Made by a program: the position numbers and the translations under genes. Shown in pieces: positions 1 through 56,791 of a DNA stretch of 56,791 nucleotides. Every line of letters starts with the position of its first letter. Position 1 is the first letter of the stretch. The stretch is from an uncultured Eggerthellaceae bacterium. Lineage in GTDB: Bacteria; Actinomycetota; Coriobacteriia; Coriobacteriales; Eggerthellaceae. The notes beneath the pieces were generated by a model. It was not told the DNA's origin and searched no databases. It saw only the letters and a list, made by a program, of their open reading frames with translations. The stretch covers positions 1 to 56,791 of the forward strand of contig CATKXW010000013.1 of NCBI GenBank assembly GCA_949840905.1, written 5' to 3'.

Positions 1-1502
1 ACAAGACCGTGCCCGCGCTCGGTCACGACTACGAGGAGAAGGCGACCTCGGCCACTTGCACCGAAGCCGGCACGCTCGTCCGCGCTTGCAAACGATGCGA
101 CGATGTGCGCATCGAGGAGGGAGCACCGGCGCTCGGTCACGACTACGAGACGCATGAGACGCCTGCCACCTGCACGCAATCCGGCCGCATCGATCATGCC
201 TGCAAACGCTGCGACGCTTCCTATTCGGAAGAGGGCGCAGCGCCCTTAGGCCACGACTACCGCACCCAGGAAACACCGGCCACCTGCACTGAAGCAGGCG
301 CGATCGTGCGTACATGCAAGCGGTGCGCCGACATGCGCACCGATCAAGGGCAAGAGGCGCTCGGCCACGCCTGGACCGGGCCGCTCTGGCAATGGGCGGA
401 CGATCTCAGAGGAGCTACGGCTGCATTCGTGTGCGAGCGCACCCCCGATCATAAGCGCATTCTGAAGGCGAAGGTGACCGTCATGGATTCGGATGAGAAG
501 ACCGAGTACACGGCCACCGTCGAAGATGAGGGGAGGTCGTACACGGATACGATCTCCATCCCCAAGACGGTCGTCGACGATGACCCGACCACGTCCGTGC
601 CTGGAGATGACCGCACCGATAGCGGTATCGACATCGGTGTTCCGATAGGTGGCAACAGCATCGGTCTCGGCAGCGCTATCGAGGGAGGAAACGGTATCGG
701 AGCCGATAGCGGCACTGGAAGCGGAAGCGTTGGCAGCAGCGGTGCTTCCGGCAACACCGGCAGCGGAAACGCATCTAGGGGGAGCGTCGGAGGCTCCTCT
801 CGCAGCGGTGCTGTCAGCAACGCGTCTTCTTCTGCATCCGCCGGTGATGCGGGGAGCGCTGCTGCGGCGGATGCTCCCGAGCAAAAGGCGTCGGGCGACG
901 CGAGCCTAGTGAATGGCGAGCTGCGTTCCGACGGTTTCAGGGTCACGCTGCGCAACGCGCCCGGTACCACGCAGGCTGTCGAGGTCGCCCCGGTGAAGGA
1001 AGGGGCTGCTTATGATGCGCTCTTCCAGAAAGCGGCTGAAGACCCAGACGGGACGTTCATCGGCGTATTCGATGTTGTTTTGACGATCGATGGCGAGGAG
1101 CGCCATGACGAGTTCGGCTCGCTCGATATAAGCTTCCCGGTACCGAGCGCTTTCGCTGGTCGAAGCGCGATGGTCTACCATGCTCACGCGGGCGATGCGG
1201 AGCGCCTGAGCACTCATGGTCCCATCGCTGTCGTAGGCGCTCATGTGACGCTCACGAGCGTCAGCGATCTGTCTCCGTTTGCGGTAAAGATCAACAAGGT
1301 AGCCTCTTCTGGGGGTCTCTCGAATACCGGCCAACGTACCAGTGCGCCCGATCCTGGCACGAGCGGAACCGCTCGCGACGCACGTCCGACCGTGTTCATC
1401 GAGCCGCGTACGCTGATCGTGGGCACGCTCGTCCTGGTTGCGATGGTGGCTCTTGCTGGCGGCCTGATCTGCTTCGGTGTCGGTCGTCGCAGGCGTCGCT
1501 GA
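1..1502 (+). CDS. Surface protein, C-terminal part, with three Cys-rich repeats (5' end outside window)
   Basis: The reading frame is open from base 3, so the true start lies upstream. The visible part opens with three repeats of about 37 residues. Each has the pattern ALGHDY, then ATCT, then Cys-x2-Cys (CKRC), as in cell-surface repeats common in gut Gram-positives. A Ser/Gly/Asn-rich linker follows (about residues 200-290), then a globular part, an LSNTG pentapeptide (1317-1331), a hydrophobic segment and a C-terminal run of Arg. This reads as a cell-wall sorting signal, but the pentapeptide is about 20 residues before the hydrophobic segment, farther than usual. Function unknown; the protein is probably exposed on the cell surface. 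It converges on the carbonic anhydrase gene. Confidence 0.8.
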   Translation, partial: KTVPALGHDYEEKATSATCTEAGTLVRACKRCDDVRIEEGAPALGHDYETHETPATCTQSGRIDHACKRCDASYSEEGAAPLGHDYRTQETPATCTEAGAIVRTCKRCADMRTDQGQEALGHAWTGPLWQWADDLRGATAAFVCERTPDHKRILKAKVTVMDSDEKTEYTATVEDEGRSYTDTISIPKTVVDDDPTTSVPGDDRTDSGIDIGVPIGGNSIGLGSAIEGGNGIGADSGTGSGSVGSSGASGNTGSGNASRGSVGGSSRSGAVSNASSSASAGDAGSAAAADAPEQKASGDASLVNGELRSDGFRVTLRNAPGTTQAVEVAPVKEGAAYDALFQKAAEDPDGTFIGVFDVVLTIDGEERHDEFGSLDISFPVPSAFAGRSAMVYHAHAGDAERLSTHGPIAVVGAHVTLTSVSDLSPFAVKINKVASSGGLSNTGQRTSAPDPGTSGTARDARPTVFIEPRTLIVGTLVLVAMVALAGGLICFGVGRRRRR

Positions 1503-1584
1503 GCGTTGCCTCCTACAAGGCGATCGAACCCTCTCACCGGCGGTCATTCATGCGGGGTCGTTCAGCGGGCCGAGGGGCGGCTCC

Positions 1585-1603
1585 GCGAGCGCGCTACGCT
1601 CGC
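1585..1603. terminator. Possible bidirectional hairpin between convergent genes
   Basis: A 7-bp perfect stem (GCGAGCG/CGCTCGC) with a 5-nt loop lies between the convergent ends of the surface protein and carbonic anhydrase genes. There is no real T-run, so terminator function is only suggested by position. Confidence 0.35.
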
Positions 1604-1611
1604 TTCTCGCA

Positions 1612-2223
1612 TTATAGGAAGTCGACCACGCCGCAGTGGGTATGATAGATGGCACCGGCTATCAGCAGAGCGCCGTCGCGCTCCAGTGTGGCCAATTCGG
1701 GCTGGGAGCGCAGGTCGCCCATGGCGGCAGAAACATTCAGCACGCTGGCAGTATAAGGGTCTTCTTCAGACCCGATGGCATCGACGATGCGGTCGGTGAT
1801 GGGCGCCATCGGTCCAGTTTCGCCGTCGAGGGCAGCGCGAATGGCCCCGCAATGGGTGTGGCCGAGCACCAGCAGCAGACGCGCGTGCAGATGCCGGCAT
1901 GCGTACAATGCGCTCGCGGTCTCCGAAGGGCCTGCCACATTGCCCGCGACGCGAATGACGAACAGTTCGCCGAGGCCCGTCATGAAGATATGCTCGGGAA
2001 CCACGCGAGAATCGGCGCAGGTCAAAACCGCAGCGAACGGTCGCTGGCCGTTCTCGAACAGATCACGAATACGCTCGGGTGAGAGGTCGCGCTCATGGTC
2101 GAGCGCTTTCACATAGATGCGGTTGCCCTCTTCGAGGCGGTGCAGAGCCTCCAGCGCGCTCACATGGGAATCAGCGTCGAAGTCATCCGCTGTGTAGCGC
2201 TCTGCGATGCGCGCACCGACCAT
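1612..2223 (-). CDS. Beta-class carbonic anhydrase
   Basis: Interconverts CO2 and bicarbonate in the cytoplasm using a zinc ion; bicarbonate would feed the biotin carboxylase encoded at about 41-42 kb. The 203-residue product carries the family signature CADSR near residue 69 (Cys69 zinc ligand, Asp71/Arg73 dyad) and the second zinc pair His122-x2-Cys125 in GHTHCGA. Length is normal for a bacterial beta-class enzyme. The start is fixed by an AAAAGGAGG ribosome site six bases before the ATG. It is transcribed alone, convergent with the surface protein gene. Identification at family level is firm; the physiological role is inferred. Confidence 0.93.
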   Translation of the reverse strand: MVGARIAERYTADDFDADSHVSALEALHRLEEGNRIYVKALDHERDLSPERIRDLFENGQRPFAAVLTCADSRVVPEHIFMTGLGELFVIRVAGNVAGPSETASALYACRHLHARLLLVLGHTHCGAIRAALDGETGPMAPITDRIVDAIGSEEDPYTASVLNVSAAMGDLRSQPELATLERDGALLIAGAIYHTHCGVVDFL

Positions 2224-2548
2224 TCCGAGCCTCCTTTTCCTTCTGCTTTCATATCGAGCATATCACGAAAGGGGGCTGCTCTTGTCTCTTCGTTGCTCGA
2301 ACGAGCCGATAACTCCGACCCCGTCCTCCACTTGATGCGATGATCCGGAGAAGGTCTTTAGTGCTCGTGCGTAGCGATTCTGCGGGGGAGAGCCGACATC
2401 ATCGTGGCGACCGAACCGCATCGTGCCCGTACGTCGGAGAGTCCTCGCCCTGAGCACGCATCCGACGGTGTCGAGCCACCTTCGAGCCTCCCGTTCGACC
2501 GCGACTAGCAGCAAGAGTCTGCCGATGCGCAACCTCTCTTGTGTCGTA
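2224..2548. other. Gene-free stretch upstream of carbonic anhydrase
   Basis: No convincing gene is present on either strand. On the minus strand the part next to 2224 holds the carbonic anhydrase ribosome site and presumably its promoter (an AT-richer patch with two GATAT copies around 2250-2270). I see no recognisable element in the rest. Confidence 0.5.
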
Positions 2549-2962
2549 TCAACCGCAGGCGGTGTTGAAGGCGACATCGGCCAAGGAGCGGCCTTCCAAG
2601 TAGACGCGGATCGCGTTTTGGAGACCGCCCCAGATGCGGCGCGAGGCACAGTCGGGGGAACGGTCGCATTCGCTGGCATCGAGGGTGCATACGAGCAGGT
2701 CCAACCCATCTTCTGAAGCGGCCACGATGTCGGCCAGCGTCACTTCCTCGGGCGGCCGGGTCAGACGGTAGCCGCCCTGATTGCCGCGCGTCACGCTCAA
2801 AAGGCCGGCGCTCACAAGGGGCGCTACCACTTGTTCTAGGTACTTCTTCGATATGCCCTGGCGCTCGGCCACGTCCTTCAGCGCCACGCAGCTGTCATCT
2901 TCATGCTGGGCTATGTCGATCATGAGCCGCATGCCGTAGCGGGTCTTCGTCGATATCTTCAC
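2549..2962 (-). CDS. Rrf2-family regulator, IscR-like, with three cluster-type cysteines
   Basis: Winged-helix DNA-binding repressor of the Rrf2 family, 137 residues. The N-terminus has the family pattern (KISTKTRYGMRLM, then LEQVVAPLVSAGL and RGNQGGYRL). Near the C-terminal third are Cys92, Cys99 and Cys105, placed almost exactly as the three [2Fe-2S] cysteines of IscR (92, 98, 104). This suggests that it senses Fe-S status. The gene is divergent from iscS-iscU with a shared 157-bp control region that carries a promoter and a dyad, which fits control of Fe-S assembly and of itself. The first Cys interval is one residue longer than in E. coli IscR. Could alternatively be a CymR-type regulator, though the cysteines argue for IscR. 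Confidence 0.85.
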   Translation of the reverse strand: MKISTKTRYGMRLMIDIAQHEDDSCVALKDVAERQGISKKYLEQVVAPLVSAGLLSVTRGNQGGYRLTRPPEEVTLADIVAASEDGLDLLVCTLDASECDRSPDCASRRIWGGLQNAIRVYLEGRSLADVAFNTACG

Positions 2963-3015
2963 GGCAGCTCGCTTTCTGAAAGTTCACGATGCGATGAAAC
3001 GTTCGCGGAAGAACC

Positions 3016-3043
3016 TTGACATCCTCCGCAGCCTCTTGATAAA
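3016..3043 (+). promoter_or_regulatory. Sigma-70-type promoter of iscS-iscU
   Basis: TTGACA (3016-3021), a 16-bp spacer and GATAAA (3038-3043) lie about 75 bp upstream of the iscS start. This is one of the best promoter matches in the window. Confidence 0.65.
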
Positions 3044-3062
3044 GTCTACCACATTACTAGAC
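3044..3062. promoter_or_regulatory. Dyad at the iscS promoter, candidate Rrf2 operator
   Basis: An inverted repeat GTCTA-N9-TAGAC starts right after the -10 element, covering the expected transcription start. A bound regulator here would block transcription. The divergent Rrf2-family protein is the obvious candidate; this is inferred from position. Confidence 0.5.
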
Positions 3063-3119
3063 ATTATCGAAGGCGTTAGAAGCGAAGCGCCTTCGCGACC
3101 ATCGAGAGAGCAGGAGCAC

Positions 3120-4346
3120 ATGAAGCAGATCTATCTTGATCATGCCTCTACCACGCCAGTGCGCACAGAGGTGTTGGAAGCCATGCTGCCGTATTTCAGC
3201 GAGGAGTTCGGCAATCCGTCGTCGATCTATCCGCTGGGGCAGGAAGCCTCCGATGCGGTTGCGGCGGCGCGCAAGACGCTCGCCAGCATCATCGGCGCTT
3301 CTCCGCGCGAGGTGTTCTTCACCAGTGGCGGTACCGAGTCGGATAATTGGGCCATCAAAGGTTTCGCGCGTGCCCACGCCTCGAAGGGGCACCATATCAT
3401 CACGAGCGCCATCGAGCACCATGCGGTGTTTCATACGTGCAAGGCTCTGGAGCGCGATGGCTTCGAAGTGACATATCTGCCGGTGGACGAGCACGGTCTG
3501 GTGCGCCCTGAAGACTTCGAGGCAGCCATTCGGCCTGACACCATCCTGGCCACCATCATGTTCGCCAACAACGAGATCGGCACCATCGAGCCTATCGGCG
3601 CGCTGGCGGCCATCGCTCACGAGCATGGCGTTAGCTTTCATACCGATGCCGTGCAGGCGTTCGGGCACGAGCCGATCGACGTGAACGAGCTGGGCATCGA
3701 CATGTTGTCGGCGTCGGCTCACAAGCTCTATGGCCCTAAGGGCGTGGGGATGCTCTACGTACGCAAGGGCATCAAGTTGGAGAACCTCATCGACGGCGGT
3801 CAGCAAGAGCGAGGCAAGCGTGCCACCACGGAGAACGTAGCCGGCATCGTGGGATTCGCGAGGGCGGCGGAACTGGCTTGTGCCGAGATGGTGCCCGAGC
3901 ATGACCGGCAGCTGGCCCTGCGCGATCACGCCATCCGACGCATCCTGGCTGAGATCCCTCATGCGAAGCTGAACGGCAGCTGGAAGGAACGCCTGGCCAA
4001 CAACGTGAACTTCTCCTTCGAGTTCATCGAGGGCGAAGGCATGTTGCTGCAGCTGGCGGCGCGCGGCATCTGCGTGTCGTCGGGTAGCGCTTGCACTTCT
4101 GGCTCCCTCGATCCGAGCCATGTGCTGCTGGCTATCGGGCTGCCGCACGAGATCGCTCATGGATCGCTGCGCCTCACCCTTGGCCGCAGCACCACCCAAC
4201 AAGACGTGGACTTCGCCATCGATTCCCTGAAGGCGACCCTTGAGAACCTGCGCATGATGAGTCCTTTGTACGAAGACTTCAAGCAGGGGAAAGTGGAGTC
4301 GGTCATCGAGCGCCTCGCTGCTGACGGCTTTCCCTACACCAGCTGA
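3120..4346 (+). CDS. iscS: Cysteine desulfurase (NifS/IscS type)
   Basis: PLP enzyme that removes sulfur from cysteine as an enzyme-bound persulfide for Fe-S cluster assembly. The 408-residue product shows the PLP lysine in SASAHKLYGPKG (Lys202), His100, Asp176 and the persulfide cysteine in SSGSACTSGS (Cys325). The start at 3120 has a CAGGAG ribosome site; a longer in-frame extension upstream would run through the promoter and is rejected. The scaffold gene follows 60 bp downstream and the Rrf2 regulator is divergent, so this is a minimal isc/nif-like operon. The loop around Cys325 followed by GSLDPSHVL is the NifS/IscS form, not SufS. Confidence 0.94.
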   Translation: MKQIYLDHASTTPVRTEVLEAMLPYFSEEFGNPSSIYPLGQEASDAVAAARKTLASIIGASPREVFFTSGGTESDNWAIKGFARAHASKGHHIITSAIEHHAVFHTCKALERDGFEVTYLPVDEHGLVRPEDFEAAIRPDTILATIMFANNEIGTIEPIGALAAIAHEHGVSFHTDAVQAFGHEPIDVNELGIDMLSASAHKLYGPKGVGMLYVRKGIKLENLIDGGQQERGKRATTENVAGIVGFARAAELACAEMVPEHDRQLALRDHAIRRILAEIPHAKLNGSWKERLANNVNFSFEFIEGEGMLLQLAARGICVSSGSACTSGSLDPSHVLLAIGLPHEIAHGSLRLTLGRSTTQQDVDFAIDSLKATLENLRMMSPLYEDFKQGKVESVIERLAADGFPYTS

Positions 4347-4406
4347 TGCACCAGGAGAACAGATCTTCTGCTGCAAGATGATCCGAAGAGAAAGAGAGCT
4401 GTCCTT

Positions 4407-4874
4407 ATGGCTATGAACTATTCCGAGAAGGTGATGGATCACTTCACCAATCCGCGCAACGTGGGCGAGATAGAGGATGCGAGCGGTTGCGGTACCGTGG
4501 GTAACGCGGTATGCGGCGATATCATGCGGGTCTACCTCGATATCGACGATGATGGGGTCATCCAGGACGCGAAGTTCAAGACCTTCGGCTGCGGTGCGGC
4601 CATCGCCACCAGTTCCATGGCGACGGTGCTGGTGAAGGGCAAGACGGTCCAGGAAGCGCTGGAGGTCACGAACAAGGCCGTCATGGAAGCCCTCAATGGC
4701 TTGCCGCAGGTGAAGGTGCACTGCTCGCTTCTGGCCGAAGAGGCGATCCATGCCGCGCTGTGGGATTACGCCGAGAAGCATGACCTGGTGATCGAGGGTT
4801 TGGAGAAGCCGGTCACCGACATCGGCGAGCACGATCATAGCCACGGTCATGGGTTCGAGGAGGACGAGGACTAG
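4407..4874 (+). CDS. iscU: Fe-S cluster scaffold protein (IscU/NifU N-terminal type)
   Basis: Scaffold on which clusters are built from IscS sulfur. The 155-residue protein has the three ligand cysteines in their usual settings: NAVCGD (Cys36, Asp38), FGCGAAIA (Cys62) and VHCSLLAEEA (Cys106). The tail after residue 140 is His/Asp/Glu-rich (HDHSHGHG), which is extra to the family and might bind metal. No HscA/HscB or ferredoxin follows, so the operon ends here, as in many Gram-positive and epsilon-proteobacterial nif-like systems. Start could be the first ATG or the one two codons in. Confidence 0.93.
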   Translation: MAMNYSEKVMDHFTNPRNVGEIEDASGCGTVGNAVCGDIMRVYLDIDDDGVIQDAKFKTFGCGAAIATSSMATVLVKGKTVQEALEVTNKAVMEALNGLPQVKVHCSLLAEEAIHAALWDYAEKHDLVIEGLEKPVTDIGEHDHSHGHGFEEDED

Positions 4875-4921
4875 CGGTTCCTCGCTCCTCCTTCGTCGAG
4901 TTGTGGGGGTGATGAGACTGC

Positions 4922-6874
4922 CTAGGCGATGTCGAGCGCAGCGTGATAGGCCTCGTACATGGCCGTACCGATGTTGGCCGGACGTTTCGCATCGCCGACG
5001 ATGCGAACGAACGGTGCCCCATCGCGCAGGTCATCGACGGCTTCGCGACGTGCGCGACGACCGATGGCGCACACTACCGAATCGGCTGCCACCAGCGAAC
5101 GGGCACCCTTCTCGTCGGCTATCATCACGCCTTCGCCGGTCACTTCCACGGCCGAGGCGTTCACGAGCGCTTTCACGGCGGCATCTTCCAGCTCGCTCAG
5201 CAGGATGGGGCGATGGCGCAGATTGGCGTCGGGCGCCAGCTCAGGTCCGCGCTGCAACAGCGTTACCTCGTGACCTTTGCGGGCTAGCTGCAGCGCGCAT
5301 TCGCAACCGGTCTGACCGCCGCCAACGATCGTCACGCGCGACCCTAAAGGTGCATCTTCCAGATATAGATCGTCGATGGACACCACATCGGCCCCTTCTG
5401 CCACGGGCATCGGCAGCTCCAGAGCCTCCGATCCCACGGCCACGATGAGGGCATCCGCGGCGAAGGCGTCGCAGAAGGCGCTGTTCACCCGCGTGTTCAG
5501 GCAGCGCTTCACGCCCGCTTCTGCGCACAGATGCTCGTAGGTGCGCGCCAACTCGTACATGTCGCGTTTGAACGGCAGCGCTCGCTCGGTGTTCAGGATG
5601 CCGCCCAGCTGAGAGGTCGCCTCGCACAGCGTCACGTCGTGGCCGCGCAGCGCCGCGGTGCGCGCTGCCGTCATGCCGGCGATGCCGCCGCCCACCACCA
5701 GTACGCGACGGGACCTCGCCGCGGGCACGATATCGAGCCCTTCCAGCTCGCGTCCTATCTGCACGTTCACCGTGCAACGGCGCGTTTGGGTGACCGGTCG
5801 CTCGGCCATGCAGGCGAAGCAGCGCAAACAGCGGATGACGTCGGCGCTGCGGTTCGCCATCACCTTGTTCGGCAGCTGCGGGTCGGCCAACAACGCACGA
5901 GCCATGGCCACCACGTCGGCCTGGCCCTCCGCGATGATGCGCTCCATCTGAGCCGGATCGGAAAGGCCGCCGATGGTGGCCACCGGCACCTGCACGCATT
6001 GCTTGATGCGCACCGCCAGGTGCACGTTGCATCCGTGCTCGCGGAACATGGACGGATGCGTTATAGAGAAGCCGAACTGATAGGAACCGGCGGAAACATG
6101 GATGAGGTCCACCAGGTCTTCCAGGGCCTGGGCGATGCGGCATCCCTCTTCCACGTCGTAGCCGCCGTCGAACAGCTCGGCGCCGCTCATGCGCAGCTCG
6201 ATGGGGAAGCCGGGTCCCACAGCCTCGCGCACCGCGCTCAGCACTTCGCGAGCCAGGCGAACGCGACCTTCCAAAGAGCCCCCGTAGCCGTCGGTGCGCT
6301 TGTTGAAGAACGGCGAGAGGAACTGGTTGATGAGCCAGCCATGGCCAGCGTGCACCATGACCATCTCGAAGCCAGCGCGCTTCGCCAGCGTCGCTGCCTC
6401 GCCGTAGGAGGCCACGATGGAGGCGATCTGCTCCTCGCTGAGCGCCTTCACCGGCATGCCATCAGGCCGTACGTTATCGCTCGGGCCCCACTGGCATAGC
6501 CCCTCTTTCTTCGCCTTGTCCGCCATATAGGTGCCTGCGTACTGGCCGGAATGGGAGAGTTCCACCGAGGCCACGGCCCCGTGGCGCTTGATGGCGTCGG
6601 CCACATAGGCGAACGCTCCCAGCTGTCCTGGCGTGGCCAAGGAGAGATGGAGCATCTGCGAGCCGTCGGTCTCGGGGTGCACCACCAGCTCGCTCACCGT
6701 GACCGCCGCAGCGCCGCCCTTGGCCCGCGCCTCGTAGAACCCGAGCGTGCGCGGCCCTGGCGTGCCATCGCCCAAGATGTCAGTGGCGCCCATGGGCGCT
6801 GAGGTCATGCGATTGCGGAAGGTGATGTTGCCCAAGGTGAGAGGTTTGCAGAGGTTCGGAAGATCGCGCTTCAT
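4922..6874 (-). CDS. NADH:flavin oxidoreductase / enoate reductase-like iron-sulfur flavoenzyme
   Basis: Member of the old-yellow-enzyme branch that includes 2-enoate reductase, 2,4-dienoyl-CoA reductase and bile-acid BaiCD/BaiH. The 650-residue product has an N-terminal FMN TIM barrel (residues 1-340, with HAGHGWLINQFLSP at 175-188), a [4Fe-4S] motif with Cys349, 352, 355 and 367, then an FAD/NAD(P)H-binding part (GGGIAG at 395, a second GGGQTG later). It would reduce an activated C=C bond with NADH; the substrate cannot be read from sequence. ATG 6874 has AAAGGAG in front, better than an in-frame GTG five codons upstream. It converges on iscU. Trp replaces the more usual Tyr in the HGxHGY motif. 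Confidence 0.9.
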   Translation of the reverse strand: MKRDLPNLCKPLTLGNITFRNRMTSAPMGATDILGDGTPGPRTLGFYEARAKGGAAAVTVSELVVHPETDGSQMLHLSLATPGQLGAFAYVADAIKRHGAVASVELSHSGQYAGTYMADKAKKEGLCQWGPSDNVRPDGMPVKALSEEQIASIVASYGEAATLAKRAGFEMVMVHAGHGWLINQFLSPFFNKRTDGYGGSLEGRVRLAREVLSAVREAVGPGFPIELRMSGAELFDGGYDVEEGCRIAQALEDLVDLIHVSAGSYQFGFSITHPSMFREHGCNVHLAVRIKQCVQVPVATIGGLSDPAQMERIIAEGQADVVAMARALLADPQLPNKVMANRSADVIRCLRCFACMAERPVTQTRRCTVNVQIGRELEGLDIVPAARSRRVLVVGGGIAGMTAARTAALRGHDVTLCEATSQLGGILNTERALPFKRDMYELARTYEHLCAEAGVKRCLNTRVNSAFCDAFAADALIVAVGSEALELPMPVAEGADVVSIDDLYLEDAPLGSRVTIVGGGQTGCECALQLARKGHEVTLLQRGPELAPDANLRHRPILLSELEDAAVKALVNASAVEVTGEGVMIADEKGARSLVAADSVVCAIGRRARREAVDDLRDGAPFVRIVGDAKRPANIGTAMYEAYHAALDIA

Positions 6875-7004
6875 GGCCGCTCCTTTCACGCCGATGACAG
6901 CCTCATGAGCCCTTCGTCGAAGACCTCAGGAGGCTACTTCCGCCCAGTTTAGCACCGAGATACCTTCCTACCAGGCCATATCTCGAAGAAAGCTATCCTA
7001 CGAG

Positions 7005-7442
7005 TTGACAGAGCTAACGCCCTTTCCCGGTCGCTATCGAGCGGAATATCATGATCGTCTGATGGCGGTTCGCTTTGCTGGCGATCGGGAAGGTTGGGTG
7101 AAGCTCTTCTTACGTGGCATCATAGAGGTCTCGCAAGAATCTACCGAGTCGGCTAGGAGCATCGATGCGCTTCGTGTCGATAAGACCGCGGCCATCGATT
7201 CGCTTGATGGCATTGCGGTGTCGAATGCGCGAAAGCTTCTCGACCAACTCTTCATGACTCCGACCATGATGCGAGTGAAGGTGGCGGAAGTGCTCGGCGT
7301 GTCTGCTCCGACCGCTGGTGCTCTCATTCGAAGATTCGAAGAAGAACTAGGTATTCTCGTGGATGTTACGCCGGAGGTGCAGCGCGGGAAGTCGTATACG
7401 TTCAAAGAATATATGGACATCCTTGAGGTCGGTACCGATTAA
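7005..7442 (+). pseudogene. C-terminal remnant of a Fic-family protein
   Basis: The frame reads like the last 140 residues of Fic proteins that carry a winged-helix tail. It has a YRAEYHDRLMAVR segment, GDREGWVKLFLRGI, a helix with SARSIDALR, then a winged helix (MMRVKVAEVLGVSAPTAGALIRRFEE). The catalytic Fic domain with HPFxxGNGR is absent in all frames upstream, where only about 130 bp separate it from the flavoenzyme start. There is no ribosome site and only a TTG or internal ATG to start from. GC is lower than in neighbours. I call it a truncated, probably dead gene; a short stand-alone DNA-binding protein is a weaker alternative. Confidence 0.65.
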
Positions 7443-7524
7443 CGAAAGAAGTTTTCACTACCTCTTGTTGTGGCCTATCTAACGAAAGATATCAGTCAGA
7501 TCCTTTTGCTAGATAGGCTTGCTG

Positions 7525-8850
7525 CTAGTCCTCTTGGGGCGGGAGGGTGCCGGTGCCGGATCTCCAGCCGCAGAGGGCGAGGCCAGCAGCGATGAGGGCC
7601 GTGAGCGTGAGCGAGGCGATCCAGGTGCCGGTGAGGTCGAATATGGTGCCCATGCAGGCGGGGCCGATGGCGGCGAGCAGATAGCCGAAGGTCTGGGCGA
7701 TGCTCGAAAGGCGGGCGGCGTCGGTGGCGTTGGCGGTGCGGGCGCTGAAGTAGAACATGCACAGGCAGAACGGGGCTCCGAGGGCGAAGCCGAAGATGGC
7801 CACGGCGAGCACGGCCATCCAATCGGTGGTCGCGAACCCGAGCAGCACGGTGCCAACTGCGCAGAACGCCCCTATCAGCGCACCCAGCAGCCGTTGTCGT
7901 TTCAGCTTCTGGGCGAGCGGGGGCACGAAGATGGTGCAGGGGATCCCCATGATGGGGAACAAGGCGGCGCACAGGGCGATGGTGCTGCCGCTGATGCCCT
8001 GAGCAGCCAAGATGGAGGGCATCCATGCCACCATGCAGTAGAAAAGGATGGATTGCAGAGCGAACAGGCCGGTTATCCACCAGGTGAGCGGGCTTCTCAG
8101 CATGCCGGGGTGTAGCAAGCGGGAAAGGCGCAGCGACGGCTTCGTGGCCAGCTGGTCTTCCGCAGCCGTTCTCTTCGGCTCGTCATGACGGTGGTTCTGT
8201 CGATGGAGGAGGGCCCATAGCAAAGCTCCCACCGCTGCGACGGGCGCGAGCAGGGCGAGGGTCGCCTGCCAGGGGAGGCCGCCGTCGGTCATGGTAGCGC
8301 TCAGGCCGGCGGCGCTGCCGGCGAACACGCTCATGGTGGTGGTATAGAGGGCCGTCATGGTACCCAGGGCCAGAGGGAAGCGGTCCTTCACGATGGCCGG
8401 CAGCAGCACGTTGCCGGCCGAGATGCCCAGGCCCATGAGGGTAGTGCCGGCGAACAGGCCGAAGCCACCGAGGGAAGAGCGCATGAGGATGCCGCTGGCG
8501 ATGAGGGCGCCTCCGACGGCCAGCACGAGCTCTTTGCCGAAGCGGTTGCCGATGGCGCTCATGAACGTGGCGGAGGCGGCGAAGGCCAGCAACGGCAACG
8601 TGGTGAGCAGTCCCATGGTGGCCGCCGACAGGGCCAGGTCTTGCTGCACCGTCATGCTGAGAACGCCGAGGGAGGTGAGGGGCGCGCGCAGCACGGCTGC
8701 CGTCAACACGATGGCGCATACCGTGATGACGGCGAGCGCACCGTGAGCATTGCGCGCGGGCTGTCCGTGAGAGACGCGCTCCTGTGTCACCGACTTCCTT
8801 CCTTTCGCGATGTTCTCATCCCATCGCTTCTCGATCCTTTTGAGAAGCAT
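7525..8850 (-). CDS. MFS transporter, CynX/NimT-like
   Basis: About 12 membrane segments in 441 residues, beginning after a 40-residue basic N-terminus. The LRAPLTSLG stretch in the first helix, GNVLLPAIVKDRFP and the central cytoplasmic loop (about 215-245) resemble CynX/NimT-like permeases (cyanate, 2-nitroimidazole or unknown anions). Two starts are possible: ATG 8850 with GGAGG six bases before it, and GTG 8790 with AAAGGAAGG. I keep the first. The gene follows cysK by 27 bp on the same strand, so the two are probably co-transcribed. A link to sulfur metabolism is possible but not shown. Confidence 0.82.
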   Translation of the reverse strand: MLLKRIEKRWDENIAKGRKSVTQERVSHGQPARNAHGALAVITVCAIVLTAAVLRAPLTSLGVLSMTVQQDLALSAATMGLLTTLPLLAFAASATFMSAIGNRFGKELVLAVGGALIASGILMRSSLGGFGLFAGTTLMGLGISAGNVLLPAIVKDRFPLALGTMTALYTTTMSVFAGSAAGLSATMTDGGLPWQATLALLAPVAAVGALLWALLHRQNHRHDEPKRTAAEDQLATKPSLRLSRLLHPGMLRSPLTWWITGLFALQSILFYCMVAWMPSILAAQGISGSTIALCAALFPIMGIPCTIFVPPLAQKLKRQRLLGALIGAFCAVGTVLLGFATTDWMAVLAVAIFGFALGAPFCLCMFYFSARTANATDAARLSSIAQTFGYLLAAIGPACMGTIFDLTGTWIASLTLTALIAAGLALCGWRSGTGTLPPQED

Positions 8851-8877
8851 CCCTGACCTCCACGGAGGGCCCTCCCT

Positions 8878-9813
8878 TTAGTCGGCGAAGTCGAACAAGG
8901 GGGTGGTGAGGTAGCGCTCGCCGGTGTCGGGGAGGATGACCACGATGTTCCTGCCCGCGTTCTCGGGGCGAGCGGCCAGTTGGGAGGCGGCGGCAACGGC
9001 GGCGCCTGAGGATATGCCCACCAATAGCCCATCACGAGCGGCCAGCTCGCGGCTGGCAGCGAAGGCATCCTCGGTCCGGACGGGCACCACCTCGTCCATC
9101 ACGCTCAGATCGAGCGTTTCTGGGATGAAGCCTGCGCCGATCCCCTGGATGCCATGGGCACCGGCGCGGCCTTCGGACAGCACGGGCGAGTCGGCCGGCT
9201 CCACGGCTACCACCTTTATAGTGGGGTCTTGCGCTTTCAGGTAGCGGCCGGTGCCACTGATGGTGCCACCGGTACCCACGCCAGCCACCAGGATGTCCAC
9301 AGCGCCTCCGCTAGCCTGCCATATCTCAGGTCCGGTGGTGCGCTCGTGCACGGCAGGGTTCACGGGGTTGGTGAACTGGGAGGGGATGAAGGCGTCGGGC
9401 AGCGCGGACGCTAGCTCCTCGGCCTTCGCGATGGCGCCTTGCATGCCGAGCGCTCCTTCTGTCAGCACCAGTTCGGCACCGTAGGCCCTCATGAGGTTGC
9501 GCCGTTCTGCCGACATGGTCTCGGGCATGGTGATGATGATGCGGTTGCCGCGGGAGGCAGCGATGGCGCAAAGCGCGATGCCGGTGTTGCCCGAGGTGGG
9601 CTCGATGATGACGGTATGCTCTCCCAGCACGCCCCGCTCCACGGCGTCGTCGATCATGGCCTTGGCGACCCGGTCCTTTATGGAGCCGGCTGGGTTGAAG
9701 CTCTCCACCTTGCCGATCAGCCGGGCCTTCAAGCCGTGGTCTCGTTGGTAATGGGTCAGCTCGATCAGCGGCGTGTTGCCCACCAGGTCGCTCACATTCT
9801 CATAGACGGTCAT
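8878..9813 (-). CDS. cysK: Cysteine synthase (O-acetylserine sulfhydrylase)
   Basis: PLP enzyme that makes cysteine from O-acetylserine and sulfide. 311 residues, normal length. Motifs: PAGSIKDR with the PLP lysine, PTSGNTG (substrate loop), GTGGTISG (phosphate loop) and SSGAAVAA near the C-terminus. The MFS gene follows closely. It would provide cysteine for the IscS enzyme encoded nearby. CysK and CysM are hard to separate by eye; the SGNTG loop and overall pattern favour CysK. Confidence 0.93.
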   Translation of the reverse strand: MTVYENVSDLVGNTPLIELTHYQRDHGLKARLIGKVESFNPAGSIKDRVAKAMIDDAVERGVLGEHTVIIEPTSGNTGIALCAIAASRGNRIIITMPETMSAERRNLMRAYGAELVLTEGALGMQGAIAKAEELASALPDAFIPSQFTNPVNPAVHERTTGPEIWQASGGAVDILVAGVGTGGTISGTGRYLKAQDPTIKVVAVEPADSPVLSEGRAGAHGIQGIGAGFIPETLDLSVMDEVVPVRTEDAFAASRELAARDGLLVGISSGAAVAAASQLAARPENAGRNIVVILPDTGERYLTTPLFDFAD

Positions 9814-9872
9814 GGTCGCTCCTGTCGTCGAAGTCGATCATCATCGAGCATTCTGTGATCGCGCGCTGTGCG

Positions 9873-10238
9873 CTAGTGGCGGCAGGCGGCGTTGGGGTCC
9901 ATGGGAGCTACCTTGCCGGCGGCGAACAGCTCCACCACCTTGCCCACGTTGGGCTCGGTAGTATCGGAATACACCGTGACGCCGCTGTTGGTGAAGCGGG
10001 TGTAGGGCGGCATGCCCATGCCCGCGGCCAGGATGCCATCGACGGAAAGGCCGCTCACGAAGTCGATGACGCCACCGCAGCCCACGGCATCATGGTCGAC
10101 GTTCTGTACCGATTCAACGTCCGTCACGTTCATGGCATCGTCGAAGGTGACCAGGGTGAAATAGGCCGCGTGGCCGAAATGTCCGCTGCGGGTGCTGTCC
10201 AGGCCAGCTCCGGTCTCGCTCGGGATCGCTATCTTCAT
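9873..10238 (-). CDS. NifX/NafY-like (dinitrogenase Fe-Mo cofactor family) small protein
   Basis: 121 residues beginning MKIAIPSETG, with SGHFGHAAYF, a GCGG turn and GMGMPPYTRF, the pattern of the NifB C-terminal/NifX/NafY domain that binds iron-molybdenum precursor clusters. Many anaerobes without nitrogenase carry such stand-alone proteins; their role is unknown but is thought to involve metal-sulfur cluster handling. No nif genes are in the window. An earlier in-frame ATG exists but the TATAAT-like -10 (10278-10283, minus) lies inside that extension, and AAAGGCGG precedes ATG 10238. Confidence 0.85.
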   Translation of the reverse strand: MKIAIPSETGAGLDSTRSGHFGHAAYFTLVTFDDAMNVTDVESVQNVDHDAVGCGGVIDFVSGLSVDGILAAGMGMPPYTRFTNSGVTVYSDTTEPNVGKVVELFAAGKVAPMDPNAACRH

Positions 10239-10277
10239 GGGATCCGCCTTTCTTCGCGTCAGTCTCGTTTCTCTCTC

Positions 10278-10283
10278 ATTATA
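10278..10283 (-). promoter_or_regulatory. -10 element for the NifX-like gene
   Basis: TATAAT on the minus strand 39 bp upstream of ATG 10238. The -35 region is weak. Confidence 0.4.
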
Positions 10284-10445
10284 GGCAACCTGTCCAAGAG
10301 CGTGGTCGCGGCTCGAAGACAACACATGTGGCCCCTTGCGGGGCTCGCGGCTTCGGAAGGAGCGCAGGAGGCGTTTTTCGTGCTATGGTTCTTCTAAGGA
10401 TGGCTGGGGCCTCGGGGCCTTTGGCCGAAGAGGAGGGGGAGAGTC

Positions 10446-10715
10446 GTGAGCGGATGCGCTGTGCCTGCGGGCCTGGGGGATGAGGCGTTCGAGGATGTGT
10501 ACGAAGCGATGCAGACCGACAAGTATTGGATCAACTTCTTCGTAAGGCCGTGCTGCCCGCCGCCGGGCAAGGAGGATGCTGCGAAGAGCTTGGACAAGCG
10601 TCGCGACGAGGTGCGCCAGCACCCCCGTTACACCGATGAGCAGAAAGAGACGCTGCTGCGCATCATCGACGAGCGGCAAGCTTGGTATGCCAGCTCGCCG
10701 TTCTGTCGCGGCTAG
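10446..10715 (+). CDS. Hypothetical small protein
   Basis: 89 residues from a GTG start with a GGAGGGGGAG ribosome site six or so bases before it. Mostly helical and charged in the second half (KSLDKRRDEVRQHPRYTDEQKETLLRII read as two helices), with a PCCPPPGK Cys-pair turn in the middle and one more Cys at each end. No signal peptide or membrane segment. I do not recognise the family. The downstream aminotransferase is on the same strand 128 bp away, separated by structured sequence. Confidence 0.6.
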   Translation: MSGCAVPAGLGDEAFEDVYEAMQTDKYWINFFVRPCCPPPGKEDAAKSLDKRRDEVRQHPRYTDEQKETLLRIIDERQAWYASSPFCRG

Positions 10716-10752
10716 GCTTCGGCTGGTCGTGCCTGCCGCTCGCACGGCCCAG

Positions 10753-10832
10753 AGCGCCTCGGGCGCTGAAAGCGCAGGACGCTCCTTTCCGTTGGTGGAA
10801 CAATAAGTGCGGAAAACGCACCGACCAACGGA
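10753..10832 (+). promoter_or_regulatory. Structured leader before the aminotransferase
   Basis: Two hairpins. The first is AGCGCC-tcg-GGCGCT (10753-10767). The second is a 9-bp stem, TCCGTTGGT (10788-10796) with ACCAACGGA (10824-10832), enclosing a perfect small hairpin GTGCG-gaaaa-CGCAC (10807-10821). The right arm of the long stem runs into the GGAGGAGGAG ribosome site, so folding could hide its 5' half. No known riboswitch is recognised. Confidence 0.45.
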
Positions 10833-10843
10833 GGAGGAGCACC

Positions 10844-12040
10844 ATGAGCAGCACGAACGGCATCGAGGAACTTCTATCGGACGGCATCAAGGCCACGCCG
10901 CCGTCGTTCGTGCGCAGCATCTTGAAGGCGGCCTCCGACCCTAACATCACTTCGTTCGCTGGCGGTCTGCCGAACCCCATCTCGTTTCCGCAGCAGAAGC
11001 TCGTCGAGTCGATGGAGCGCGTGGTGGCCGAGCGGGGCGCTGAGGCGTTCCAGTATTCGGTGACCGCGGGCATCCCTGAGCTGCGCCAGTGGATCGCCGA
11101 GCGTTACAACAGCCGGTTCGGCACCGATTATGCCGAAGATGACGTGCTGGTGACCACCGGTTCGCAACAGGCCCTCGACCTGCTGGGCAAGGTGCTGCTG
11201 AACGAGGGCGACGGCGTGATCGTGGAAAAGCCCACCTACCTGGCCGCCATCCAGGCCTTCGCGATGCAGCAGCCCGTCTTCCGCGAGGTGGAGCTGACCG
11301 AGGACGGTCTGGACATCGTCGAGCTGAACGCCGCTTTGGATGCTGGTGCGAAGATGATCTACCTCATCCCCAACTTCCAGAATCCCACGGGCCTCACCTA
11401 TACCGAGGAGGGACGCCGTCAGGTGCGCGAGGCGCTGGCCGGTCGCAACATCGTGGTGGTGGAAGACGATCCTTACGGCGAGCTGCGCTTCGAGGGTTCC
11501 TCGCTGCCCTATATCGGGGGTGCGGCCCATCCCCATGGCGTGGTGATGGGGTCGTTCTCCAAGACGGTGACGCCGGGGATGCGCGTGGGCTTTCTGCTGA
11601 CGAAGGACCACGATCTGCTGCGGAGCCTCTCGGTGGCGAAGGAGGCCAGCGACCTGCATACCAACGTGTTCTCGCAGTACGTTATCGTGGATTATCTGCG
11701 CCACAACGACCTGGACGAGCATCTGGTGAAGATACGTGACCTCTATCATGCTCAGGCCCAGGCGATGACCGACGCCATGGAGGAGTTCTTCCCTGAAGGC
11801 GTCAGCTTCACCAAGCCCCAAGGCGGCATGTTCCTGTGGGTGACGCTGCCCGAGGGCGTCAGCACCATGGAGCTGTTCCCGAAGGTGCTACAGCGCGGCG
11901 TGGCGTTCGTTCCAGGCGACCCGTTCTACGCTGAGCCGGGGGCTCGCAACACGTTGCGGTTGAACTTCACCAACGCCGATGCCGATACCATCCGCGATGG
12001 CATCCGCCGCCTCGGAGAGGTGCTCGCCGAGGAGCTGTGA
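10844..12040 (+). CDS. PLP-dependent aminotransferase, class I/II (2-aminoadipate/multi-substrate type)
   Basis: 398 residues of fold-type I aminotransferase close to LysN/ARO8-like and MocR-catalytic-domain enzymes. Features: SFAGGLPNP near the N-terminus, TTGSQQALDLL (PLP phosphate region), IPNFQNPTG, DDPYGELRF (the Asp-Tyr pair) and the PLP lysine in GSFSKTVTPGMRVGF, then NTLRLNF with the carboxylate-binding Arg. It moves an amino group between an amino acid and a 2-oxo acid; the donor is not readable. The start follows GGAGGAGGAG. It converges on the XRE regulator gene with a hairpin between. No HTH domain is fused, so it is not a MocR regulator. Confidence 0.88.
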   Translation: MSSTNGIEELLSDGIKATPPSFVRSILKAASDPNITSFAGGLPNPISFPQQKLVESMERVVAERGAEAFQYSVTAGIPELRQWIAERYNSRFGTDYAEDDVLVTTGSQQALDLLGKVLLNEGDGVIVEKPTYLAAIQAFAMQQPVFREVELTEDGLDIVELNAALDAGAKMIYLIPNFQNPTGLTYTEEGRRQVREALAGRNIVVVEDDPYGELRFEGSSLPYIGGAAHPHGVVMGSFSKTVTPGMRVGFLLTKDHDLLRSLSVAKEASDLHTNVFSQYVIVDYLRHNDLDEHLVKIRDLYHAQAQAMTDAMEEFFPEGVSFTKPQGGMFLWVTLPEGVSTMELFPKVLQRGVAFVPGDPFYAEPGARNTLRLNFTNADADTIRDGIRRLGEVLAEEL

Positions 12041-12061
12041 GGGCGATCCTGTTCGGCGGTC

Positions 12062-12092
12062 GCCCTGCACTGCGGCTCTCGCAGCGCAGGGC
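12062..12092. terminator. Hairpin between convergent genes
   Basis: GCCCTGC...GCAGGGC with an inner TGC/GCA pairing, 22 bp after the aminotransferase stop and just past the end of the XRE gene. No strong T-run. Confidence 0.45.
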
Positions 12093-12097
12093 GCTCC

Positions 12098-13138
12098 TTA
12101 GCGCTCGGCGCGGGCCTTCACTATCAGGGAAGCGAAGAGGCAGAGCATGCCACCGATGGGCCATGGCAGCCAGAACAGGATGTTGGGCCGAGGAGCCTGG
12201 TCGGGGCCGGTGGAGGCTAAAGAGAGGAACAGCATCAGGAACGCCACGATGGTGGCTGCGATCATGATGATGCCGCATAGGGTGCTCACGCGCTGATGGA
12301 CGCGGCGGTCGGCCAGCATCTTCTGCCGCTGCTCGTCGGAAACGTCGGCGCTCTCTATCTCCTCGGAGCTCAGCACCTCGCCTGCCTCGTGGTTGTACTC
12401 GTCCAGGTTCGTGCGGCCCAGCGTTATGCCGCCGTGTACGATGAACCGCACGCCCACGGCGACGAAGAGCAGCAGCAGCGGAACGGCCAAGGTCTCTTCG
12501 TAAGGGGTGCTGTCGAAGAGGACGGCCAAGCACGCACCGATGCAGATGGCTCCGATGCCGCCGATCAGCTCGTAGGTGAACGTGGCACGGGCACGGCTCT
12601 TCTCTTCAGCGGTGTAGAAGTCCTCTATGAATGGATGGGCCTTCACGAAGGCGGAGTGCTCCATGGTGGTGGGCACTATCAGCGCGAGCCCTGCGATCAC
12701 GCCAAGGAAGATGCACAGCAGTCCCAAGGCCATGACCGTGTTCTCCGTCAAGGTCGCCCAAAGACGGAAGTCGGCCTCTTCGTTGAGGAACAACGTGCCC
12801 AGTCCGACGCCCATGATGATGGCCATCACGCCGTTGGAGATGCGCTGGGCGAAGCGACGCATGGTGGCATCGTAGTCGAACAGGTCGGCCGGGGGCGCGC
12901 TGGGCGCGGCGCTCGTGCTCGTTCGCGCCTCGGTGCCGGTGAGGTCGCCCTGTACCAGATCGTCGAGGGAGCAGTCGAATATCCGGCACATCTTCAACAG
13001 CTTGTCCATTTCCGGATAGGTGCGCTCCGATTCCCATTTGGTGACCGACTGGCGGCTGACGCCGAGCAGCATGGCCAGCTGCTCTTGGGTCATGTTGGCA
13101 GAGGCTCGCAGGTGCAAGAGGTTGTCGCGGAAGCTCAT
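12098..13138 (-). CDS. Membrane protein with N-terminal XRE helix-turn-helix
   Basis: 346 residues. The first 65 are a Cro/CI-type HTH (LRASANMTQEQLAMLLGVSRQSVTKWE), followed by a Thr/Ser/Ala/Pro linker (about 70-95). The rest has about six membrane segments, in three pairs. Such HTH-plus-membrane proteins are frequent in Firmicutes and Coriobacteriia and are usually of unknown function; membrane anchoring of a DNA-binding domain suggests envelope sensing. The start is chosen at ATG 13138 (AAAGG seven bases upstream) because the sequence before it does not look like protein. Alone on its strand. Confidence 0.8.
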   Translation of the reverse strand: MSFRDNLLHLRASANMTQEQLAMLLGVSRQSVTKWESERTYPEMDKLLKMCRIFDCSLDDLVQGDLTGTEARTSTSAAPSAPPADLFDYDATMRRFAQRISNGVMAIIMGVGLGTLFLNEEADFRLWATLTENTVMALGLLCIFLGVIAGLALIVPTTMEHSAFVKAHPFIEDFYTAEEKSRARATFTYELIGGIGAICIGACLAVLFDSTPYEETLAVPLLLLFVAVGVRFIVHGGITLGRTNLDEYNHEAGEVLSSEEIESADVSDEQRQKMLADRRVHQRVSTLCGIIMIAATIVAFLMLFLSLASTGPDQAPRPNILFWLPWPIGGMLCLFASLIVKARAER

Positions 13139-13464
13139 GTCGTGCCTTTCTCGGGTCGTGTGATGAAGGGGGTCAGGGGGCGCCGCCGGGAACATACTTT
13201 ACGCCGAGCGGGGGTGCGCGGCCATCAACCAACGGGATCCTTTTGGGGTATTCTCAGGCACCTGTGAGGTGCTGATCCCAGCTCAGAGCTATGTTAACGC
13301 AGATGCGTGGAAAGCATGCGCTCGTTTGACGGTGTTGCCGGATCGTCTGCGTCCGCTGCGTGCTAGGGATGGTTCGTCGGGCGTTGTCGCCGATGGTGAG
13401 GGCGTGGGCTGCTACCATAGGAGCGATGAGGGCGAACCGCGACAGGGAGGGGATCGACGAGCCT
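13139..13464. other. Divergent intergenic region
   Basis: Control region between the XRE membrane protein and the HAD gene. It contains a small perfect hairpin GCACC-tgtga-GGTGC (13258-13272) and a TTGACG hexamer near 13325. No gene or known RNA is recognisable. Confidence 0.4.
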
Positions 13465-14130
13465 ATGGCTGCATTGCAAGCGGTGCTGTTCGATGGCGAT
13501 GGCACGCTCATCGATACGGAGGGCATCATCTTGACCTCCATGCGCTACACGGTGAACGAGCTGCATGGCATGGAGGCGAGCGACGAGGAGCTGATGGCGG
13601 GGGTGGGCACGCCGCTGCCCGCGCAGATGCTCCATTTCGCCGGGGGCGATGAGGCGCTGGCCGAGCAGCTGGTAGATGAGTATCGTGCCCACAACGACCG
13701 CATCCACGATGAGGCGATAGGCGCTTTCGTCGACACGCGCGAGGCGTTGGAGCTATTGCGCGATGCCGGTTATCGCATGGGGGTCGTGACCTCGAAGCGC
13801 CATGAGATGGCCGCACGGGGGCTGGAGCTGTCCGGTATCGACGAGTTCTTCGAGGTGCTGGTGGCTCCTGATGATTGGCCGGAGCACAAGCCGGCACCGG
13901 GACCCATCCGCTATGCATGCGAGCTGATGGGGGTCGATCCGCAGGCCAGCATGTACGTGGGCGACAGCCCCTACGACATCCAGGCGGGCAACGCCGCCGG
14001 CTGTGCCACCGTGGCTGCGCTGTGGGGGATGTTCCCCAAGGCGGTGTTGGCGGCCGAGCATCCCACCATGATGCGCTCGTCGCTTCTGGAGCTCGCTCGT
14101 GAGCTGACGGAGGGGACCCTCGCCCCATGA
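13465..14130 (+). CDS. HAD-superfamily phosphatase (phosphoglycolate-phosphatase-like)
   Basis: 221 residues. HAD motif I is FDGDGTLIDTE at residue 9, motif II Thr is in VVTSKR, the motif III Lys is in EHKPAP and motif IV is GDSPYD. An alpha-helical cap lies between motifs I and II, as in Gph/PpaX/beta-phosphoglucomutase relatives. Substrate unknown. ATG 13465 puts motif I at the usual distance from the N-terminus; ATG 13426 with an upstream GGAG only two bases away is an alternative. The next gene starts inside its stop codon (ATGA), so translation is coupled to the MerR regulator. Confidence 0.82.
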   Translation: MAALQAVLFDGDGTLIDTEGIILTSMRYTVNELHGMEASDEELMAGVGTPLPAQMLHFAGGDEALAEQLVDEYRAHNDRIHDEAIGAFVDTREALELLRDAGYRMGVVTSKRHEMAARGLELSGIDEFFEVLVAPDDWPEHKPAPGPIRYACELMGVDPQASMYVGDSPYDIQAGNAAGCATVAALWGMFPKAVLAAEHPTMMRSSLLELARELTEGTLAP

Positions 14131-14957
14131 AGAGCAGCGAGCTGGCGGCCATCGCAGGAGTGAGCGTGCGCACGTTGCGCCATTATCATGCCCTCGGCCT
14201 GCTGCCCGAGCCGCCTCGTCACTCGAACGGCTATCGCGACTATTCCGTTGGCGATCTGGCCACGGTGCTGCACATACGGCAGCTGACCTCGCTGGGCTTT
14301 CCGCTGAGCGAGATAGGCGTCATGATGGCCGCTGACGAAGGGGGAAAGGGATCCACCACCGAGGAAGATGCGCTGCGGCAGCTCGACGAGGAGCTGGAAA
14401 GCCAGATAGCGCGCCTTCAAGAACAACGACGGACGATCGCTCAGCTGCGCGAGGAACGCCTCGACCCTGCGCTCCCTCCTCGGTTCGCTCGGGTGATAAA
14501 GCGCTTCTATGGCGAGGAGGCGACCGTCGAGGCAGCCTCCGGAGCCGCCCTCGACTACGATCGCGCAGCTCTGATGGTGGCTGCTCGCTTCTACGATGAA
14601 GAGGCTCTCGCCGAGTTGGAGCGCTTCGCCGACAAGGCCGAGGAACTGGGTATCGTGGAAGAGCTGAGGACGGTGGAGCGCCGCATCGACGACCTGGCCG
14701 CAGACGCTTCCGAGGAGGAGCGGGCGGCGCTGACCGCCGATGTGCTGGAGCTGCTCCTTCCCACCGTCGAATGCTTCGATATTCGGAACTGGTCGGAGGA
14801 GGGAGACGGTTCTGCTGCTCGCGTCCTCGAGTCGCTGCTCGACGGTTCGCTCAACGCTGCTCAACGCGATGTGGAAGAGCGGATCGAGAAGGTCATCGTC
14901 GAGCGCATCCGTGAAGGAGCCGTGGAGCCTCATGGCTGTTCCGAAGACGCCCGTTGA
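14127..14957 (+). CDS. MerR-family transcriptional regulator
   Basis: 276 residues. N-terminal MerR winged helix (AAIAGVSVRTLRHYHALGLLPEPPR, then NGYRDYSVGDL), a dimerisation coiled coil around residues 85-115, and an acidic, mostly helical C-terminal part with no metal-binding cysteine cluster, suggesting a multidrug- or small-molecule-type sensor rather than a metal sensor. It overlaps the HAD gene by four bases and precedes an MFS gene, whose promoter has the MerR architecture. Control of that MFS gene is therefore very likely. Confidence 0.88.
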   Translation: MKSSELAAIAGVSVRTLRHYHALGLLPEPPRHSNGYRDYSVGDLATVLHIRQLTSLGFPLSEIGVMMAADEGGKGSTTEEDALRQLDEELESQIARLQEQRRTIAQLREERLDPALPPRFARVIKRFYGEEATVEAASGAALDYDRAALMVAARFYDEEALAELERFADKAEELGIVEELRTVERRIDDLAADASEEERAALTADVLELLLPTVECFDIRNWSEEGDGSAARVLESLLDGSLNAAQRDVEERIEKVIVERIREGAVEPHGCSEDAR

Positions 14958-14984
14958 CCCCGACGTAACGTCATAGTTTCTAAT
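14954..14984 (+). promoter_or_regulatory. MerR-type promoter with dyad in the spacer
   Basis: TTGACC (14954-14959) overlaps the merR stop codon; TCTAAT (14979-14984) is the -10. The 19-bp spacer is the lengthened spacer typical of MerR-activated promoters and holds the palindrome GACGT-a-ACGTC (14962-14972). It drives the MFS gene that starts at 15024. Confidence 0.7.
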
Positions 14985-15023
14985 GGGTTCCGCAAGACCT
15001 TCGCAGACGGAAGGAACCATCCT

Positions 15024-16274
15024 ATGACGACCAGTCCGAAGAAGCTGCCTACGACCACCATCCGCTTCGTCGCGTCCAGTGCGCTATCGCTGCTGGGAAA
15101 CTCCATGGCGGCCGTGGTGATACCGTTGATCCTGTTGGCCCGCACTGGCGACGCGCTGGCAGCCGGCACCTTAGCGCTGGTGTGCGCGGTGCCGCAGATG
15201 CTGGTGGGGCTTTTGGGCGGCGCGCTGCTCGATGTAGCGAACCGCCGCAACGTCTCCATCGTCTCCGACCTCATCTCGGCGGCCAGCGTGGCGCTCTTGC
15301 CTGTGGTGGACATCCTGTGGGGGCTCGACTTCGGGTGGTTCGTGGTGCTGGGACTTCTGGGAGCCATCGGCGACATCCCAGGCATGACCGCGCGCGATAC
15401 GCTGCTGCCTGCGGTGGTGGAGCGCGACGGTATCGACCTGCAGCGCTTCTTGGGCGTCAATCAGTCGCTCGAATCCCTCATCACCATCGTCGGCCCTGCC
15501 TTGGCGGCGGTGCTCATCGGCTTCGGCACCGATAGCATGGCGCTGTGGGCGACCGCGGCTCTCTCGTGCGCTGCGGCCATCGTCACGCTCACCTTGCCGC
15601 GCTCCATCGGGAAGGTGGGACAGGCTGCGACCGAAGAGAGGTCGAGCGGGGCGAGCACGTCGAAGGGGGTCGTCGCGGCGGCGCGGGCCTCGCTCGCCGA
15701 TGGGGTGCGCGTGCTGTTCAAAGACGACGCGCTGTTGCGCACCGCCATGCTGCTCTCGTTCGGCATCATCATGGTGATGGGCAGCTTCCAAGGTCTCGTG
15801 CTGCCGTTCCATTTCACTCAGCAGGGAGACCCAGCGGGCCTGGGCTATGTGCTCTCGTTCATGTCGGCCGGTCTGCTCGCGGGCTCGCTCGTCTACACCG
15901 CGCTCGCCCCGCGGCTGACGAAGCGCACCTGGTACGTGCTGTCGCTTCTGGGCATGACCGCTGCTGTGGTGGTCATGGGGCTGTTGCCGCCGTACCCTGT
16001 CATGCTGGCCGTTGCGCTGCTCCTCGGCTTCAGCGCCGGTCCCGCCTCGGCCTTGCTCGGTTTCTTCGCGTTCGATCGCATTCCCGCTGCCCACCGCGGT
16101 AGCGCCCTTGGCACTCAGAATGCGCTGGTGCTGGTGGCTGCCCCAGTGGCGGTGTTCCTCACCTCTGCTGTCGTGGAAGCGGGCGGCGTCGCGATCGGTG
16201 CCCTCATCCTCGCTGTTTGCTGGATCCTCATCACCATCTGGGCCCTCTTCACGAAGACCATGCGAAAGCTATGA
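15024..16274 (+). CDS. MFS efflux transporter
   Basis: 416 residues, about 12 membrane segments. Start after GGAAGGAA. Early helices contain SALSLLGNSMAAVVIPLILL and the loop RRNVSIVSDL, as in MFS_3/enterobactin-exporter and macrolide-efflux relatives. Cytoplasmic central loop at about 195-230. Positioned directly behind a MerR-type regulator and its characteristic promoter, so it is probably an inducible drug or metabolite exporter. Substrate unknown. Confidence 0.87.
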   Translation: MTTSPKKLPTTTIRFVASSALSLLGNSMAAVVIPLILLARTGDALAAGTLALVCAVPQMLVGLLGGALLDVANRRNVSIVSDLISAASVALLPVVDILWGLDFGWFVVLGLLGAIGDIPGMTARDTLLPAVVERDGIDLQRFLGVNQSLESLITIVGPALAAVLIGFGTDSMALWATAALSCAAAIVTLTLPRSIGKVGQAATEERSSGASTSKGVVAAARASLADGVRVLFKDDALLRTAMLLSFGIIMVMGSFQGLVLPFHFTQQGDPAGLGYVLSFMSAGLLAGSLVYTALAPRLTKRTWYVLSLLGMTAAVVVMGLLPPYPVMLAVALLLGFSAGPASALLGFFAFDRIPAAHRGSALGTQNALVLVAAPVAVFLTSAVVEAGGVAIGALILAVCWILITIWALFTKTMRKL

Positions 16275-16360
16275 ATGCGGCAGGAGAGCGTGCAACAGGA
16301 GTGCGGCGGAAGAGCCGACCTTCTGTCGCATCGACGCCCCCTTTGTGGCGTTCTGTCGCG

Positions 16361-17017
16361 TTAAGCGGAGAAGAGCTTGCGCAGTTCAGCCTTGAGCTGT
16401 TTACGGGCGAGCAGGAGCAGGGTGAGGGCGAGCAGCGCGGCGGCGGCGGTGCTGGCGTAGATGAGCCAGGGCCACGGCGCTGCGTTCAGCGGCAGCAGCA
16501 GAAGGGGCGCCAGGCCCAGGAGCAGACTGTAGAGCAGGTACTTCGCGTAATCGCGCACGAACGCCTCGCGGAAGGCCACCACCAGAGCGGTGTTCGTGAG
16601 CAGGCCGCCCAGGCAGATGCCGGGAATGACCAGGGATGCCACCAGGCCGCTGCCGGCGGCGAGCCACCACAGCACCGCCATGGCCAACAGCACGAGGAAG
16701 TAGCGCTCGGCGATGCGCACGAAGTCGGGCGAGTGGGCCATCACGTTGCGCAGAAAGCCGTAGCCTACCACCAGGGCCACCATCATGAGCGCAACCGGCC
16801 ATGGTCGCAGCGGCACGAGCCACGCCGCTATCAGCAGGGCTACCGCCGCAGCTCCCGTGACGGCGGCCAGCACGCGCCTCGCTGCCATGGCCGGGGCCTC
16901 GGCGGTGCTGACGGGGAAGGCTGCCGGCGTCGCCTCGCCCTCAAGGACCGACCCGCACAGCGGACAGCGGTCGAGGTCGCCCGAAAGGTCGATGCTGCAG
17001 GGGTCACAGTGTCGCAT
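16361..17017 (-). CDS. Zinc-ribbon membrane protein (DUF6320-like)
   Basis: 218 residues. The N-terminus MRHCDPCSIDLSGDLDRC continues to CPLCGSVL: two Cys-x2-Cys pairs, a zinc ribbon. After a short linker there are about six membrane segments (residues 60-205) and a basic tail. ATG 17017 has a perfect GGAGGAGG site; the 14-base overlap with the acyltransferase gene means coupled translation. I associate it with DUF6320, which I recall next to alcohol-acetyltransferase-like genes; no function is established. Last gene of a three-gene operon with an esterase and an acyltransferase. Confidence 0.75.
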   Translation of the reverse strand: MRHCDPCSIDLSGDLDRCPLCGSVLEGEATPAAFPVSTAEAPAMAARRVLAAVTGAAAVALLIAAWLVPLRPWPVALMMVALVVGYGFLRNVMAHSPDFVRIAERYFLVLLAMAVLWWLAAGSGLVASLVIPGICLGGLLTNTALVVAFREAFVRDYAKYLLYSLLLGLAPLLLLPLNAAPWPWLIYASTAAAALLALTLLLLARKQLKAELRKLFSA

Positions 17018-18341
17018 GATCCTCCTCCTTCCGCCCTTTCGCACCTAGCTGCTTGAGGCGCTCGTCGAACTCCGCTTCGCGGAGCCGTCGGTCCACCTCG
17101 GTCGCATCGTGGTTCAGGTCGATGCGCCCGGCGATGCCCTGGGCGCTGAACAGGCGGCACAGTTCGCGCACCACATCGAGGCGCTTGAACACCGTGGATA
17201 TGCCCACGCACAGGTCGTTGCCGAAGGTGCATGCGATGAAGTTCAATCCGGTGGTGGCCGTCAGCACGCTCACGCCCGACACATGAGATGCCACCGATGC
17301 AGGCAGGTCGATGCGCCCCAGGCTAGAGACGGTGGTGGTCACATCCCGCTCGGCGATGCGCGCGGCCGCGTCTAGCGCGAGGTCCTTCAAGAACAACGGA
17401 GCCAGTCGCAGCCCCACGTTCTTCTCCAGGCCTATCATGCGGTTCATGCGGCCTTCCATGGCGCTGGCCGTGCACTTGCTGGCGATCTGCTGCTGCACGT
17501 TGGCGGCGATGGCCTCCAACGGCTCGTCAACAGAGCCTGGCAGATAGCTGACGAAAGCCAGTCCGAAGAAGTTGCGCAAGGTGGCGGAATCGAAGAACTG
17601 TCGCAGGTCCACCGGCACGTCCAGACGGATGGGCCGCGTGCGGTCGGCAGGGTTCATGCCCGCACGGATGGCGCAGATGACCGCCGCGATGATGAGCGAG
17701 GTGACGCTGACCCCTAGGCTCTTCGCCCAAGCATGCACTTCGTTGGCGGGCAGGTGGTATTCGAGGAAGGTGGGCAGCGCCGCATCGCGCGGGCCGCTGA
17801 GCCGATAGGGCCGCTCGGAGGGCGTGGCTGCGCTCTTGCTGGGGTCGTAGTGCTGCCCGAAGCTGTCCTCTGCCTGGCGTTCGCGCTCTTCGTCGAAGCC
17901 GTGGTCTGCCTCCTCGAACGGCGTCGCGTAGCGCTCCTCGCCGTAGAAGCCCATCAGCGTGCGGAAGAAGCGCAGCGACCCGCGCCCGTCCGAGATCATG
18001 TGAGACACTTCCAGGCTGATGCGCTCAGCGAACCACACCACGCGGAACAGCACGCTGTGAGGCCCGGTATGCAGCCCGAAGCACACGGGCAGCGTTTCGG
18101 GCTGCACCCGCACAGCGGTCTTGGCTGGTTCCAGATAATGCCAGAACAAGCCGCTGCGCAGGCATACGTTGAAGCTCGGGTACCGCTCGATGGTGCGCTC
18201 GAGGGCCCGCTGCAGGGCGTTTTCGTCCACGGCGTCGGTCATGATGGCCGAGAACCGGAACACCGTCTGTCGCGAACTGGCGGCTTCGGCGGAATAGAAC
18301 TTCCCGATGTTGTCTAGTCGGTACCAATCAGCGTGAGCCAT
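17004..18341 (-). CDS. Condensation/alcohol-acetyltransferase-like acyltransferase
   Basis: 445 residues of chloramphenicol-acetyltransferase-like two-domain fold, as in NRPS condensation domains, PapA and fungal alcohol acetyltransferases. The active-site signature HxxxDG is intact as HMISDG (about residue 150), followed by GRGSLRFF. The C-terminal half has RNFFGLAFVSY and a floor-loop-like GLNFIACTFG. It probably transfers an acyl group between a thioester and an alcohol or amine. There is no carrier protein or adenylation domain nearby, so it is unlikely to be part of an NRPS. It overlaps the esterase gene upstream by 28 bases and the membrane-protein gene downstream by 14. Confidence 0.8.
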   Translation of the reverse strand: MAHADWYRLDNIGKFYSAEAASSRQTVFRFSAIMTDAVDENALQRALERTIERYPSFNVCLRSGLFWHYLEPAKTAVRVQPETLPVCFGLHTGPHSVLFRVVWFAERISLEVSHMISDGRGSLRFFRTLMGFYGEERYATPFEEADHGFDEERERQAEDSFGQHYDPSKSAATPSERPYRLSGPRDAALPTFLEYHLPANEVHAWAKSLGVSVTSLIIAAVICAIRAGMNPADRTRPIRLDVPVDLRQFFDSATLRNFFGLAFVSYLPGSVDEPLEAIAANVQQQIASKCTASAMEGRMNRMIGLEKNVGLRLAPLFLKDLALDAAARIAERDVTTTVSSLGRIDLPASVASHVSGVSVLTATTGLNFIACTFGNDLCVGISTVFKRLDVVRELCRLFSAQGIAGRIDLNHDATEVDRRLREAEFDERLKQLGAKGRKEEDHATL

Positions 18342-19333
18342 GCCGGCTTCCCACCTTGCTTCAGCTCGTCTCCGTCGAGAAAGTGCTTCATGATGCGGTA
18401 GGTGTCGCGCACCAGTCCCATGATGGAAGGATAGAGGAAGTAGCCGTGCACCCCGTCGAGCACGCGGTAACATGCCACCTCGTTGCCGTCGGCCTCCAGG
18501 CGCGCGGCATAGGTCTCGCCCTCGTCGCGCAAGGGGCAGTACTCGGCGCTCATCACCAGCGTGCGCGGCTGATCGCTCAGGTCGGGCTCTAGCAGCGGGG
18601 CGAAGCGCGGATTCGTGTAGTCGGCCAGATCGCGCAAGTACAGGTTGATGTAGCCCTCGATCTCGCGGCGGGTGAGGATGTAGTCCTCGCCGTTCTCGCG
18701 CACCGAATCGAAGATGGTCATCTCGCTATGGTCGTTGTAGGTGAGCGGGTATAGCAGCATCTGGGTGCGCGGAAGGAACTCGCCGCGGTCGCGGGCCAGA
18801 AGCGATACCACGGCCGCTAGGTTGCCGCCGGCCGAGTCGCCGAACAGCACGATATGCTCAGGATCGACATCGGCCAGCAGCTCGCCGGCGAACAGCTGAC
18901 GGGCCACCTCGTAGCAATCTTCGGCCGCGGCCGGGAACGGATGCTCCGGCGAGCGCCGATAGTCCACCGACACCACGCGTCGTTCCAGCTTCAAGGCGGT
19001 GCGCATGCAGGCATCGGTGTAGAAGTCCACATCGCCATTGGCCCAGCCGCCGCCATGGAAGAACAGGATGGTACCGCGGAAATCCTCGTCCACATGCAGT
19101 CCTGTCTTGAACGAGAACTCGATGTCGAGGGGCGTGAACACCCGCAGCGGTATCTCGTAGCCATCCGGCGCTGTGGCCTTCATATCGTCGATGCGGCAGC
19201 GAGGACTGGCCAAGGTGAGCTTGGCGCTGGCGTCTTCGGCTATGCGCTGTGCTTGGTAGGTCTTCTCGATGTTGTCGGAGCGCAGCCGCGTGATGGTCTT
19301 CACGGCGGCCAGCGCGGCCTTGTTGAGGGGCAC
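18314..19333 (-). CDS. Alpha/beta hydrolase, hormone-sensitive-lipase family esterase
   Basis: 339 residues. Oxyanion motif HGGGW (about residue 106), nucleophile elbow GDSAGG, and a C-terminal His in DGVHGYFLY complete the HSL-type (family IV) catalytic triad. The GTG start has AAGGAGGTG six bases upstream; a longer reading frame lacks such a site. Cytoplasmic, no signal peptide. First gene of the operon with the acyltransferase and zinc-ribbon membrane protein, and divergent from oleate hydratase, so a lipid or acyl-ester substrate is plausible but unproven. Confidence 0.88.
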   Translation of the reverse strand: MPLNKAALAAVKTITRLRSDNIEKTYQAQRIAEDASAKLTLASPRCRIDDMKATAPDGYEIPLRVFTPLDIEFSFKTGLHVDEDFRGTILFFHGGGWANGDVDFYTDACMRTALKLERRVVSVDYRRSPEHPFPAAAEDCYEVARQLFAGELLADVDPEHIVLFGDSAGGNLAAVVSLLARDRGEFLPRTQMLLYPLTYNDHSEMTIFDSVRENGEDYILTRREIEGYINLYLRDLADYTNPRFAPLLEPDLSDQPRTLVMSAEYCPLRDEGETYAARLEADGNEVACYRVLDGVHGYFLYPSIMGLVRDTYRIMKHFLDGDELKQGGKPAWLTLIGTD

Positions 19334-19603
19334 GGTGCACCTCCTTCGGTCGTTTCGTCTGCTCTCATGGTAGGCGAGGAATGGCCGTGTGGCCCAGAGC
19401 GTTGCGCGTCCGTTACGGGGCGGGTCGAGAAAGCGCGCTCTACGGAGAGAGAAAAATGAGGGGTGCGCCTCCATGGCAGCCGCGTAACGCTTCCTTTACG
19501 GGGAGATGACGGTGGGCAGGCAGGGCGTTCGGTGCCGGGGGCGCGGTGGCATCATCGAAGCTACGAAAGGGAAGGTCTTGTTCTCGTTGAAAGGAAGAGC
19601 TCC

Positions 19604-21523
19604 ATGTATTATTCCAGCGGCAATTACGAAGCGTTCGCCCATCCTCTGAAACCGGAGGGTGTCGAGAACAAGTCGGCTTACATCATAGGGGCAGGTCTGG
19701 CCGGTCTTACGGCTGCCTGCTATCTGGTGCGCGACGGGCGCATGCCCGGCGAGCGCATTCACATCCTGGAGCGCGACCCTCGCGCTGGCGGCGGTTGCGA
19801 TGGCTGGCACTATGCCGCCCTCGGCTACACCATGCGCGGTGGCCGCGAGATGGACGACCATTTCGAGGTGATGTGGGACCTTTATCGTGACATCCCCTCT
19901 ATCGAAGACCCCAGCGTCAGCGTGCTCGACCACTACTATTGGCTCAACAAGCGCGACCCCAACTACTCGCTGTGCCGCGTCACGGTCGACCGCGGCAAGG
20001 ACGCCCATACCGACGATCGCTTCGACCTGTCCGACAAGGGCTGCCTTGAGCTCATGAGCCTGTTCTTCACGCCGGAAGAGGAGCTGCAGGACAAGTTGAT
20101 CACCGACTACTTCTCCGACGAGGTGCTCGATTCCAACTTCTGGCTGTACTGGCGCACCATGTTCGCGTTCGAGAACTGGCATTCGGCTCTTGAGATGAAG
20201 CGCTATATCACCCGCTTCATCCACCACGTGGGCGGCCTACCGGACTTCAGCGCCCTGCGCTTCACCCGCTATAACCAGTACGAGTCGATGATCCTGCCTT
20301 TGGTGAACTACTTGAAGGACCACGGTGTCGACTTCCAGTTCAACACCCATGTGACCGATGTGCGCTTCTCCTGCGACAGCGCCAAAGACGACGATCGCAA
20401 GCTGGCTACCGAGATCCGCTACACGTTGGAGGACGGTCCTGCGGCCATCGACGCTGCTGTGGGCGTGCAGACAGCTGACGCGGCCACCATGCCGGCGCCG
20501 GAGGAGCAGACCATCCAGCTGACCGAGAACGACCTAGTGTTCATCACGCCCGGAAGCCTGGTAGCCCATTCCTCCTTCGGTAGCCAAGACGAGCCGGCGC
20601 GCTATGCGCCCGAGCTTACCCCTGGCGACGGTTGGGACCTGTGGAAGCGCATCGCTGCGCAAGACCCCTCGTTCGGGCATCCGGAGAAGTTCTGCGGCGA
20701 CCCGTCGAAGAGCAACTGGGAGAGCGCCACGGTGACTACGCTCGATGAGCGCATCCTGCCCTACATCAAGGCCATCTGCAAGCGCGATCCGCTCTCGGGC
20801 GGTGTGGTGACGGGCGGCATCGTGTCGGTGAAGGATTCCAGCTGGCTGCTCAGCTGGACCATCAACCGCCAGCCTCAGTTCCGCGCTCAGCCCGAAGGTC
20901 AGGTGTGCGTGTGGCTCTACGGCCTGTTCACCGACGTGCCGGGCGACTACGTGAAGAAGCCCATGCGCGATTGCACTGGCCGCGAGATATGCGAGGAATG
21001 GCTCTACCATCTGGGCGTGCCCGAGGAGCAGATAGCCGATCTGGCAGCGAACAGCGCCAACACCGTGCCCTGCATGATGCCCTACATCACAGCGTTCTTC
21101 ATGCCGCGCGCGATCGGCGACCGACCCGACGTGGTACCGGCCGGCGCGGTGAACTTCGCCTTCATCGGCCAGTTCGCCGAGACGCCGCGCGACACCATCT
21201 TCACCACGGAATACTCCATGCGCACCGGCATGGAGGCGGTCTACACGCTGCTCGACATCGATCGGGGCGTGCCGGAGGTGTGGGGGAGCTGCTTCGACCT
21301 GCGCGTGCTGCTGAACGCGGCGGTGATGGTGCGCGACGGCAAGCCCGCCACCGACATGAACATGAGCCTGATCGAGAAGCTCTTGGTGAGCCGTGGGTTG
21401 AAGGAGATAGAGGATACCGACATCTACGGCCTGCTCAAGGGCTTCGGCGTCATCCCCACCACTGAGGAGAACGCGGATGTGCCGGTGCCTGCTACCGGCG
21501 CGGTCTGGCCGGGCATCCACTGA
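19604..21523 (+). CDS. ohyA: Oleate hydratase
   Basis: FAD enzyme of the myosin-cross-reactive-antigen family; adds water to the cis-9 double bond of oleic and linoleic acid, giving 10-hydroxy fatty acids. 639 residues, normal length. N-terminal FAD motif GAGLAGLTAACYL (residue 29 on), the family motif RGGREM with the catalytic Glu82, and the RYNQYES segment in the substrate domain. AAAGGAAG precedes ATG 19604; upstream in-frame codons are not protein-like. In gut anaerobes it detoxifies host and dietary unsaturated fatty acids. It is followed 58 bp later by a surface protein gene on the same strand. Confidence 0.95.
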   Translation: MYYSSGNYEAFAHPLKPEGVENKSAYIIGAGLAGLTAACYLVRDGRMPGERIHILERDPRAGGGCDGWHYAALGYTMRGGREMDDHFEVMWDLYRDIPSIEDPSVSVLDHYYWLNKRDPNYSLCRVTVDRGKDAHTDDRFDLSDKGCLELMSLFFTPEEELQDKLITDYFSDEVLDSNFWLYWRTMFAFENWHSALEMKRYITRFIHHVGGLPDFSALRFTRYNQYESMILPLVNYLKDHGVDFQFNTHVTDVRFSCDSAKDDDRKLATEIRYTLEDGPAAIDAAVGVQTADAATMPAPEEQTIQLTENDLVFITPGSLVAHSSFGSQDEPARYAPELTPGDGWDLWKRIAAQDPSFGHPEKFCGDPSKSNWESATVTTLDERILPYIKAICKRDPLSGGVVTGGIVSVKDSSWLLSWTINRQPQFRAQPEGQVCVWLYGLFTDVPGDYVKKPMRDCTGREICEEWLYHLGVPEEQIADLAANSANTVPCMMPYITAFFMPRAIGDRPDVVPAGAVNFAFIGQFAETPRDTIFTTEYSMRTGMEAVYTLLDIDRGVPEVWGSCFDLRVLLNAAVMVRDGKPATDMNMSLIEKLLVSRGLKEIEDTDIYGLLKGFGVIPTTEENADVPVPATGAVWPGIH

Positions 21524-21581
21524 TATCCCTCGGTGCGGCCGTGCGGGCTGCACCGGTCCTGAGAGAACGAAGGAGACCATC

Positions 21582-22880
21582 ATGAGCACAACGATGAAGA
21601 AGATCGGCATCGCGCTGCTCGCGATCGTGTTCGCGCTGGGTCTGACGGTGCCGGCGCTCTCGTTCGCCGAGCCTGGCGGACGGCCGACCATGACCGGCAT
21701 GGCCGGTGCGAACGAACAAGCGGCCATCGACGCGGCTACGAGCGGTGCTGTCGCGGCGGAAGCGGTGGAAGACGCTGCGACGAGCGATGTGCCTGCGATC
21801 AGCGAAGAGGCGACCGAGATACCTGTCGAAGAGCCTGATGGCGCCACGGTCGAAGAGCCCGTCGAGGCCGTGGTGGACGAGAACGCCACCGGGGATGCCA
21901 CCGTCGATGAGGTCGTGACCGCGCCGGCCGGTGACTGCGTCGTCACCATCCAATACCTCGAGTATACCGAGGACATCGAGGGCAAGCCTGTGGACGAGGG
22001 CGGCCGCGTTATCCTCGGCACGCGCGAGCTGACCGGCCTGAACGAGGGCGATCAGATCCATGCATGGGACTACGTGGTCGACATTCCCGGGTACTTCTTC
22101 TTCGATGGCTGGCCGCTGAACATGACCGTGTCGGCCGATCCGTCCCAGAACGTCCTGAAGCTCATCTACATGAAGATCCGCACCGGCGAGTACACGGTGA
22201 ACTACTACCTGATGACCGGTGCCGATCTGACGGCCGATAACTGGGGCGACGCCCTCGATACCGACAAGGTGACCTTCTCTAAGATCGGCTCCGAGCAGTT
22301 CGATGACGCGCAGCTGAATAGCCTGGTGCAGGGCGATGCCTACGAGTATCAGGTCGATGGTCTCTATGTGATAGACACCTATCCGTCCGAGATACTCGTC
22401 GACGAGCAGCCCGATGATAACGTCATCAACGTGCTCTACACCAACGCGGTGGCCTACGGCCCGAGCGACCTGCCCGTTCCCGATGGGGTCGTCCCTGACG
22501 GAGGCGACGGTGCGGGCGGCGACGCTAACGTGACCCTGCCCCCCAACGACACCACTCTCGACAAGGACGAGATAGAGGCCATCCTCCCTGACGATCCCGA
22601 GGTCGTCGGCGATCTTATCGGCACGGGTGGTGAGGAGGTGACCATCACCGATGCGATGCTGGAGAATCCTGTGAACAAAGAGCAGGCCATCCAGACGGTG
22701 AAGGCCTATCAGACCGGCCTGCAGCAGGGCGCTGGGCTTTCCCAGACCGGGGATGGCATCGTGTGGCTGGTGGTAGCGCTGGCGGTGGTGATCGTAGGGG
22801 CGGGCATCGCCATCGGCATCCTGCTGAGGCGTCGCCAGCTCACGCCGGCTCCGATCCCTGAAAAGACCAAGGACGTCTAG
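21582..22880 (+). CDS. Cell-wall-anchored surface protein with LSQTG sorting signal
   Basis: 432 residues. Signal peptide 1-29 (KK, hydrophobic core, cleavage after SFA). An acidic Ala/Glu/Val-rich low-complexity stretch follows (40-120), then two beta-rich units with VTIQYLEY and YTVNYYLMTG, resembling MucBP/Flg_new-type adhesin modules, then an acidic spacer. The C-terminus is a canonical sorting signal: LSQTG (22737-22751), hydrophobic helix, RRR and a short tail. Ser replaces the usual Pro of LPxTG. AAGGAG lies seven bases before the ATG. Probable sortase substrate, surface location; ligand unknown. Confidence 0.87.
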   Translation: MSTTMKKIGIALLAIVFALGLTVPALSFAEPGGRPTMTGMAGANEQAAIDAATSGAVAAEAVEDAATSDVPAISEEATEIPVEEPDGATVEEPVEAVVDENATGDATVDEVVTAPAGDCVVTIQYLEYTEDIEGKPVDEGGRVILGTRELTGLNEGDQIHAWDYVVDIPGYFFFDGWPLNMTVSADPSQNVLKLIYMKIRTGEYTVNYYLMTGADLTADNWGDALDTDKVTFSKIGSEQFDDAQLNSLVQGDAYEYQVDGLYVIDTYPSEILVDEQPDDNVINVLYTNAVAYGPSDLPVPDGVVPDGGDGAGGDANVTLPPNDTTLDKDEIEAILPDDPEVVGDLIGTGGEEVTITDAMLENPVNKEQAIQTVKAYQTGLQQGAGLSQTGDGIVWLVVALAVVIVGAGIAIGILLRRRQLTPAPIPEKTKDV

Positions 22881-22912
22881 GCGCTCCTTTCTCGTAGCGA
22901 GCGCTAAACGCT

Positions 22913-22949
22913 GAACGACCCCTTTCCGGTATCGAGGAAGGGGTCGTTC
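22913..22949 (+). terminator. Hairpin terminator after the surface protein
   Basis: A 14-bp stem beginning GAACGACCCC and closing GGGGTCGTTC, with one bulged T and an 8-nt loop, 32 bp after the stop codon. Little T-run follows. Confidence 0.6.
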
Positions 22950-23134
22950 GCTTCGCGGATCCGAAAAGGGAGGGAGCGGATGCCATGCGGGATCGTGCGG
23001 CATCTTCCCGTTCCGCTCCATTTCCCGAAATACGGAGAATGGATGGAAACGCGACATCGTGCAGGGCTTATGGGGCAGAGCGTTTCATGCTGTTCTCCAC
23101 AGGACAAGATGAGGACGGGAGGAAGGCGACCGTC

Positions 23135-24136
23135 ATGGCGGAGCGATTCGAGTTGAGCGAGCTCGGCGATGTTGCGACGTTTCTGGAGCTCATAGAGGAC
23201 GGCGGGACGACCGCGTTCATAACCATCGGCGGTCGTGATCGTTTCGCGGTGGTGCCCGTGGACAAGTATGCAGCGGTGCAGGCAGGAGCGATGCGGGCGG
23301 AACGAGAGCTCGCGGAGGCGCAGGAGCGTGCGGCCCAGGCCGAGCAGCGCGCTGTCGAGGCCGAGCGGCAGTTGCAGCGGGCGCTCGTTGCGGCCGAAGA
23401 AGCCGCCCATGATGCGAAGGGCTTCCGAACCATGGCGAGCAGCGAGGTCGGGACGCTCGGCAACATCGCAGAGCTATCAGAGGAGAAGCGGGCTTCGGGC
23501 GCGGTGGGCGAGCCGCCTTCGCAAGATGATGCTCCTAGCGCCGCCTCGGCCGCTGCAGTCGGGGGCGCTGTGGGCTCGGTGCCCTATGAAGTGGCCGTGC
23601 TGCCGAACACCCCTATCGACTCCGACGACTATCAGCGCAGCATGTGGCATGACGCCATCCTCGATCGCATGCGCAAGGTGATGGCCGCTGAAGCGCCCAT
23701 CGAGCGTCAGCGACTGTTCAACACCGTGCGCGCTAGCTTCGGCATCAAGCGCAGCGGCCGCGATATCCAATCCCATAACGAATGGCTGTTCAACCGCTCC
23801 ATCGAACATCGCACCACCGAGTTCAACGGCTCTACCTTCGTATGGCTGCCCGACCAAGACCCGGCCACTTACGGCCTGTTCCGCGTGGTCAGCGAGGACT
23901 CGGGCCGACAGATCACCGAGGTACCCTACGAGGAGCTGGCATGCGCCATGGCCGCAGCCCTGGCCGGTGGCAAGGCGCTCTCGCGCGACGAGCTGATCGA
24001 GGCCACCATGCGCAGCTTGGGCTACAAGCGCAAGACCACCCGCGTGCGCGAGGTGATAGGCGCTGCCTTGGAGCGTGCCGCCGATGAGCGCGTGGTGCGC
24101 CTCTTCTCCGACGGCACCTTCCGCGCCGGCAACTGA
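23135..24136 (+). CDS. Phd/YefM-like N-terminus, coiled coil, and DUF3320-like C-terminal domain
   Basis: 333 residues with three parts. Residues 1-50 (LSELGDVATFLELIEDGG, then FITIGGRDRFAVVPVDKY) follow the Phd/YefM antitoxin pattern: a short helix, I-x-G turn and a strand ending in a tyrosine. Residues 50-100 are Ala/Glu/Arg heptads, a clear coiled coil. After an Ala/Ser linker, residues 170-330 contain a DUF3320-like winged-helix region (APIERQRLFNTVRASFGIKR) as found at the end of large helicase-like proteins, plus a second helical unit. Function unknown; DNA or nucleoprotein binding is likely. ATG 23135 follows AGGAAGG; earlier ATGs are possible but less protein-like. Confidence 0.65.
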   Translation: MAERFELSELGDVATFLELIEDGGTTAFITIGGRDRFAVVPVDKYAAVQAGAMRAERELAEAQERAAQAEQRAVEAERQLQRALVAAEEAAHDAKGFRTMASSEVGTLGNIAELSEEKRASGAVGEPPSQDDAPSAASAAAVGGAVGSVPYEVAVLPNTPIDSDDYQRSMWHDAILDRMRKVMAAEAPIERQRLFNTVRASFGIKRSGRDIQSHNEWLFNRSIEHRTTEFNGSTFVWLPDQDPATYGLFRVVSEDSGRQITEVPYEELACAMAAALAGGKALSRDELIEATMRSLGYKRKTTRVREVIGAALERAADERVVRLFSDGTFRAGN

Positions 24137-24292
24137 TCGGCGCGGAAGCGCTCGCGCTCTCCTTCTTCGAGAACAGCTTGTTTACAGTTCTTCCCGTTCG
24201 GGGCGGAACCCTCCTTCGTTGCGCTTCAATAAGGAGCATGACGAAAGTCCGCGCGCTCCATGCGCGCCAAGAGATGCTCAGGAGGGATCGTC

Positions 24293-26890
24293 ATGGCTCA
24301 GCAGATCACCCGACGCAGCTTCGTGCAGGCTGCATCCGTCGCCTCGCTCGGCGCTCTGGGGGCCGGCTGCCTCGGTAGCGCGGCTCTTGGCAGCGTGCCT
24401 GCGGCTAAGGCGCTCGCGGAAGAGGCGGGGAGCGAAGGCGCCTGGGTGCGCACCACCTGTTCGCCCAACTGCACCGGTGCGTGCGGTACCAAGGCCTTCG
24501 TGCACGATGGTCAGATCAAGATGATCGACCCCGCCGCCGACTACCCCTATACGCACTACAACCCTCGTGGTTGTTTGAAGGGCCTTTCCATCAACACGCT
24601 GGTGCACGGCCCTGATCGCTTGACCAAATGCCTGGTGCGCGATGAGGCTTCCGGCGAGATGCGGGAAGCCAGTTGGGACGAGGCTCTCACCGTGGCCGCC
24701 CAGAAGCTGAACGCTACAGCCGAGCGCTACGGGGCCGACTCCATCGCCGTCGAATGGCAAGTGCAGGGTACCGGCCATATCCAGAAAGGTTCGCTGATAC
24801 GTCTGACCAATATGATGGGCTGGTCGGCCATCGGCTGCTACGAGCTCAACGGCGACCTTCCCATGTTCTGGCCCGAGACCTTCGGTTGTCAGAGCGAAGA
24901 GCTAGAGAGCTATTGTTGGGAAGATTCCCGCTATACCATGATATTCGGCAGCAACGTGATGGTCACCCGTCTGCCCGATGCCCACTTCCTGAACTATTCG
25001 CGGGAGGCCGGCGGCAAGGTGGTGACCTTCGACCCGAACTACTGTCCCACCGCTGAGAAGTCCGACGAATGGGTGCAGCTGGCACCCGACACCGACGGCG
25101 CGTTCGCCTTGGCCGCAGCGAAGCACATCATCGACAACGATCTGTACGACCGCGAATTCATGGCCAACTTCACCGACCAGCCCATCCTCATCGACACCGC
25201 CACGGGCAAGCGCATCCTGGCTGACGCGGTGGTGGGCCTTTCGGCAGTGCCCGCACCGGATTATCGCACCAGCTACGTCATGCTGCATGGTGGCACGCCC
25301 TTCGCGGTGGATCCGGAGCATGTGGGCATCACCGCCGATGCCGACCTGGAAGCGGAAGTCGACCTCCCGCTGAAGGATGGCACCACGGCACACGCTCGCA
25401 CCGGCTTCTCGCTCTTGCGCGAGAGCTTGGAACCCTACACGCTGGAATACGCCGAAGAGGTCACGGGCATCCCGGCCGACACCATCGCGCGCATCGCTCG
25501 GGAATGCGCCACCATCAAGCCCATGCACATCATATTCGGCGGCGCAGGTGAGCAGTGGTATCACGGTGATCTGAAGGGCCGCGCCTTGGCCCTTCTGGCA
25601 TGCCTTACCGGCAACATCGGCCAGCTAGGTGGCGGCATCTCCACCTATGTTGGACAGTACAAGACGCGCTTCAACACAGCCAGCTGGTTCCTGCCGCCGA
25701 AGCTGAACAAGAAGAGCTGCGCTTTCCAATACGCGATCACCGGACGCACCCCTGAGATGACCGCCCCGTTCCCCAAAGAGGGCATCCGCGGGCTGGTCAT
25801 CGGCTGGGGCAACCCCTTCGAGCAGCACGACGTGGCCGATTGGCTGCGGCAGGCGCGCGAATCGGGCGAGATAGAGACCGTCATCACCTTCGAGTTCCAG
25901 CACACCAAGACGGTAGACTACTCCGATGTGGTGTTCCCCTGCTCGTCGTGGTATGAGAAGCTGGAGCTGACCACCACGCCTTTGCACCCATGGGTGCAGC
26001 TGCAACAGCGCATGGTCGAGCCACCAGGAGAGGCGGCCGATGAGATATGGATATGCAAGGAGCTGGCGTGTCACCTGAACCCGGATCTGGCCGACCAGTG
26101 GCCCGAGTTCGATCGCGACCAGAGCCAAGAGGTGTCCGAGCAGGTATGCCGTCTGCTGCTGGAAAAGGGCGGCCCCACCATCGACCATCTCACCTTGGAG
26201 CAGCTGCGCGAGGGTCCCGGCAAGCTGGCCCACGCGAACCCGGGCGAGAAGCGCATCCCCTTCTGGGAGCAGGTCCACAACGGCGACCCGTTCCCGACCG
26301 TCTCGCGTCCGAACGCCTACGACGTCACAGCGAAGTTCGTGCGAAGCGGGCGCATCGAGTTCTATCGTGACGAGGACATCTTCCTCAGTCTCGACGAGCA
26401 GCTGCCTTGCTACAAGCCAGCTTTCGTCGACACTGAGTGGAAGGACGACCCCGACGGTCCCCAGAAGTATCCCTTCGCTTACATCACGCGCAACAGCGTG
26501 TTCCGCATCCATTCCACCTACGTGAACGACCCGCTCATGCTGGAGATGCAGGACGAGACGCCCAAGTGCTGGATGAACCCGGCAGACGCCGAACGGCTCG
26601 GTCTGGCATCGGGCGATCTGGTGGAGGTGTACAACAGCCGCGGTCAGGTGACAGCGGCGCTCGTCTGCGACCCTGGGATGCATACCGGTCAAGTGATATT
26701 CGACCAGGGCTGGTGGAGCGAGTATACCGACGGCGATAGCTACAACTCGCTCATCTATCCGTGGATAAACCCCACTAACGAGGTGTATTACGTATCGAGC
26801 GTATGGTCGCCGAACATGGCCTGGAACGAGACGGCGTGCAACGTTCGTCTGCTGCAGAAGGGCGGAGCGCTGAGGGAGGTCATGTCATGA
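24293..26890 (+). CDS. Molybdopterin oxidoreductase, catalytic subunit, Tat-exported, with NarG-like Asp ligand
   Basis: 865 residues of the DMSO-reductase family. Twin-arginine signal TRRSFVQ (Arg7-Arg8) with a hydrophobic stretch to about residue 42, so it acts outside the membrane. [4Fe-4S] ligands Cys56, 60, 64 and 94. In the molybdenum-ligand region CYELNGDLPMFWPETFG, Asp188 lines up with the ligand Asp of NarG (DWYCDLPPASPQTWG), indicating a type II enzyme. C-terminal cofactor domain has GDLVEVYNSRGQV. Start follows CAGGAGGGAT. The ferredoxin and anchor genes overlap it. Substrate unknown; Eggerthellaceae use many such enzymes as terminal reductases for host, dietary or drug compounds. 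Confidence 0.92.
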   Translation: MAQQITRRSFVQAASVASLGALGAGCLGSAALGSVPAAKALAEEAGSEGAWVRTTCSPNCTGACGTKAFVHDGQIKMIDPAADYPYTHYNPRGCLKGLSINTLVHGPDRLTKCLVRDEASGEMREASWDEALTVAAQKLNATAERYGADSIAVEWQVQGTGHIQKGSLIRLTNMMGWSAIGCYELNGDLPMFWPETFGCQSEELESYCWEDSRYTMIFGSNVMVTRLPDAHFLNYSREAGGKVVTFDPNYCPTAEKSDEWVQLAPDTDGAFALAAAKHIIDNDLYDREFMANFTDQPILIDTATGKRILADAVVGLSAVPAPDYRTSYVMLHGGTPFAVDPEHVGITADADLEAEVDLPLKDGTTAHARTGFSLLRESLEPYTLEYAEEVTGIPADTIARIARECATIKPMHIIFGGAGEQWYHGDLKGRALALLACLTGNIGQLGGGISTYVGQYKTRFNTASWFLPPKLNKKSCAFQYAITGRTPEMTAPFPKEGIRGLVIGWGNPFEQHDVADWLRQARESGEIETVITFEFQHTKTVDYSDVVFPCSSWYEKLELTTTPLHPWVQLQQRMVEPPGEAADEIWICKELACHLNPDLADQWPEFDRDQSQEVSEQVCRLLLEKGGPTIDHLTLEQLREGPGKLAHANPGEKRIPFWEQVHNGDPFPTVSRPNAYDVTAKFVRSGRIEFYRDEDIFLSLDEQLPCYKPAFVDTEWKDDPDGPQKYPFAYITRNSVFRIHSTYVNDPLMLEMQDETPKCWMNPADAERLGLASGDLVEVYNSRGQVTAALVCDPGMHTGQVIFDQGWWSEYTDGDSYNSLIYPWINPTNEVYYVSSVWSPNMAWNETACNVRLLQKGGALREVMS

Positions 26891-27609
26891 AGTACGGGAT
26901 GATCATAGATCTGGACCGTTGCATCGGCTGCCGCACCTGCGCGGTGGTGTGCAAGAACCACAACGCCGAGCCGGAGGGCATCTGGTGGAACCGCGTGTTC
27001 GCCAGCGGTGCGCCGAACTACGCGACGGCCGTGGCTGTGGACGGCGGGATGCGCAGCGAGTTTCTACCGGTGAGCTGCCAGCAGTGCGAGAACGCTCCTT
27101 GCGAGACGGCGTGTCCCACCGGAGCCACCTACACCGACGAGAACGGCGTGGTGCTGGTCGATTACGACAGCTGCATCGGGTGTCGCTATTGCATGGTGGC
27201 ATGCCCCTACAACGTTCGCCAGTTCAACTGGCAGAAGCCGCAGGGCATTCCCGCTACCGAGGGCACCTATAGTTACGGGTACCCCTTCGAGGTGCGTCAA
27301 GACGGCAAGCTGGTATATACCCCGGATCGGCCCGAGGGCGTGGTGGAGAAGTGCACCTTCTGCGTGCAGTACACCTCCGAAGGAGGGGACCCTGCTTGCT
27401 GCGTGGCCTGTCCGGCCAATGCGCGCATCTTCGGGGACATCGACGATCCCGATTCGGCGTACAGCCAGTATATGAAGGGCCTCGTCTCTCCGAAAGAGCC
27501 CTATACGCTGGGGGATGAATACCATACCGATCCGAAGGTGGTCTATATGCGGTCGTCGCGCAAGGCGGACGCTCGCGTGGGAAGCGAAGGCGAGGTGACC
27601 GAGCGATGA
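26887..27609 (+). CDS. Four-cluster ferredoxin subunit (DmsB/PsrB type)
   Basis: 240 residues carrying four Cys groups: CIGCRTCAVVC, CQQCENAPCETAC, CIGCRYCMVAC and the CTFC...CCVAC set. These coordinate four Fe-S clusters that wire electrons from the membrane anchor to the molybdenum subunit. No signal peptide; it would be exported with the Tat-tagged catalytic subunit. Translation is coupled through ATGA overlaps to the gene before and the gene after. Length and motif order are normal for DmsB/NrfC-like subunits. Confidence 0.93.
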   Translation: MKYGMIIDLDRCIGCRTCAVVCKNHNAEPEGIWWNRVFASGAPNYATAVAVDGGMRSEFLPVSCQQCENAPCETACPTGATYTDENGVVLVDYDSCIGCRYCMVACPYNVRQFNWQKPQGIPATEGTYSYGYPFEVRQDGKLVYTPDRPEGVVEKCTFCVQYTSEGGDPACCVACPANARIFGDIDDPDSAYSQYMKGLVSPKEPYTLGDEYHTDPKVVYMRSSRKADARVGSEGEVTER

Positions 27610-28826
27610 AAGAGACGTTGTTGGGTCGGAGCGGCAAGGCGTTGCTGGCGTGCGCTATCGCTGCGGCGGTCGGGCTCGGTGCTTGGATCGCCATGATGAA
27701 CGGTGGTCTTCTGGCCACCACCTCCATGAGCAATATCTTCAACTGGGGCCTTCTCATAGCCGTGTTCGCCTTCCTGGTGGGCTTTGGTGCGGGCGGTCAG
27801 TTCGTGGCTTCCTATGTCGTATTAGGGCGGCGCGAGAGGCTCATGCCCTATGCGACGGTCATGCAGGGCGTTGCTGTTGCCGGGGCTGCGGGCGCGGGCG
27901 TGGCGATATTGGCCGACCTGGGTCATCCGCTACATATGTTGGCGTTGCTGATGCATCCGAATCCGGCATCGCCCCTCACTTGGGATATGATCGCCCTTAC
28001 GGTGTTCATCGTGGTGGCCGTGATAGGGTGGCTCGCCCTGGCGCGCGATTGGAAGAGCAAGCGCGTTTGGATGGCGATCGGCCTTGTGGCGGCCCTTGCG
28101 TTGCAAGTGGTGGAAGGGTGTCTGTTCGCCCTGCAATCTGCCCGCGCGTGGTGGCATAGCTTCATCATGCCCGTCGATTTCATCGTGGTCGCCTTCGTGT
28201 GCGGACTGGCGCTGGCGGTCATCGTCAGCGCAGCCTCGAAGCGGCAAGATGCCCTGGGCGCGGCACGCTCCTTCGCGAACCTGCTGTTGGCCTTCGTCAT
28301 CCTGCATGTGGTGCTGTCGCTGATCGAGGTGATCGGCCTGGCGTTCGAGAGCACTGGCGGGGCCGCCATGGCCCTCTCGCTCATCGGGCGCTATATCGTG
28401 CTGTACCTGATCGAGCTCGCGCTGCCTCTGGCCGCGGTCCTCTTCCTGAAGGTGAAGGAGGTCCAAGGCGACCGCGCAGCTCACGACCATCTGATCGGTC
28501 CGTCGAAGAGGGAATATGCGTGGAGCAGCGTGCTGGTGATAGTGGGCATGTTCGCCCATCGGCTGATGCTGCTGTATCCGGCCCTCGGCGGTGCGACGCT
28601 GTTCACGGGCTTGTCGAACCAGCCTTCTGCGGAATGGGCCTACCCGGTCTCGACCGGCTTCTTCGCCGGTGCCCGGGAGACCTGGGCCCTCACCCAAGCG
28701 TATCTTCCCTCGCCAGTGGAATGGTTGAGCGCGCTGCTGCCTTTGGGCATCGCAGGCCTCATCGCGATCCTCGCTTTCGGTATTGCGGCGCGGTGGCACG
28801 ACCGTCGCCCCATGAGCGAGGATTGA
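27606..28826 (+). CDS. NrfD/PsrC-type membrane anchor subunit
   Basis: 406 residues with about ten membrane helices. The GLLIAVFAFLVGFGAGGQF and ILADLGHPLHM segments match NrfD/PsrC anchors, which take electrons from menaquinol and pass them to the ferredoxin subunit. It overlaps the ferredoxin gene by four bases and is the last gene of the operon, closed by a strong terminator. Quinol oxidation with electron delivery outward is the usual direction for a reductase complex. Confidence 0.88.
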   Translation: MKETLLGRSGKALLACAIAAAVGLGAWIAMMNGGLLATTSMSNIFNWGLLIAVFAFLVGFGAGGQFVASYVVLGRRERLMPYATVMQGVAVAGAAGAGVAILADLGHPLHMLALLMHPNPASPLTWDMIALTVFIVVAVIGWLALARDWKSKRVWMAIGLVAALALQVVEGCLFALQSARAWWHSFIMPVDFIVVAFVCGLALAVIVSAASKRQDALGAARSFANLLLAFVILHVVLSLIEVIGLAFESTGGAAMALSLIGRYIVLYLIELALPLAAVLFLKVKEVQGDRAAHDHLIGPSKREYAWSSVLVIVGMFAHRLMLLYPALGGATLFTGLSNQPSAEWAYPVSTGFFAGARETWALTQAYLPSPVEWLSALLPLGIAGLIAILAFGIAARWHDRRPMSED

Positions 28827-28853
28827 AGCCGAGGCGGGCTTCTCCGTTCGCGC

Positions 28854-28899
28854 GAGGGGCACGGCTCCGCATCGGGCATGCGGGCCGCGCCCCTCTTTT
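28854..28899 (+). terminator. Intrinsic terminator of the molybdoenzyme operon
   Basis: Long hairpin: GAGGGGC pairs with GCCCCTC, CGGC with GCCG and CCGC with GCGG, interrupted by single mismatches, followed by TTTTC. It starts 27 bp after the anchor stop codon. Confidence 0.8.
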
Positions 28900-28961
28900 C
28901 ATGTTCGCATGGCTGGACGGACGGGGGTCGGTCGCTGGTCTTGGGAGGAGGCAGGCAGCGG

Positions 28962-29405
28962 TCAGGCAGCGGTGGGCTCCACGATGCTCACAGCATCGCC
29001 TGCTGCGATGCGGCCGCCTTCGAGCACGCGGCAGAACACGCCCTCTCGCGGCATGATGCAGTCGCCCATCTTGTGATAGATGGCGCAATGGGCATGGCAT
29101 TCCTTGCCGATCTGGGTGAGCTCTAGCAGCGCGTTCCCGGCACGGAAGCGCGTGCCCAAAGGCAGGCTCTTCAAGTCGAAGCCCTCCACGACGATGTTCT
29201 CGCCGAACGCTCCGTTTCCCACTGAGGCTCCGCGGGCTTTGAACTCTTCGATGCGCTCGTGGCTGAGCAGGCTCACCTGTCGATGCCAAGGCCCTGCATG
29301 GGCATCACCTTCGATGCCTTGGTCGGCGAGCAGTTCGATGAAGTCCTGTTCTGATTTCTGGATGCCTTTGACGGTGCTGGTGCAAACGGCTTTGACGGTG
29401 CCCAT
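28962..29405 (-). CDS. MOSC-domain protein
   Basis: 147 residues, a stand-alone MOSC domain (the C-terminal domain of molybdenum-cofactor sulfurases, thought to carry sulfur on a cysteine). Features: VKGIQKSE near the start, GIEGDAHAG, RQVSLLSHE, FGENIVVEG, LLELTQIGKECHAHC and MPREGVFCRVL with several candidate sulfur-carrying cysteines. The start at 29405 follows GGAGGG; the longer frame runs into the leader. Its place opposite the molybdoenzyme operon fits a role in cofactor maturation. It has its own strong promoter and a leader of about 115 nt. Confidence 0.87.
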   Translation of the reverse strand: MGTVKAVCTSTVKGIQKSEQDFIELLADQGIEGDAHAGPWHRQVSLLSHERIEEFKARGASVGNGAFGENIVVEGFDLKSLPLGTRFRAGNALLELTQIGKECHAHCAIYHKMGDCIMPREGVFCRVLEGGRIAAGDAVSIVEPTAA

Positions 29406-29524
29406 GGTGCACCCTCCTTCACGGAAAAGCGATGCATCGTACGCCACTCTCGATGCACCCGGTGCAACCATAATGACCCGCATCCCGCTGCACGACGAAA
29501 TCCGGGTAACCACTCTCGGCGTGC
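29406..29524 (-). promoter_or_regulatory. Structured leader of the MOSC gene with repeated elements
   Basis: Read on the minus strand, two stem-loops display the same loop start AGAGTGG: CCG-AGAGTGGTTACC-CGG (29519-29502, with a possible outer GCACG/CGTGC helix) and TGCATCG-AGAGTGGCGTA-CGATGCA (29457-29433). Between them is a TGCACC/GGTGCA palindrome (29454-29466), and GGTGCACC recurs just before the start codon (29406-29413), beside the ribosome site. Could be an RNA switch or a set of operators; I do not recognise the Moco riboswitch with confidence. Confidence 0.45.
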
Positions 29525-29528
29525 TTCG

Positions 29529-29556
29529 ATTATATATCCTCAAAAAGGATAATCAA
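29529..29556 (-). promoter_or_regulatory. Promoter of the MOSC gene with a dyad filling the spacer
   Basis: On the minus strand: TTGATT (29556-29551), 16 bp, TATAAT (29534-29529). The spacer and the edge of the -35 are occupied by the inverted repeat TATCCT-caaaa-AGGATA (29535-29551, plus-strand reading), an ideal repressor position. Confidence 0.7.
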
Positions 29557-29674
29557 GCTCCTTCTTTCCTAGGGGGAGCGCCGATGGGGGATATGCGGCT
29601 GGGGCTTTCTGTGAGTATCGACTTGGGGAGGAGAGAGAGGATGTCTCAGGGGGGGGTCTGAGCGGGCCGATCGA

Positions 29675-30004
29675 TCACCCGTCCGATCGAAGACCCCGTA
29701 GCTTCTTGTGGAGGTATTCGAAGGTCATCAGCGGGTGGCGCACCGCCATGCGCGGGGCAGCATAGGCCATGATGGTGCGGATGCGGTCTTGCGCCTCGCC
29801 GCGTTGGCACTTGATGGAGCAGTCTTGGCAGTTGCCGTCGTGACCGTTCGGGCAAGCGAGCGTGCGCGCCAACGTGCTCTCGATAGCTTCGCGACAGGCG
29901 GGGCAAAGCTCTGTTTCGTCGGAAGGCGCGGGCTCGTGGTGAGCCGAGCAGTAGATGCGCCCGATGGCTTCCAGCGTTCGTCTGTCGCGATCGACCCTAT
30001 CCAT
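29675..30004 (-). CDS. YgbA-like protein (nitrous oxide-stimulated promoter family)
   Basis: 109 residues with the family layout: IYCSAHH near the N-terminus, CPACREAIE, CPNGHDGNC, then CSIKC and a conserved end, RIRTIMAYAAPRMAVRHP. The conserved Cys/His set points to metal or cluster binding. In enterobacteria ygbA is induced by nitric oxide; the molecular function is unresolved. ATG 30004 has no ribosome site but a TATACT box only eight bases upstream, suggesting a leaderless message. It lies between the MOSC gene and mazG, divergent from the latter. Confidence 0.75.
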   Translation of the reverse strand: MDRVDRDRRTLEAIGRIYCSAHHEPAPSDETELCPACREAIESTLARTLACPNGHDGNCQDCSIKCQRGEAQDRIRTIMAYAAPRMAVRHPLMTFEYLHKKLRGLRSDG

Positions 30005-30012
30005 GGGTCTGG

Positions 30013-30039
30013 AGTATAGCGCACAGCCGCGCTCGTCAA
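30013..30039 (-). promoter_or_regulatory. Promoter of the YgbA-like gene, probably leaderless
   Basis: Minus strand: TTGACG (30039-30034), 15 bp, TATACT (30018-30013), then eight bases to the ATG at 30004. Transcription would start at or next to the start codon. Confidence 0.5.
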
Positions 30040-30104
30040 CTTGTACGGATTGATACAATGACTGAAAACGTCCGAATCGCTCCATACGAGGAGGCCTTGC
30101 TCTC

Positions 30105-30935
30105 ATGACGAAGAACCACCCTGCATTCGACGAGTTCGTCGATACCATCGCGGCCCTGCGTGCGCCCGATGGGTGTCCGTGGGACAAAGAGCAGACCCAT
30201 GGTTCCATCGCGTCGAACATGATCGAGGAAGCTTACGAGGCGGTGGATGCCATCGAGGCGGCTGATGTGGCTCACATGCGCGAGGAGCTGGGCGATGTGC
30301 TGTTGCAGGTGGTGCTACAAAGTCAGATAGCAGCCGATGAAGGCGAGTTCACCATCGATGATGTGTGCGAAGAGGTGAACGCGAAGATAGTCCGCCGTCA
30401 CCCCCATGTGTTCGGCGATGTCGCAGCGGGCGATGCCAACGAAGTGCTCGACATGTGGGATCAGGTGAAGCTGCAAGAGAAGGCTGCCGCACCGGCCCAA
30501 CAGGGGTTGCTCGATGGCGTGCCGCGCAGCTTCCCTGCGCTCATGCAGGCCCAGAAGATATCGCGCAAAGCGGCAGCGGTGGGCTTCGAGTGGGAGAGCG
30601 TGGATGATGTGTGGGCCAAGGTCGGCGAGGAGATAGCCGAACTGAAGGAGGCTTATGCAGCTGCTCCGAAATCGCCTAACGGCAAGGTGAGCAAGGATCA
30701 CGAGGGCGCCGCTGTGCGCGAGGTGGAGCTCGAACTGGGCGATGTGCTGTTCAGCCTAGTGAACGTGGGCCGCAAGATGGGCCTCGATGCTGAAGCCGCC
30801 CTGCGGGCCACCTGCGTGAAGTTCCGCGATCGTTGGGCGTTCATGGAGCAACAGGCTGCTGCCCGGGGCGTCGATCTGGAGGCCCTTGACCAGGCGCAGC
30901 TCGAAGCGATGTGGAACGAAGCGAAGCGCGCCTGA
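30105..30935 (+). CDS. mazG: Nucleoside triphosphate pyrophosphohydrolase MazG
   Basis: Hydrolyses NTPs and dNTPs to monophosphates and pyrophosphate, cleaning aberrant nucleotides. 276 residues with two MazG domains: the first holds RAPDGCPWDKEQTHGSI and the metal-binding EEAYEAVDAI...EELGDVLLQ; the second repeats EEIAELKEA...ELGDVLFSLVN (about 170-240). Length fits the two-domain bacterial enzyme. GAGGAGG lies about nine bases before the ATG. Followed by an MFS gene 36 bp later, likely co-transcribed. Confidence 0.94.
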   Translation: MTKNHPAFDEFVDTIAALRAPDGCPWDKEQTHGSIASNMIEEAYEAVDAIEAADVAHMREELGDVLLQVVLQSQIAADEGEFTIDDVCEEVNAKIVRRHPHVFGDVAAGDANEVLDMWDQVKLQEKAAAPAQQGLLDGVPRSFPALMQAQKISRKAAAVGFEWESVDDVWAKVGEEIAELKEAYAAAPKSPNGKVSKDHEGAAVREVELELGDVLFSLVNVGRKMGLDAEAALRATCVKFRDRWAFMEQQAAARGVDLEALDQAQLEAMWNEAKRA

Positions 30936-30971
30936 GCGCGCTTCGGTGAAGCCGATCGGAAGAGCAGCGTC

Positions 30972-32285
30972 GTGGCAGCCGTCGACCCCCGCGTTTACAA
31001 GGCCATATTCCGCGTGAAGAGCGCCTATGCCTTCGACATAGGCGGCTTCCTCATGCGCCTGTACTGCTATATGACCAACATCGGCGTGGTGTCGATGCTC
31101 ACCTTGGCGGGGTACTCGTTCTTCGAGGCGGGGCTGGTGGCATCGGTCATCGCCTTGGCCGTCTTCCTCATCTCGCCGCGCATCGCCAAGCTGATCGACG
31201 AGCGCGGCCAAGGGCGCATCATCCCGAAGGTGGCATGTCTGCCCGTGGCGGGCACCATCGCCATGATCGTGGCCGTACTGGCCCAGGCCCCGCTGTGGAT
31301 GCTGTTCCCCTGCGCGGTGCTCATGGGCGGCATCGCCGGCCCTCAAGCCCTCGTGCGCGCCCGCTGGACCTACCTGCTGCGCACCGGGCGCCTGCAGGAC
31401 CCGCCTGAGCTGCGCGTGGCGTTCTCCTACGAAGCGGTGCTCGACGATATCGCGTTCATGATCTCACCGGCGCTGTCCATCTTCCTCGCTTCGGCCATCA
31501 TGCCGGTGGCGGGTTTGGCAGTGGGCGTTTGCGCCTATGCGGCCGGAGCGGCGCTGCTCACCGTCTCGCGCTCCACCGAGCCGGCGCCCGGTTGGGCCCG
31601 GGCCCATGGCGAGGAGACGACGAAGGCTGCTGAAGCGGCGGCAGAAGAGCCTTCCCTTCCTGAAGGGGAGGAGGCCCAGGAAGGCCTCGCTCTCCCTTCG
31701 GCAGCGCGCCCTAAGAGCGTGTTCCGCACCTCGGCGGTCGTGCGCGTCATCTTCCTCATGCTGTTCTTCTTGGGCGCGTTCTTCGGCTCCCTCGACTCCA
31801 CCGTCATCTCGCTGGCCGAAGAGCTCGAACAGCCCACCATCGCTTCGATGGTGCTCATGGCCCAGGCGTTCACCTCCATCGTAGTGGGTTTTCTGTTCGG
31901 CATGGTGCGACTGCGGGTGGCGCAGTACGCGCAGCTGGTCATAACGGCGGTGCTGTTCGGCACGGCCTTCGCGATGTCGGCCTTCATCGACTCGGCGTTC
32001 TTGCTGTTCGCCATCACCGTGCCAGCATCGTTGTTCTATGCGCCGTTCCTCATAACGGCGAACGCCACCTGCGAGCGAGCGGTGCCGGGCAGCCAGCTGA
32101 CCGAGGCCATCACCTGGATAAACGCCGGCGTCACCGGCGGCATGACCGTAGGCCCCACCCTCGCTGGTACCCTCATCGACGCTTTCGGCACCCAGACGAG
32201 CTTCGTGGCGAGCGGGGCTCTGGCCGCCATGGTGGCCGTGGTCGCCCTGTTGGCGCTGCCCCTGCTCAAGCGGAACGTGCGCTGA
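30972..32285 (+). CDS. MFS transporter
   Basis: 437 residues with about 12 membrane segments and a long Glu/Ala-rich cytoplasmic loop (about 210-250). Starts with GTG. The pattern (SRxAKLIDERGQGRIIPKV between helices 2 and 3) is that of an MFS permease of uncertain subfamily; no substrate can be assigned. It follows mazG by 36 bp and precedes an EamA transporter gene. Confidence 0.8.
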   Translation: MAAVDPRVYKAIFRVKSAYAFDIGGFLMRLYCYMTNIGVVSMLTLAGYSFFEAGLVASVIALAVFLISPRIAKLIDERGQGRIIPKVACLPVAGTIAMIVAVLAQAPLWMLFPCAVLMGGIAGPQALVRARWTYLLRTGRLQDPPELRVAFSYEAVLDDIAFMISPALSIFLASAIMPVAGLAVGVCAYAAGAALLTVSRSTEPAPGWARAHGEETTKAAEAAAEEPSLPEGEEAQEGLALPSAARPKSVFRTSAVVRVIFLMLFFLGAFFGSLDSTVISLAEELEQPTIASMVLMAQAFTSIVVGFLFGMVRLRVAQYAQLVITAVLFGTAFAMSAFIDSAFLLFAITVPASLFYAPFLITANATCERAVPGSQLTEAITWINAGVTGGMTVGPTLAGTLIDAFGTQTSFVASGALAAMVAVVALLALPLLKRNVR

Positions 32286-32319
32286 CCCCATGCGCGACGC
32301 CTGCGGAATCTGATATATC

Positions 32320-33285
32320 ATGGGACCCATGGGAACGATGGGGAAGACGCTGTGGCTGGGCGTGGCGTTCACGCTGCTCGGCGGCGCGCTATGGGGCGCG
32401 TCGGGCACCAGCGTGCAGTACCTCACCACGGTGGTGGGCGCAAGCCCCGCCTTGATCACGCTGATGCGGGCCATCGTGGGCGGCATGGCGTTCATGGCCC
32501 TCCTCCTTCTGCGAAAGCCGGCGGTGGTGCGCGAGATGCTCGGCGATCGGCGCACGGTGCTGCCGCTGTTGCTGTTCGGCCTGGCGCTCTATGCCAACCA
32601 GATCTGCTACGCCCAAACGGTGAAGATCACCAATGCGGGCACCGCCACCGTGCTGCAGATGCTGGGTAGCGTGTTCGTCATGGCCTATGTGTGCCTCTCG
32701 ACGCGCAAGCTGCCGCGCGAGCGCGAGCTCATCGGCCTTTTGGTGGCCATCTTCGCTACGTTGCTGATCGCTTGCCAAGGAGATGTCCGCACCCTCGCCA
32801 TGCCGATGGACGGTCTGGTGTGGGGCGTGGTGAACGGTCTTACCGTCGCGGTGTACGTCGTGCTGCCGAAGAAGTTCGGCCTGTTCGACCGCTTCGGCGC
32901 TGTGGCCGTCACCGGTATCGGCACGTTCTTCGGCATCCTGTTCGCCATACCGGGCTATATGGTGCAAGAGGGAGGGGCCCTCGGCGTGGGCGGCGTGCTG
33001 GGAGCCTTCGATGGCGCTGCGTGGCTCGTCTTCTTTGGCGGGGTGGTGCTGGCCGGCACCCTTGGCGGCTACGGCTTCTACCTGAAGGGCGTGTCGCTGG
33101 TGGGTCCGGTGAAGGGCAGCTTGCTCGGCGCCATCGAGCCGGTGAGCGCCATGATCATCGCCGCGCTATGGTTGGGCACGCCCTTCACTGGCTATGACGT
33201 GGCCGGTCTGGTGCTGATGTGCGTGATGGTGGCGTGCGTATCCGGCGACGAGGAAGCCGCCCCTGCGAAGGAGCCGCCTCAGTAG
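32320..33285 (+). CDS. EamA/DMT-family transporter
   Basis: 321 residues with ten membrane segments in two EamA halves. Typical phrases: LGGALWGASGTSVQYL at the start, ALYANQICYAQTVKITNAGTA at the end of the first half, and GFYLKGVSLVGPVKGSLL then IEPVSAMIIAALWLG in the second. Such proteins export amino acids or other metabolites. Several in-frame ATGs (32320, 32329, 32338) lie within 18 bases. Its last seven bases overlap the end of the convergent phosphatase gene. Confidence 0.87.
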   Translation: MGPMGTMGKTLWLGVAFTLLGGALWGASGTSVQYLTTVVGASPALITLMRAIVGGMAFMALLLLRKPAVVREMLGDRRTVLPLLLFGLALYANQICYAQTVKITNAGTATVLQMLGSVFVMAYVCLSTRKLPRERELIGLLVAIFATLLIACQGDVRTLAMPMDGLVWGVVNGLTVAVYVVLPKKFGLFDRFGAVAVTGIGTFFGILFAIPGYMVQEGGALGVGGVLGAFDGAAWLVFFGGVVLAGTLGGYGFYLKGVSLVGPVKGSLLGAIEPVSAMIIAALWLGTPFTGYDVAGLVLMCVMVACVSGDEEAAPAKEPPQ

Positions 33286-33746
33286 TCGAGGAACGCGAGC
33301 AGTCCATGGCAGCCGGCGTTCACATCATCGTAGGTGGTCTCGAAGTCCCCGGTGTACCAGGGGTCGGCGATGTCCCCGTCGCTGCCGGCATATTCCAACA
33401 GCTTGTGCAGCTTGTGATCCGGGTCGTCTCCCAGCATGCGGTCCATGTTGCGCATGTTCTGGCTATCCATGGCTATGATCAGGTCGAACTCGTCGTAGTC
33501 GGCCTTGCGCAGCCGACGCGCCCGCTTGGCGGAACAGTCGATGCCCAGTCCTTCGAGGATGCGGCGCGTGCCGGGATGCACCGGGTTGCCGAGCTCTTCA
33601 GCGCTGGTTGCCGCCGACTCGATGTGGAAGCGATCGGCCAGCCCGCGCTTCGCTACCAGGTCCTTCATCACGAACTCGGCCATGGTCGATCGGCAGATGT
33701 TGCCATGGCAGACGAACAGCAACGATATGGGCTTCTGCGAGGTCAT
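33279..33746 (-). CDS. Low-molecular-weight protein tyrosine phosphatase
   Basis: 155 residues, the usual size. The P-loop is intact as VCHGNICRS at residues 12-20 (nucleophile Cys13, Arg19), and the general-acid Asp is in the DPWYTGDF motif near residue 128. Acts on phosphotyrosine proteins or, in some relatives, phosphoarginine. Lone gene, divergent from the patatin gene. Confidence 0.94.
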   Translation of the reverse strand: MTSQKPISLLFVCHGNICRSTMAEFVMKDLVAKRGLADRFHIESAATSAEELGNPVHPGTRRILEGLGIDCSAKRARRLRKADYDEFDLIIAMDSQNMRNMDRMLGDDPDHKLHKLLEYAGSDGDIADPWYTGDFETTYDDVNAGCHGLLAFLDY

Positions 33747-33839
33747 GGGCAGCCTGCTCCTTTCCGTCGTTTCCCTGCATTATGACCGCACGGAAGGCAT
33801 TTTCGCAACCATCGCGTCCTTGCGCACGGCCATTCGCTC

Positions 33840-33845
33840 TATAAT
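33840..33845 (+). promoter_or_regulatory. Consensus -10 box of the patatin gene
   Basis: TATAAT ends six bases before ATG 33852, with no ribosome site between, so the message is probably leaderless. The -35 region is weak (TTGCGC at only 14 bp). Confidence 0.5.
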
Positions 33846-33851
33846 CCGGTC

Positions 33852-34745
33852 ATGGAAAGATCTTTGAAGAACAACGTGTTCAAGACGGCGCTGCTGTTCG
33901 AGGGCGGCAGTCTGCGGGCGGCCTACACATGCGCGGTGGTGGCGTATCTGCTGGAGCAGGGCATCCACTTCGACAACGTGTACGGTGTGAGCGCCGGTAG
34001 CTCGAACGCGGTCAACTACGTGTCGCGCGATGTCGAGCGGGCCATCAGCTCGTTCACCGACATCGTCGAGCTGCCCGACTTCGGCGACTGGAAGACGTTT
34101 TTGGCCGGCAAGGGATTCTTCAACGCTCACTATATATATGAGGAGATGGGGCGTCCGCAAGGAGCCATGCCCTTCGCCATGGACACGTTCCTTGCGAATC
34201 CAGCGAAGGTGACCGTGGTGGCCTATGAGCGCGACACCGGGCGCGACCTGTTCTTCCGTAAGTCCGATATGAGCACCCTTTCCGACCTGATGGTGCGCGT
34301 GCGAGCCTCCTCGACGCTGCCGGTGTTCATGCCGCCGCCGGTGGTAGACGGCATGGTGTGCTATGACGGCGGCTTTGCGGAAGGGGGCGGTCTGCCGCTG
34401 TGGCGCATCCGCCAAGACGGCTTCCAGAAGCTGGTGGTGGTGCGCACGCGGAAGCGGGGCTTTCGCCGCGAGCCGAGCGGCAGCTGGGCGAAGGGGCTGT
34501 TCTGGCGACGGCCGTTCATGCGCGAGGCCGTGCTCAGCCGTGCTGTGCGCTACAACGCGGCCTGCGACCTGCTCGATGAGTGGGAGCGCCAGGGGGACGC
34601 CTACGTGTTCTATTGCGATGAGCTCACCCTCAGCGGCACCGAGCGCGATAAAGACGAGCTGCGGCGCAACTTCGAGCGCGGCTATGCTCAGATAACGCGC
34701 GAGGGGCCGAAGCTCATGGCCTTCCTCGAAGACGCAGAGCGCTAG
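33852..34745 (+). CDS. Patatin-like phospholipase
   Basis: 297 residues. The Ser-Asp dyad is visible: nucleophile in GVSAGSS (about residue 45) and Asp in YDGGFAEGG (about 175). The Gly-rich oxyanion loop is LLFEGGSLRAAY near the start. A lipid acyl hydrolase of the YjjU/RssA-like bacterial group; cytoplasmic or membrane-peripheral with no signal peptide. It overlaps the convergent glycosylase gene by four bases at the stop codons. Confidence 0.9.
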   Translation: MERSLKNNVFKTALLFEGGSLRAAYTCAVVAYLLEQGIHFDNVYGVSAGSSNAVNYVSRDVERAISSFTDIVELPDFGDWKTFLAGKGFFNAHYIYEEMGRPQGAMPFAMDTFLANPAKVTVVAYERDTGRDLFFRKSDMSTLSDLMVRVRASSTLPVFMPPPVVDGMVCYDGGFAEGGGLPLWRIRQDGFQKLVVVRTRKRGFRREPSGSWAKGLFWRRPFMREAVLSRAVRYNAACDLLDEWERQGDAYVFYCDELTLSGTERDKDELRRNFERGYAQITREGPKLMAFLEDAER

Positions 34746-35425
34746 GCCCGGCAGTAGGGCAGCAGCGCGCGGTAGGCGTTCACCAGGTCTTCCAGGCTGG
34801 CTGCGGCATTGGCGGGACTGGTGGAGGGCAGGCGGGTAGCGACCAGGCTCGTGTCCCGTTCGCAGTGCTTGGCGTAGAGCTCGCTCGCCTTCGCTCCAGT
34901 GCAGAACACAGCCTCGATGGGCGCTCGGGCCAGCAGATAGCCGATGTCGTTGGGCACGCACTCGGCGATGGAGGCGTCTTTGGCCCCTTCGATGGTGCAT
35001 GACGCCAGCACGTCCCAGAGGGCTATGCCGTGGCGCAGCACCAGTTCGCGCTTCTCGTCGTTGGTGGCGGGCACCGCTTCTTCGAACAGCCGGGCCATCA
35101 CGCGCCAGAAGCGATTTTGCGGGTGGTTGTAATAAAAGCCGGTCTCGCGGGATTTAGGTGAGGGTATGGTGCCCAGCACGAGCACGCGGCAGCGGTCGTC
35201 GAACACCGGCTGCAGCGGATGTTCCACCTTGTGGGACCCCTGCGGACTGGCCGTCATCGTCGCTTCTGCGGGAAGATCGGCAGCATGGGCCAGCTCGCGG
35301 TCGAGCGCGGAGGGGATGCCGAACAGCGTCTTGCGCGACGAGAACAGCTTCGGATCCTTCCCTTGAGCCCCTGCGGCCAGCACGTTCCCGATGATCTGCC
35401 AATTCATGTCGTCTCGCGAAGCCAT
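34742..35425 (-). CDS. DNA-deoxyinosine glycosylase-like protein (uracil-DNA glycosylase superfamily)
   Basis: 227 residues. From residue 65 it matches the hypoxanthine-DNA glycosylase group: HPLQPVFDDRCRVLVLGTIPS, FYYNHPQNRFWRVMARLF and, near the end, LPSTSPANA. These form the base-flipping pocket of the UDG fold. It would excise deaminated adenine or uracil. The first 60 residues are an extra N-terminal segment of unknown role; relatives usually start near residue 60. ATG 35425 has AGAAGGGG upstream; an internal ATG at 35257 would give the shorter normal form. Confidence 0.82.
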   Translation of the reverse strand: MASRDDMNWQIIGNVLAAGAQGKDPKLFSSRKTLFGIPSALDRELAHAADLPAEATMTASPQGSHKVEHPLQPVFDDRCRVLVLGTIPSPKSRETGFYYNHPQNRFWRVMARLFEEAVPATNDEKRELVLRHGIALWDVLASCTIEGAKDASIAECVPNDIGYLLARAPIEAVFCTGAKASELYAKHCERDTSLVATRLPSTSPANAAASLEDLVNAYRALLPYCRA

Positions 35426-35490
35426 GAGCGCCCCTTCTCTCGTTGCTCTATAATGCCACATCATCCTCAAGAGGAAGGCTGGCATCGCCC

Positions 35491-36162
35491 ATGACGCAGA
35501 AACCGTTTCGCACCTTCGTGTTCGACCTCGATGGCACGCTGCTGAACACCCTGCCCGACCTGGTGGTGCTCACCAACGATACCTTGCGCGACCTTGGGTA
35601 TCCCGAGCATAGCGAAGAGGAGATACTGAGCTTCGTCGGCAACGGCGTGAAGGCGCTCATCGTGCAAGCGGTGCCCGAAGGTGTGCCTCAGGAGGACGTG
35701 GAGCGGGCCTATGGGCTGTGGTGCCAGAAGTACGAGAGCTACTCGAACGGCTTGACGCGTCCCTATGACGGCATCGTGGCGCTGCTGGAAGAGCTGCGGG
35801 CCCGCGGGTGCCGCATCGGCGTGATGTCCAATAAGTTCGAGCATGGCGTCCATCAGATACTCGATCTGTGCTTGCCCGGGGCGGTGGACGTGGCTCACGG
35901 CGAGACCGACGCCATCCCGCGCAAGCCTGATCCTACGGGCATCCTGCTCACTATCGAAGAGCTGGACAGCGTCCCTGAGGAGACCGTGTATGTGGGCGAT
36001 TCGGCGGGCGATGTGAAGGGCGGCAAGGCTGCAGGTACGTTCACTGTGGCCGTCAGTTGGGGCTATTCTGCTGTGGAAGCATTGCAAAGCCTTGATGTGG
36101 CTCCTGACCTCATCATCGACTCGCCGGGCGACCTGCTCGCTTTGGCTCCGGCGGCGGAGTGA
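35491..36162 (+). CDS. HAD phosphatase, phosphoglycolate phosphatase-like
   Basis: 223 residues. Motif I FDLDGTLLNTL (residue 10), motif II in VMSNKFE, motif III Lys in RKPDP and motif IV GDSAGD. Four-helix cap after motif I. Matches Gph, which removes 2-phosphoglycolate, though pyrophosphatase PpaX activity cannot be excluded. Preceded by a TATAAT box (35449-35454) and an AGAGGAAGG site. Its 3' end overlaps the convergent XRE gene by 50 bases. It is a second HAD gene of this type, distinct from the one at 13.5 kb. Confidence 0.88.
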   Translation: MTQKPFRTFVFDLDGTLLNTLPDLVVLTNDTLRDLGYPEHSEEEILSFVGNGVKALIVQAVPEGVPQEDVERAYGLWCQKYESYSNGLTRPYDGIVALLEELRARGCRIGVMSNKFEHGVHQILDLCLPGAVDVAHGETDAIPRKPDPTGILLTIEELDSVPEETVYVGDSAGDVKGGKAAGTFTVAVSWGYSAVEALQSLDVAPDLIIDSPGDLLALAPAAE

Positions 36163-36430
36163 GCAGCTCGGCGATGGAGACGCCCAGCGCATTCGCCAGC
36201 TTCTTCAAGTCGGTCAGCTTGGGGTTCGATTCGCCTCGCTCCACCTTGTAGATGAACGGTCGCGAGATGTCCGCCATGGCGGCGAACCGGCTGACGCCCA
36301 TGCCCGCTCGCATGCGCAGCCGCTCGACGTTCGCGCCCAGGATGACCGCTTCTTCTAATGCCAGCGGCGCGTGTTCTTCGAGCGGTGCTTCCCGTTCGGA
36401 CGCAGCGTATGTTGACGTCGAGTGCGACAT
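36113..36430 (-). CDS. XRE-family transcriptional regulator
   Basis: 105 residues. Central Cro/CI HTH (RLRMRAGMGVSRFAAMADISRPFIYKVERGESNP) with a 30-residue polar N-terminal arm and a basic Pro-rich tail. No effector domain. A TACGAT -10 box six bases before the ATG lies inside one arm of a long inverted repeat, so autoregulation is likely, and the message is probably leaderless. Target genes other than itself are unknown. Confidence 0.82.
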   Translation of the reverse strand: MSHSTSTYAASEREAPLEEHAPLALEEAVILGANVERLRMRAGMGVSRFAAMADISRPFIYKVERGESNPKLTDLKKLANALGVSIAELLTPPPEPKRAGRPASR

Positions 36431-36436
36431 AGGAGA

Positions 36437-36482
36437 ATCGTAAACAACCGTTGACGCTGAACTGTAATCCGTCGTTTACGAT
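36437..36482. promoter_or_regulatory. Inverted repeat upstream of the XRE gene
   Basis: Perfect 9-bp arms ATCGTAAAC (36437-36445) and GTTTACGAT (36474-36482), 28 bp apart, with the left arm covering the presumed -10. Centre-to-centre distance of 37 bp is near three and a half helix turns. Probable operator. Confidence 0.5.
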
Positions 36483-36648
36483 TTTTCGGCAGCCTTTAAA
36501 CATACCTGTTCCAGGCCAAGTGTCGCGAAGTCGGATAGGGGCTGTCAGTGGCATCAGCATGCCGCTGACCCGAAGGGATGCGGCGGCACTCTCGCCGTCG
36601 CAGCATGATCTTGAGGTGATGTTCGGTCGCTGGGGGCGGTCAGGGCGG

Positions 36649-37791
36649 TCAGGCGCCCTTGTAGCCGTTCGGATTGGAGGATTGCCACCGCCACGCGTCC
36701 TCGCACATGCGTGCCAGGTCGTATTCGGCTTGCCAGCCCAACTCTTCGCGGGCCTTGTCGCAGGCGGCGTAGTTCTCGGCGATATCGCCCGCACGGCGCG
36801 GCTTCACCGCATAGGGGATGGGATGGCCGCAGGCGGCCTCGAAGGCGCGGATGACCTCTAGCACGCTGGAGCCCTTGCCGGTGCCCAGGTTGAAGATGCC
36901 CACGCCGCGACGCGTGCCGTCCTCGGCAGGGCGACCCGCCATCGACCCGAGACCGCGGGGCTCACCGCTGCCTCGCTTGCCGCCCATCCAATCGAGGGCC
37001 GCCACATGGCCGCGAGCTAGGTCGACCACGTGGATGTAGTCGCGCACACCGGTGCCGTCGGGGGTGGGGTAGTCGTCGCCGAACACGCCCACTTCGGCCA
37101 GCTTTCCAACGGCTACCTGGGCCACGTAGGGCAGCAGGTTGTTGGGGATGCCCTCGGGGTCTTCCCCGATGGTGCCGCTCGCGTGGGCGCCGATGGGGTT
37201 GAAGTAGCGCAACAGCACCACGTTCCACTCGTCATCGCCGATGTAGAGGTCGGATAAGATGCGCTCTAGCATGCTCTTGGTCTGGCCGTAAGGGTTCGTG
37301 GCCTCGTGCTTCGGGCAATCTTCGGTGATGGGGATGAACTCCGGCTCGCCATAGACGGTGGCGCTCGACGAGAACACGATGTTCTTGCACCCGTGCTCCC
37401 GCGCCACCTCGCACAGCACCAGGGTGCCGGCGATGTTGTTCCAGTAATATTCCAGCGGCTTCTGCACGCTCTCGCCCACGGCCTTGAAGCCGGCGAAATG
37501 GATGATGGCGTCGATGGGGTGCGCGGCGAAGATGCGCTGCATCGCCTCGCGGTCGAGGATGTTCTCTTCATGGAAGACGAGGCGGTCGCGAGCAGCCCCC
37601 TCAGCGGTGTTCGTGATGGCGCGCACGCGCTCGAGGGCCTCGGCGTGGGAGTTGCTCAGGTCGTCCACCACCACGACGTTGTAGCCGTTCTCCAGCAGCT
37701 CGACCACGGTGTGGCTGCCGATGAAGCCGGCACCGCCGGTCACCAGGATGGTGGTCTCTTCATGGGGTCTCGCCAAGCTCTTGTTGCTCAT
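36649..37791 (-). CDS. galE: UDP-glucose 4-epimerase
   Basis: 380 residues. NAD-binding TGGAGFIGSH at residue 18, catalytic Ser/Tyr/Lys in SSSATVYG and YGQTKSML. It interconverts UDP-glucose and UDP-galactose (or the N-acetyl forms) for surface polysaccharide. A hydrophilic insertion of about 20 residues (GSGEPRGLGSMAGRP, about 285-305) sits between DWMGGK and IFNLGTG, where most homologues have a few residues. AAGGGAGCAAGG precedes ATG 37791. A longer frame upstream is rejected for lack of a ribosome site. Confidence 0.93.
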   Translation of the reverse strand: MSNKSLARPHEETTILVTGGAGFIGSHTVVELLENGYNVVVVDDLSNSHAEALERVRAITNTAEGAARDRLVFHEENILDREAMQRIFAAHPIDAIIHFAGFKAVGESVQKPLEYYWNNIAGTLVLCEVAREHGCKNIVFSSSATVYGEPEFIPITEDCPKHEATNPYGQTKSMLERILSDLYIGDDEWNVVLLRYFNPIGAHASGTIGEDPEGIPNNLLPYVAQVAVGKLAEVGVFGDDYPTPDGTGVRDYIHVVDLARGHVAALDWMGGKRGSGEPRGLGSMAGRPAEDGTRRGVGIFNLGTGKGSSVLEVIRAFEAACGHPIPYAVKPRRAGDIAENYAACDKAREELGWQAEYDLARMCEDAWRWQSSNPNGYKGA

Positions 37792-37954
37792 GATGGTCCT
37801 TGCTCCCTTGCCTTCGTGCCTGCGCTTTCGCCCCATTCTAGCACCTGCCTCGCCTTGAAAGCGCTTGGGGTTCGCGGTAGTATGGAAGCCATGGACGAGG
37901 CGCTTTAGGTTCCATCGTCTACCAGCTGTCATTCGACGTTACGAGGTGTTTTCC

Positions 37955-38074
37955 ATGGACCTGTTCGGCATGACCATCCCCCCGGCCGCGATCTGGATCA
38001 TCATCGCCATCATCGTGCTCATCATCGTCGGCTTCGTCGCCAAAGGCTTCATCGACGAGATGAAGAAGAAATAG
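37955..38074 (+). CDS. 39-residue single-pass membrane peptide
   Basis: [17 protein letters not shown] starts it, a run of about 22 Ile/Val-rich residues makes one membrane helix, and the end is [14 protein letters not shown] stands seven bases before the ATG. Only six bases separate it from the sortase start, so the two are surely one transcript. Too short for family assignment; by position it could be a sortase partner or regulator. Codon use and ribosome site support a real gene. Confidence 0.65.
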
Positions 38075-38080
38075 CACGTC

Positions 38081-39205
38081 ATGGTGAACGGTCCGGGATC
38101 CTACGGTCAGTCGAACCCGCAGTTCGCCCAGCAGCCTTACGCTCCTGCGCAGCCGCCGTATCCTTCCGCATATCAGCAACAGAACCCTTACCAGCAGGGC
38201 TATCAGCAACCCTATCAGCCATCACCCTATCAGCCATCGCAGCAGTTCTATCAGCAGCCGCAGAACTGGCCTCCGGTAGAGCCCTCTGGCGGTCGCCCCA
38301 AGGGGCGCGGGCGTCGTATCGCGCTCCTCGTACTGAGCGTCGTGCTGGTGCTGGCTCTGGCGGCTCTCGGCTACATCGGTTTCTCCTATTGGAACGGCCA
38401 GAACACCTATAACACCATCGCCACCGAGAACGTGCAGTTGGAGCAGGCCGATCCTTACGACCTCGCATCGTTCAAGGTCGATTGGGACGCCCTGCGCGCC
38501 GTGAACTCCGACATCATCGCTTGGATATACGTGCCTGAGAGCAACATTAACTATCCGGTGGTGTGGCGTCAGAACGACGACAACTACTATCTCTACCATA
38601 ACTTCAACGGCTACAGCTCGCCGCAGTTCGCGGCCGAGTTCGGCTGCATCTCGCTGTCCGGTGCCAACCAGCCCGACTTCTCCGATCAGATAAACATCAT
38701 CAGCGGCCATAACATGCTCGATGGCTCCATGTTCCAGTCGTTCTCCACCTTCAACGACGCCGCCATATTCAATAGCCATCGCACCATCTTCCTGCTCACG
38801 CCGAAGGGTAACTTCCGCCTCAACACCTTCGCCATCGACTACGTGCTGGGGTCGAGCACCGTGCCCATCAACTTCGCCACGCGCGCGGAGTTCAAAGAAT
38901 ACCTGCAGAAGTGCATCGATGATTCCCTGGTACAGCCCGACCCGCCGCCTCCGCTGGTGCGCACCATCAACAAGGCGTTCGCCTTCTACACCTGCGATAA
39001 CAACAACGATACCTATCGCTTCTTCATCTACGCGAACATCGCGGACTACCTGCCCCTCGATGGCGGCAGTAAAGAGGAGGCCATGGGGAACAAGAGCGCT
39101 GAGCCTGAGAGCCCCGCGGAAGATGGGAACGCCGAGGGCGAGCCAACGGGTCCCCTTGAGGGCGGCGATGCTGTGGGCGACGCAGTGGGCGACCGCATCG
39201 TCTGA
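38081..39205 (+). CDS. srtB: Class B sortase with long Gln/Pro/Tyr-rich cytoplasmic tail
   Basis: 374 residues. Transpeptidase that joins proteins bearing a C-terminal sorting signal to the cell wall. Catalytic residues by motif: His210 (ISGHNM), Cys305 (FYTCDNNND) and Arg313 (YRFF). One membrane helix at 80-100. The first 70 residues are a low-complexity tail built of QQPY/QPYQ units, unusual for sortases, and about 45 acidic residues trail the domain. ATG 38081 follows the membrane-peptide gene directly. The Cys motif YTC and overall spacing indicate class B or a close class. Likely substrates include the two LSxTG proteins in this window. Confidence 0.87.
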   Translation: MVNGPGSYGQSNPQFAQQPYAPAQPPYPSAYQQQNPYQQGYQQPYQPSPYQPSQQFYQQPQNWPPVEPSGGRPKGRGRRIALLVLSVVLVLALAALGYIGFSYWNGQNTYNTIATENVQLEQADPYDLASFKVDWDALRAVNSDIIAWIYVPESNINYPVVWRQNDDNYYLYHNFNGYSSPQFAAEFGCISLSGANQPDFSDQINIISGHNMLDGSMFQSFSTFNDAAIFNSHRTIFLLTPKGNFRLNTFAIDYVLGSSTVPINFATRAEFKEYLQKCIDDSLVQPDPPPPLVRTINKAFAFYTCDNNNDTYRFFIYANIADYLPLDGGSKEEAMGNKSAEPESPAEDGNAEGEPTGPLEGGDAVGDAVGDRIV

Positions 39206-39212
39206 TCCCCTC

Positions 39213-39233
39213 AAGCCGGCCATCGGCCGGCTT
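39213..39233. terminator. Perfect hairpin after the sortase gene
   Basis: AAGCCGGCC-atc-GGCCGGCTT, 9-bp perfect stem, eight bases after the stop codon. Confidence 0.6.
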
Positions 39234-39249
39234 CATAAAGGTCACACAC

Positions 39250-39278
39250 AGGGACGTTCCGAGAAGCGTCCCTTTTTC
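39250..39278 (+). terminator. Intrinsic terminator
   Basis: AGGGACG/CGTCCCT stem followed by TTTTC-T. Second of two tandem terminators between the sortase and the carboxylase operon. Confidence 0.7.
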
Positions 39279-39281
39279 TTA

Positions 39282-39287
39282 TATAAT
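39282..39287 (+). promoter_or_regulatory. -10 box of the carboxylase operon
   Basis: TATAAT immediately after the terminator T-run, 46 bp before the start codon at 39334. The -35 would lie inside the terminator hairpin and is weak. Confidence 0.5.
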
Positions 39288-39333
39288 GGTAGCTTCGAAC
39301 TTTGACTTTCACGTAAAAAGGAGGTGCGCGTAC

Positions 39334-41225
39334 ATGCCGAAGCTCCATATCATGGACACCACCATCCGCGACGGCCAGCAGAGCCTGTGGGCCACTCGCA
39401 TGCAGATCGGTGAGATGCTGCCGATCCTGCCGACCATGGACAAGGTGGGCTATTGGGCTATCGAGGCATGGGGCGGTGCCACGTTCGACTCATGCTTGCG
39501 ATTCCTCGACGAGAACCCGTGGGAGCGCTTGCGCTCGATAAAGGCGAACACCCCGAACACCCCGCTGGCCATGCTGTCCCGCGGGCAGAACCTCGTGGGC
39601 TACAAGCATTATTCCAAAGACATCGTCGATCATTTCATCGCAGCGGCTCATCGTAACGGCATCGAAGTGTTCCGCGTGTTCGACGCGCTGAACGACATTC
39701 GCAACGTGGTCGACAACGCTGAGGCCATCAAGGCCGTGGGCGCTCACTTCGAAGGGGCCATCAGCTACACCATCAGCCCGGTGCACACCCTCGATAGCTT
39801 CCTCGAATACGGTCAGAAGCTGAAGGACCTGGGCGCCGACTCCATCGCCATCAAGGACATGGCCGGCATGCTCACTCCGTATCGCACCGAGCGCATGGTC
39901 AAGGCGTTCAACGCCGAGATCGGCCTGCCGGTGCATATCCACTGCCATTACGTGGGCGGCATGGCACCGGCCAACATCATCAAGGCCGCCGAAGCCGGGG
40001 CTGCCATCGCTGACACGGCCCATGCGCCGCTGGCGTTCGGCAACTCCCATCCGGCCGTCGAGATGATCGCTGCCGCGTTCCAGGAGAGCCGCTACGACAC
40101 CGGCCTCGATGTGGACCTGCTGTTCGAGATATCCGAATACTGGGAGCAGCTGCGCAAGCGTCGCCACTACAAGCGCGGCGTCAGTTCTCTGGCCCACATG
40201 AAGGTGTACTCCCATCAGATCCCCGGCGGCATGATGAGCAACCTGGTCAGCCAGCTGGAGGTGCAGAAGGCGGGCGATCGCCTGCCCGAGGTGATGGCCG
40301 AGATCCCGAAGGTGCGCGCCGAGGTGGGCTATCCGCCGCTGGTGACCCCCCTGTCTCAGATCGTGGGCACCCAAGCGGTGTTCAACGTGCTCACCGGCAA
40401 GCGCTGGAGCGTCATCTCCAAGGAGATGAAGGACTATATCTGCGGCTACTACGGCAAGGCGCCGGGCCCCATGGACAAAGAGATCGTGAAGAAGGTGTGC
40501 GGCCAGGACGAGATACTCGACCAGTCCGTGGCACCGGGGTCTTTGGTGACCACCACCTACGACGAGGTGGCCGCCGAGATCGGCGATCTGGCCCATTCCG
40601 AGGAAGACGTGCTCATGTACGCGCTCTTCCCGAACGAGGCACGCACCTACCTGAGCAAGCATCGCGTGTCGGAGAAAGTGGATTTCATGCTGGAGCAGGA
40701 ATCCAGCAACACCAAAGAGGAGGATTACGTGGACATCAATCAGATCCGCGAGCTGGTTCGCGTGGCTGAAGAGAGCGGCGTGGGCGAGATCGTCGTCGAG
40801 GAAGAGGGCATGCGAGTCGCTGTGCGCATGCCGGGCTCTATGCCGGTCGCAGCGGTGCCGATGGCCCAGGCTGTTCCGGCCGCTGCGATGGAGGCCGCGG
40901 CTCCGGCCGCTGCGCCCGAGGCGGCTGCTGCTCCCGAGGCTGAGCGCCCCAAGACCTGGGTGCCGGTGATCGCTCCTATGGTGGGCACGTATTACGAGGC
41001 ACCGGCTCCGGGCGAGCCGCCCTTCGTGAAGGTGGGCGATGAAGTGGCCGCCAACGAGACGCTGTGCATCGTGGAGGCCATGAAGCTGATGAACGAGATC
41101 ACCGCCGAAGAGATGGGCACGGTGCGCGAGGTGTGCCTCGAAGACGCCACGCCCGTTGAGTACGGCACGGTGCTGTTCTACATCGAGCCCCATGAGACGT
41201 CGAACCTCGCTCCGGAGACGGCGTG

Positions 41226-41226
<1 letters not shown>
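39334..41226 (+). CDS. Biotin-dependent carboxyltransferase with C-terminal biotin carrier domain (pyruvate carboxylase subunit B / oxaloacetate decarboxylase alpha type)
   Basis: 630 residues. Carboxyltransferase barrel at 1-300 starts with HIMDTTIRDGQQSLWATRM (metal-binding Asp) and includes KDMAGML and the HCHYVGGMAPAN metal site. A conserved middle domain follows, then an Ala/Pro-rich hinge (about 515-550) and a biotinyl domain with the biotin lysine in VEAMKLMNEI. A perfect AAGGAGGTG site precedes ATG 39334. With the adjacent biotin carboxylase it forms either a two-subunit pyruvate carboxylase (oxaloacetate supply) or a related transcarboxylase. No Na+-pump beta/gamma subunits are nearby, favouring the carboxylase reading. 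Confidence 0.88.
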
Positions 41227-42574
<1,348 letters not shown>

Positions 42575-42578
<4 letters not shown>

Positions 42579-42976
42579 GCGACGCTGCCCACAACGATGC
42601 TGCTGCGAAGAATGGAGCCGATGCCTCGGCCGCCGTGGTGATGGGAGCATCCGATGCGGAGGCCATGGCCCTGGCTGCAGGCGTGATGGAGACCATCGTG
42701 CAGCTGGCCTTGAAGGACGTGGAAGGCGTCGCGGGCTTAGGCGTCGTCAAAGGGCGCCGCAAGCGGTTCGGCAGCAGAAGGCAGCCCTCTGCTATCGAGG
42801 TGACCATGGAAGAGGACGGCGCCATCGTGGATCTGCACCTCACCGTCCGCTACGGTCAGGTGCTCCCTGAGGTGGCCTCTGCGGTTCGCCAGGCCGTGGG
42901 CGAAGCGCTCGCCACTCAGGTGGGCGTCGCGGCGAAGCGCATCAACATCTTCGTCGACAGCATCTCGTTCGAGTAG
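42575..42976 (+). CDS. Asp23/Gls24-family envelope stress protein
   Basis: 133 residues. After a 30-residue Ala/Asp-rich lead, the Asp23 core shows ALKDVEGVAGLGV, a basic turn (KGRRKRFGSRR), IEVTMEEDGAIVDLHLTVRYG and a C-terminal RINIFVDSI. Such proteins attach to the membrane surface via AmaP in staphylococci and respond to cell-wall stress. ATGA overlap with accC. The place between accC and nusB is conserved in many Gram-positives. Confidence 0.87.
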
Positions 42977-42997
42977 CGCGAAAGGCGACGAACACCT

Positions 42998-43483
42998 ATG
43001 ACGAGCAAACGCCACGAACGCACCACCGCCCGCCGCTGTGCCGTGCAGCTCCTCTATACGAGCGAGCTTCAGGGCAAGACGCCCGAAGCCGTGCTGGAGG
43101 AGGGCCTGTGCCTGGTCGATAGCGACCCGTTGAGCGATTACGTGCTGCAGCTGGTGAACGGCGTGGAAGAGAACCGCGTCGTGATAGACGAGCAGCTGCG
43201 CGCGGTATCGGAGAACTGGAAGGTAGAGCGCATGCCCATCGTGGACCGCGCCATCCTCCGGTTGGCGGTGTACGAGATGCTCCACGAAGAGGACGTGCCC
43301 ATCTCGGTCACCATCAACGAGGCAGTCGAGCTGGCCAAGGACTTCGGTGGCGAGGATGACTCGCCGCGGTTCGTGAACGGCGTGCTCGGTCACATCGCAC
43401 GTCGTCTCGAAGGGGGAGCGGTCAGCACCGAAGCGGAGGCCGGCGAGCCTGAGGTTGCGATGTCCGAGAGGACGGAGGCGTGA
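42998..43483 (+). CDS. nusB: Transcription antitermination factor NusB
   Basis: 161 residues. All-helical RNA-binding protein of the rRNA antitermination complex. N-terminal RTTARRCAVQLLYTSEL and central PIVDRAILRLAVYEML then VPISVTINEAVELAKDFG and FVNGVLGHIAR are the NusB signature. The last 20 residues are an acidic extension. Overlaps the xseB start by one base. Confidence 0.93.
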   Translation: MTSKRHERTTARRCAVQLLYTSELQGKTPEAVLEEGLCLVDSDPLSDYVLQLVNGVEENRVVIDEQLRAVSENWKVERMPIVDRAILRLAVYEMLHEEDVPISVTINEAVELAKDFGGEDDSPRFVNGVLGHIARRLEGGAVSTEAEAGEPEVAMSERTEA

Positions 43484-43806
43484 TGGAGCGAGATACCCAG
43501 AGCTTCGCAGACGTGCGCGGCCGTCTTGAACGGATCGTGGATGAAGTGAGCGCCGAGAACATCTCGCTCGACGATGCGCTCAAGCTCTACGAAGAAGCCG
43601 TGAAGCTGGGGCTTTCCGCTTGTGAGCTGAGCGAGAGCGACCTGTTGCCCGAAGAGCTGCAGCCGGAAGCGGAAGGCGAGGCCTCAGGCGATGTGCAGGC
43701 ACCGGCACCGGTGCAGGTGCAGGACGCTCCTGCCGAGGAGCCTGATGTGGCCGAGGCCGCGCTCATCGAGCAGGTGGGCGATGCTGCCTCGGTGCAGACC
43801 ATCTGA
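43483..43806 (+). CDS. xseB: Exodeoxyribonuclease VII small subunit
   Basis: 107 residues. The first 60 match XseB: FADVRGRLERIVDEVSAENISLDDALKLYEEAVKLG, two helices that wrap the large subunit. The remaining 50 residues are an acidic Ala/Pro/Glu tail not normally present (typical length is 70-80). The large-subunit gene xseA, usually adjacent, is not in the window. Coupled to nusB by TGATG. Confidence 0.85.
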   Translation: MERDTQSFADVRGRLERIVDEVSAENISLDDALKLYEEAVKLGLSACELSESDLLPEELQPEAEGEASGDVQAPAPVQVQDAPAEEPDVAEAALIEQVGDAASVQTI

Positions 43807-43843
43807 ACGTTCGAGCCCGCTTCGTCATCGGAGGCCGAGAACG

Positions 43844-45772
43844 ATGGAAGAACCCCGTATTCTCGATAGCATAACCTCACCGGCCGATCTGAAGGTCCTT
43901 ACCAACGAGGAACTGGGCATCCTCGCCCAGGAGATACGCGATCAGATCATCGATACCACGTCTCGCACCGGCGGTCACGTGGCGTCATCGCTGGGCGCGG
44001 TAGAGATAGTCCTGGCGGCTCACAGCGTGCTGAACGCCCCGAAGGATAAGCTCATCTTCGACGTGGGCCATCAGGCTTATGCTCACAAGCTGGTGACCGG
44101 TCGTGCGGCGCAGTTCGATACGCTGCGCAGCTACGGCGGCATATCCGGTTTCCCGCGACCGAGCGAGAGCGCCTATGATGTGCATCCCTCCGGCCACGCG
44201 TCGGATTCGCTGTCCGTGGCTACGGGCCTGGCGAAGGCGCGTCTGTTGAAGGGGACCGACGAGAAGGTGGTGGCCCTCATCGGCGATGCCGCCATGGCGG
44301 GCGGCATGGCCTTCGAAGCTTTGAACTACATGGGTACCGAGCAGCTTCCCCTGGTCATCATCTTGAACGATAACGAGATGTCCATCTCGCGCAACGTGGG
44401 CGCGCTCATGCGGCATCTAGGAGATATCCGTGCTACTAGCCATTATCGCGATGCTCGCGAGGCGCTGCAGGAGCGCATGGAGTCGGGCGGCGCTCTCGCG
44501 TCTGCTGTGCTGAACTTCGGCAAGAACGTCAAAGAGTCGATGAAGCAGTTCGTCATCCCTCAGTCGATGCTGTTCGAGCAGCTGGGCATAGTGTGCACCG
44601 CTCCCATCGATGGCCATGACATCGGTGCGCTGAAAGAGACGCTGTCGATGCTGCTCGCCATGGACGCTCCGGCGCTCATGCATGTGGTCACGCGGAAGGG
44701 CGAGGGCTTCGGGCCTGCCATGGCCGACCCCGAGCGCTTCCATGGTGTGGGACCTTATGACCCGGTGACCGGGGAGGATAAGGGGAAGGCGGCGAGCAGT
44801 ACGGCTCCGGCTGCGGCACAGAGCGTAGGCGCTGTGCCGACCTACACCGAGGTGTTCGGCGAGGCGCTGATGCGCGAGGCGGCAGCCGACGATGACGTGG
44901 TCGCCATCACGGCAGCCATGGCCAGCGGCACGGGGTTGAAGCGGTTCGCTGCGGCCTATCCCGATCGTTTCGTTGATGTGGGCATAGCCGAGACCCAAGC
45001 CGTGGGCATGGCCAGCGGTCTTGCTATCGGAGGCAAGAAGCCCGTGGTGGCCATCTATTCCACCTTCCTGCAGCGAGCCTTCGACCAGGTGGTGGTCGAT
45101 TGCGCGCTGGCCAACATGAACGTGGTGTTCGCTCTCGACCGAGCCGGCGTCGTCGGCGGGGATGGGCCCACCCACCATGGCATATACGACATCGCCTATC
45201 TGCGCATGATCCCTCATATTCGCATGCTCGCTCCCAGTGACGAAGCCGAGCTCGTGAACGCTCTACATACGGCCCTTGCGTTGGAGGGTCCGGTAGCTGT
45301 GCGTTATCCTCGCGGCAAGGGCGAAGGCGTGCCGCTGCCCGAGCAGCTCGAGCTGCTGGAAGAGGGGAGGTCGCGCGTCGCCTATGAGAGCGGATCGCTC
45401 ATCGAAGGCGTCGCGCCGGATATCACGCTGCTCGCGTTCGGGCGCATGGTGTCTTCTGCGGTGGAGGCGGCGCAGCGAGCAGAGGCCGACGGCAAGACCG
45501 TGCGCGTGGTGGACATGCGCTGGGTGAAGCCCCTCGACCGCGAAGCCATCGCCGAAGCAGCCCGCTCGCAGTGCATCCTCACCATAGAAGAGGGCATCAG
45601 AGCCGGCGGCGCAGGCGAAGCCGTGCTGGAAGTGCTGAGCGAACTAAACGCTTCGACTCCCACCCGCGTCCTCGCCATTCCGGATCAGTTGGTGCTGCAG
45701 GGAGATACTGAGGTCCTGCTCCACGCTTTGGGTCTTGACGCTGAGGGGATCTATCAAGCACTTTGTTTCTGA
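43844..45772 (+). CDS. dxs: 1-deoxy-D-xylulose-5-phosphate synthase
   Basis: 642 residues. Thiamine-diphosphate enzyme that joins pyruvate and glyceraldehyde-3-phosphate to start the MEP isoprenoid pathway. Motifs: GGHVASSLGAVE, FDVGHQAYAHKL, the ThDP/Mg site GDAAMAGGMAFEALN, the transketolase pyrimidine domain FVDVGIAETQAVGMASGLA, DRAGVVGGDGPTHHG and the C-terminal domain. ATG 43844 with GGAGG upstream puts MEEPRILDSI at the usual start. End of the accC-asp23-nusB-xseB-dxs run. Supplies quinone precursors for the respiratory enzymes nearby. Confidence 0.95.
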   Translation: MEEPRILDSITSPADLKVLTNEELGILAQEIRDQIIDTTSRTGGHVASSLGAVEIVLAAHSVLNAPKDKLIFDVGHQAYAHKLVTGRAAQFDTLRSYGGISGFPRPSESAYDVHPSGHASDSLSVATGLAKARLLKGTDEKVVALIGDAAMAGGMAFEALNYMGTEQLPLVIILNDNEMSISRNVGALMRHLGDIRATSHYRDAREALQERMESGGALASAVLNFGKNVKESMKQFVIPQSMLFEQLGIVCTAPIDGHDIGALKETLSMLLAMDAPALMHVVTRKGEGFGPAMADPERFHGVGPYDPVTGEDKGKAASSTAPAAAQSVGAVPTYTEVFGEALMREAAADDDVVAITAAMASGTGLKRFAAAYPDRFVDVGIAETQAVGMASGLAIGGKKPVVAIYSTFLQRAFDQVVVDCALANMNVVFALDRAGVVGGDGPTHHGIYDIAYLRMIPHIRMLAPSDEAELVNALHTALALEGPVAVRYPRGKGEGVPLPEQLELLEEGRSRVAYESGSLIEGVAPDITLLAFGRMVSSAVEAAQRAEADGKTVRVVDMRWVKPLDREAIAEAARSQCILTIEEGIRAGGAGEAVLEVLSELNASTPTRVLAIPDQLVLQGDTEVLLHALGLDAEGIYQALCF

Positions 45773-46048
45773 GGATTCTCCTGGTCCCCTTCCATGTGGT
45801 CGCTATGGTGGCGGTAGAAGGATGGAGCTAAAAAGGGGCGTCATCGTCTTGCCGCATCAAGCCGGGGCGGTCTGTGGTGGATGCTTCGGCCCCATCGCTT
45901 CGAGCGCCGGGAGTCGCCCTGCGTGCCTATGCCATGGATGAGCAGCACCGTGGCACGATGGTCTCGGCCGCGCACTCTCTTCGCTGCGCAGCAAGAATGG
46001 AGGAGTCGTCGATAGGGTGCTCCGATAGTGATGACATAGGGCGGTCGT

Positions 46049-47374
46049 CTACAACTCTCCGATGATCCTCTGGGTTCGTGCGCTCGCTTCTGCCTTTACC
46101 TTTTCCAGGTCGATGCCGGGCCAGGTGGCGTCGGCTTCGGCGGAGGAGTCGGCGCGATAAACCACCTCGCCGTCGCACAGGGTGAGCACCACGTTGCTGC
46201 CGTCCCCGGCGTACACGGCGTTATAGAGCGGCTGGATCATGGGACACCACTCGGGGCCGCTCACATCCAGTACGCACAGGTCAGCCTTGAAGCCTTCTTT
46301 CAGAAGGCCGCAATCTTCGCGTCCCTGGGAGAGGGCGCCGTTGCGGGTGGCGGCGCGCAAGGCTTGCTCGGGGGTGACGGCCGTGGGATCGAGGGTCGAG
46401 CCTTTGTAGATGAGCGCCATCACGTAAAGGTCGCTGAACAGGTTGTGGTTGTTGTTCGAGGCCATGCCATCGCCACCGAGGCACACGTTCATGCCGCGGC
46501 GCAGCATCTCGGGGATGGGAGCGAAGCCGCTGCCCAGCTTCATGTTCGACACCGGGCAGTTCGCGACGAAGATATCCCTGCGCTCCATGATGGCGAGATC
46601 GGCCTCGTCGAGCCAGACGCAGTGGGCCGCCGTTACGGGCCCCTCGAACACGCCGATGGCGTCGAAGTACTGTACCGGCGACATGCCATCGTGACGCTCG
46701 CGGCATTCGGCCACTTCCTTCTCCGTCTCGCTCAGATGCAGGTGCAGTCGCAGCCCCTTCTCCTTCACGATGGCGGCGATATCGCGGCATACCTGCTCGT
46801 TGGAGGTGTATTCCGCATGGATGTTGTAATCGATGAGGATGCGCCCGTTCGCAGAGCCGTGCAGCGTGCGCACGTACTCCTCGTTCTGGGCGCAGATGGG
46901 GTACTCCGCGTAGGGCTTCGGCTCGAAGGCGATCAGCCCCTCGCACAAGTTCGCCTTCAGGCCGGCTTCGGTGACGGCTCGGGCGCGTTCGGGCGTGGCG
47001 TAGTACATGTCGGAGAAGCTGACCACGCCGTATCGGGCCATCTCGGCGCAGGCCAGCAGCGTGGCCCAGTAGTTATCCTCCGGCGTCATCTTCGCCTCGA
47101 AGGGCCAGCACTTCTCGTTCAGCCAACGTTGCAACGGCAGGTTCTCGGCGAAGCCTCGCAGAAGCGTCATGGGTGCGTGGGCGTGGGCGTTGTAGAGCGC
47201 TGGCATCAATAGCTTGCCGGTGCCGTCGAAGGTGTCTGCGTAGGCGGGCTCGGTGGCGGCGTCGGCCGGTGCCGTATCGCCGATATAGGTGATACGACCG
47301 TCCTTCACGGCGACGAACTGGTCGGGTCGGTAGGAGAAGTCCTCGTCGATGATGGCGATGTTCTTGAACAGCAT
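46049..47374 (-). CDS. Amidohydrolase, S-adenosylhomocysteine/methylthioadenosine deaminase type
   Basis: 441 residues of the metal-dependent TIM-barrel amidohydrolases. First metal site NAHAHAPMTLLRG (the HxH pair), later HLHLSETEKEV, AAHCVWL and the Asp metal ligand in GGDGMASNNNHNLF, preceded by CPVSNMKLGSG, typical of the MTA/SAH/adenosine deaminase (MtaD/DadD) group. Deaminates the purine amino group in methyl-cycle by-products. ATG 47374 with AAAGGA upstream. Alone on its strand. Confidence 0.86.
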   Translation of the reverse strand: MLFKNIAIIDEDFSYRPDQFVAVKDGRITYIGDTAPADAATEPAYADTFDGTGKLLMPALYNAHAHAPMTLLRGFAENLPLQRWLNEKCWPFEAKMTPEDNYWATLLACAEMARYGVVSFSDMYYATPERARAVTEAGLKANLCEGLIAFEPKPYAEYPICAQNEEYVRTLHGSANGRILIDYNIHAEYTSNEQVCRDIAAIVKEKGLRLHLHLSETEKEVAECRERHDGMSPVQYFDAIGVFEGPVTAAHCVWLDEADLAIMERRDIFVANCPVSNMKLGSGFAPIPEMLRRGMNVCLGGDGMASNNNHNLFSDLYVMALIYKGSTLDPTAVTPEQALRAATRNGALSQGREDCGLLKEGFKADLCVLDVSGPEWCPMIQPLYNAVYAGDGSNVVLTLCDGEVVYRADSSAEADATWPGIDLEKVKAEASARTQRIIGEL

Positions 47375-47699
47375 GGGAGGCACGGTTCCTTTCGAGCGGA
47401 AGAGGAGCGACATGTTTGCGTATCTCAACTATATGATTCGCTCCATTATGCCCGAAACGACTGCAGAACATCAATGGGACCCGCGAAGGACGGCTCTCTT
47501 CGCGGGTCCCTATGTCATGTCATCTCGCGCAACGTTTTCGGATCGCTCGTTGGCGGCCCCTCGGTCGCTGCGCGGATGGCGCGTCAAAAGGCGTTTCGAT
47601 GGCTCTTACTATACTCCGGTCACAGCTGAGAGAGCGGCCGTGATGATGGTTCGTAGACTGCCCGTTCCCGGTCCGTTCGCATCCCGTTGCCCAAGGGTG
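47375..47699. other. Gene-free stretch with a strong hairpin
   Basis: Holds the upstream region of the deaminase gene, a 13-bp perfect hairpin (47476-47510) and a TATACT box near 47612 with no gene to match. No coding potential recognised. Confidence 0.5.
47476..47510. terminator. Perfect 13-bp hairpin
   Basis: GGGACCCGCGAAG pairs with CTTCGCGGGTCCC around a 9-nt loop. Probably ends transcription from the LuxR gene before the deaminase gene; no T-run on either side. Confidence 0.55.
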
Positions 47700-48029
47700 T
47701 CACAGGCGTTCGATCATGTGGTGTATGCGGCGCTCGAACTGGGCGCGGTCCGTCGCGGACGTCTTCTCGAAGATGATGCGCGCATTCCCCTTGATGGTGC
47801 TCTTCGACAGGTGCATCGCCTCGGCGGCCTCATCGTAGGTCATCCCCGCGAGCAGGCAGCGAGCGATGTGCCGTTCGAGGCGGTCGAGCTCGAACGCGCG
47901 CAGGGCCATCTCTTCCAGTTGGTGATAGCCGTAACGTGCTGATCGCACCGCCATGCGCGAGCGCATCATGGTCGTCGGCAGCAGGCGCGATCGGATGATC
48001 CTCACCAAGGTCGAGCTCTCATCTGACAC
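47700..48029 (-). CDS. Short LuxR-type HTH protein, start uncertain
   Basis: The last 65 residues form a LuxR/GerE helix-turn-helix: IARCLLAGMTYDEAAEAMHLSKSTIKGN, then a recognition helix and RAQFERRI. In front are about 45 residues rich in Arg and Met. With a GTG start at 48029 the protein has 109 residues and lacks any receiver or membrane domain, whereas Eggerthellaceae LuxR proteins often carry twelve membrane helices. It may be a small stand-alone regulator or the end of a truncated one. Open frame continues to 48233 but would overlap the next gene's leader. No ribosome site is clear. Confidence 0.5.
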   Translation of the reverse strand: MSDESSTLVRIIRSRLLPTTMMRSRMAVRSARYGYHQLEEMALRAFELDRLERHIARCLLAGMTYDEAAEAMHLSKSTIKGNARIIFEKTSATDRAQFERRIHHMIERL

Positions 48030-48198
48030 TGCATGGGAAGGGGAAGATGCGCTACACTGAAACCAGCGAGAAGCGCCTGCTGGGTCGCGATTCGCGGCTC
48101 GCATATCATCCATTGGCCCCACCGACTTTCGGGGAAACGCGCGAGCGGTGCTGGGCCGCACGGTCCGCCTGGGCGGACGGAAGGGTTCGGTGGTCGTT

Positions 48199-50265
48199 AT
48201 GGCAGCACCAGCAACGGAGCATGTGCGCAACATCGTCTTGGTCGGGCAGGACGGCGCGGGGAAGACCTCGCTGGCCGAGGCTATGCTCTACGTGTCGGGC
48301 AAGACGCCGCGCATGGGCACGACCCACGACGGCAAGTCCTATCTCGACTACGACGCTGAAGAGATCAAGCGCAAGTTCACCATCGGCACTTCCATCGCGC
48401 CCGTTCCCTATAAAGATTACAAGATCAACGTGCTGGACACTTCGGGCCATCCCGATTTCATCGTGGATACGCTGGCTACCATGCAGGCGGCGGAGATGGC
48501 CATGTTCGTGGTGGACGCCGTGGCGGGCCCGGGCGTGATGACCACGAAGCTGTGGCAGGAGGCCGAGACCATGCGCCTGTCCCGTGCGGTGTACATCAAC
48601 CATATCGACCGCGAGAACGCGAACTTCGACGCCGCTATGGCGATGCTCCATGCCCGTTTCGGCGCGCGTCTGGGCGCGGTGACCATCCCCATCGGCGTGG
48701 CCGAGGATTTCAAGGGCGTCATCGACGTCATCCGCATGAAGGCGCGCTACTTCGACGCCGACGGAACCGGCGAGCGAGTGGAGGCGATACCCGCCGAGTA
48801 CGCCGACGCTGCTGAGGCTGCTCGCGACAAGCTGTGCGACCTTGTGGCCGAGGCCGACGACGAGCTGATGATGAAGTATCTCGATGGCGAGGAGCAGCTC
48901 ACCCAAGAGGAGTTGGAGAATCTGTTGGACCAGGCCATCGCCCAAGAGCTCATCGTGCCGGTGTTCGTGGGCTCCACCATCATCATGCAGGGCATCGTGG
49001 GCCTGATGGAGGATATCTGCACCTATTTCCCGCATCCGCGTAGCCACGGTCGCTTCCGCCAGATGTCCGATGGCGTCGCCATCCCCATCGACGAGACGAA
49101 GCGCCCGAGCGCCTTCGTGTTCAAGACCATCAGCGATCCGTTCGTGGGCCGATTGAGCTTCTTGAAGGTGCTCTCCGGCTTCCTGGAGCCGGGCCTTGAG
49201 CTCATCAACGCCCGCACGGGGAAGAAGGAGCGCTTGGGCAAGCTGCAGGTGATGATGGGCAAAGAGCCGATCGAGGTGAAGAGCGCCAAGGCCGGTGACA
49301 TCATCGTGGTGCCGAAGCTGAGCGAGGCCCGTTCCGGCGACACGCTGTCGGTGGAAGGCGATATCGCCATCCAGCCGCTGCCCATGCCCGAGCCGCTGTA
49401 TCCGGTGGCCATCGAGGCAGTCAACAAGAAGGACGAGGACAAGCTGGGCTCTTTCCTGGCCCGCATGGCGGAGATGGATCCCTCCATCCGCATCGTCCAC
49501 GATGACGATACTCACCAGACGGTGCTCTACACCATGGGCGACACTCAGGTGGATATGCTGCTGTCGCGCCTGAAGGAGCAGGCTGGGGTGGAGGCGAGCT
49601 TGGTGCCGGTGCGCGTGCCCTATCGCGAGACCATCCGCAAGACGGCCGAGGCGCAGGGTCGCCACAAGAAGCAGACCGGCGGTGCGGGCCAGTTCGGCGA
49701 TTGCTGGCTGCGCATCAGCCCGAACCCAGGAGCGGGATATGAGTTCGTGGACGAGATCCGTGGAGGCGCTATCCCGGGCGGTCTGATCCCGGCGGTGGAC
49801 AAGGGCGTGCAGGATGCCATGGCTGAGGGTTTCTTGGCCGGCTATCCCATGGTGGATATACGGTGCGCGTGCTATGACGGTTCCTATCATTCGGTCGACA
49901 GTAACGAGATGGCGTTCAAAACGGCAGCTCGCATCGGCTTCCGCGCGGCCTGCGAGAAAGCCGACCCCATCATTTTAGAGCCCATGGCCACTATGGATAT
50001 CGCCGTGGCCGAGGAATACGCCGGAACCATCATGGGCGACATCACCACCCGCCGCGGACGCATCATCGGCACCGATGCCGGAGATGCGGGCGAGACCATC
50101 ATCATGGTGCGCGTGCCCTATGCGGAAGTGATCGACTACACGAAGGACCTGCGCTCGCTCACGCGCGGTTCAGGATCGTACAGTCTCGTGCTGGAAGGCT
50201 ATGAGGAAGCACCGGCTGATGTTACGAAGAAGCTGATCGCTGCCTACGAAGCGTCTCGCAACTAG
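48199..50265 (+). CDS. Elongation factor G-like GTPase (EF-G paralogue)
   Basis: 688 residues with all EF-G domains. G1 is GQDGAGKTS (residue 16), G3 DTSGHPDF (residue 80), and G4 reads NHID (134-137) where active EF-G has NKxD. Domain IV has the expected TGGAGQFGDCWLRI region and domain V ends the protein. EF-G-like paralogues occur widely in Actinobacteria and Firmicutes; roles include ribosome recycling or none known. The rewritten G1 (usual GHVDHGKT) and G4 mark it as the paralogue, not the housekeeping factor. The ribosome site before ATG 48199 is weak. Confidence 0.88.
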   Translation: MAAPATEHVRNIVLVGQDGAGKTSLAEAMLYVSGKTPRMGTTHDGKSYLDYDAEEIKRKFTIGTSIAPVPYKDYKINVLDTSGHPDFIVDTLATMQAAEMAMFVVDAVAGPGVMTTKLWQEAETMRLSRAVYINHIDRENANFDAAMAMLHARFGARLGAVTIPIGVAEDFKGVIDVIRMKARYFDADGTGERVEAIPAEYADAAEAARDKLCDLVAEADDELMMKYLDGEEQLTQEELENLLDQAIAQELIVPVFVGSTIIMQGIVGLMEDICTYFPHPRSHGRFRQMSDGVAIPIDETKRPSAFVFKTISDPFVGRLSFLKVLSGFLEPGLELINARTGKKERLGKLQVMMGKEPIEVKSAKAGDIIVVPKLSEARSGDTLSVEGDIAIQPLPMPEPLYPVAIEAVNKKDEDKLGSFLARMAEMDPSIRIVHDDDTHQTVLYTMGDTQVDMLLSRLKEQAGVEASLVPVRVPYRETIRKTAEAQGRHKKQTGGAGQFGDCWLRISPNPGAGYEFVDEIRGGAIPGGLIPAVDKGVQDAMAEGFLAGYPMVDIRCACYDGSYHSVDSNEMAFKTAARIGFRAACEKADPIILEPMATMDIAVAEEYAGTIMGDITTRRGRIIGTDAGDAGETIIMVRVPYAEVIDYTKDLRSLTRGSGSYSLVLEGYEEAPADVTKKLIAAYEASRN

Positions 50266-50330
50266 CGGAGCTGCTGCGGGTGCGCCTGCGAAGGCGGTCC
50301 TGGCAGTAGGGAGGCTTCATGACATGCGAC

Positions 50331-50374
50331 AAGAAGGCTCGTCGCCCGGATCGCAGGAGGCGACGGGCCTTCTT
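50331..50374. terminator. Bidirectional terminator between convergent genes
   Basis: A 16-bp stem (one G-U pair) with a 12-nt loop: AAGAAGGCTCGTCGCC (50331-50346) pairs with the segment 50359-50374, followed by TTC. It lies between the EF-G-like gene and the endonuclease-IV-like gene. Confidence 0.8.
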
Positions 50375-50396
50375 TCTCGTCGGTCGTCGGTGATGG

Positions 50397-51227
50397 CTAG
50401 GCGCGCTTCACCTTCTTGATGGCTTCGGCATAAAGGGCGATGTCATCGTGGGGCGTCTCCCAGATGCGCACCGTATCGGCGATGGCCTCGTGCTTCGCGA
50501 TGGCCACCAGCCGGTCCCAACCCAGCTCGCCCTCGCCGAGCGGAGCATGGTGGTTGTGGTGGGTGCCACGGTCGTACTTCGGGTCGGCCAGGTGCACGGC
50601 GCGCAGCCGATCGAGCCCGATGGCGTCATCGAAGCGCTGCAGAACGCCGTCGAGGTCGTCGGCAACATCGTAGCCGGCGCCCCACACGCAGGCGGTATCG
50701 AAACATACGCCCACGTCATGGGCTTTGTCTATCTGGTCGAGCAAAGCTGCCATCTCTTCGAAGGTGGCTGCTATCTCGTTGCCTTCTCCGGCAGGAGTGA
50801 CCAGCAGCATCGTGGAATGTTGCGTGGGCTGCAACACCTCGTTCAGGATGGAGGCCACCTGCGCTACGGCTGCGCTCTTGCTCTTCGCGCCCACCGCGCT
50901 GCCGGGGTGGGCGGCGTAGAACTGGCCAGGCAGCGATTCGAGCCGAGCCAGATCCTCGCTGTAGATCACCCGAGCGAGGTCGGCCTCTTCCATGGTGCCA
51001 GAGGCAGGGTTGGCGCTGTAGGGCGCATAGGCCACCAGCGGCCCGAAGCCGCGCTCCTTCACGAACGTTCGGAAATCGGTCAGGTCGGCAGCGGCCCACT
51101 GCTTCGCGTGAGCGCCGCGGGGGTTCCGCGTGAAGAACTGAAACGTGTTCGCGCCCAGACCGAGCGCTTCTTCGCCCATCGTCATGAATCCGCCATGGGT
51201 CGAAAGATGGCAACCCACATATCCCAT
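50397..51227 (-). CDS. Endonuclease IV-like TIM-barrel protein with altered metal ligands
   Basis: 276 residues, the length and order of Nfo (start GYVGCHLSTHGG like GAHVSAAGG, end IWETPHDD). Aligned by eye to E. coli Nfo, five metal ligands are kept (His107, Asp177, His212, His227, Glu257) but four are changed: His69 to Tyr67, Glu145 to Val143, His182 to Cys180 and Asp229 to Asn225. The bridging Glu145 is normally essential, so AP-endonuclease activity is doubtful, or the metal centre is different. GAAGAAGGTG precedes the ATG. Lone gene, divergent from the SpoVA-like gene. Confidence 0.8.
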   Translation of the reverse strand: MGYVGCHLSTHGGFMTMGEEALGLGANTFQFFTRNPRGAHAKQWAAADLTDFRTFVKERGFGPLVAYAPYSANPASGTMEEADLARVIYSEDLARLESLPGQFYAAHPGSAVGAKSKSAAVAQVASILNEVLQPTQHSTMLLVTPAGEGNEIAATFEEMAALLDQIDKAHDVGVCFDTACVWGAGYDVADDLDGVLQRFDDAIGLDRLRAVHLADPKYDRGTHHNHHAPLGEGELGWDRLVAIAKHEAIADTVRIWETPHDDIALYAEAIKKVKRA

Positions 51228-51547
51228 GATGCACCTTCTTCGGATCGCATTGCATTCGTCATCTCCTATCGTAGTGCGCTGGTGCCACCTCGCCCTCGGC
51301 GCAGGGCTTTTGTAAGGGATCCGTCATGGGCTGCTGCTCTCCCCTCTCTCCGCTTTCCGAAAAAGCTGGCGGCACAAAGCCCTGTTCGTGGCCGTATCCG
51401 TCCCTTTCATATATGATTGTCCGATCGGAGGGCTGAGAGGGAGCCCGTTGAACGATGCCGCGTCGTCTTGCTATGGGACGCGCGGGTCAGAGGAGCCGGC
51501 ACGTTCTTGGAAGGGCGTCGGCCGGTCTAAGTCTTGGAGGGAGACGT
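51228..51547. other. Divergent intergenic region
   Basis: Control region between the endonuclease-IV-like and SpoVA-like genes. A minus-strand TACGAT box lies about 40 bp before the former; a plus-strand TATGAT (51412-51417) precedes the latter by about 130 bp. No gene or known RNA seen. Confidence 0.4.
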
Positions 51548-52531
51548 ATGAAACCATATAAGACAGTCATCTATAGCTTCCTGGTAGGCGGCTTGTTCGC
51601 TCTGATCGCTCAGGCTATCCTCGCCGTGTGGCAGGTGGCGTTGACCGACACCCCTATGGCGTTCTTCATCGGTGGTGCCACGCTGGTGTCCATGGGCGTC
51701 ATCGGCTGCATCCTCGGCGGCATGGCGAACTATCAGCATGTAGAGGAGTGGGCCACATTCGGTGCGCTGCTGCCGTTCTCTGGCTTCGCTATGGCTGTGG
51801 GCATGAAGGCCGTCGGCCCGTGGACGAAGAACAACGAGAAGGTCGGCAAGTGCGTGTGGAACGTGGTGTGGTTCGTGCTGTGGTTCAACGTGGTGTTCGC
51901 GGCCATCTGCATCGCTTTGGGCTTCGCGTTCGGCATGGCCGGCATCGAGCCGGCGTTCACCGTGGAGAAGACCACCGGCCCCATCCTGTTCGCCTATGCG
52001 TTCCTGATCGGTGGCGTGCTCGCTGCTCTGTTCCAGATCCTGTTCGTGGCCCTGCGTTCCGTCACGAAGAAGGTCACGCCGCTGCACATCCTGATGACCG
52101 CCTGGATGTGCGGGGCCATCTTCGCCCCGCTCGGCGTTTCCGGCGCGTTGGCCAACTTCTCTGGTGAGGGCTTCTCGGTCATGATCACCGTAGGTGGCTA
52201 CAACATGTACAACGTAGGCTTCGACCTGGCCCTCGGTCATTTCGACGCAGCGCTTCTGCACCTCGGCTCCTTCGCTCTGGCTGTGTTCGGCCTCATGATC
52301 ACGGCGCTGTTCACGTGGATCATCTACAACTGGAACTTCGGTCGCACCCCCATCCATGTGGTGCATGTGGCTCAGGCTCAGCGTGCGGTGGACGAGCTCA
52401 CCAAAGAGCTGCCGCCGGCTGACAACCTGGAGGGCTTCGACTACGACATCGATCCGGAGTACATCGAGGCTGTGAAGAAGGCCCATGCGTCCCAGACCGT
52501 CATCGTGGAAGTGGATGTGGCGCGCGCCTAG
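51548..52531 (+). CDS. SpoVA-like membrane protein
   Basis: 327 residues, about eight membrane segments in two related halves. The first half carries the SpoVAC/SpoVAEb pattern YSFLVGGLFALIAQ, GCILGGMANYQHVEEWATFGALLP and FSGFAMAVGMKAV; the second opens with FLIGGVLAALFQILF. A 60-residue acidic soluble tail follows. In Bacillus, SpoVA proteins form the channel for dipicolinic acid in spores. Nothing else here suggests sporulation. TTGGAGGGA precedes the ATG. A strong terminator follows. Homology is by pattern only; the second half may have diverged. Confidence 0.72.
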   Translation: MKPYKTVIYSFLVGGLFALIAQAILAVWQVALTDTPMAFFIGGATLVSMGVIGCILGGMANYQHVEEWATFGALLPFSGFAMAVGMKAVGPWTKNNEKVGKCVWNVVWFVLWFNVVFAAICIALGFAFGMAGIEPAFTVEKTTGPILFAYAFLIGGVLAALFQILFVALRSVTKKVTPLHILMTAWMCGAIFAPLGVSGALANFSGEGFSVMITVGGYNMYNVGFDLALGHFDAALLHLGSFALAVFGLMITALFTWIIYNWNFGRTPIHVVHVAQAQRAVDELTKELPPADNLEGFDYDIDPEYIEAVKKAHASQTVIVEVDVARA

Positions 52532-52564
52532 CATGGTCGAGCATCGACCTCAAGAGACGCAAGG

Positions 52565-52590
52565 AAGGACGGGGTTTCGGCCCCGTCCTT
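52565..52590 (+). terminator. Intrinsic terminator of the SpoVA-like gene
   Basis: AAGGACGGGG-tttcgg-CCCCGTCCTT, 10-bp perfect stem ending in T residues. A TATACT box just after it probably serves the next gene. Confidence 0.75.
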
Positions 52591-52645
52591 TGCTATACTT
52601 ACGGGAATGCGTTTCGCGCGAGGAACACCTACGGAAAGGTGCAGC

Positions 52646-52942
52646 ATGGGGCACGGGAAGAGCAAGGGTCAACGCCGCATCGAGCAGCAGATCGCAGAGC
52701 TCGAGATGAAGAAGCGCAGCGGCTTGGTTCGCATGGTGTTCGCCATCGTGCTCTTCATCGCGCTGATCGTGGTGAAGACGAACTTGGTGGCTGCGGGCGT
52801 GGAATGGGCCGATAGCACGTTCGCGAGCGGAGTTCTCTTCGCGTTGGCCTTGGTGTTCGCCGGTGTAGCTGGCATGGGCTCGCGTGCATGGGCGGTCTCG
52901 AACCGCAAGATCAAGGACCTGCGGGCGCAGATGCGCTCCTAG
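52646..52942 (+). CDS. Small two-helix membrane protein
   Basis: 98 residues. Basic, Gln-rich amphipathic N-terminus (GHGKSKGQRRIEQQIAEL), two membrane helices (about 30-47 and 60-80), and a basic tail that again looks helical. AAAGGTG precedes ATG 52646. Not recognised; no motif beyond topology. Own terminator-derived promoter upstream; the WYL regulator follows 100 bp later. Confidence 0.7.
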   Translation: MGHGKSKGQRRIEQQIAELEMKKRSGLVRMVFAIVLFIALIVVKTNLVAAGVEWADSTFASGVLFALALVFAGVAGMGSRAWAVSNRKIKDLRAQMRS

Positions 52943-53041
52943 AAGACGGCACGACTTCCGCGAACGGGAGCGTTTCGGTGCCAGACCGTGCCGATCGCCA
53001 CCGCTTTTGCGAACCTCGAGTAGTTGGCGGTGTCAACGATC

Positions 53042-54031
53042 ATGGATAAGAGCGATTCCAAACAACGATTGAAGCTGCTCTACTTGCTGCGCATCCTCTA
53101 TGAAGAGAGCGACGAGGAGAGCGGGCTCACCATGCCGCAGCTGATCGAGCGTTTGGCGGACCATGGCGTGTCGGCTGAGCGCAAGGCGGTCTATCGCGAC
53201 CTAGAGGCACTGCGCGCCTACGGCTTCGATGTCGCCACGTTGCCGCGTCGTCCGGTCCAGTATGCGCTGCGTGGCCGCATATTCAGCCAGGCGGAACTAT
53301 TGCTGCTGGTGGATGCGGTGCAGTCATCTCGCTTTCTCACGAAGACGAAATCTGATAGCCTCGTGCGCTCCTTGCGTACCCTGGCCTCCAAACAACACGG
53401 TCGCACCCTGGCGCGTCATGTGCACGTCGAGGGCCGCATAAAAATGCAGAACGAGTCGGTGTTCTACAATGTTGACGTCATCCAAGAGGCTTTGGCGAAG
53501 AAGCGGAAGGTGTCGTTTCGCTACTTCAAGTACGACGAGCGCAAAGAGCAGCAGCTCCAACGTGCTGGCGAGCGTTATCTGGAGACGCCGGTGGTGCTCA
53601 CCTATGTAGATGGCTGCTATTATCTGGTGGTCTACAATGACAAGCACGCAGGCTTCGCCACCTATCGCGTCGATCGCATGCAATCGCTCATGGTCAGCGA
53701 CGAGCCGGCCACCCGCAACGAAGCCATCGCCTCCTTCGACATCTCCACCTATGAGGCGCGGGTGTTCGGTATGTTCGCCGGGCGTCCGGTGAAAGCTGCG
53801 TTGCGTGTGCATTGTGACGCTATGGGAGCCGTCATCGACAAGTTCGGTCGCGACGTGGAGGTCATGGCCTTGGGCGATGGCTGGGCTCGGGTGTATGTTC
53901 ACGTGATGGAAGCTCCCACGTTCTTCGGGTGGCTCGCGCAGTTCGATTCCACGGTGAGCATCGAGGGCCCTGAGCGTTTGCGCACGGCCTATCGGGATCA
54001 TCTGAGGAGCATTCTGGAAGGGTATGAATGA
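53042..54031 (+). CDS. WYL-domain transcriptional regulator
   Basis: 329 residues. N-terminal winged HTH (LKLLYLLRILYEES, then MPQLIERLADHGVSAERKAVYRDLEALRAYG) and a C-terminal WYL domain (about 140-230) with VSFRYFKYDE, TPVVLTYVDGCYYLVVYND and TYRVDRMQ. WYL domains sense ligands such as nucleotides or ssDNA and control defence and DNA-damage genes in several bacteria. No ribosome site precedes ATG 53042; GTG 53030 or TTG 53024 are alternatives. The radical SAM gene starts inside its stop codon (ATGA), so the two are made together. Confidence 0.85.
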   Translation: MDKSDSKQRLKLLYLLRILYEESDEESGLTMPQLIERLADHGVSAERKAVYRDLEALRAYGFDVATLPRRPVQYALRGRIFSQAELLLLVDAVQSSRFLTKTKSDSLVRSLRTLASKQHGRTLARHVHVEGRIKMQNESVFYNVDVIQEALAKKRKVSFRYFKYDERKEQQLQRAGERYLETPVVLTYVDGCYYLVVYNDKHAGFATYRVDRMQSLMVSDEPATRNEAIASFDISTYEARVFGMFAGRPVKAALRVHCDAMGAVIDKFGRDVEVMALGDGWARVYVHVMEAPTFFGWLAQFDSTVSIEGPERLRTAYRDHLRSILEGYE

Positions 54032-55299
54032 TCGCTGAGAACGAAGCGCTCGCCCGGGCGCGAGCGGAATACGCGGCAGTTGAGGAACGCTATGTGCGCG
54101 CCCTGGAAGAGAAGGGCCTGAAGTTCGCTCCGCGGGGCGAGGGGGAGCACCGTCGTGCCGAGCTGCGTCGGCAGCTGCGCGAGCGGGGCGTGACGTTCCG
54201 TAACGGCGGAGCGTCGCTGTCGGTGGGTTGGCTGTCGCCGGCATGCGTGGAGTGCACGGGCGCTCGCGGCAGCGAGACGTTCTCCACCACCTTCCGCTGT
54301 CATCGCGACTGCTACTTCTGCTTCAATCGTAATCAGGCCGACTACGAGCTGTTCTTCGAGCAAGGCTGTCCTTGGGAAGAGGGGCTGCAGCGGGCTGCGC
54401 AGACCTATGACGACCTGGCTTGCATCGGTCTGACGGGTGGGGAGCCGCTGCTGAACTTGGAGGATTCTCTTGCGTTCCTCGCGCGTGCGACCGAGCTGTT
54501 CCCGAATGCGCGCAAGCGCATGTACACCTCGGGAGATCTGCTCACTGAAGAAGCTGCTGAGCGGCTGCGGGACGCGGGCCTTGATGAGATGCGCTTCAGC
54601 GTGAAAGACGATGACACCGAGGTGCAACAGCAGCGTGTGCTCGACGCCATGGCGCTCGCGAAGCGCTACATCCCCCACGTCATGGTAGAGATGCCGGTGA
54701 TACCCGGCTCCGAAGACGCCATGAAGGCTCTCATGGAGCGGTTTCAAGCCATCGGCATCGATGGCATGAACTTGTTGGAGTTCTGCTTTCCGTTCTGTCA
54801 TTGGGAGGAGTTCGAGAAGCGCGGCTTCACCCTGCGCAACCCACCTTTCGAGGTGATGTACGATTACGGGTATTCCGGCGGCTTGGCCGTGGCGGGCAGC
54901 GAAGAGCTCATCTTGAAGCTCATGGCGTGGGCGATCGATGCGGGCATCAACTTCGGCATGCACTACTGCTCGTTGGAGAACAAGCATCGTAGCGAGATAC
55001 GCCAAAAGAACGAGCGGGCGCGCGGCGCTCATCCGGCGCTGTCCTTCGACGAGGAGGACTTCTTCTTGAAGGCGGCCAAGGTATTCGGTGCGGATGTGGC
55101 GCCGGTGCGCGCTGCTCTCGACGAGCTCGGCTGCGACTGCGCCCTCGAAGACGAGAAAGAGGGGTCGCTCACGTTTCCGCTCGCATTGGCTTCTCAAGTG
55201 GAGGCCGCATGCGGCGATGAGGTGACGGTGCATCGCTGCCTCTTCGTCTACGAGCTGGATGACGAAGGCGCCTACCTCACCGACGTCGCCCTGCGCTGA
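54028..55299 (+). CDS. Radical SAM protein of unknown function
   Basis: 423 residues. Cluster motif Cys91-x3-Cys95-x2-Cys98 (FRCHRDCYFCFN), then LTGGEPLLN for SAM binding and a barrel strand MRFSVKDDD. Two extra Cys pairs, Cys73/Cys76 (PACVECTG) before the motif and CFPFC at about 252-256, and HYCSLENKHRSE later, may hold an auxiliary cluster. The first 55 residues are a charged helix. Not a known maturase or PFL-activase by eye; no peptide substrate gene lies next to it. Coupled to the WYL regulator gene. Function unknown. Confidence 0.82.
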   Translation: MIAENEALARARAEYAAVEERYVRALEEKGLKFAPRGEGEHRRAELRRQLRERGVTFRNGGASLSVGWLSPACVECTGARGSETFSTTFRCHRDCYFCFNRNQADYELFFEQGCPWEEGLQRAAQTYDDLACIGLTGGEPLLNLEDSLAFLARATELFPNARKRMYTSGDLLTEEAAERLRDAGLDEMRFSVKDDDTEVQQQRVLDAMALAKRYIPHVMVEMPVIPGSEDAMKALMERFQAIGIDGMNLLEFCFPFCHWEEFEKRGFTLRNPPFEVMYDYGYSGGLAVAGSEELILKLMAWAIDAGINFGMHYCSLENKHRSEIRQKNERARGAHPALSFDEEDFFLKAAKVFGADVAPVRAALDELGCDCALEDEKEGSLTFPLALASQVEAACGDEVTVHRCLFVYELDDEGAYLTDVALR

Positions 55300-55987
55300 G
55301 CGCTTCTTGTTGTGCGCGCTCATGGTGAACGTGCGCTCTCGTATCGATGACATCGAAGAGCGTTTCTGCCGGACGTTCCATTCTGCTGTTCGCTCGATGC
55401 TCTCTTTGTGGATGAAGGGCTCTCGGCCCTTTGGGCCTGATCAGTATCGCGTCGTTAGGCTTCCTTGACGACGCGCATCGTCTTCGCTCATGGGGCCGAC
55501 CGATCTTGGCGATTTCCGGAAGACCATATGGAGCGGGCAGGATGAATCGAGCACCAAGTTGAGGGTGAGAGGCGCTCAAAACGACCTAAAGAAGGAAGCG
55601 CTACGTCAAGCAACTCAAGATCCCCTCGGCCAAAGTGATGCTCTCTGGTGGGGCGATCGTCGAGGATTCGTCTAGAGAACTCGACAGTGAATTCTTTGAA
55701 CGTCATCTGTCGCTTACGGTAAGGCTCCTCAGGAACTTCATAATCGACGGGAACGAGCGTCTTGCGCTGGACGTTCTCTTTTCGTGCGGTCACGATCCGC
55801 GGAAGACGATCGAAGAATGTGTTTGAAGTCGATTCGAGGGCATGCTATATTCCGGATTGTCGAACTGTAGCTCGATGCTTCGATGTATCGAGTTCACACA
55901 CAATCGAATATCGGATTTCCATTCATCGTCTTGACCTGTATGGAACCGTATGTGAAGAGGGCACTCGTCAGCTTTACATGTGGTTCT

Positions 55988-56016
55988 TTGGGTCAATCCG
56001 GGATTGTGTGTATACA
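55988..56016 (+). promoter_or_regulatory. Candidate promoter of the exported-protein gene
   Basis: TTGGGT (55988-55993), 17 bp, TATACA (56011-56016), which would give a leader of about 115 nt. Confidence 0.4.
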
Positions 56017-56088
56017 GTTCGACGACTGTGGCGGGTGCCCTCCTCACATGTCGTCGAGCTAGAGCAGCCTATCGATGGCGAAGAGAGA

Positions 56089-56129
56089 TTCCTTCCGCAG
56101 TGTTGTGGCCATGCAACTGTCGGAAGGAG
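56089..56129 (+). promoter_or_regulatory. Hairpin that sequesters the ribosome site of the last gene
   Basis: TTCCTTCCG (56089-56097) pairs with CGGAAGGAG (56121-56129), with one G-U pair; an inner GTTG/CAAC helix closes the loop. The right arm contains the whole Shine-Dalgarno sequence GGAAGGAG (56122-56129). Confidence 0.55.
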
Positions 56130-56138
56130 CGGATCGCC

Positions 56139-56791
56139 ATGCGAGTCCCTGTCGCTTCTCTTATCTCGAGCAGCATAGCTCTGCTATTAGCATTCTCTCT
56201 CGTTGCCCTCATGGTCCCGGACATCGCCTGGGCTGAAGAGGATATCGAAGCTGTCTCCTCTGCAGAGCCGAGCGCAGATGCAGAAGCGGACCCCTCTCGC
56301 GCTCCCATCATCAACCAAGAGATAGCGCTCGAGCCGGTCGCGCAGGTCGAATCGACGCGGAAATACCTTCTGGCGAACGCTGTCGAGGGGGCCCATGCCG
56401 TTTCTGTGGTGAACGCCAAGCTGTCCATAGGTGATGAGCCGTTGGGAGAGTCGGTCGTCGTGGGTTCTTTCGTCCAAGATGGCATGACATATGCCATCGA
56501 GCCTGGCGGGGAATCGGTCGCTTTGGTGGCTGTCGACTACAGCAAGCTGCCCGAAGATGCCATCCGAAGGCAGATCCTCGCCATCCCCGATGCCGTCAGC
56601 CCTGATGGCGTCGAATCCTATAGCGTCACCCGCATAGCCACGGGCGCTCTTGCATCCCTCACTAAAGGATCAGCCGATGGCTCCTATGCGGGATGTGAAG
56701 CTCTCCTCGCAGATGAAGAGCTGCTCGCTGAAGCTGGCATCGATGCAGACGAGCTCGCTCGCACCCTGGATCCTGAGCAGGACATGGTCGA
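56139..56791 (+). CDS. Exported protein of unknown function (3' end outside window)
   Basis: The frame is open to the window edge (217 codons). Signal peptide of about 34 residues: MRVPVASLISSS, a long hydrophobic core and a cleavage site after AWA. The mature part begins acidic (EEDIEAVSSAEPSADAEAD) and continues as a mixed domain with no recognised motif. Probably a secreted or surface protein like the one at the window start; whether it ends in a sorting signal is unknown. GGAAGGAG precedes the ATG but is folded into a hairpin. Codon use turns normal again after the gene-poor stretch. Confidence 0.78.
   Translation, partial: MRVPVASLISSSIALLLAFSLVALMVPDIAWAEEDIEAVSSAEPSADAEADPSRAPIINQEIALEPVAQVESTRKYLLANAVEGAHAVSVVNAKLSIGDEPLGESVVVGSFVQDGMTYAIEPGGESVALVAVDYSKLPEDAIRRQILAIPDAVSPDGVESYSVTRIATGALASLTKGSADGSYAGCEALLADEELLAEAGIDADELARTLDPEQDMV

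Follow-up and report, generated by a model that had tools for sequence, protein, structure and literature searches.

An esterase, acyltransferase and DUF6320 gene set of Actinomycetota and Bacillota as a candidate membrane-docked acyl-ester module

Introduction

In yeast, sterols are acetylated by Atf2 for secretion and deacetylated by Say1 (PMC4076087). The genes described here resemble this pair in combining a predicted alcohol acyltransferase with a presumably opposing esterase of the Abhydrolase_3/Say1 type, both predicted to work at a membrane. The likeness is at family level on both halves: most of the esterase partners match Say1_Mug180 and some of the acyltransferases match AATase. The set differs from Atf2/Say1 in being bacterial, in forming one compact operon, in having a separate zinc-ribbon membrane partner and in occurring as fusions.

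Three further groups of described proteins are relevant. PapA5 and other PapA-type acyltransferases (PF16911, PDB 1q9j) share the fold and the HxxxDG motif, whereas the acyltransferase studied here has no polyketide synthase or carrier nearby and has a near-obligate DUF6320 partner. The closest solved fold is that of AzeD (PDB 8s6l), a stand-alone condensation-fold enzyme from Pseudomonas aeruginosa, which is only 14% identical and is titled a dehydratase. HSL-family esterases (LipP1, NF058653; EST2, 1qz3; chloramphenicol hydrolase, NF033149) carry the same catalytic motifs as the esterase. DUF6320 (PF19845) is a Pfam entry without a function, and a search of one paper library on it and related terms gave nothing specific. 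The window's membrane protein is a full member of this family by score; its partner and its role as an anchor are proposed here.

Results

The window is a 56,791-nucleotide stretch from an uncultured Eggerthellaceae bacterium with a genome of 1.98 Mb. Three genes are encoded consecutively on its minus strand: an esterase (EST, 339 aa, 18314..19333), an acyltransferase (ACT, 445 aa, ATG start, 17004..18341) and a DUF6320 protein (218 aa, ATG start, 16361..17017). ACT overlaps EST by 28 bases and the DUF6320 gene overlaps ACT by 14 bases. These coordinates and overlaps, together with the HMISDG motif and the two CxxC pairs, agreed exactly with the original prediction when the sequence was read again. 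EST starts at a GTG codon, just 5' of which, on the same strand, lies the Shine-Dalgarno-like sequence GAAGGAGG (19340..19347, containing AGGAGG); the esterases of relatives align at the same start. A promoter scan gave nothing above chance. Relatives were found with an alignment-based genome scan, a scan with a single protein query having returned nothing, and the closest relatives of ACT were in the Eggerthellaceae.

ACT belongs to the HxxxD condensation-fold superfamily by fold and motif, and its acyl-transfer activity is predicted. The window's protein matched PapA_C in Pfam (8.4e-9), as did 28 of 47 ACTs. Its HMISDG motif (residues 114-119; 17985..18002, minus strand) corresponds to HxxxDG, which was kept in 197 of 198 collected ACT sequences; the last one keeps HxxxD, giving 198/198 for the shorter motif. 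The AlphaFold model (pLDDT 90.4) has a two-lobed, CAT-like fold with HxxxD, and its best matches in the PDB were AzeD (Z 32.6, rmsd 2.9 over 374 residues) and PapA5 (Z 27.9), followed by many C domains at Z 23-26. AzeD is described as a dehydratase, so the fold by itself does not establish that a protein is an acyltransferase. Against the PapA5 model NF006787 the window's ACT scored 18.3 bits, far under the curated cut-off of 396. The AATase family (PF07247; Atf family) was not matched by the window's ACT; it was matched at 0.01 by 10 of 47 ACTs, and the ACT of locus L199 scored 22.5 bits against a cut-off of 22. The original prediction had noted that no NRPS or carrier gene was near. This was strengthened by searching the complete genome with Pfam PP-binding, which returned a single carrier (about 89 aa), encoded on a different contig. 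A role for ACT as an NRPS condensation domain or other carrier-dependent enzyme was rejected on this result. Given this single carrier, the acyl donor would be acyl-CoA or the housekeeping acyl-ACP. Five Bacilli genomes (G572, G620 and G658, with loci L168, L182 and L183; G545; G614) carried an additional ACT copy that had no DUF6320 gene next to it.

EST was assigned to the HSL/Abhydrolase_3 family (PF07859; 1.7e-63, 214.6 bits, over the cut-off). It carries an HGGGW oxyanion motif, a GDSAGG nucleophile elbow and a catalytic His296; Ser167 and His296 were invariant in 26 EST partners. Say1_Mug180 was matched by 21 of these 26 at 1e-5 or better and by none of eight unrelated bacterial HSL esterases at 1e-3, a small set of controls that had been cut to the matched region. 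The Pfam cut-off for Say1 (PF10340, 21 bits) was passed by the partners in L071 (69), L158 (50), L199 (50), L200 (42) and L171 (41). In every EST checked individually, Abhydrolase_3 outscored the Say1 family. The window's own EST fell below the Say1 cut-off (13.1 bits), so that the pair is said here to work like Atf2/Say1 and not to belong with it; the window's EST and ACT reach neither of the two Pfam cut-offs. The LipP1 model was matched to 1e-68, with the window's EST at 231 bits against a curated cut-off of 350, and the chloramphenicol hydrolase model was likewise below its cut-off (140 versus 500 bits).

The membrane protein matched DUF6320 at 1.6e-13 (51.3 bits against a gathering cut-off of 29.9). 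Its N-terminal ribbon (C4-x2-C7 ... C18-x2-C21; 16955..17008, minus strand) has four cysteines that were invariant in a 44-member alignment (44/44). In the AlphaFold2 model (pLDDT 89.5) the ribbon is followed by about six membrane-length helices, which make up the membrane domain (residues 40-203; 16409..16900, minus strand). From the charge distribution (positive-inside rule) the ribbon and both termini are predicted to be cytosolic. ACT and EST had no signal peptide by eye and would sit in the cytosol, on the same side as the ribbon. A fold search with the DUF6320 model gave no significant structural match, which shows nothing by itself. In one Adlercreutzia caecimuris/mucosicola clade (L050-L052) the ribbon is kept and the membrane part is shortened to about two helices. 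In L170, L188, L192 and L193 the DUF6320 protein is about 300 aa long and has additional residues separating the ribbon from the helices.

ACT and DUF6320 genes are linked far beyond chance, in genome samples that were even draws and in counts that ignore relatedness. In the window's family, 43 of 129 genomes had a strong match to ACT; 41 of these 43, and no other genomes, had one to DUF6320, and 40 of the 41 DUF6320 genes lay directly 3' of ACT. The two occurred together in 62 of 247 Bacilli genomes, with each alone in 2; in this class 62 of 64 DUF6320 genes were directly 3' of ACT, at a median gap of 18 bases. About 100 of 341 Clostridia genomes carried ACT. Of 59 loci read from Clostridia and plasmids, four of which had been chosen for their long reading frames, 58 had DUF6320 after ACT or fused to it. 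In Chloroflexota and Spirochaetota, the gene after ACT encodes a divergent protein that likewise joins a ribbon, with the four conserved cysteines, to helices. The ACT-DUF6320 pair thus recurs in about one in four of the Bacilli and Clostridia genomes sampled, and between about a quarter and a third of the genomes sampled from Clostridia, Bacilli and Eggerthellaceae carry the set.

Across the actinobacterial loci L031-L070 and L072, EST precedes ACT in 40 of 41, and the remaining locus is cut by a contig end. An EST homologue adjoined ACT or was fused with it in 13/56 Bacilli loci and 22/59 Clostridia and plasmid loci, against 0/975 among genes four or more positions away. EST is thus optional in Bacillota, being absent beside the pair in most loci. 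Where all three genes are present, their order is identical in Actinomycetota, Bacilli and Clostridia. The co-occurrence of the three families had been put forward as a check on the original prediction of a dedicated set able to make and hydrolyze an acyl ester, and that prediction is supported: the families co-occur across Actinomycetota and Bacillota. Loci without EST sometimes have another hydrolase adjoining the pair, namely a patatin (L095, L096, L098), a GDSL enzyme (L198) or a pectin-acetylesterase-like protein (L229 type). When the immediate neighbors at 63 loci positions (Bacillota and others) were scanned against Pfam, no one partner recurred; hydrolases and lipid genes appeared, each in separate lineages only. 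In L090 an Mbeg1-like gene lies two genes upstream of the pair.

A form of the set reported here for the first time is the fusion of ACT to the membrane part of DUF6320, with consistent loss of the ribbon. It was found in eight loci: L047, L048, L054 and L055, which belong to one Adlercreutzia clade, L042, L181 (Bacilli), and L201 and L202 (Clostridia). Pfam confirmed DUF6320 in 5/5 fusions tested. On a FastTree tree of 198 ACTs, which places long rows, L181 among them, with some uncertainty, the fusion needs five independent changes, all forced by starred branches. The ribbon was present in none of the eight fusions and in 182 of 183 separate DUF6320 proteins. Of these 182, an automatic CxxC...CxxC search found 179, L208 and L170 were added on reading, and L193 was included as very probable, its N-terminal part matching the model from position 1. 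Loss of the ribbon exactly when ACT is joined covalently to the helices is expected if the job of the ribbon is to hold ACT. It is therefore likely that the ribbon serves for docking and that DUF6320 is an anchor and not an exporter. The one separate protein without a ribbon (L254:6298-6840), whose gene has a start and a ribosome site of its own, counts against this reading. EST::ACT fusions were found in L171, L199 and L200 and represent two independent events; each is known from one genome, and for any one of them a sequencing error deleting the stop codon is possible.

Discussion

The trio is best read, with somewhat better than even confidence, as a membrane-docked module that forms and removes an acyl ester, comparable to the yeast Atf2/Say1 cycle. 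ACT would act in the cytosol and transfer an acyl group from acyl-CoA or the housekeeping acyl-ACP to the hydroxyl group of an alcohol that is hydrophobic or resides in the membrane. DUF6320 would keep ACT on the cytosolic side of the membrane, the cytosolic ribbon binding ACT and the helices anchoring it in the bilayer. EST, a cytosolic Say1-like esterase of the HSL family, would take the acyl group off again. ACT and EST could in this way run a cycle of acylation and deacylation, or swap acyl groups, on a substrate formed outside the module. The sequences themselves show the order and linkage of the genes, their recurrence, the fusions with their loss of the ribbon, and the catalytic motifs; from these we infer the docking role, the working side of each enzyme and the opposition of the two activities.

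A wider proposal, put forward tentatively, is that the set represents an undescribed and widespread acylation/deacylation cycle of gut bacteria, acting on steroids or other lipophilic alcohols of host, dietary or bacterial origin, with DUF6320 as a new class of zinc-ribbon anchor for HxxxD acyltransferases. Many of the genomes carrying the set are gut isolates or gut metagenomes. The loss of the ribbon on fusion yields a sharp and cheap prediction, namely that the four cysteines are the docking module, and the likeness to Say1/Atf2 points to assays that could reveal a new class of acyl esters from gut bacteria.

Of the other readings, remodeling of acylglycerols or glycolipids survives best, as a possible but not a favored explanation. 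It has the same docking anatomy as the acyl-ester module and differs in substrate and purpose: ACT would acylate diacylglycerol or a membrane glycolipid in the manner of a DGAT, and EST would be the matching lipase, tuning membrane or storage lipids. The HSL and DGAT-type folds are consistent with this, as is L197 (NZ_CP094683.1), a 52 kb Anaerotruncus colihominis VE303-02 plasmid on which EST, ACT and DUF6320 are followed by a diacylglycerol kinase gene. Patatin, GDPD, VTT/DedA and cyclopropane-synthase genes are adjacent in single lineages. However, no lipid gene recurs widely, the diacylglycerol kinase gene was present in only two of the collected loci, and WS_DGAT_C was matched once only, weakly.

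The original prediction had suggested that the membrane protein perhaps exports the ester made by ACT. This now appears unlikely. About six membrane helices would suit a transporter, and acetylated sterols are exported in yeast (PMC4076087), but the ribbon is gone exactly when ACT is fused, and a natural form of DUF6320 has about two helices. The ribbon-less fusions and this short form fit an anchoring or docking subunit better than a six-helix transporter.

It is similarly unlikely that ACT attaches acetyl or acyl groups to saccharides, oligosaccharides or plant glycosides and that EST takes them off. Genes for GH120 and a pectin-acetylesterase-like protein flank the pair in loci of the L226/L229/L233 type, GH43-CBM6 occurs in L101 and DUF2961 in the L207 type. 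Such sugar genes are confined to few lineages, and none was seen recurring beside the actinobacterial sets. The EST partners also match BD-FAE, but this family is matched equally by unrelated HSL esterases. A membrane anchor is better suited to a hydrophobic acceptor.

The divergent gene at 19604-21523 was identified as an oleate hydratase (NF010584, 886 bits), as had been predicted. The proposal built on it, that ACT esterifies 10-hydroxystearate formed by this neighbor, is improbable, since an oleate hydratase was not a neighbor in any other locus read and 21 of the 43 ACT genomes of the family had no strong match to one. The expected linkage was absent from all 80 named loci and from the first set of relatives, and the other genome of the same genus has its oleate hydratase on a different contig from the set; oleate hydratase was rejected as a part of the system for this lack of synteny. 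At the genome level the two did co-occur above chance in the family (22 of 43 ACT genomes versus 3 of 86 others, p = 4e-10, kinship ignored), for which genome size or relatedness may be the cause; a metabolic connection is possible, although roughly half of the ACT genomes have no oleate hydratase.

On the other side of the trio, the window encodes a MerR regulator (14127-14957) and an MFS efflux pump (15024-16274), homologues of which are near the trio in several Adlercreutzia loci. They were set aside as core parts and are treated as neighbors, because homologues within about 10 kb were found only in Adlercreutzia-type loci. Beyond the oleate hydratase, a secreted-looking protein (21477-22880) has a signal-like N-terminus and a C-terminal LSQTGD-helix-RRR tail resembling a sortase signal, and gave no Pfam match at the cut-off used. 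By eye only, the region at 24260-27609 appears to encode a molybdopterin oxidoreductase-like protein, the N-terminus of which is twin-arginine-like, and after it a subunit of the 4Fe-4S ferredoxin type.
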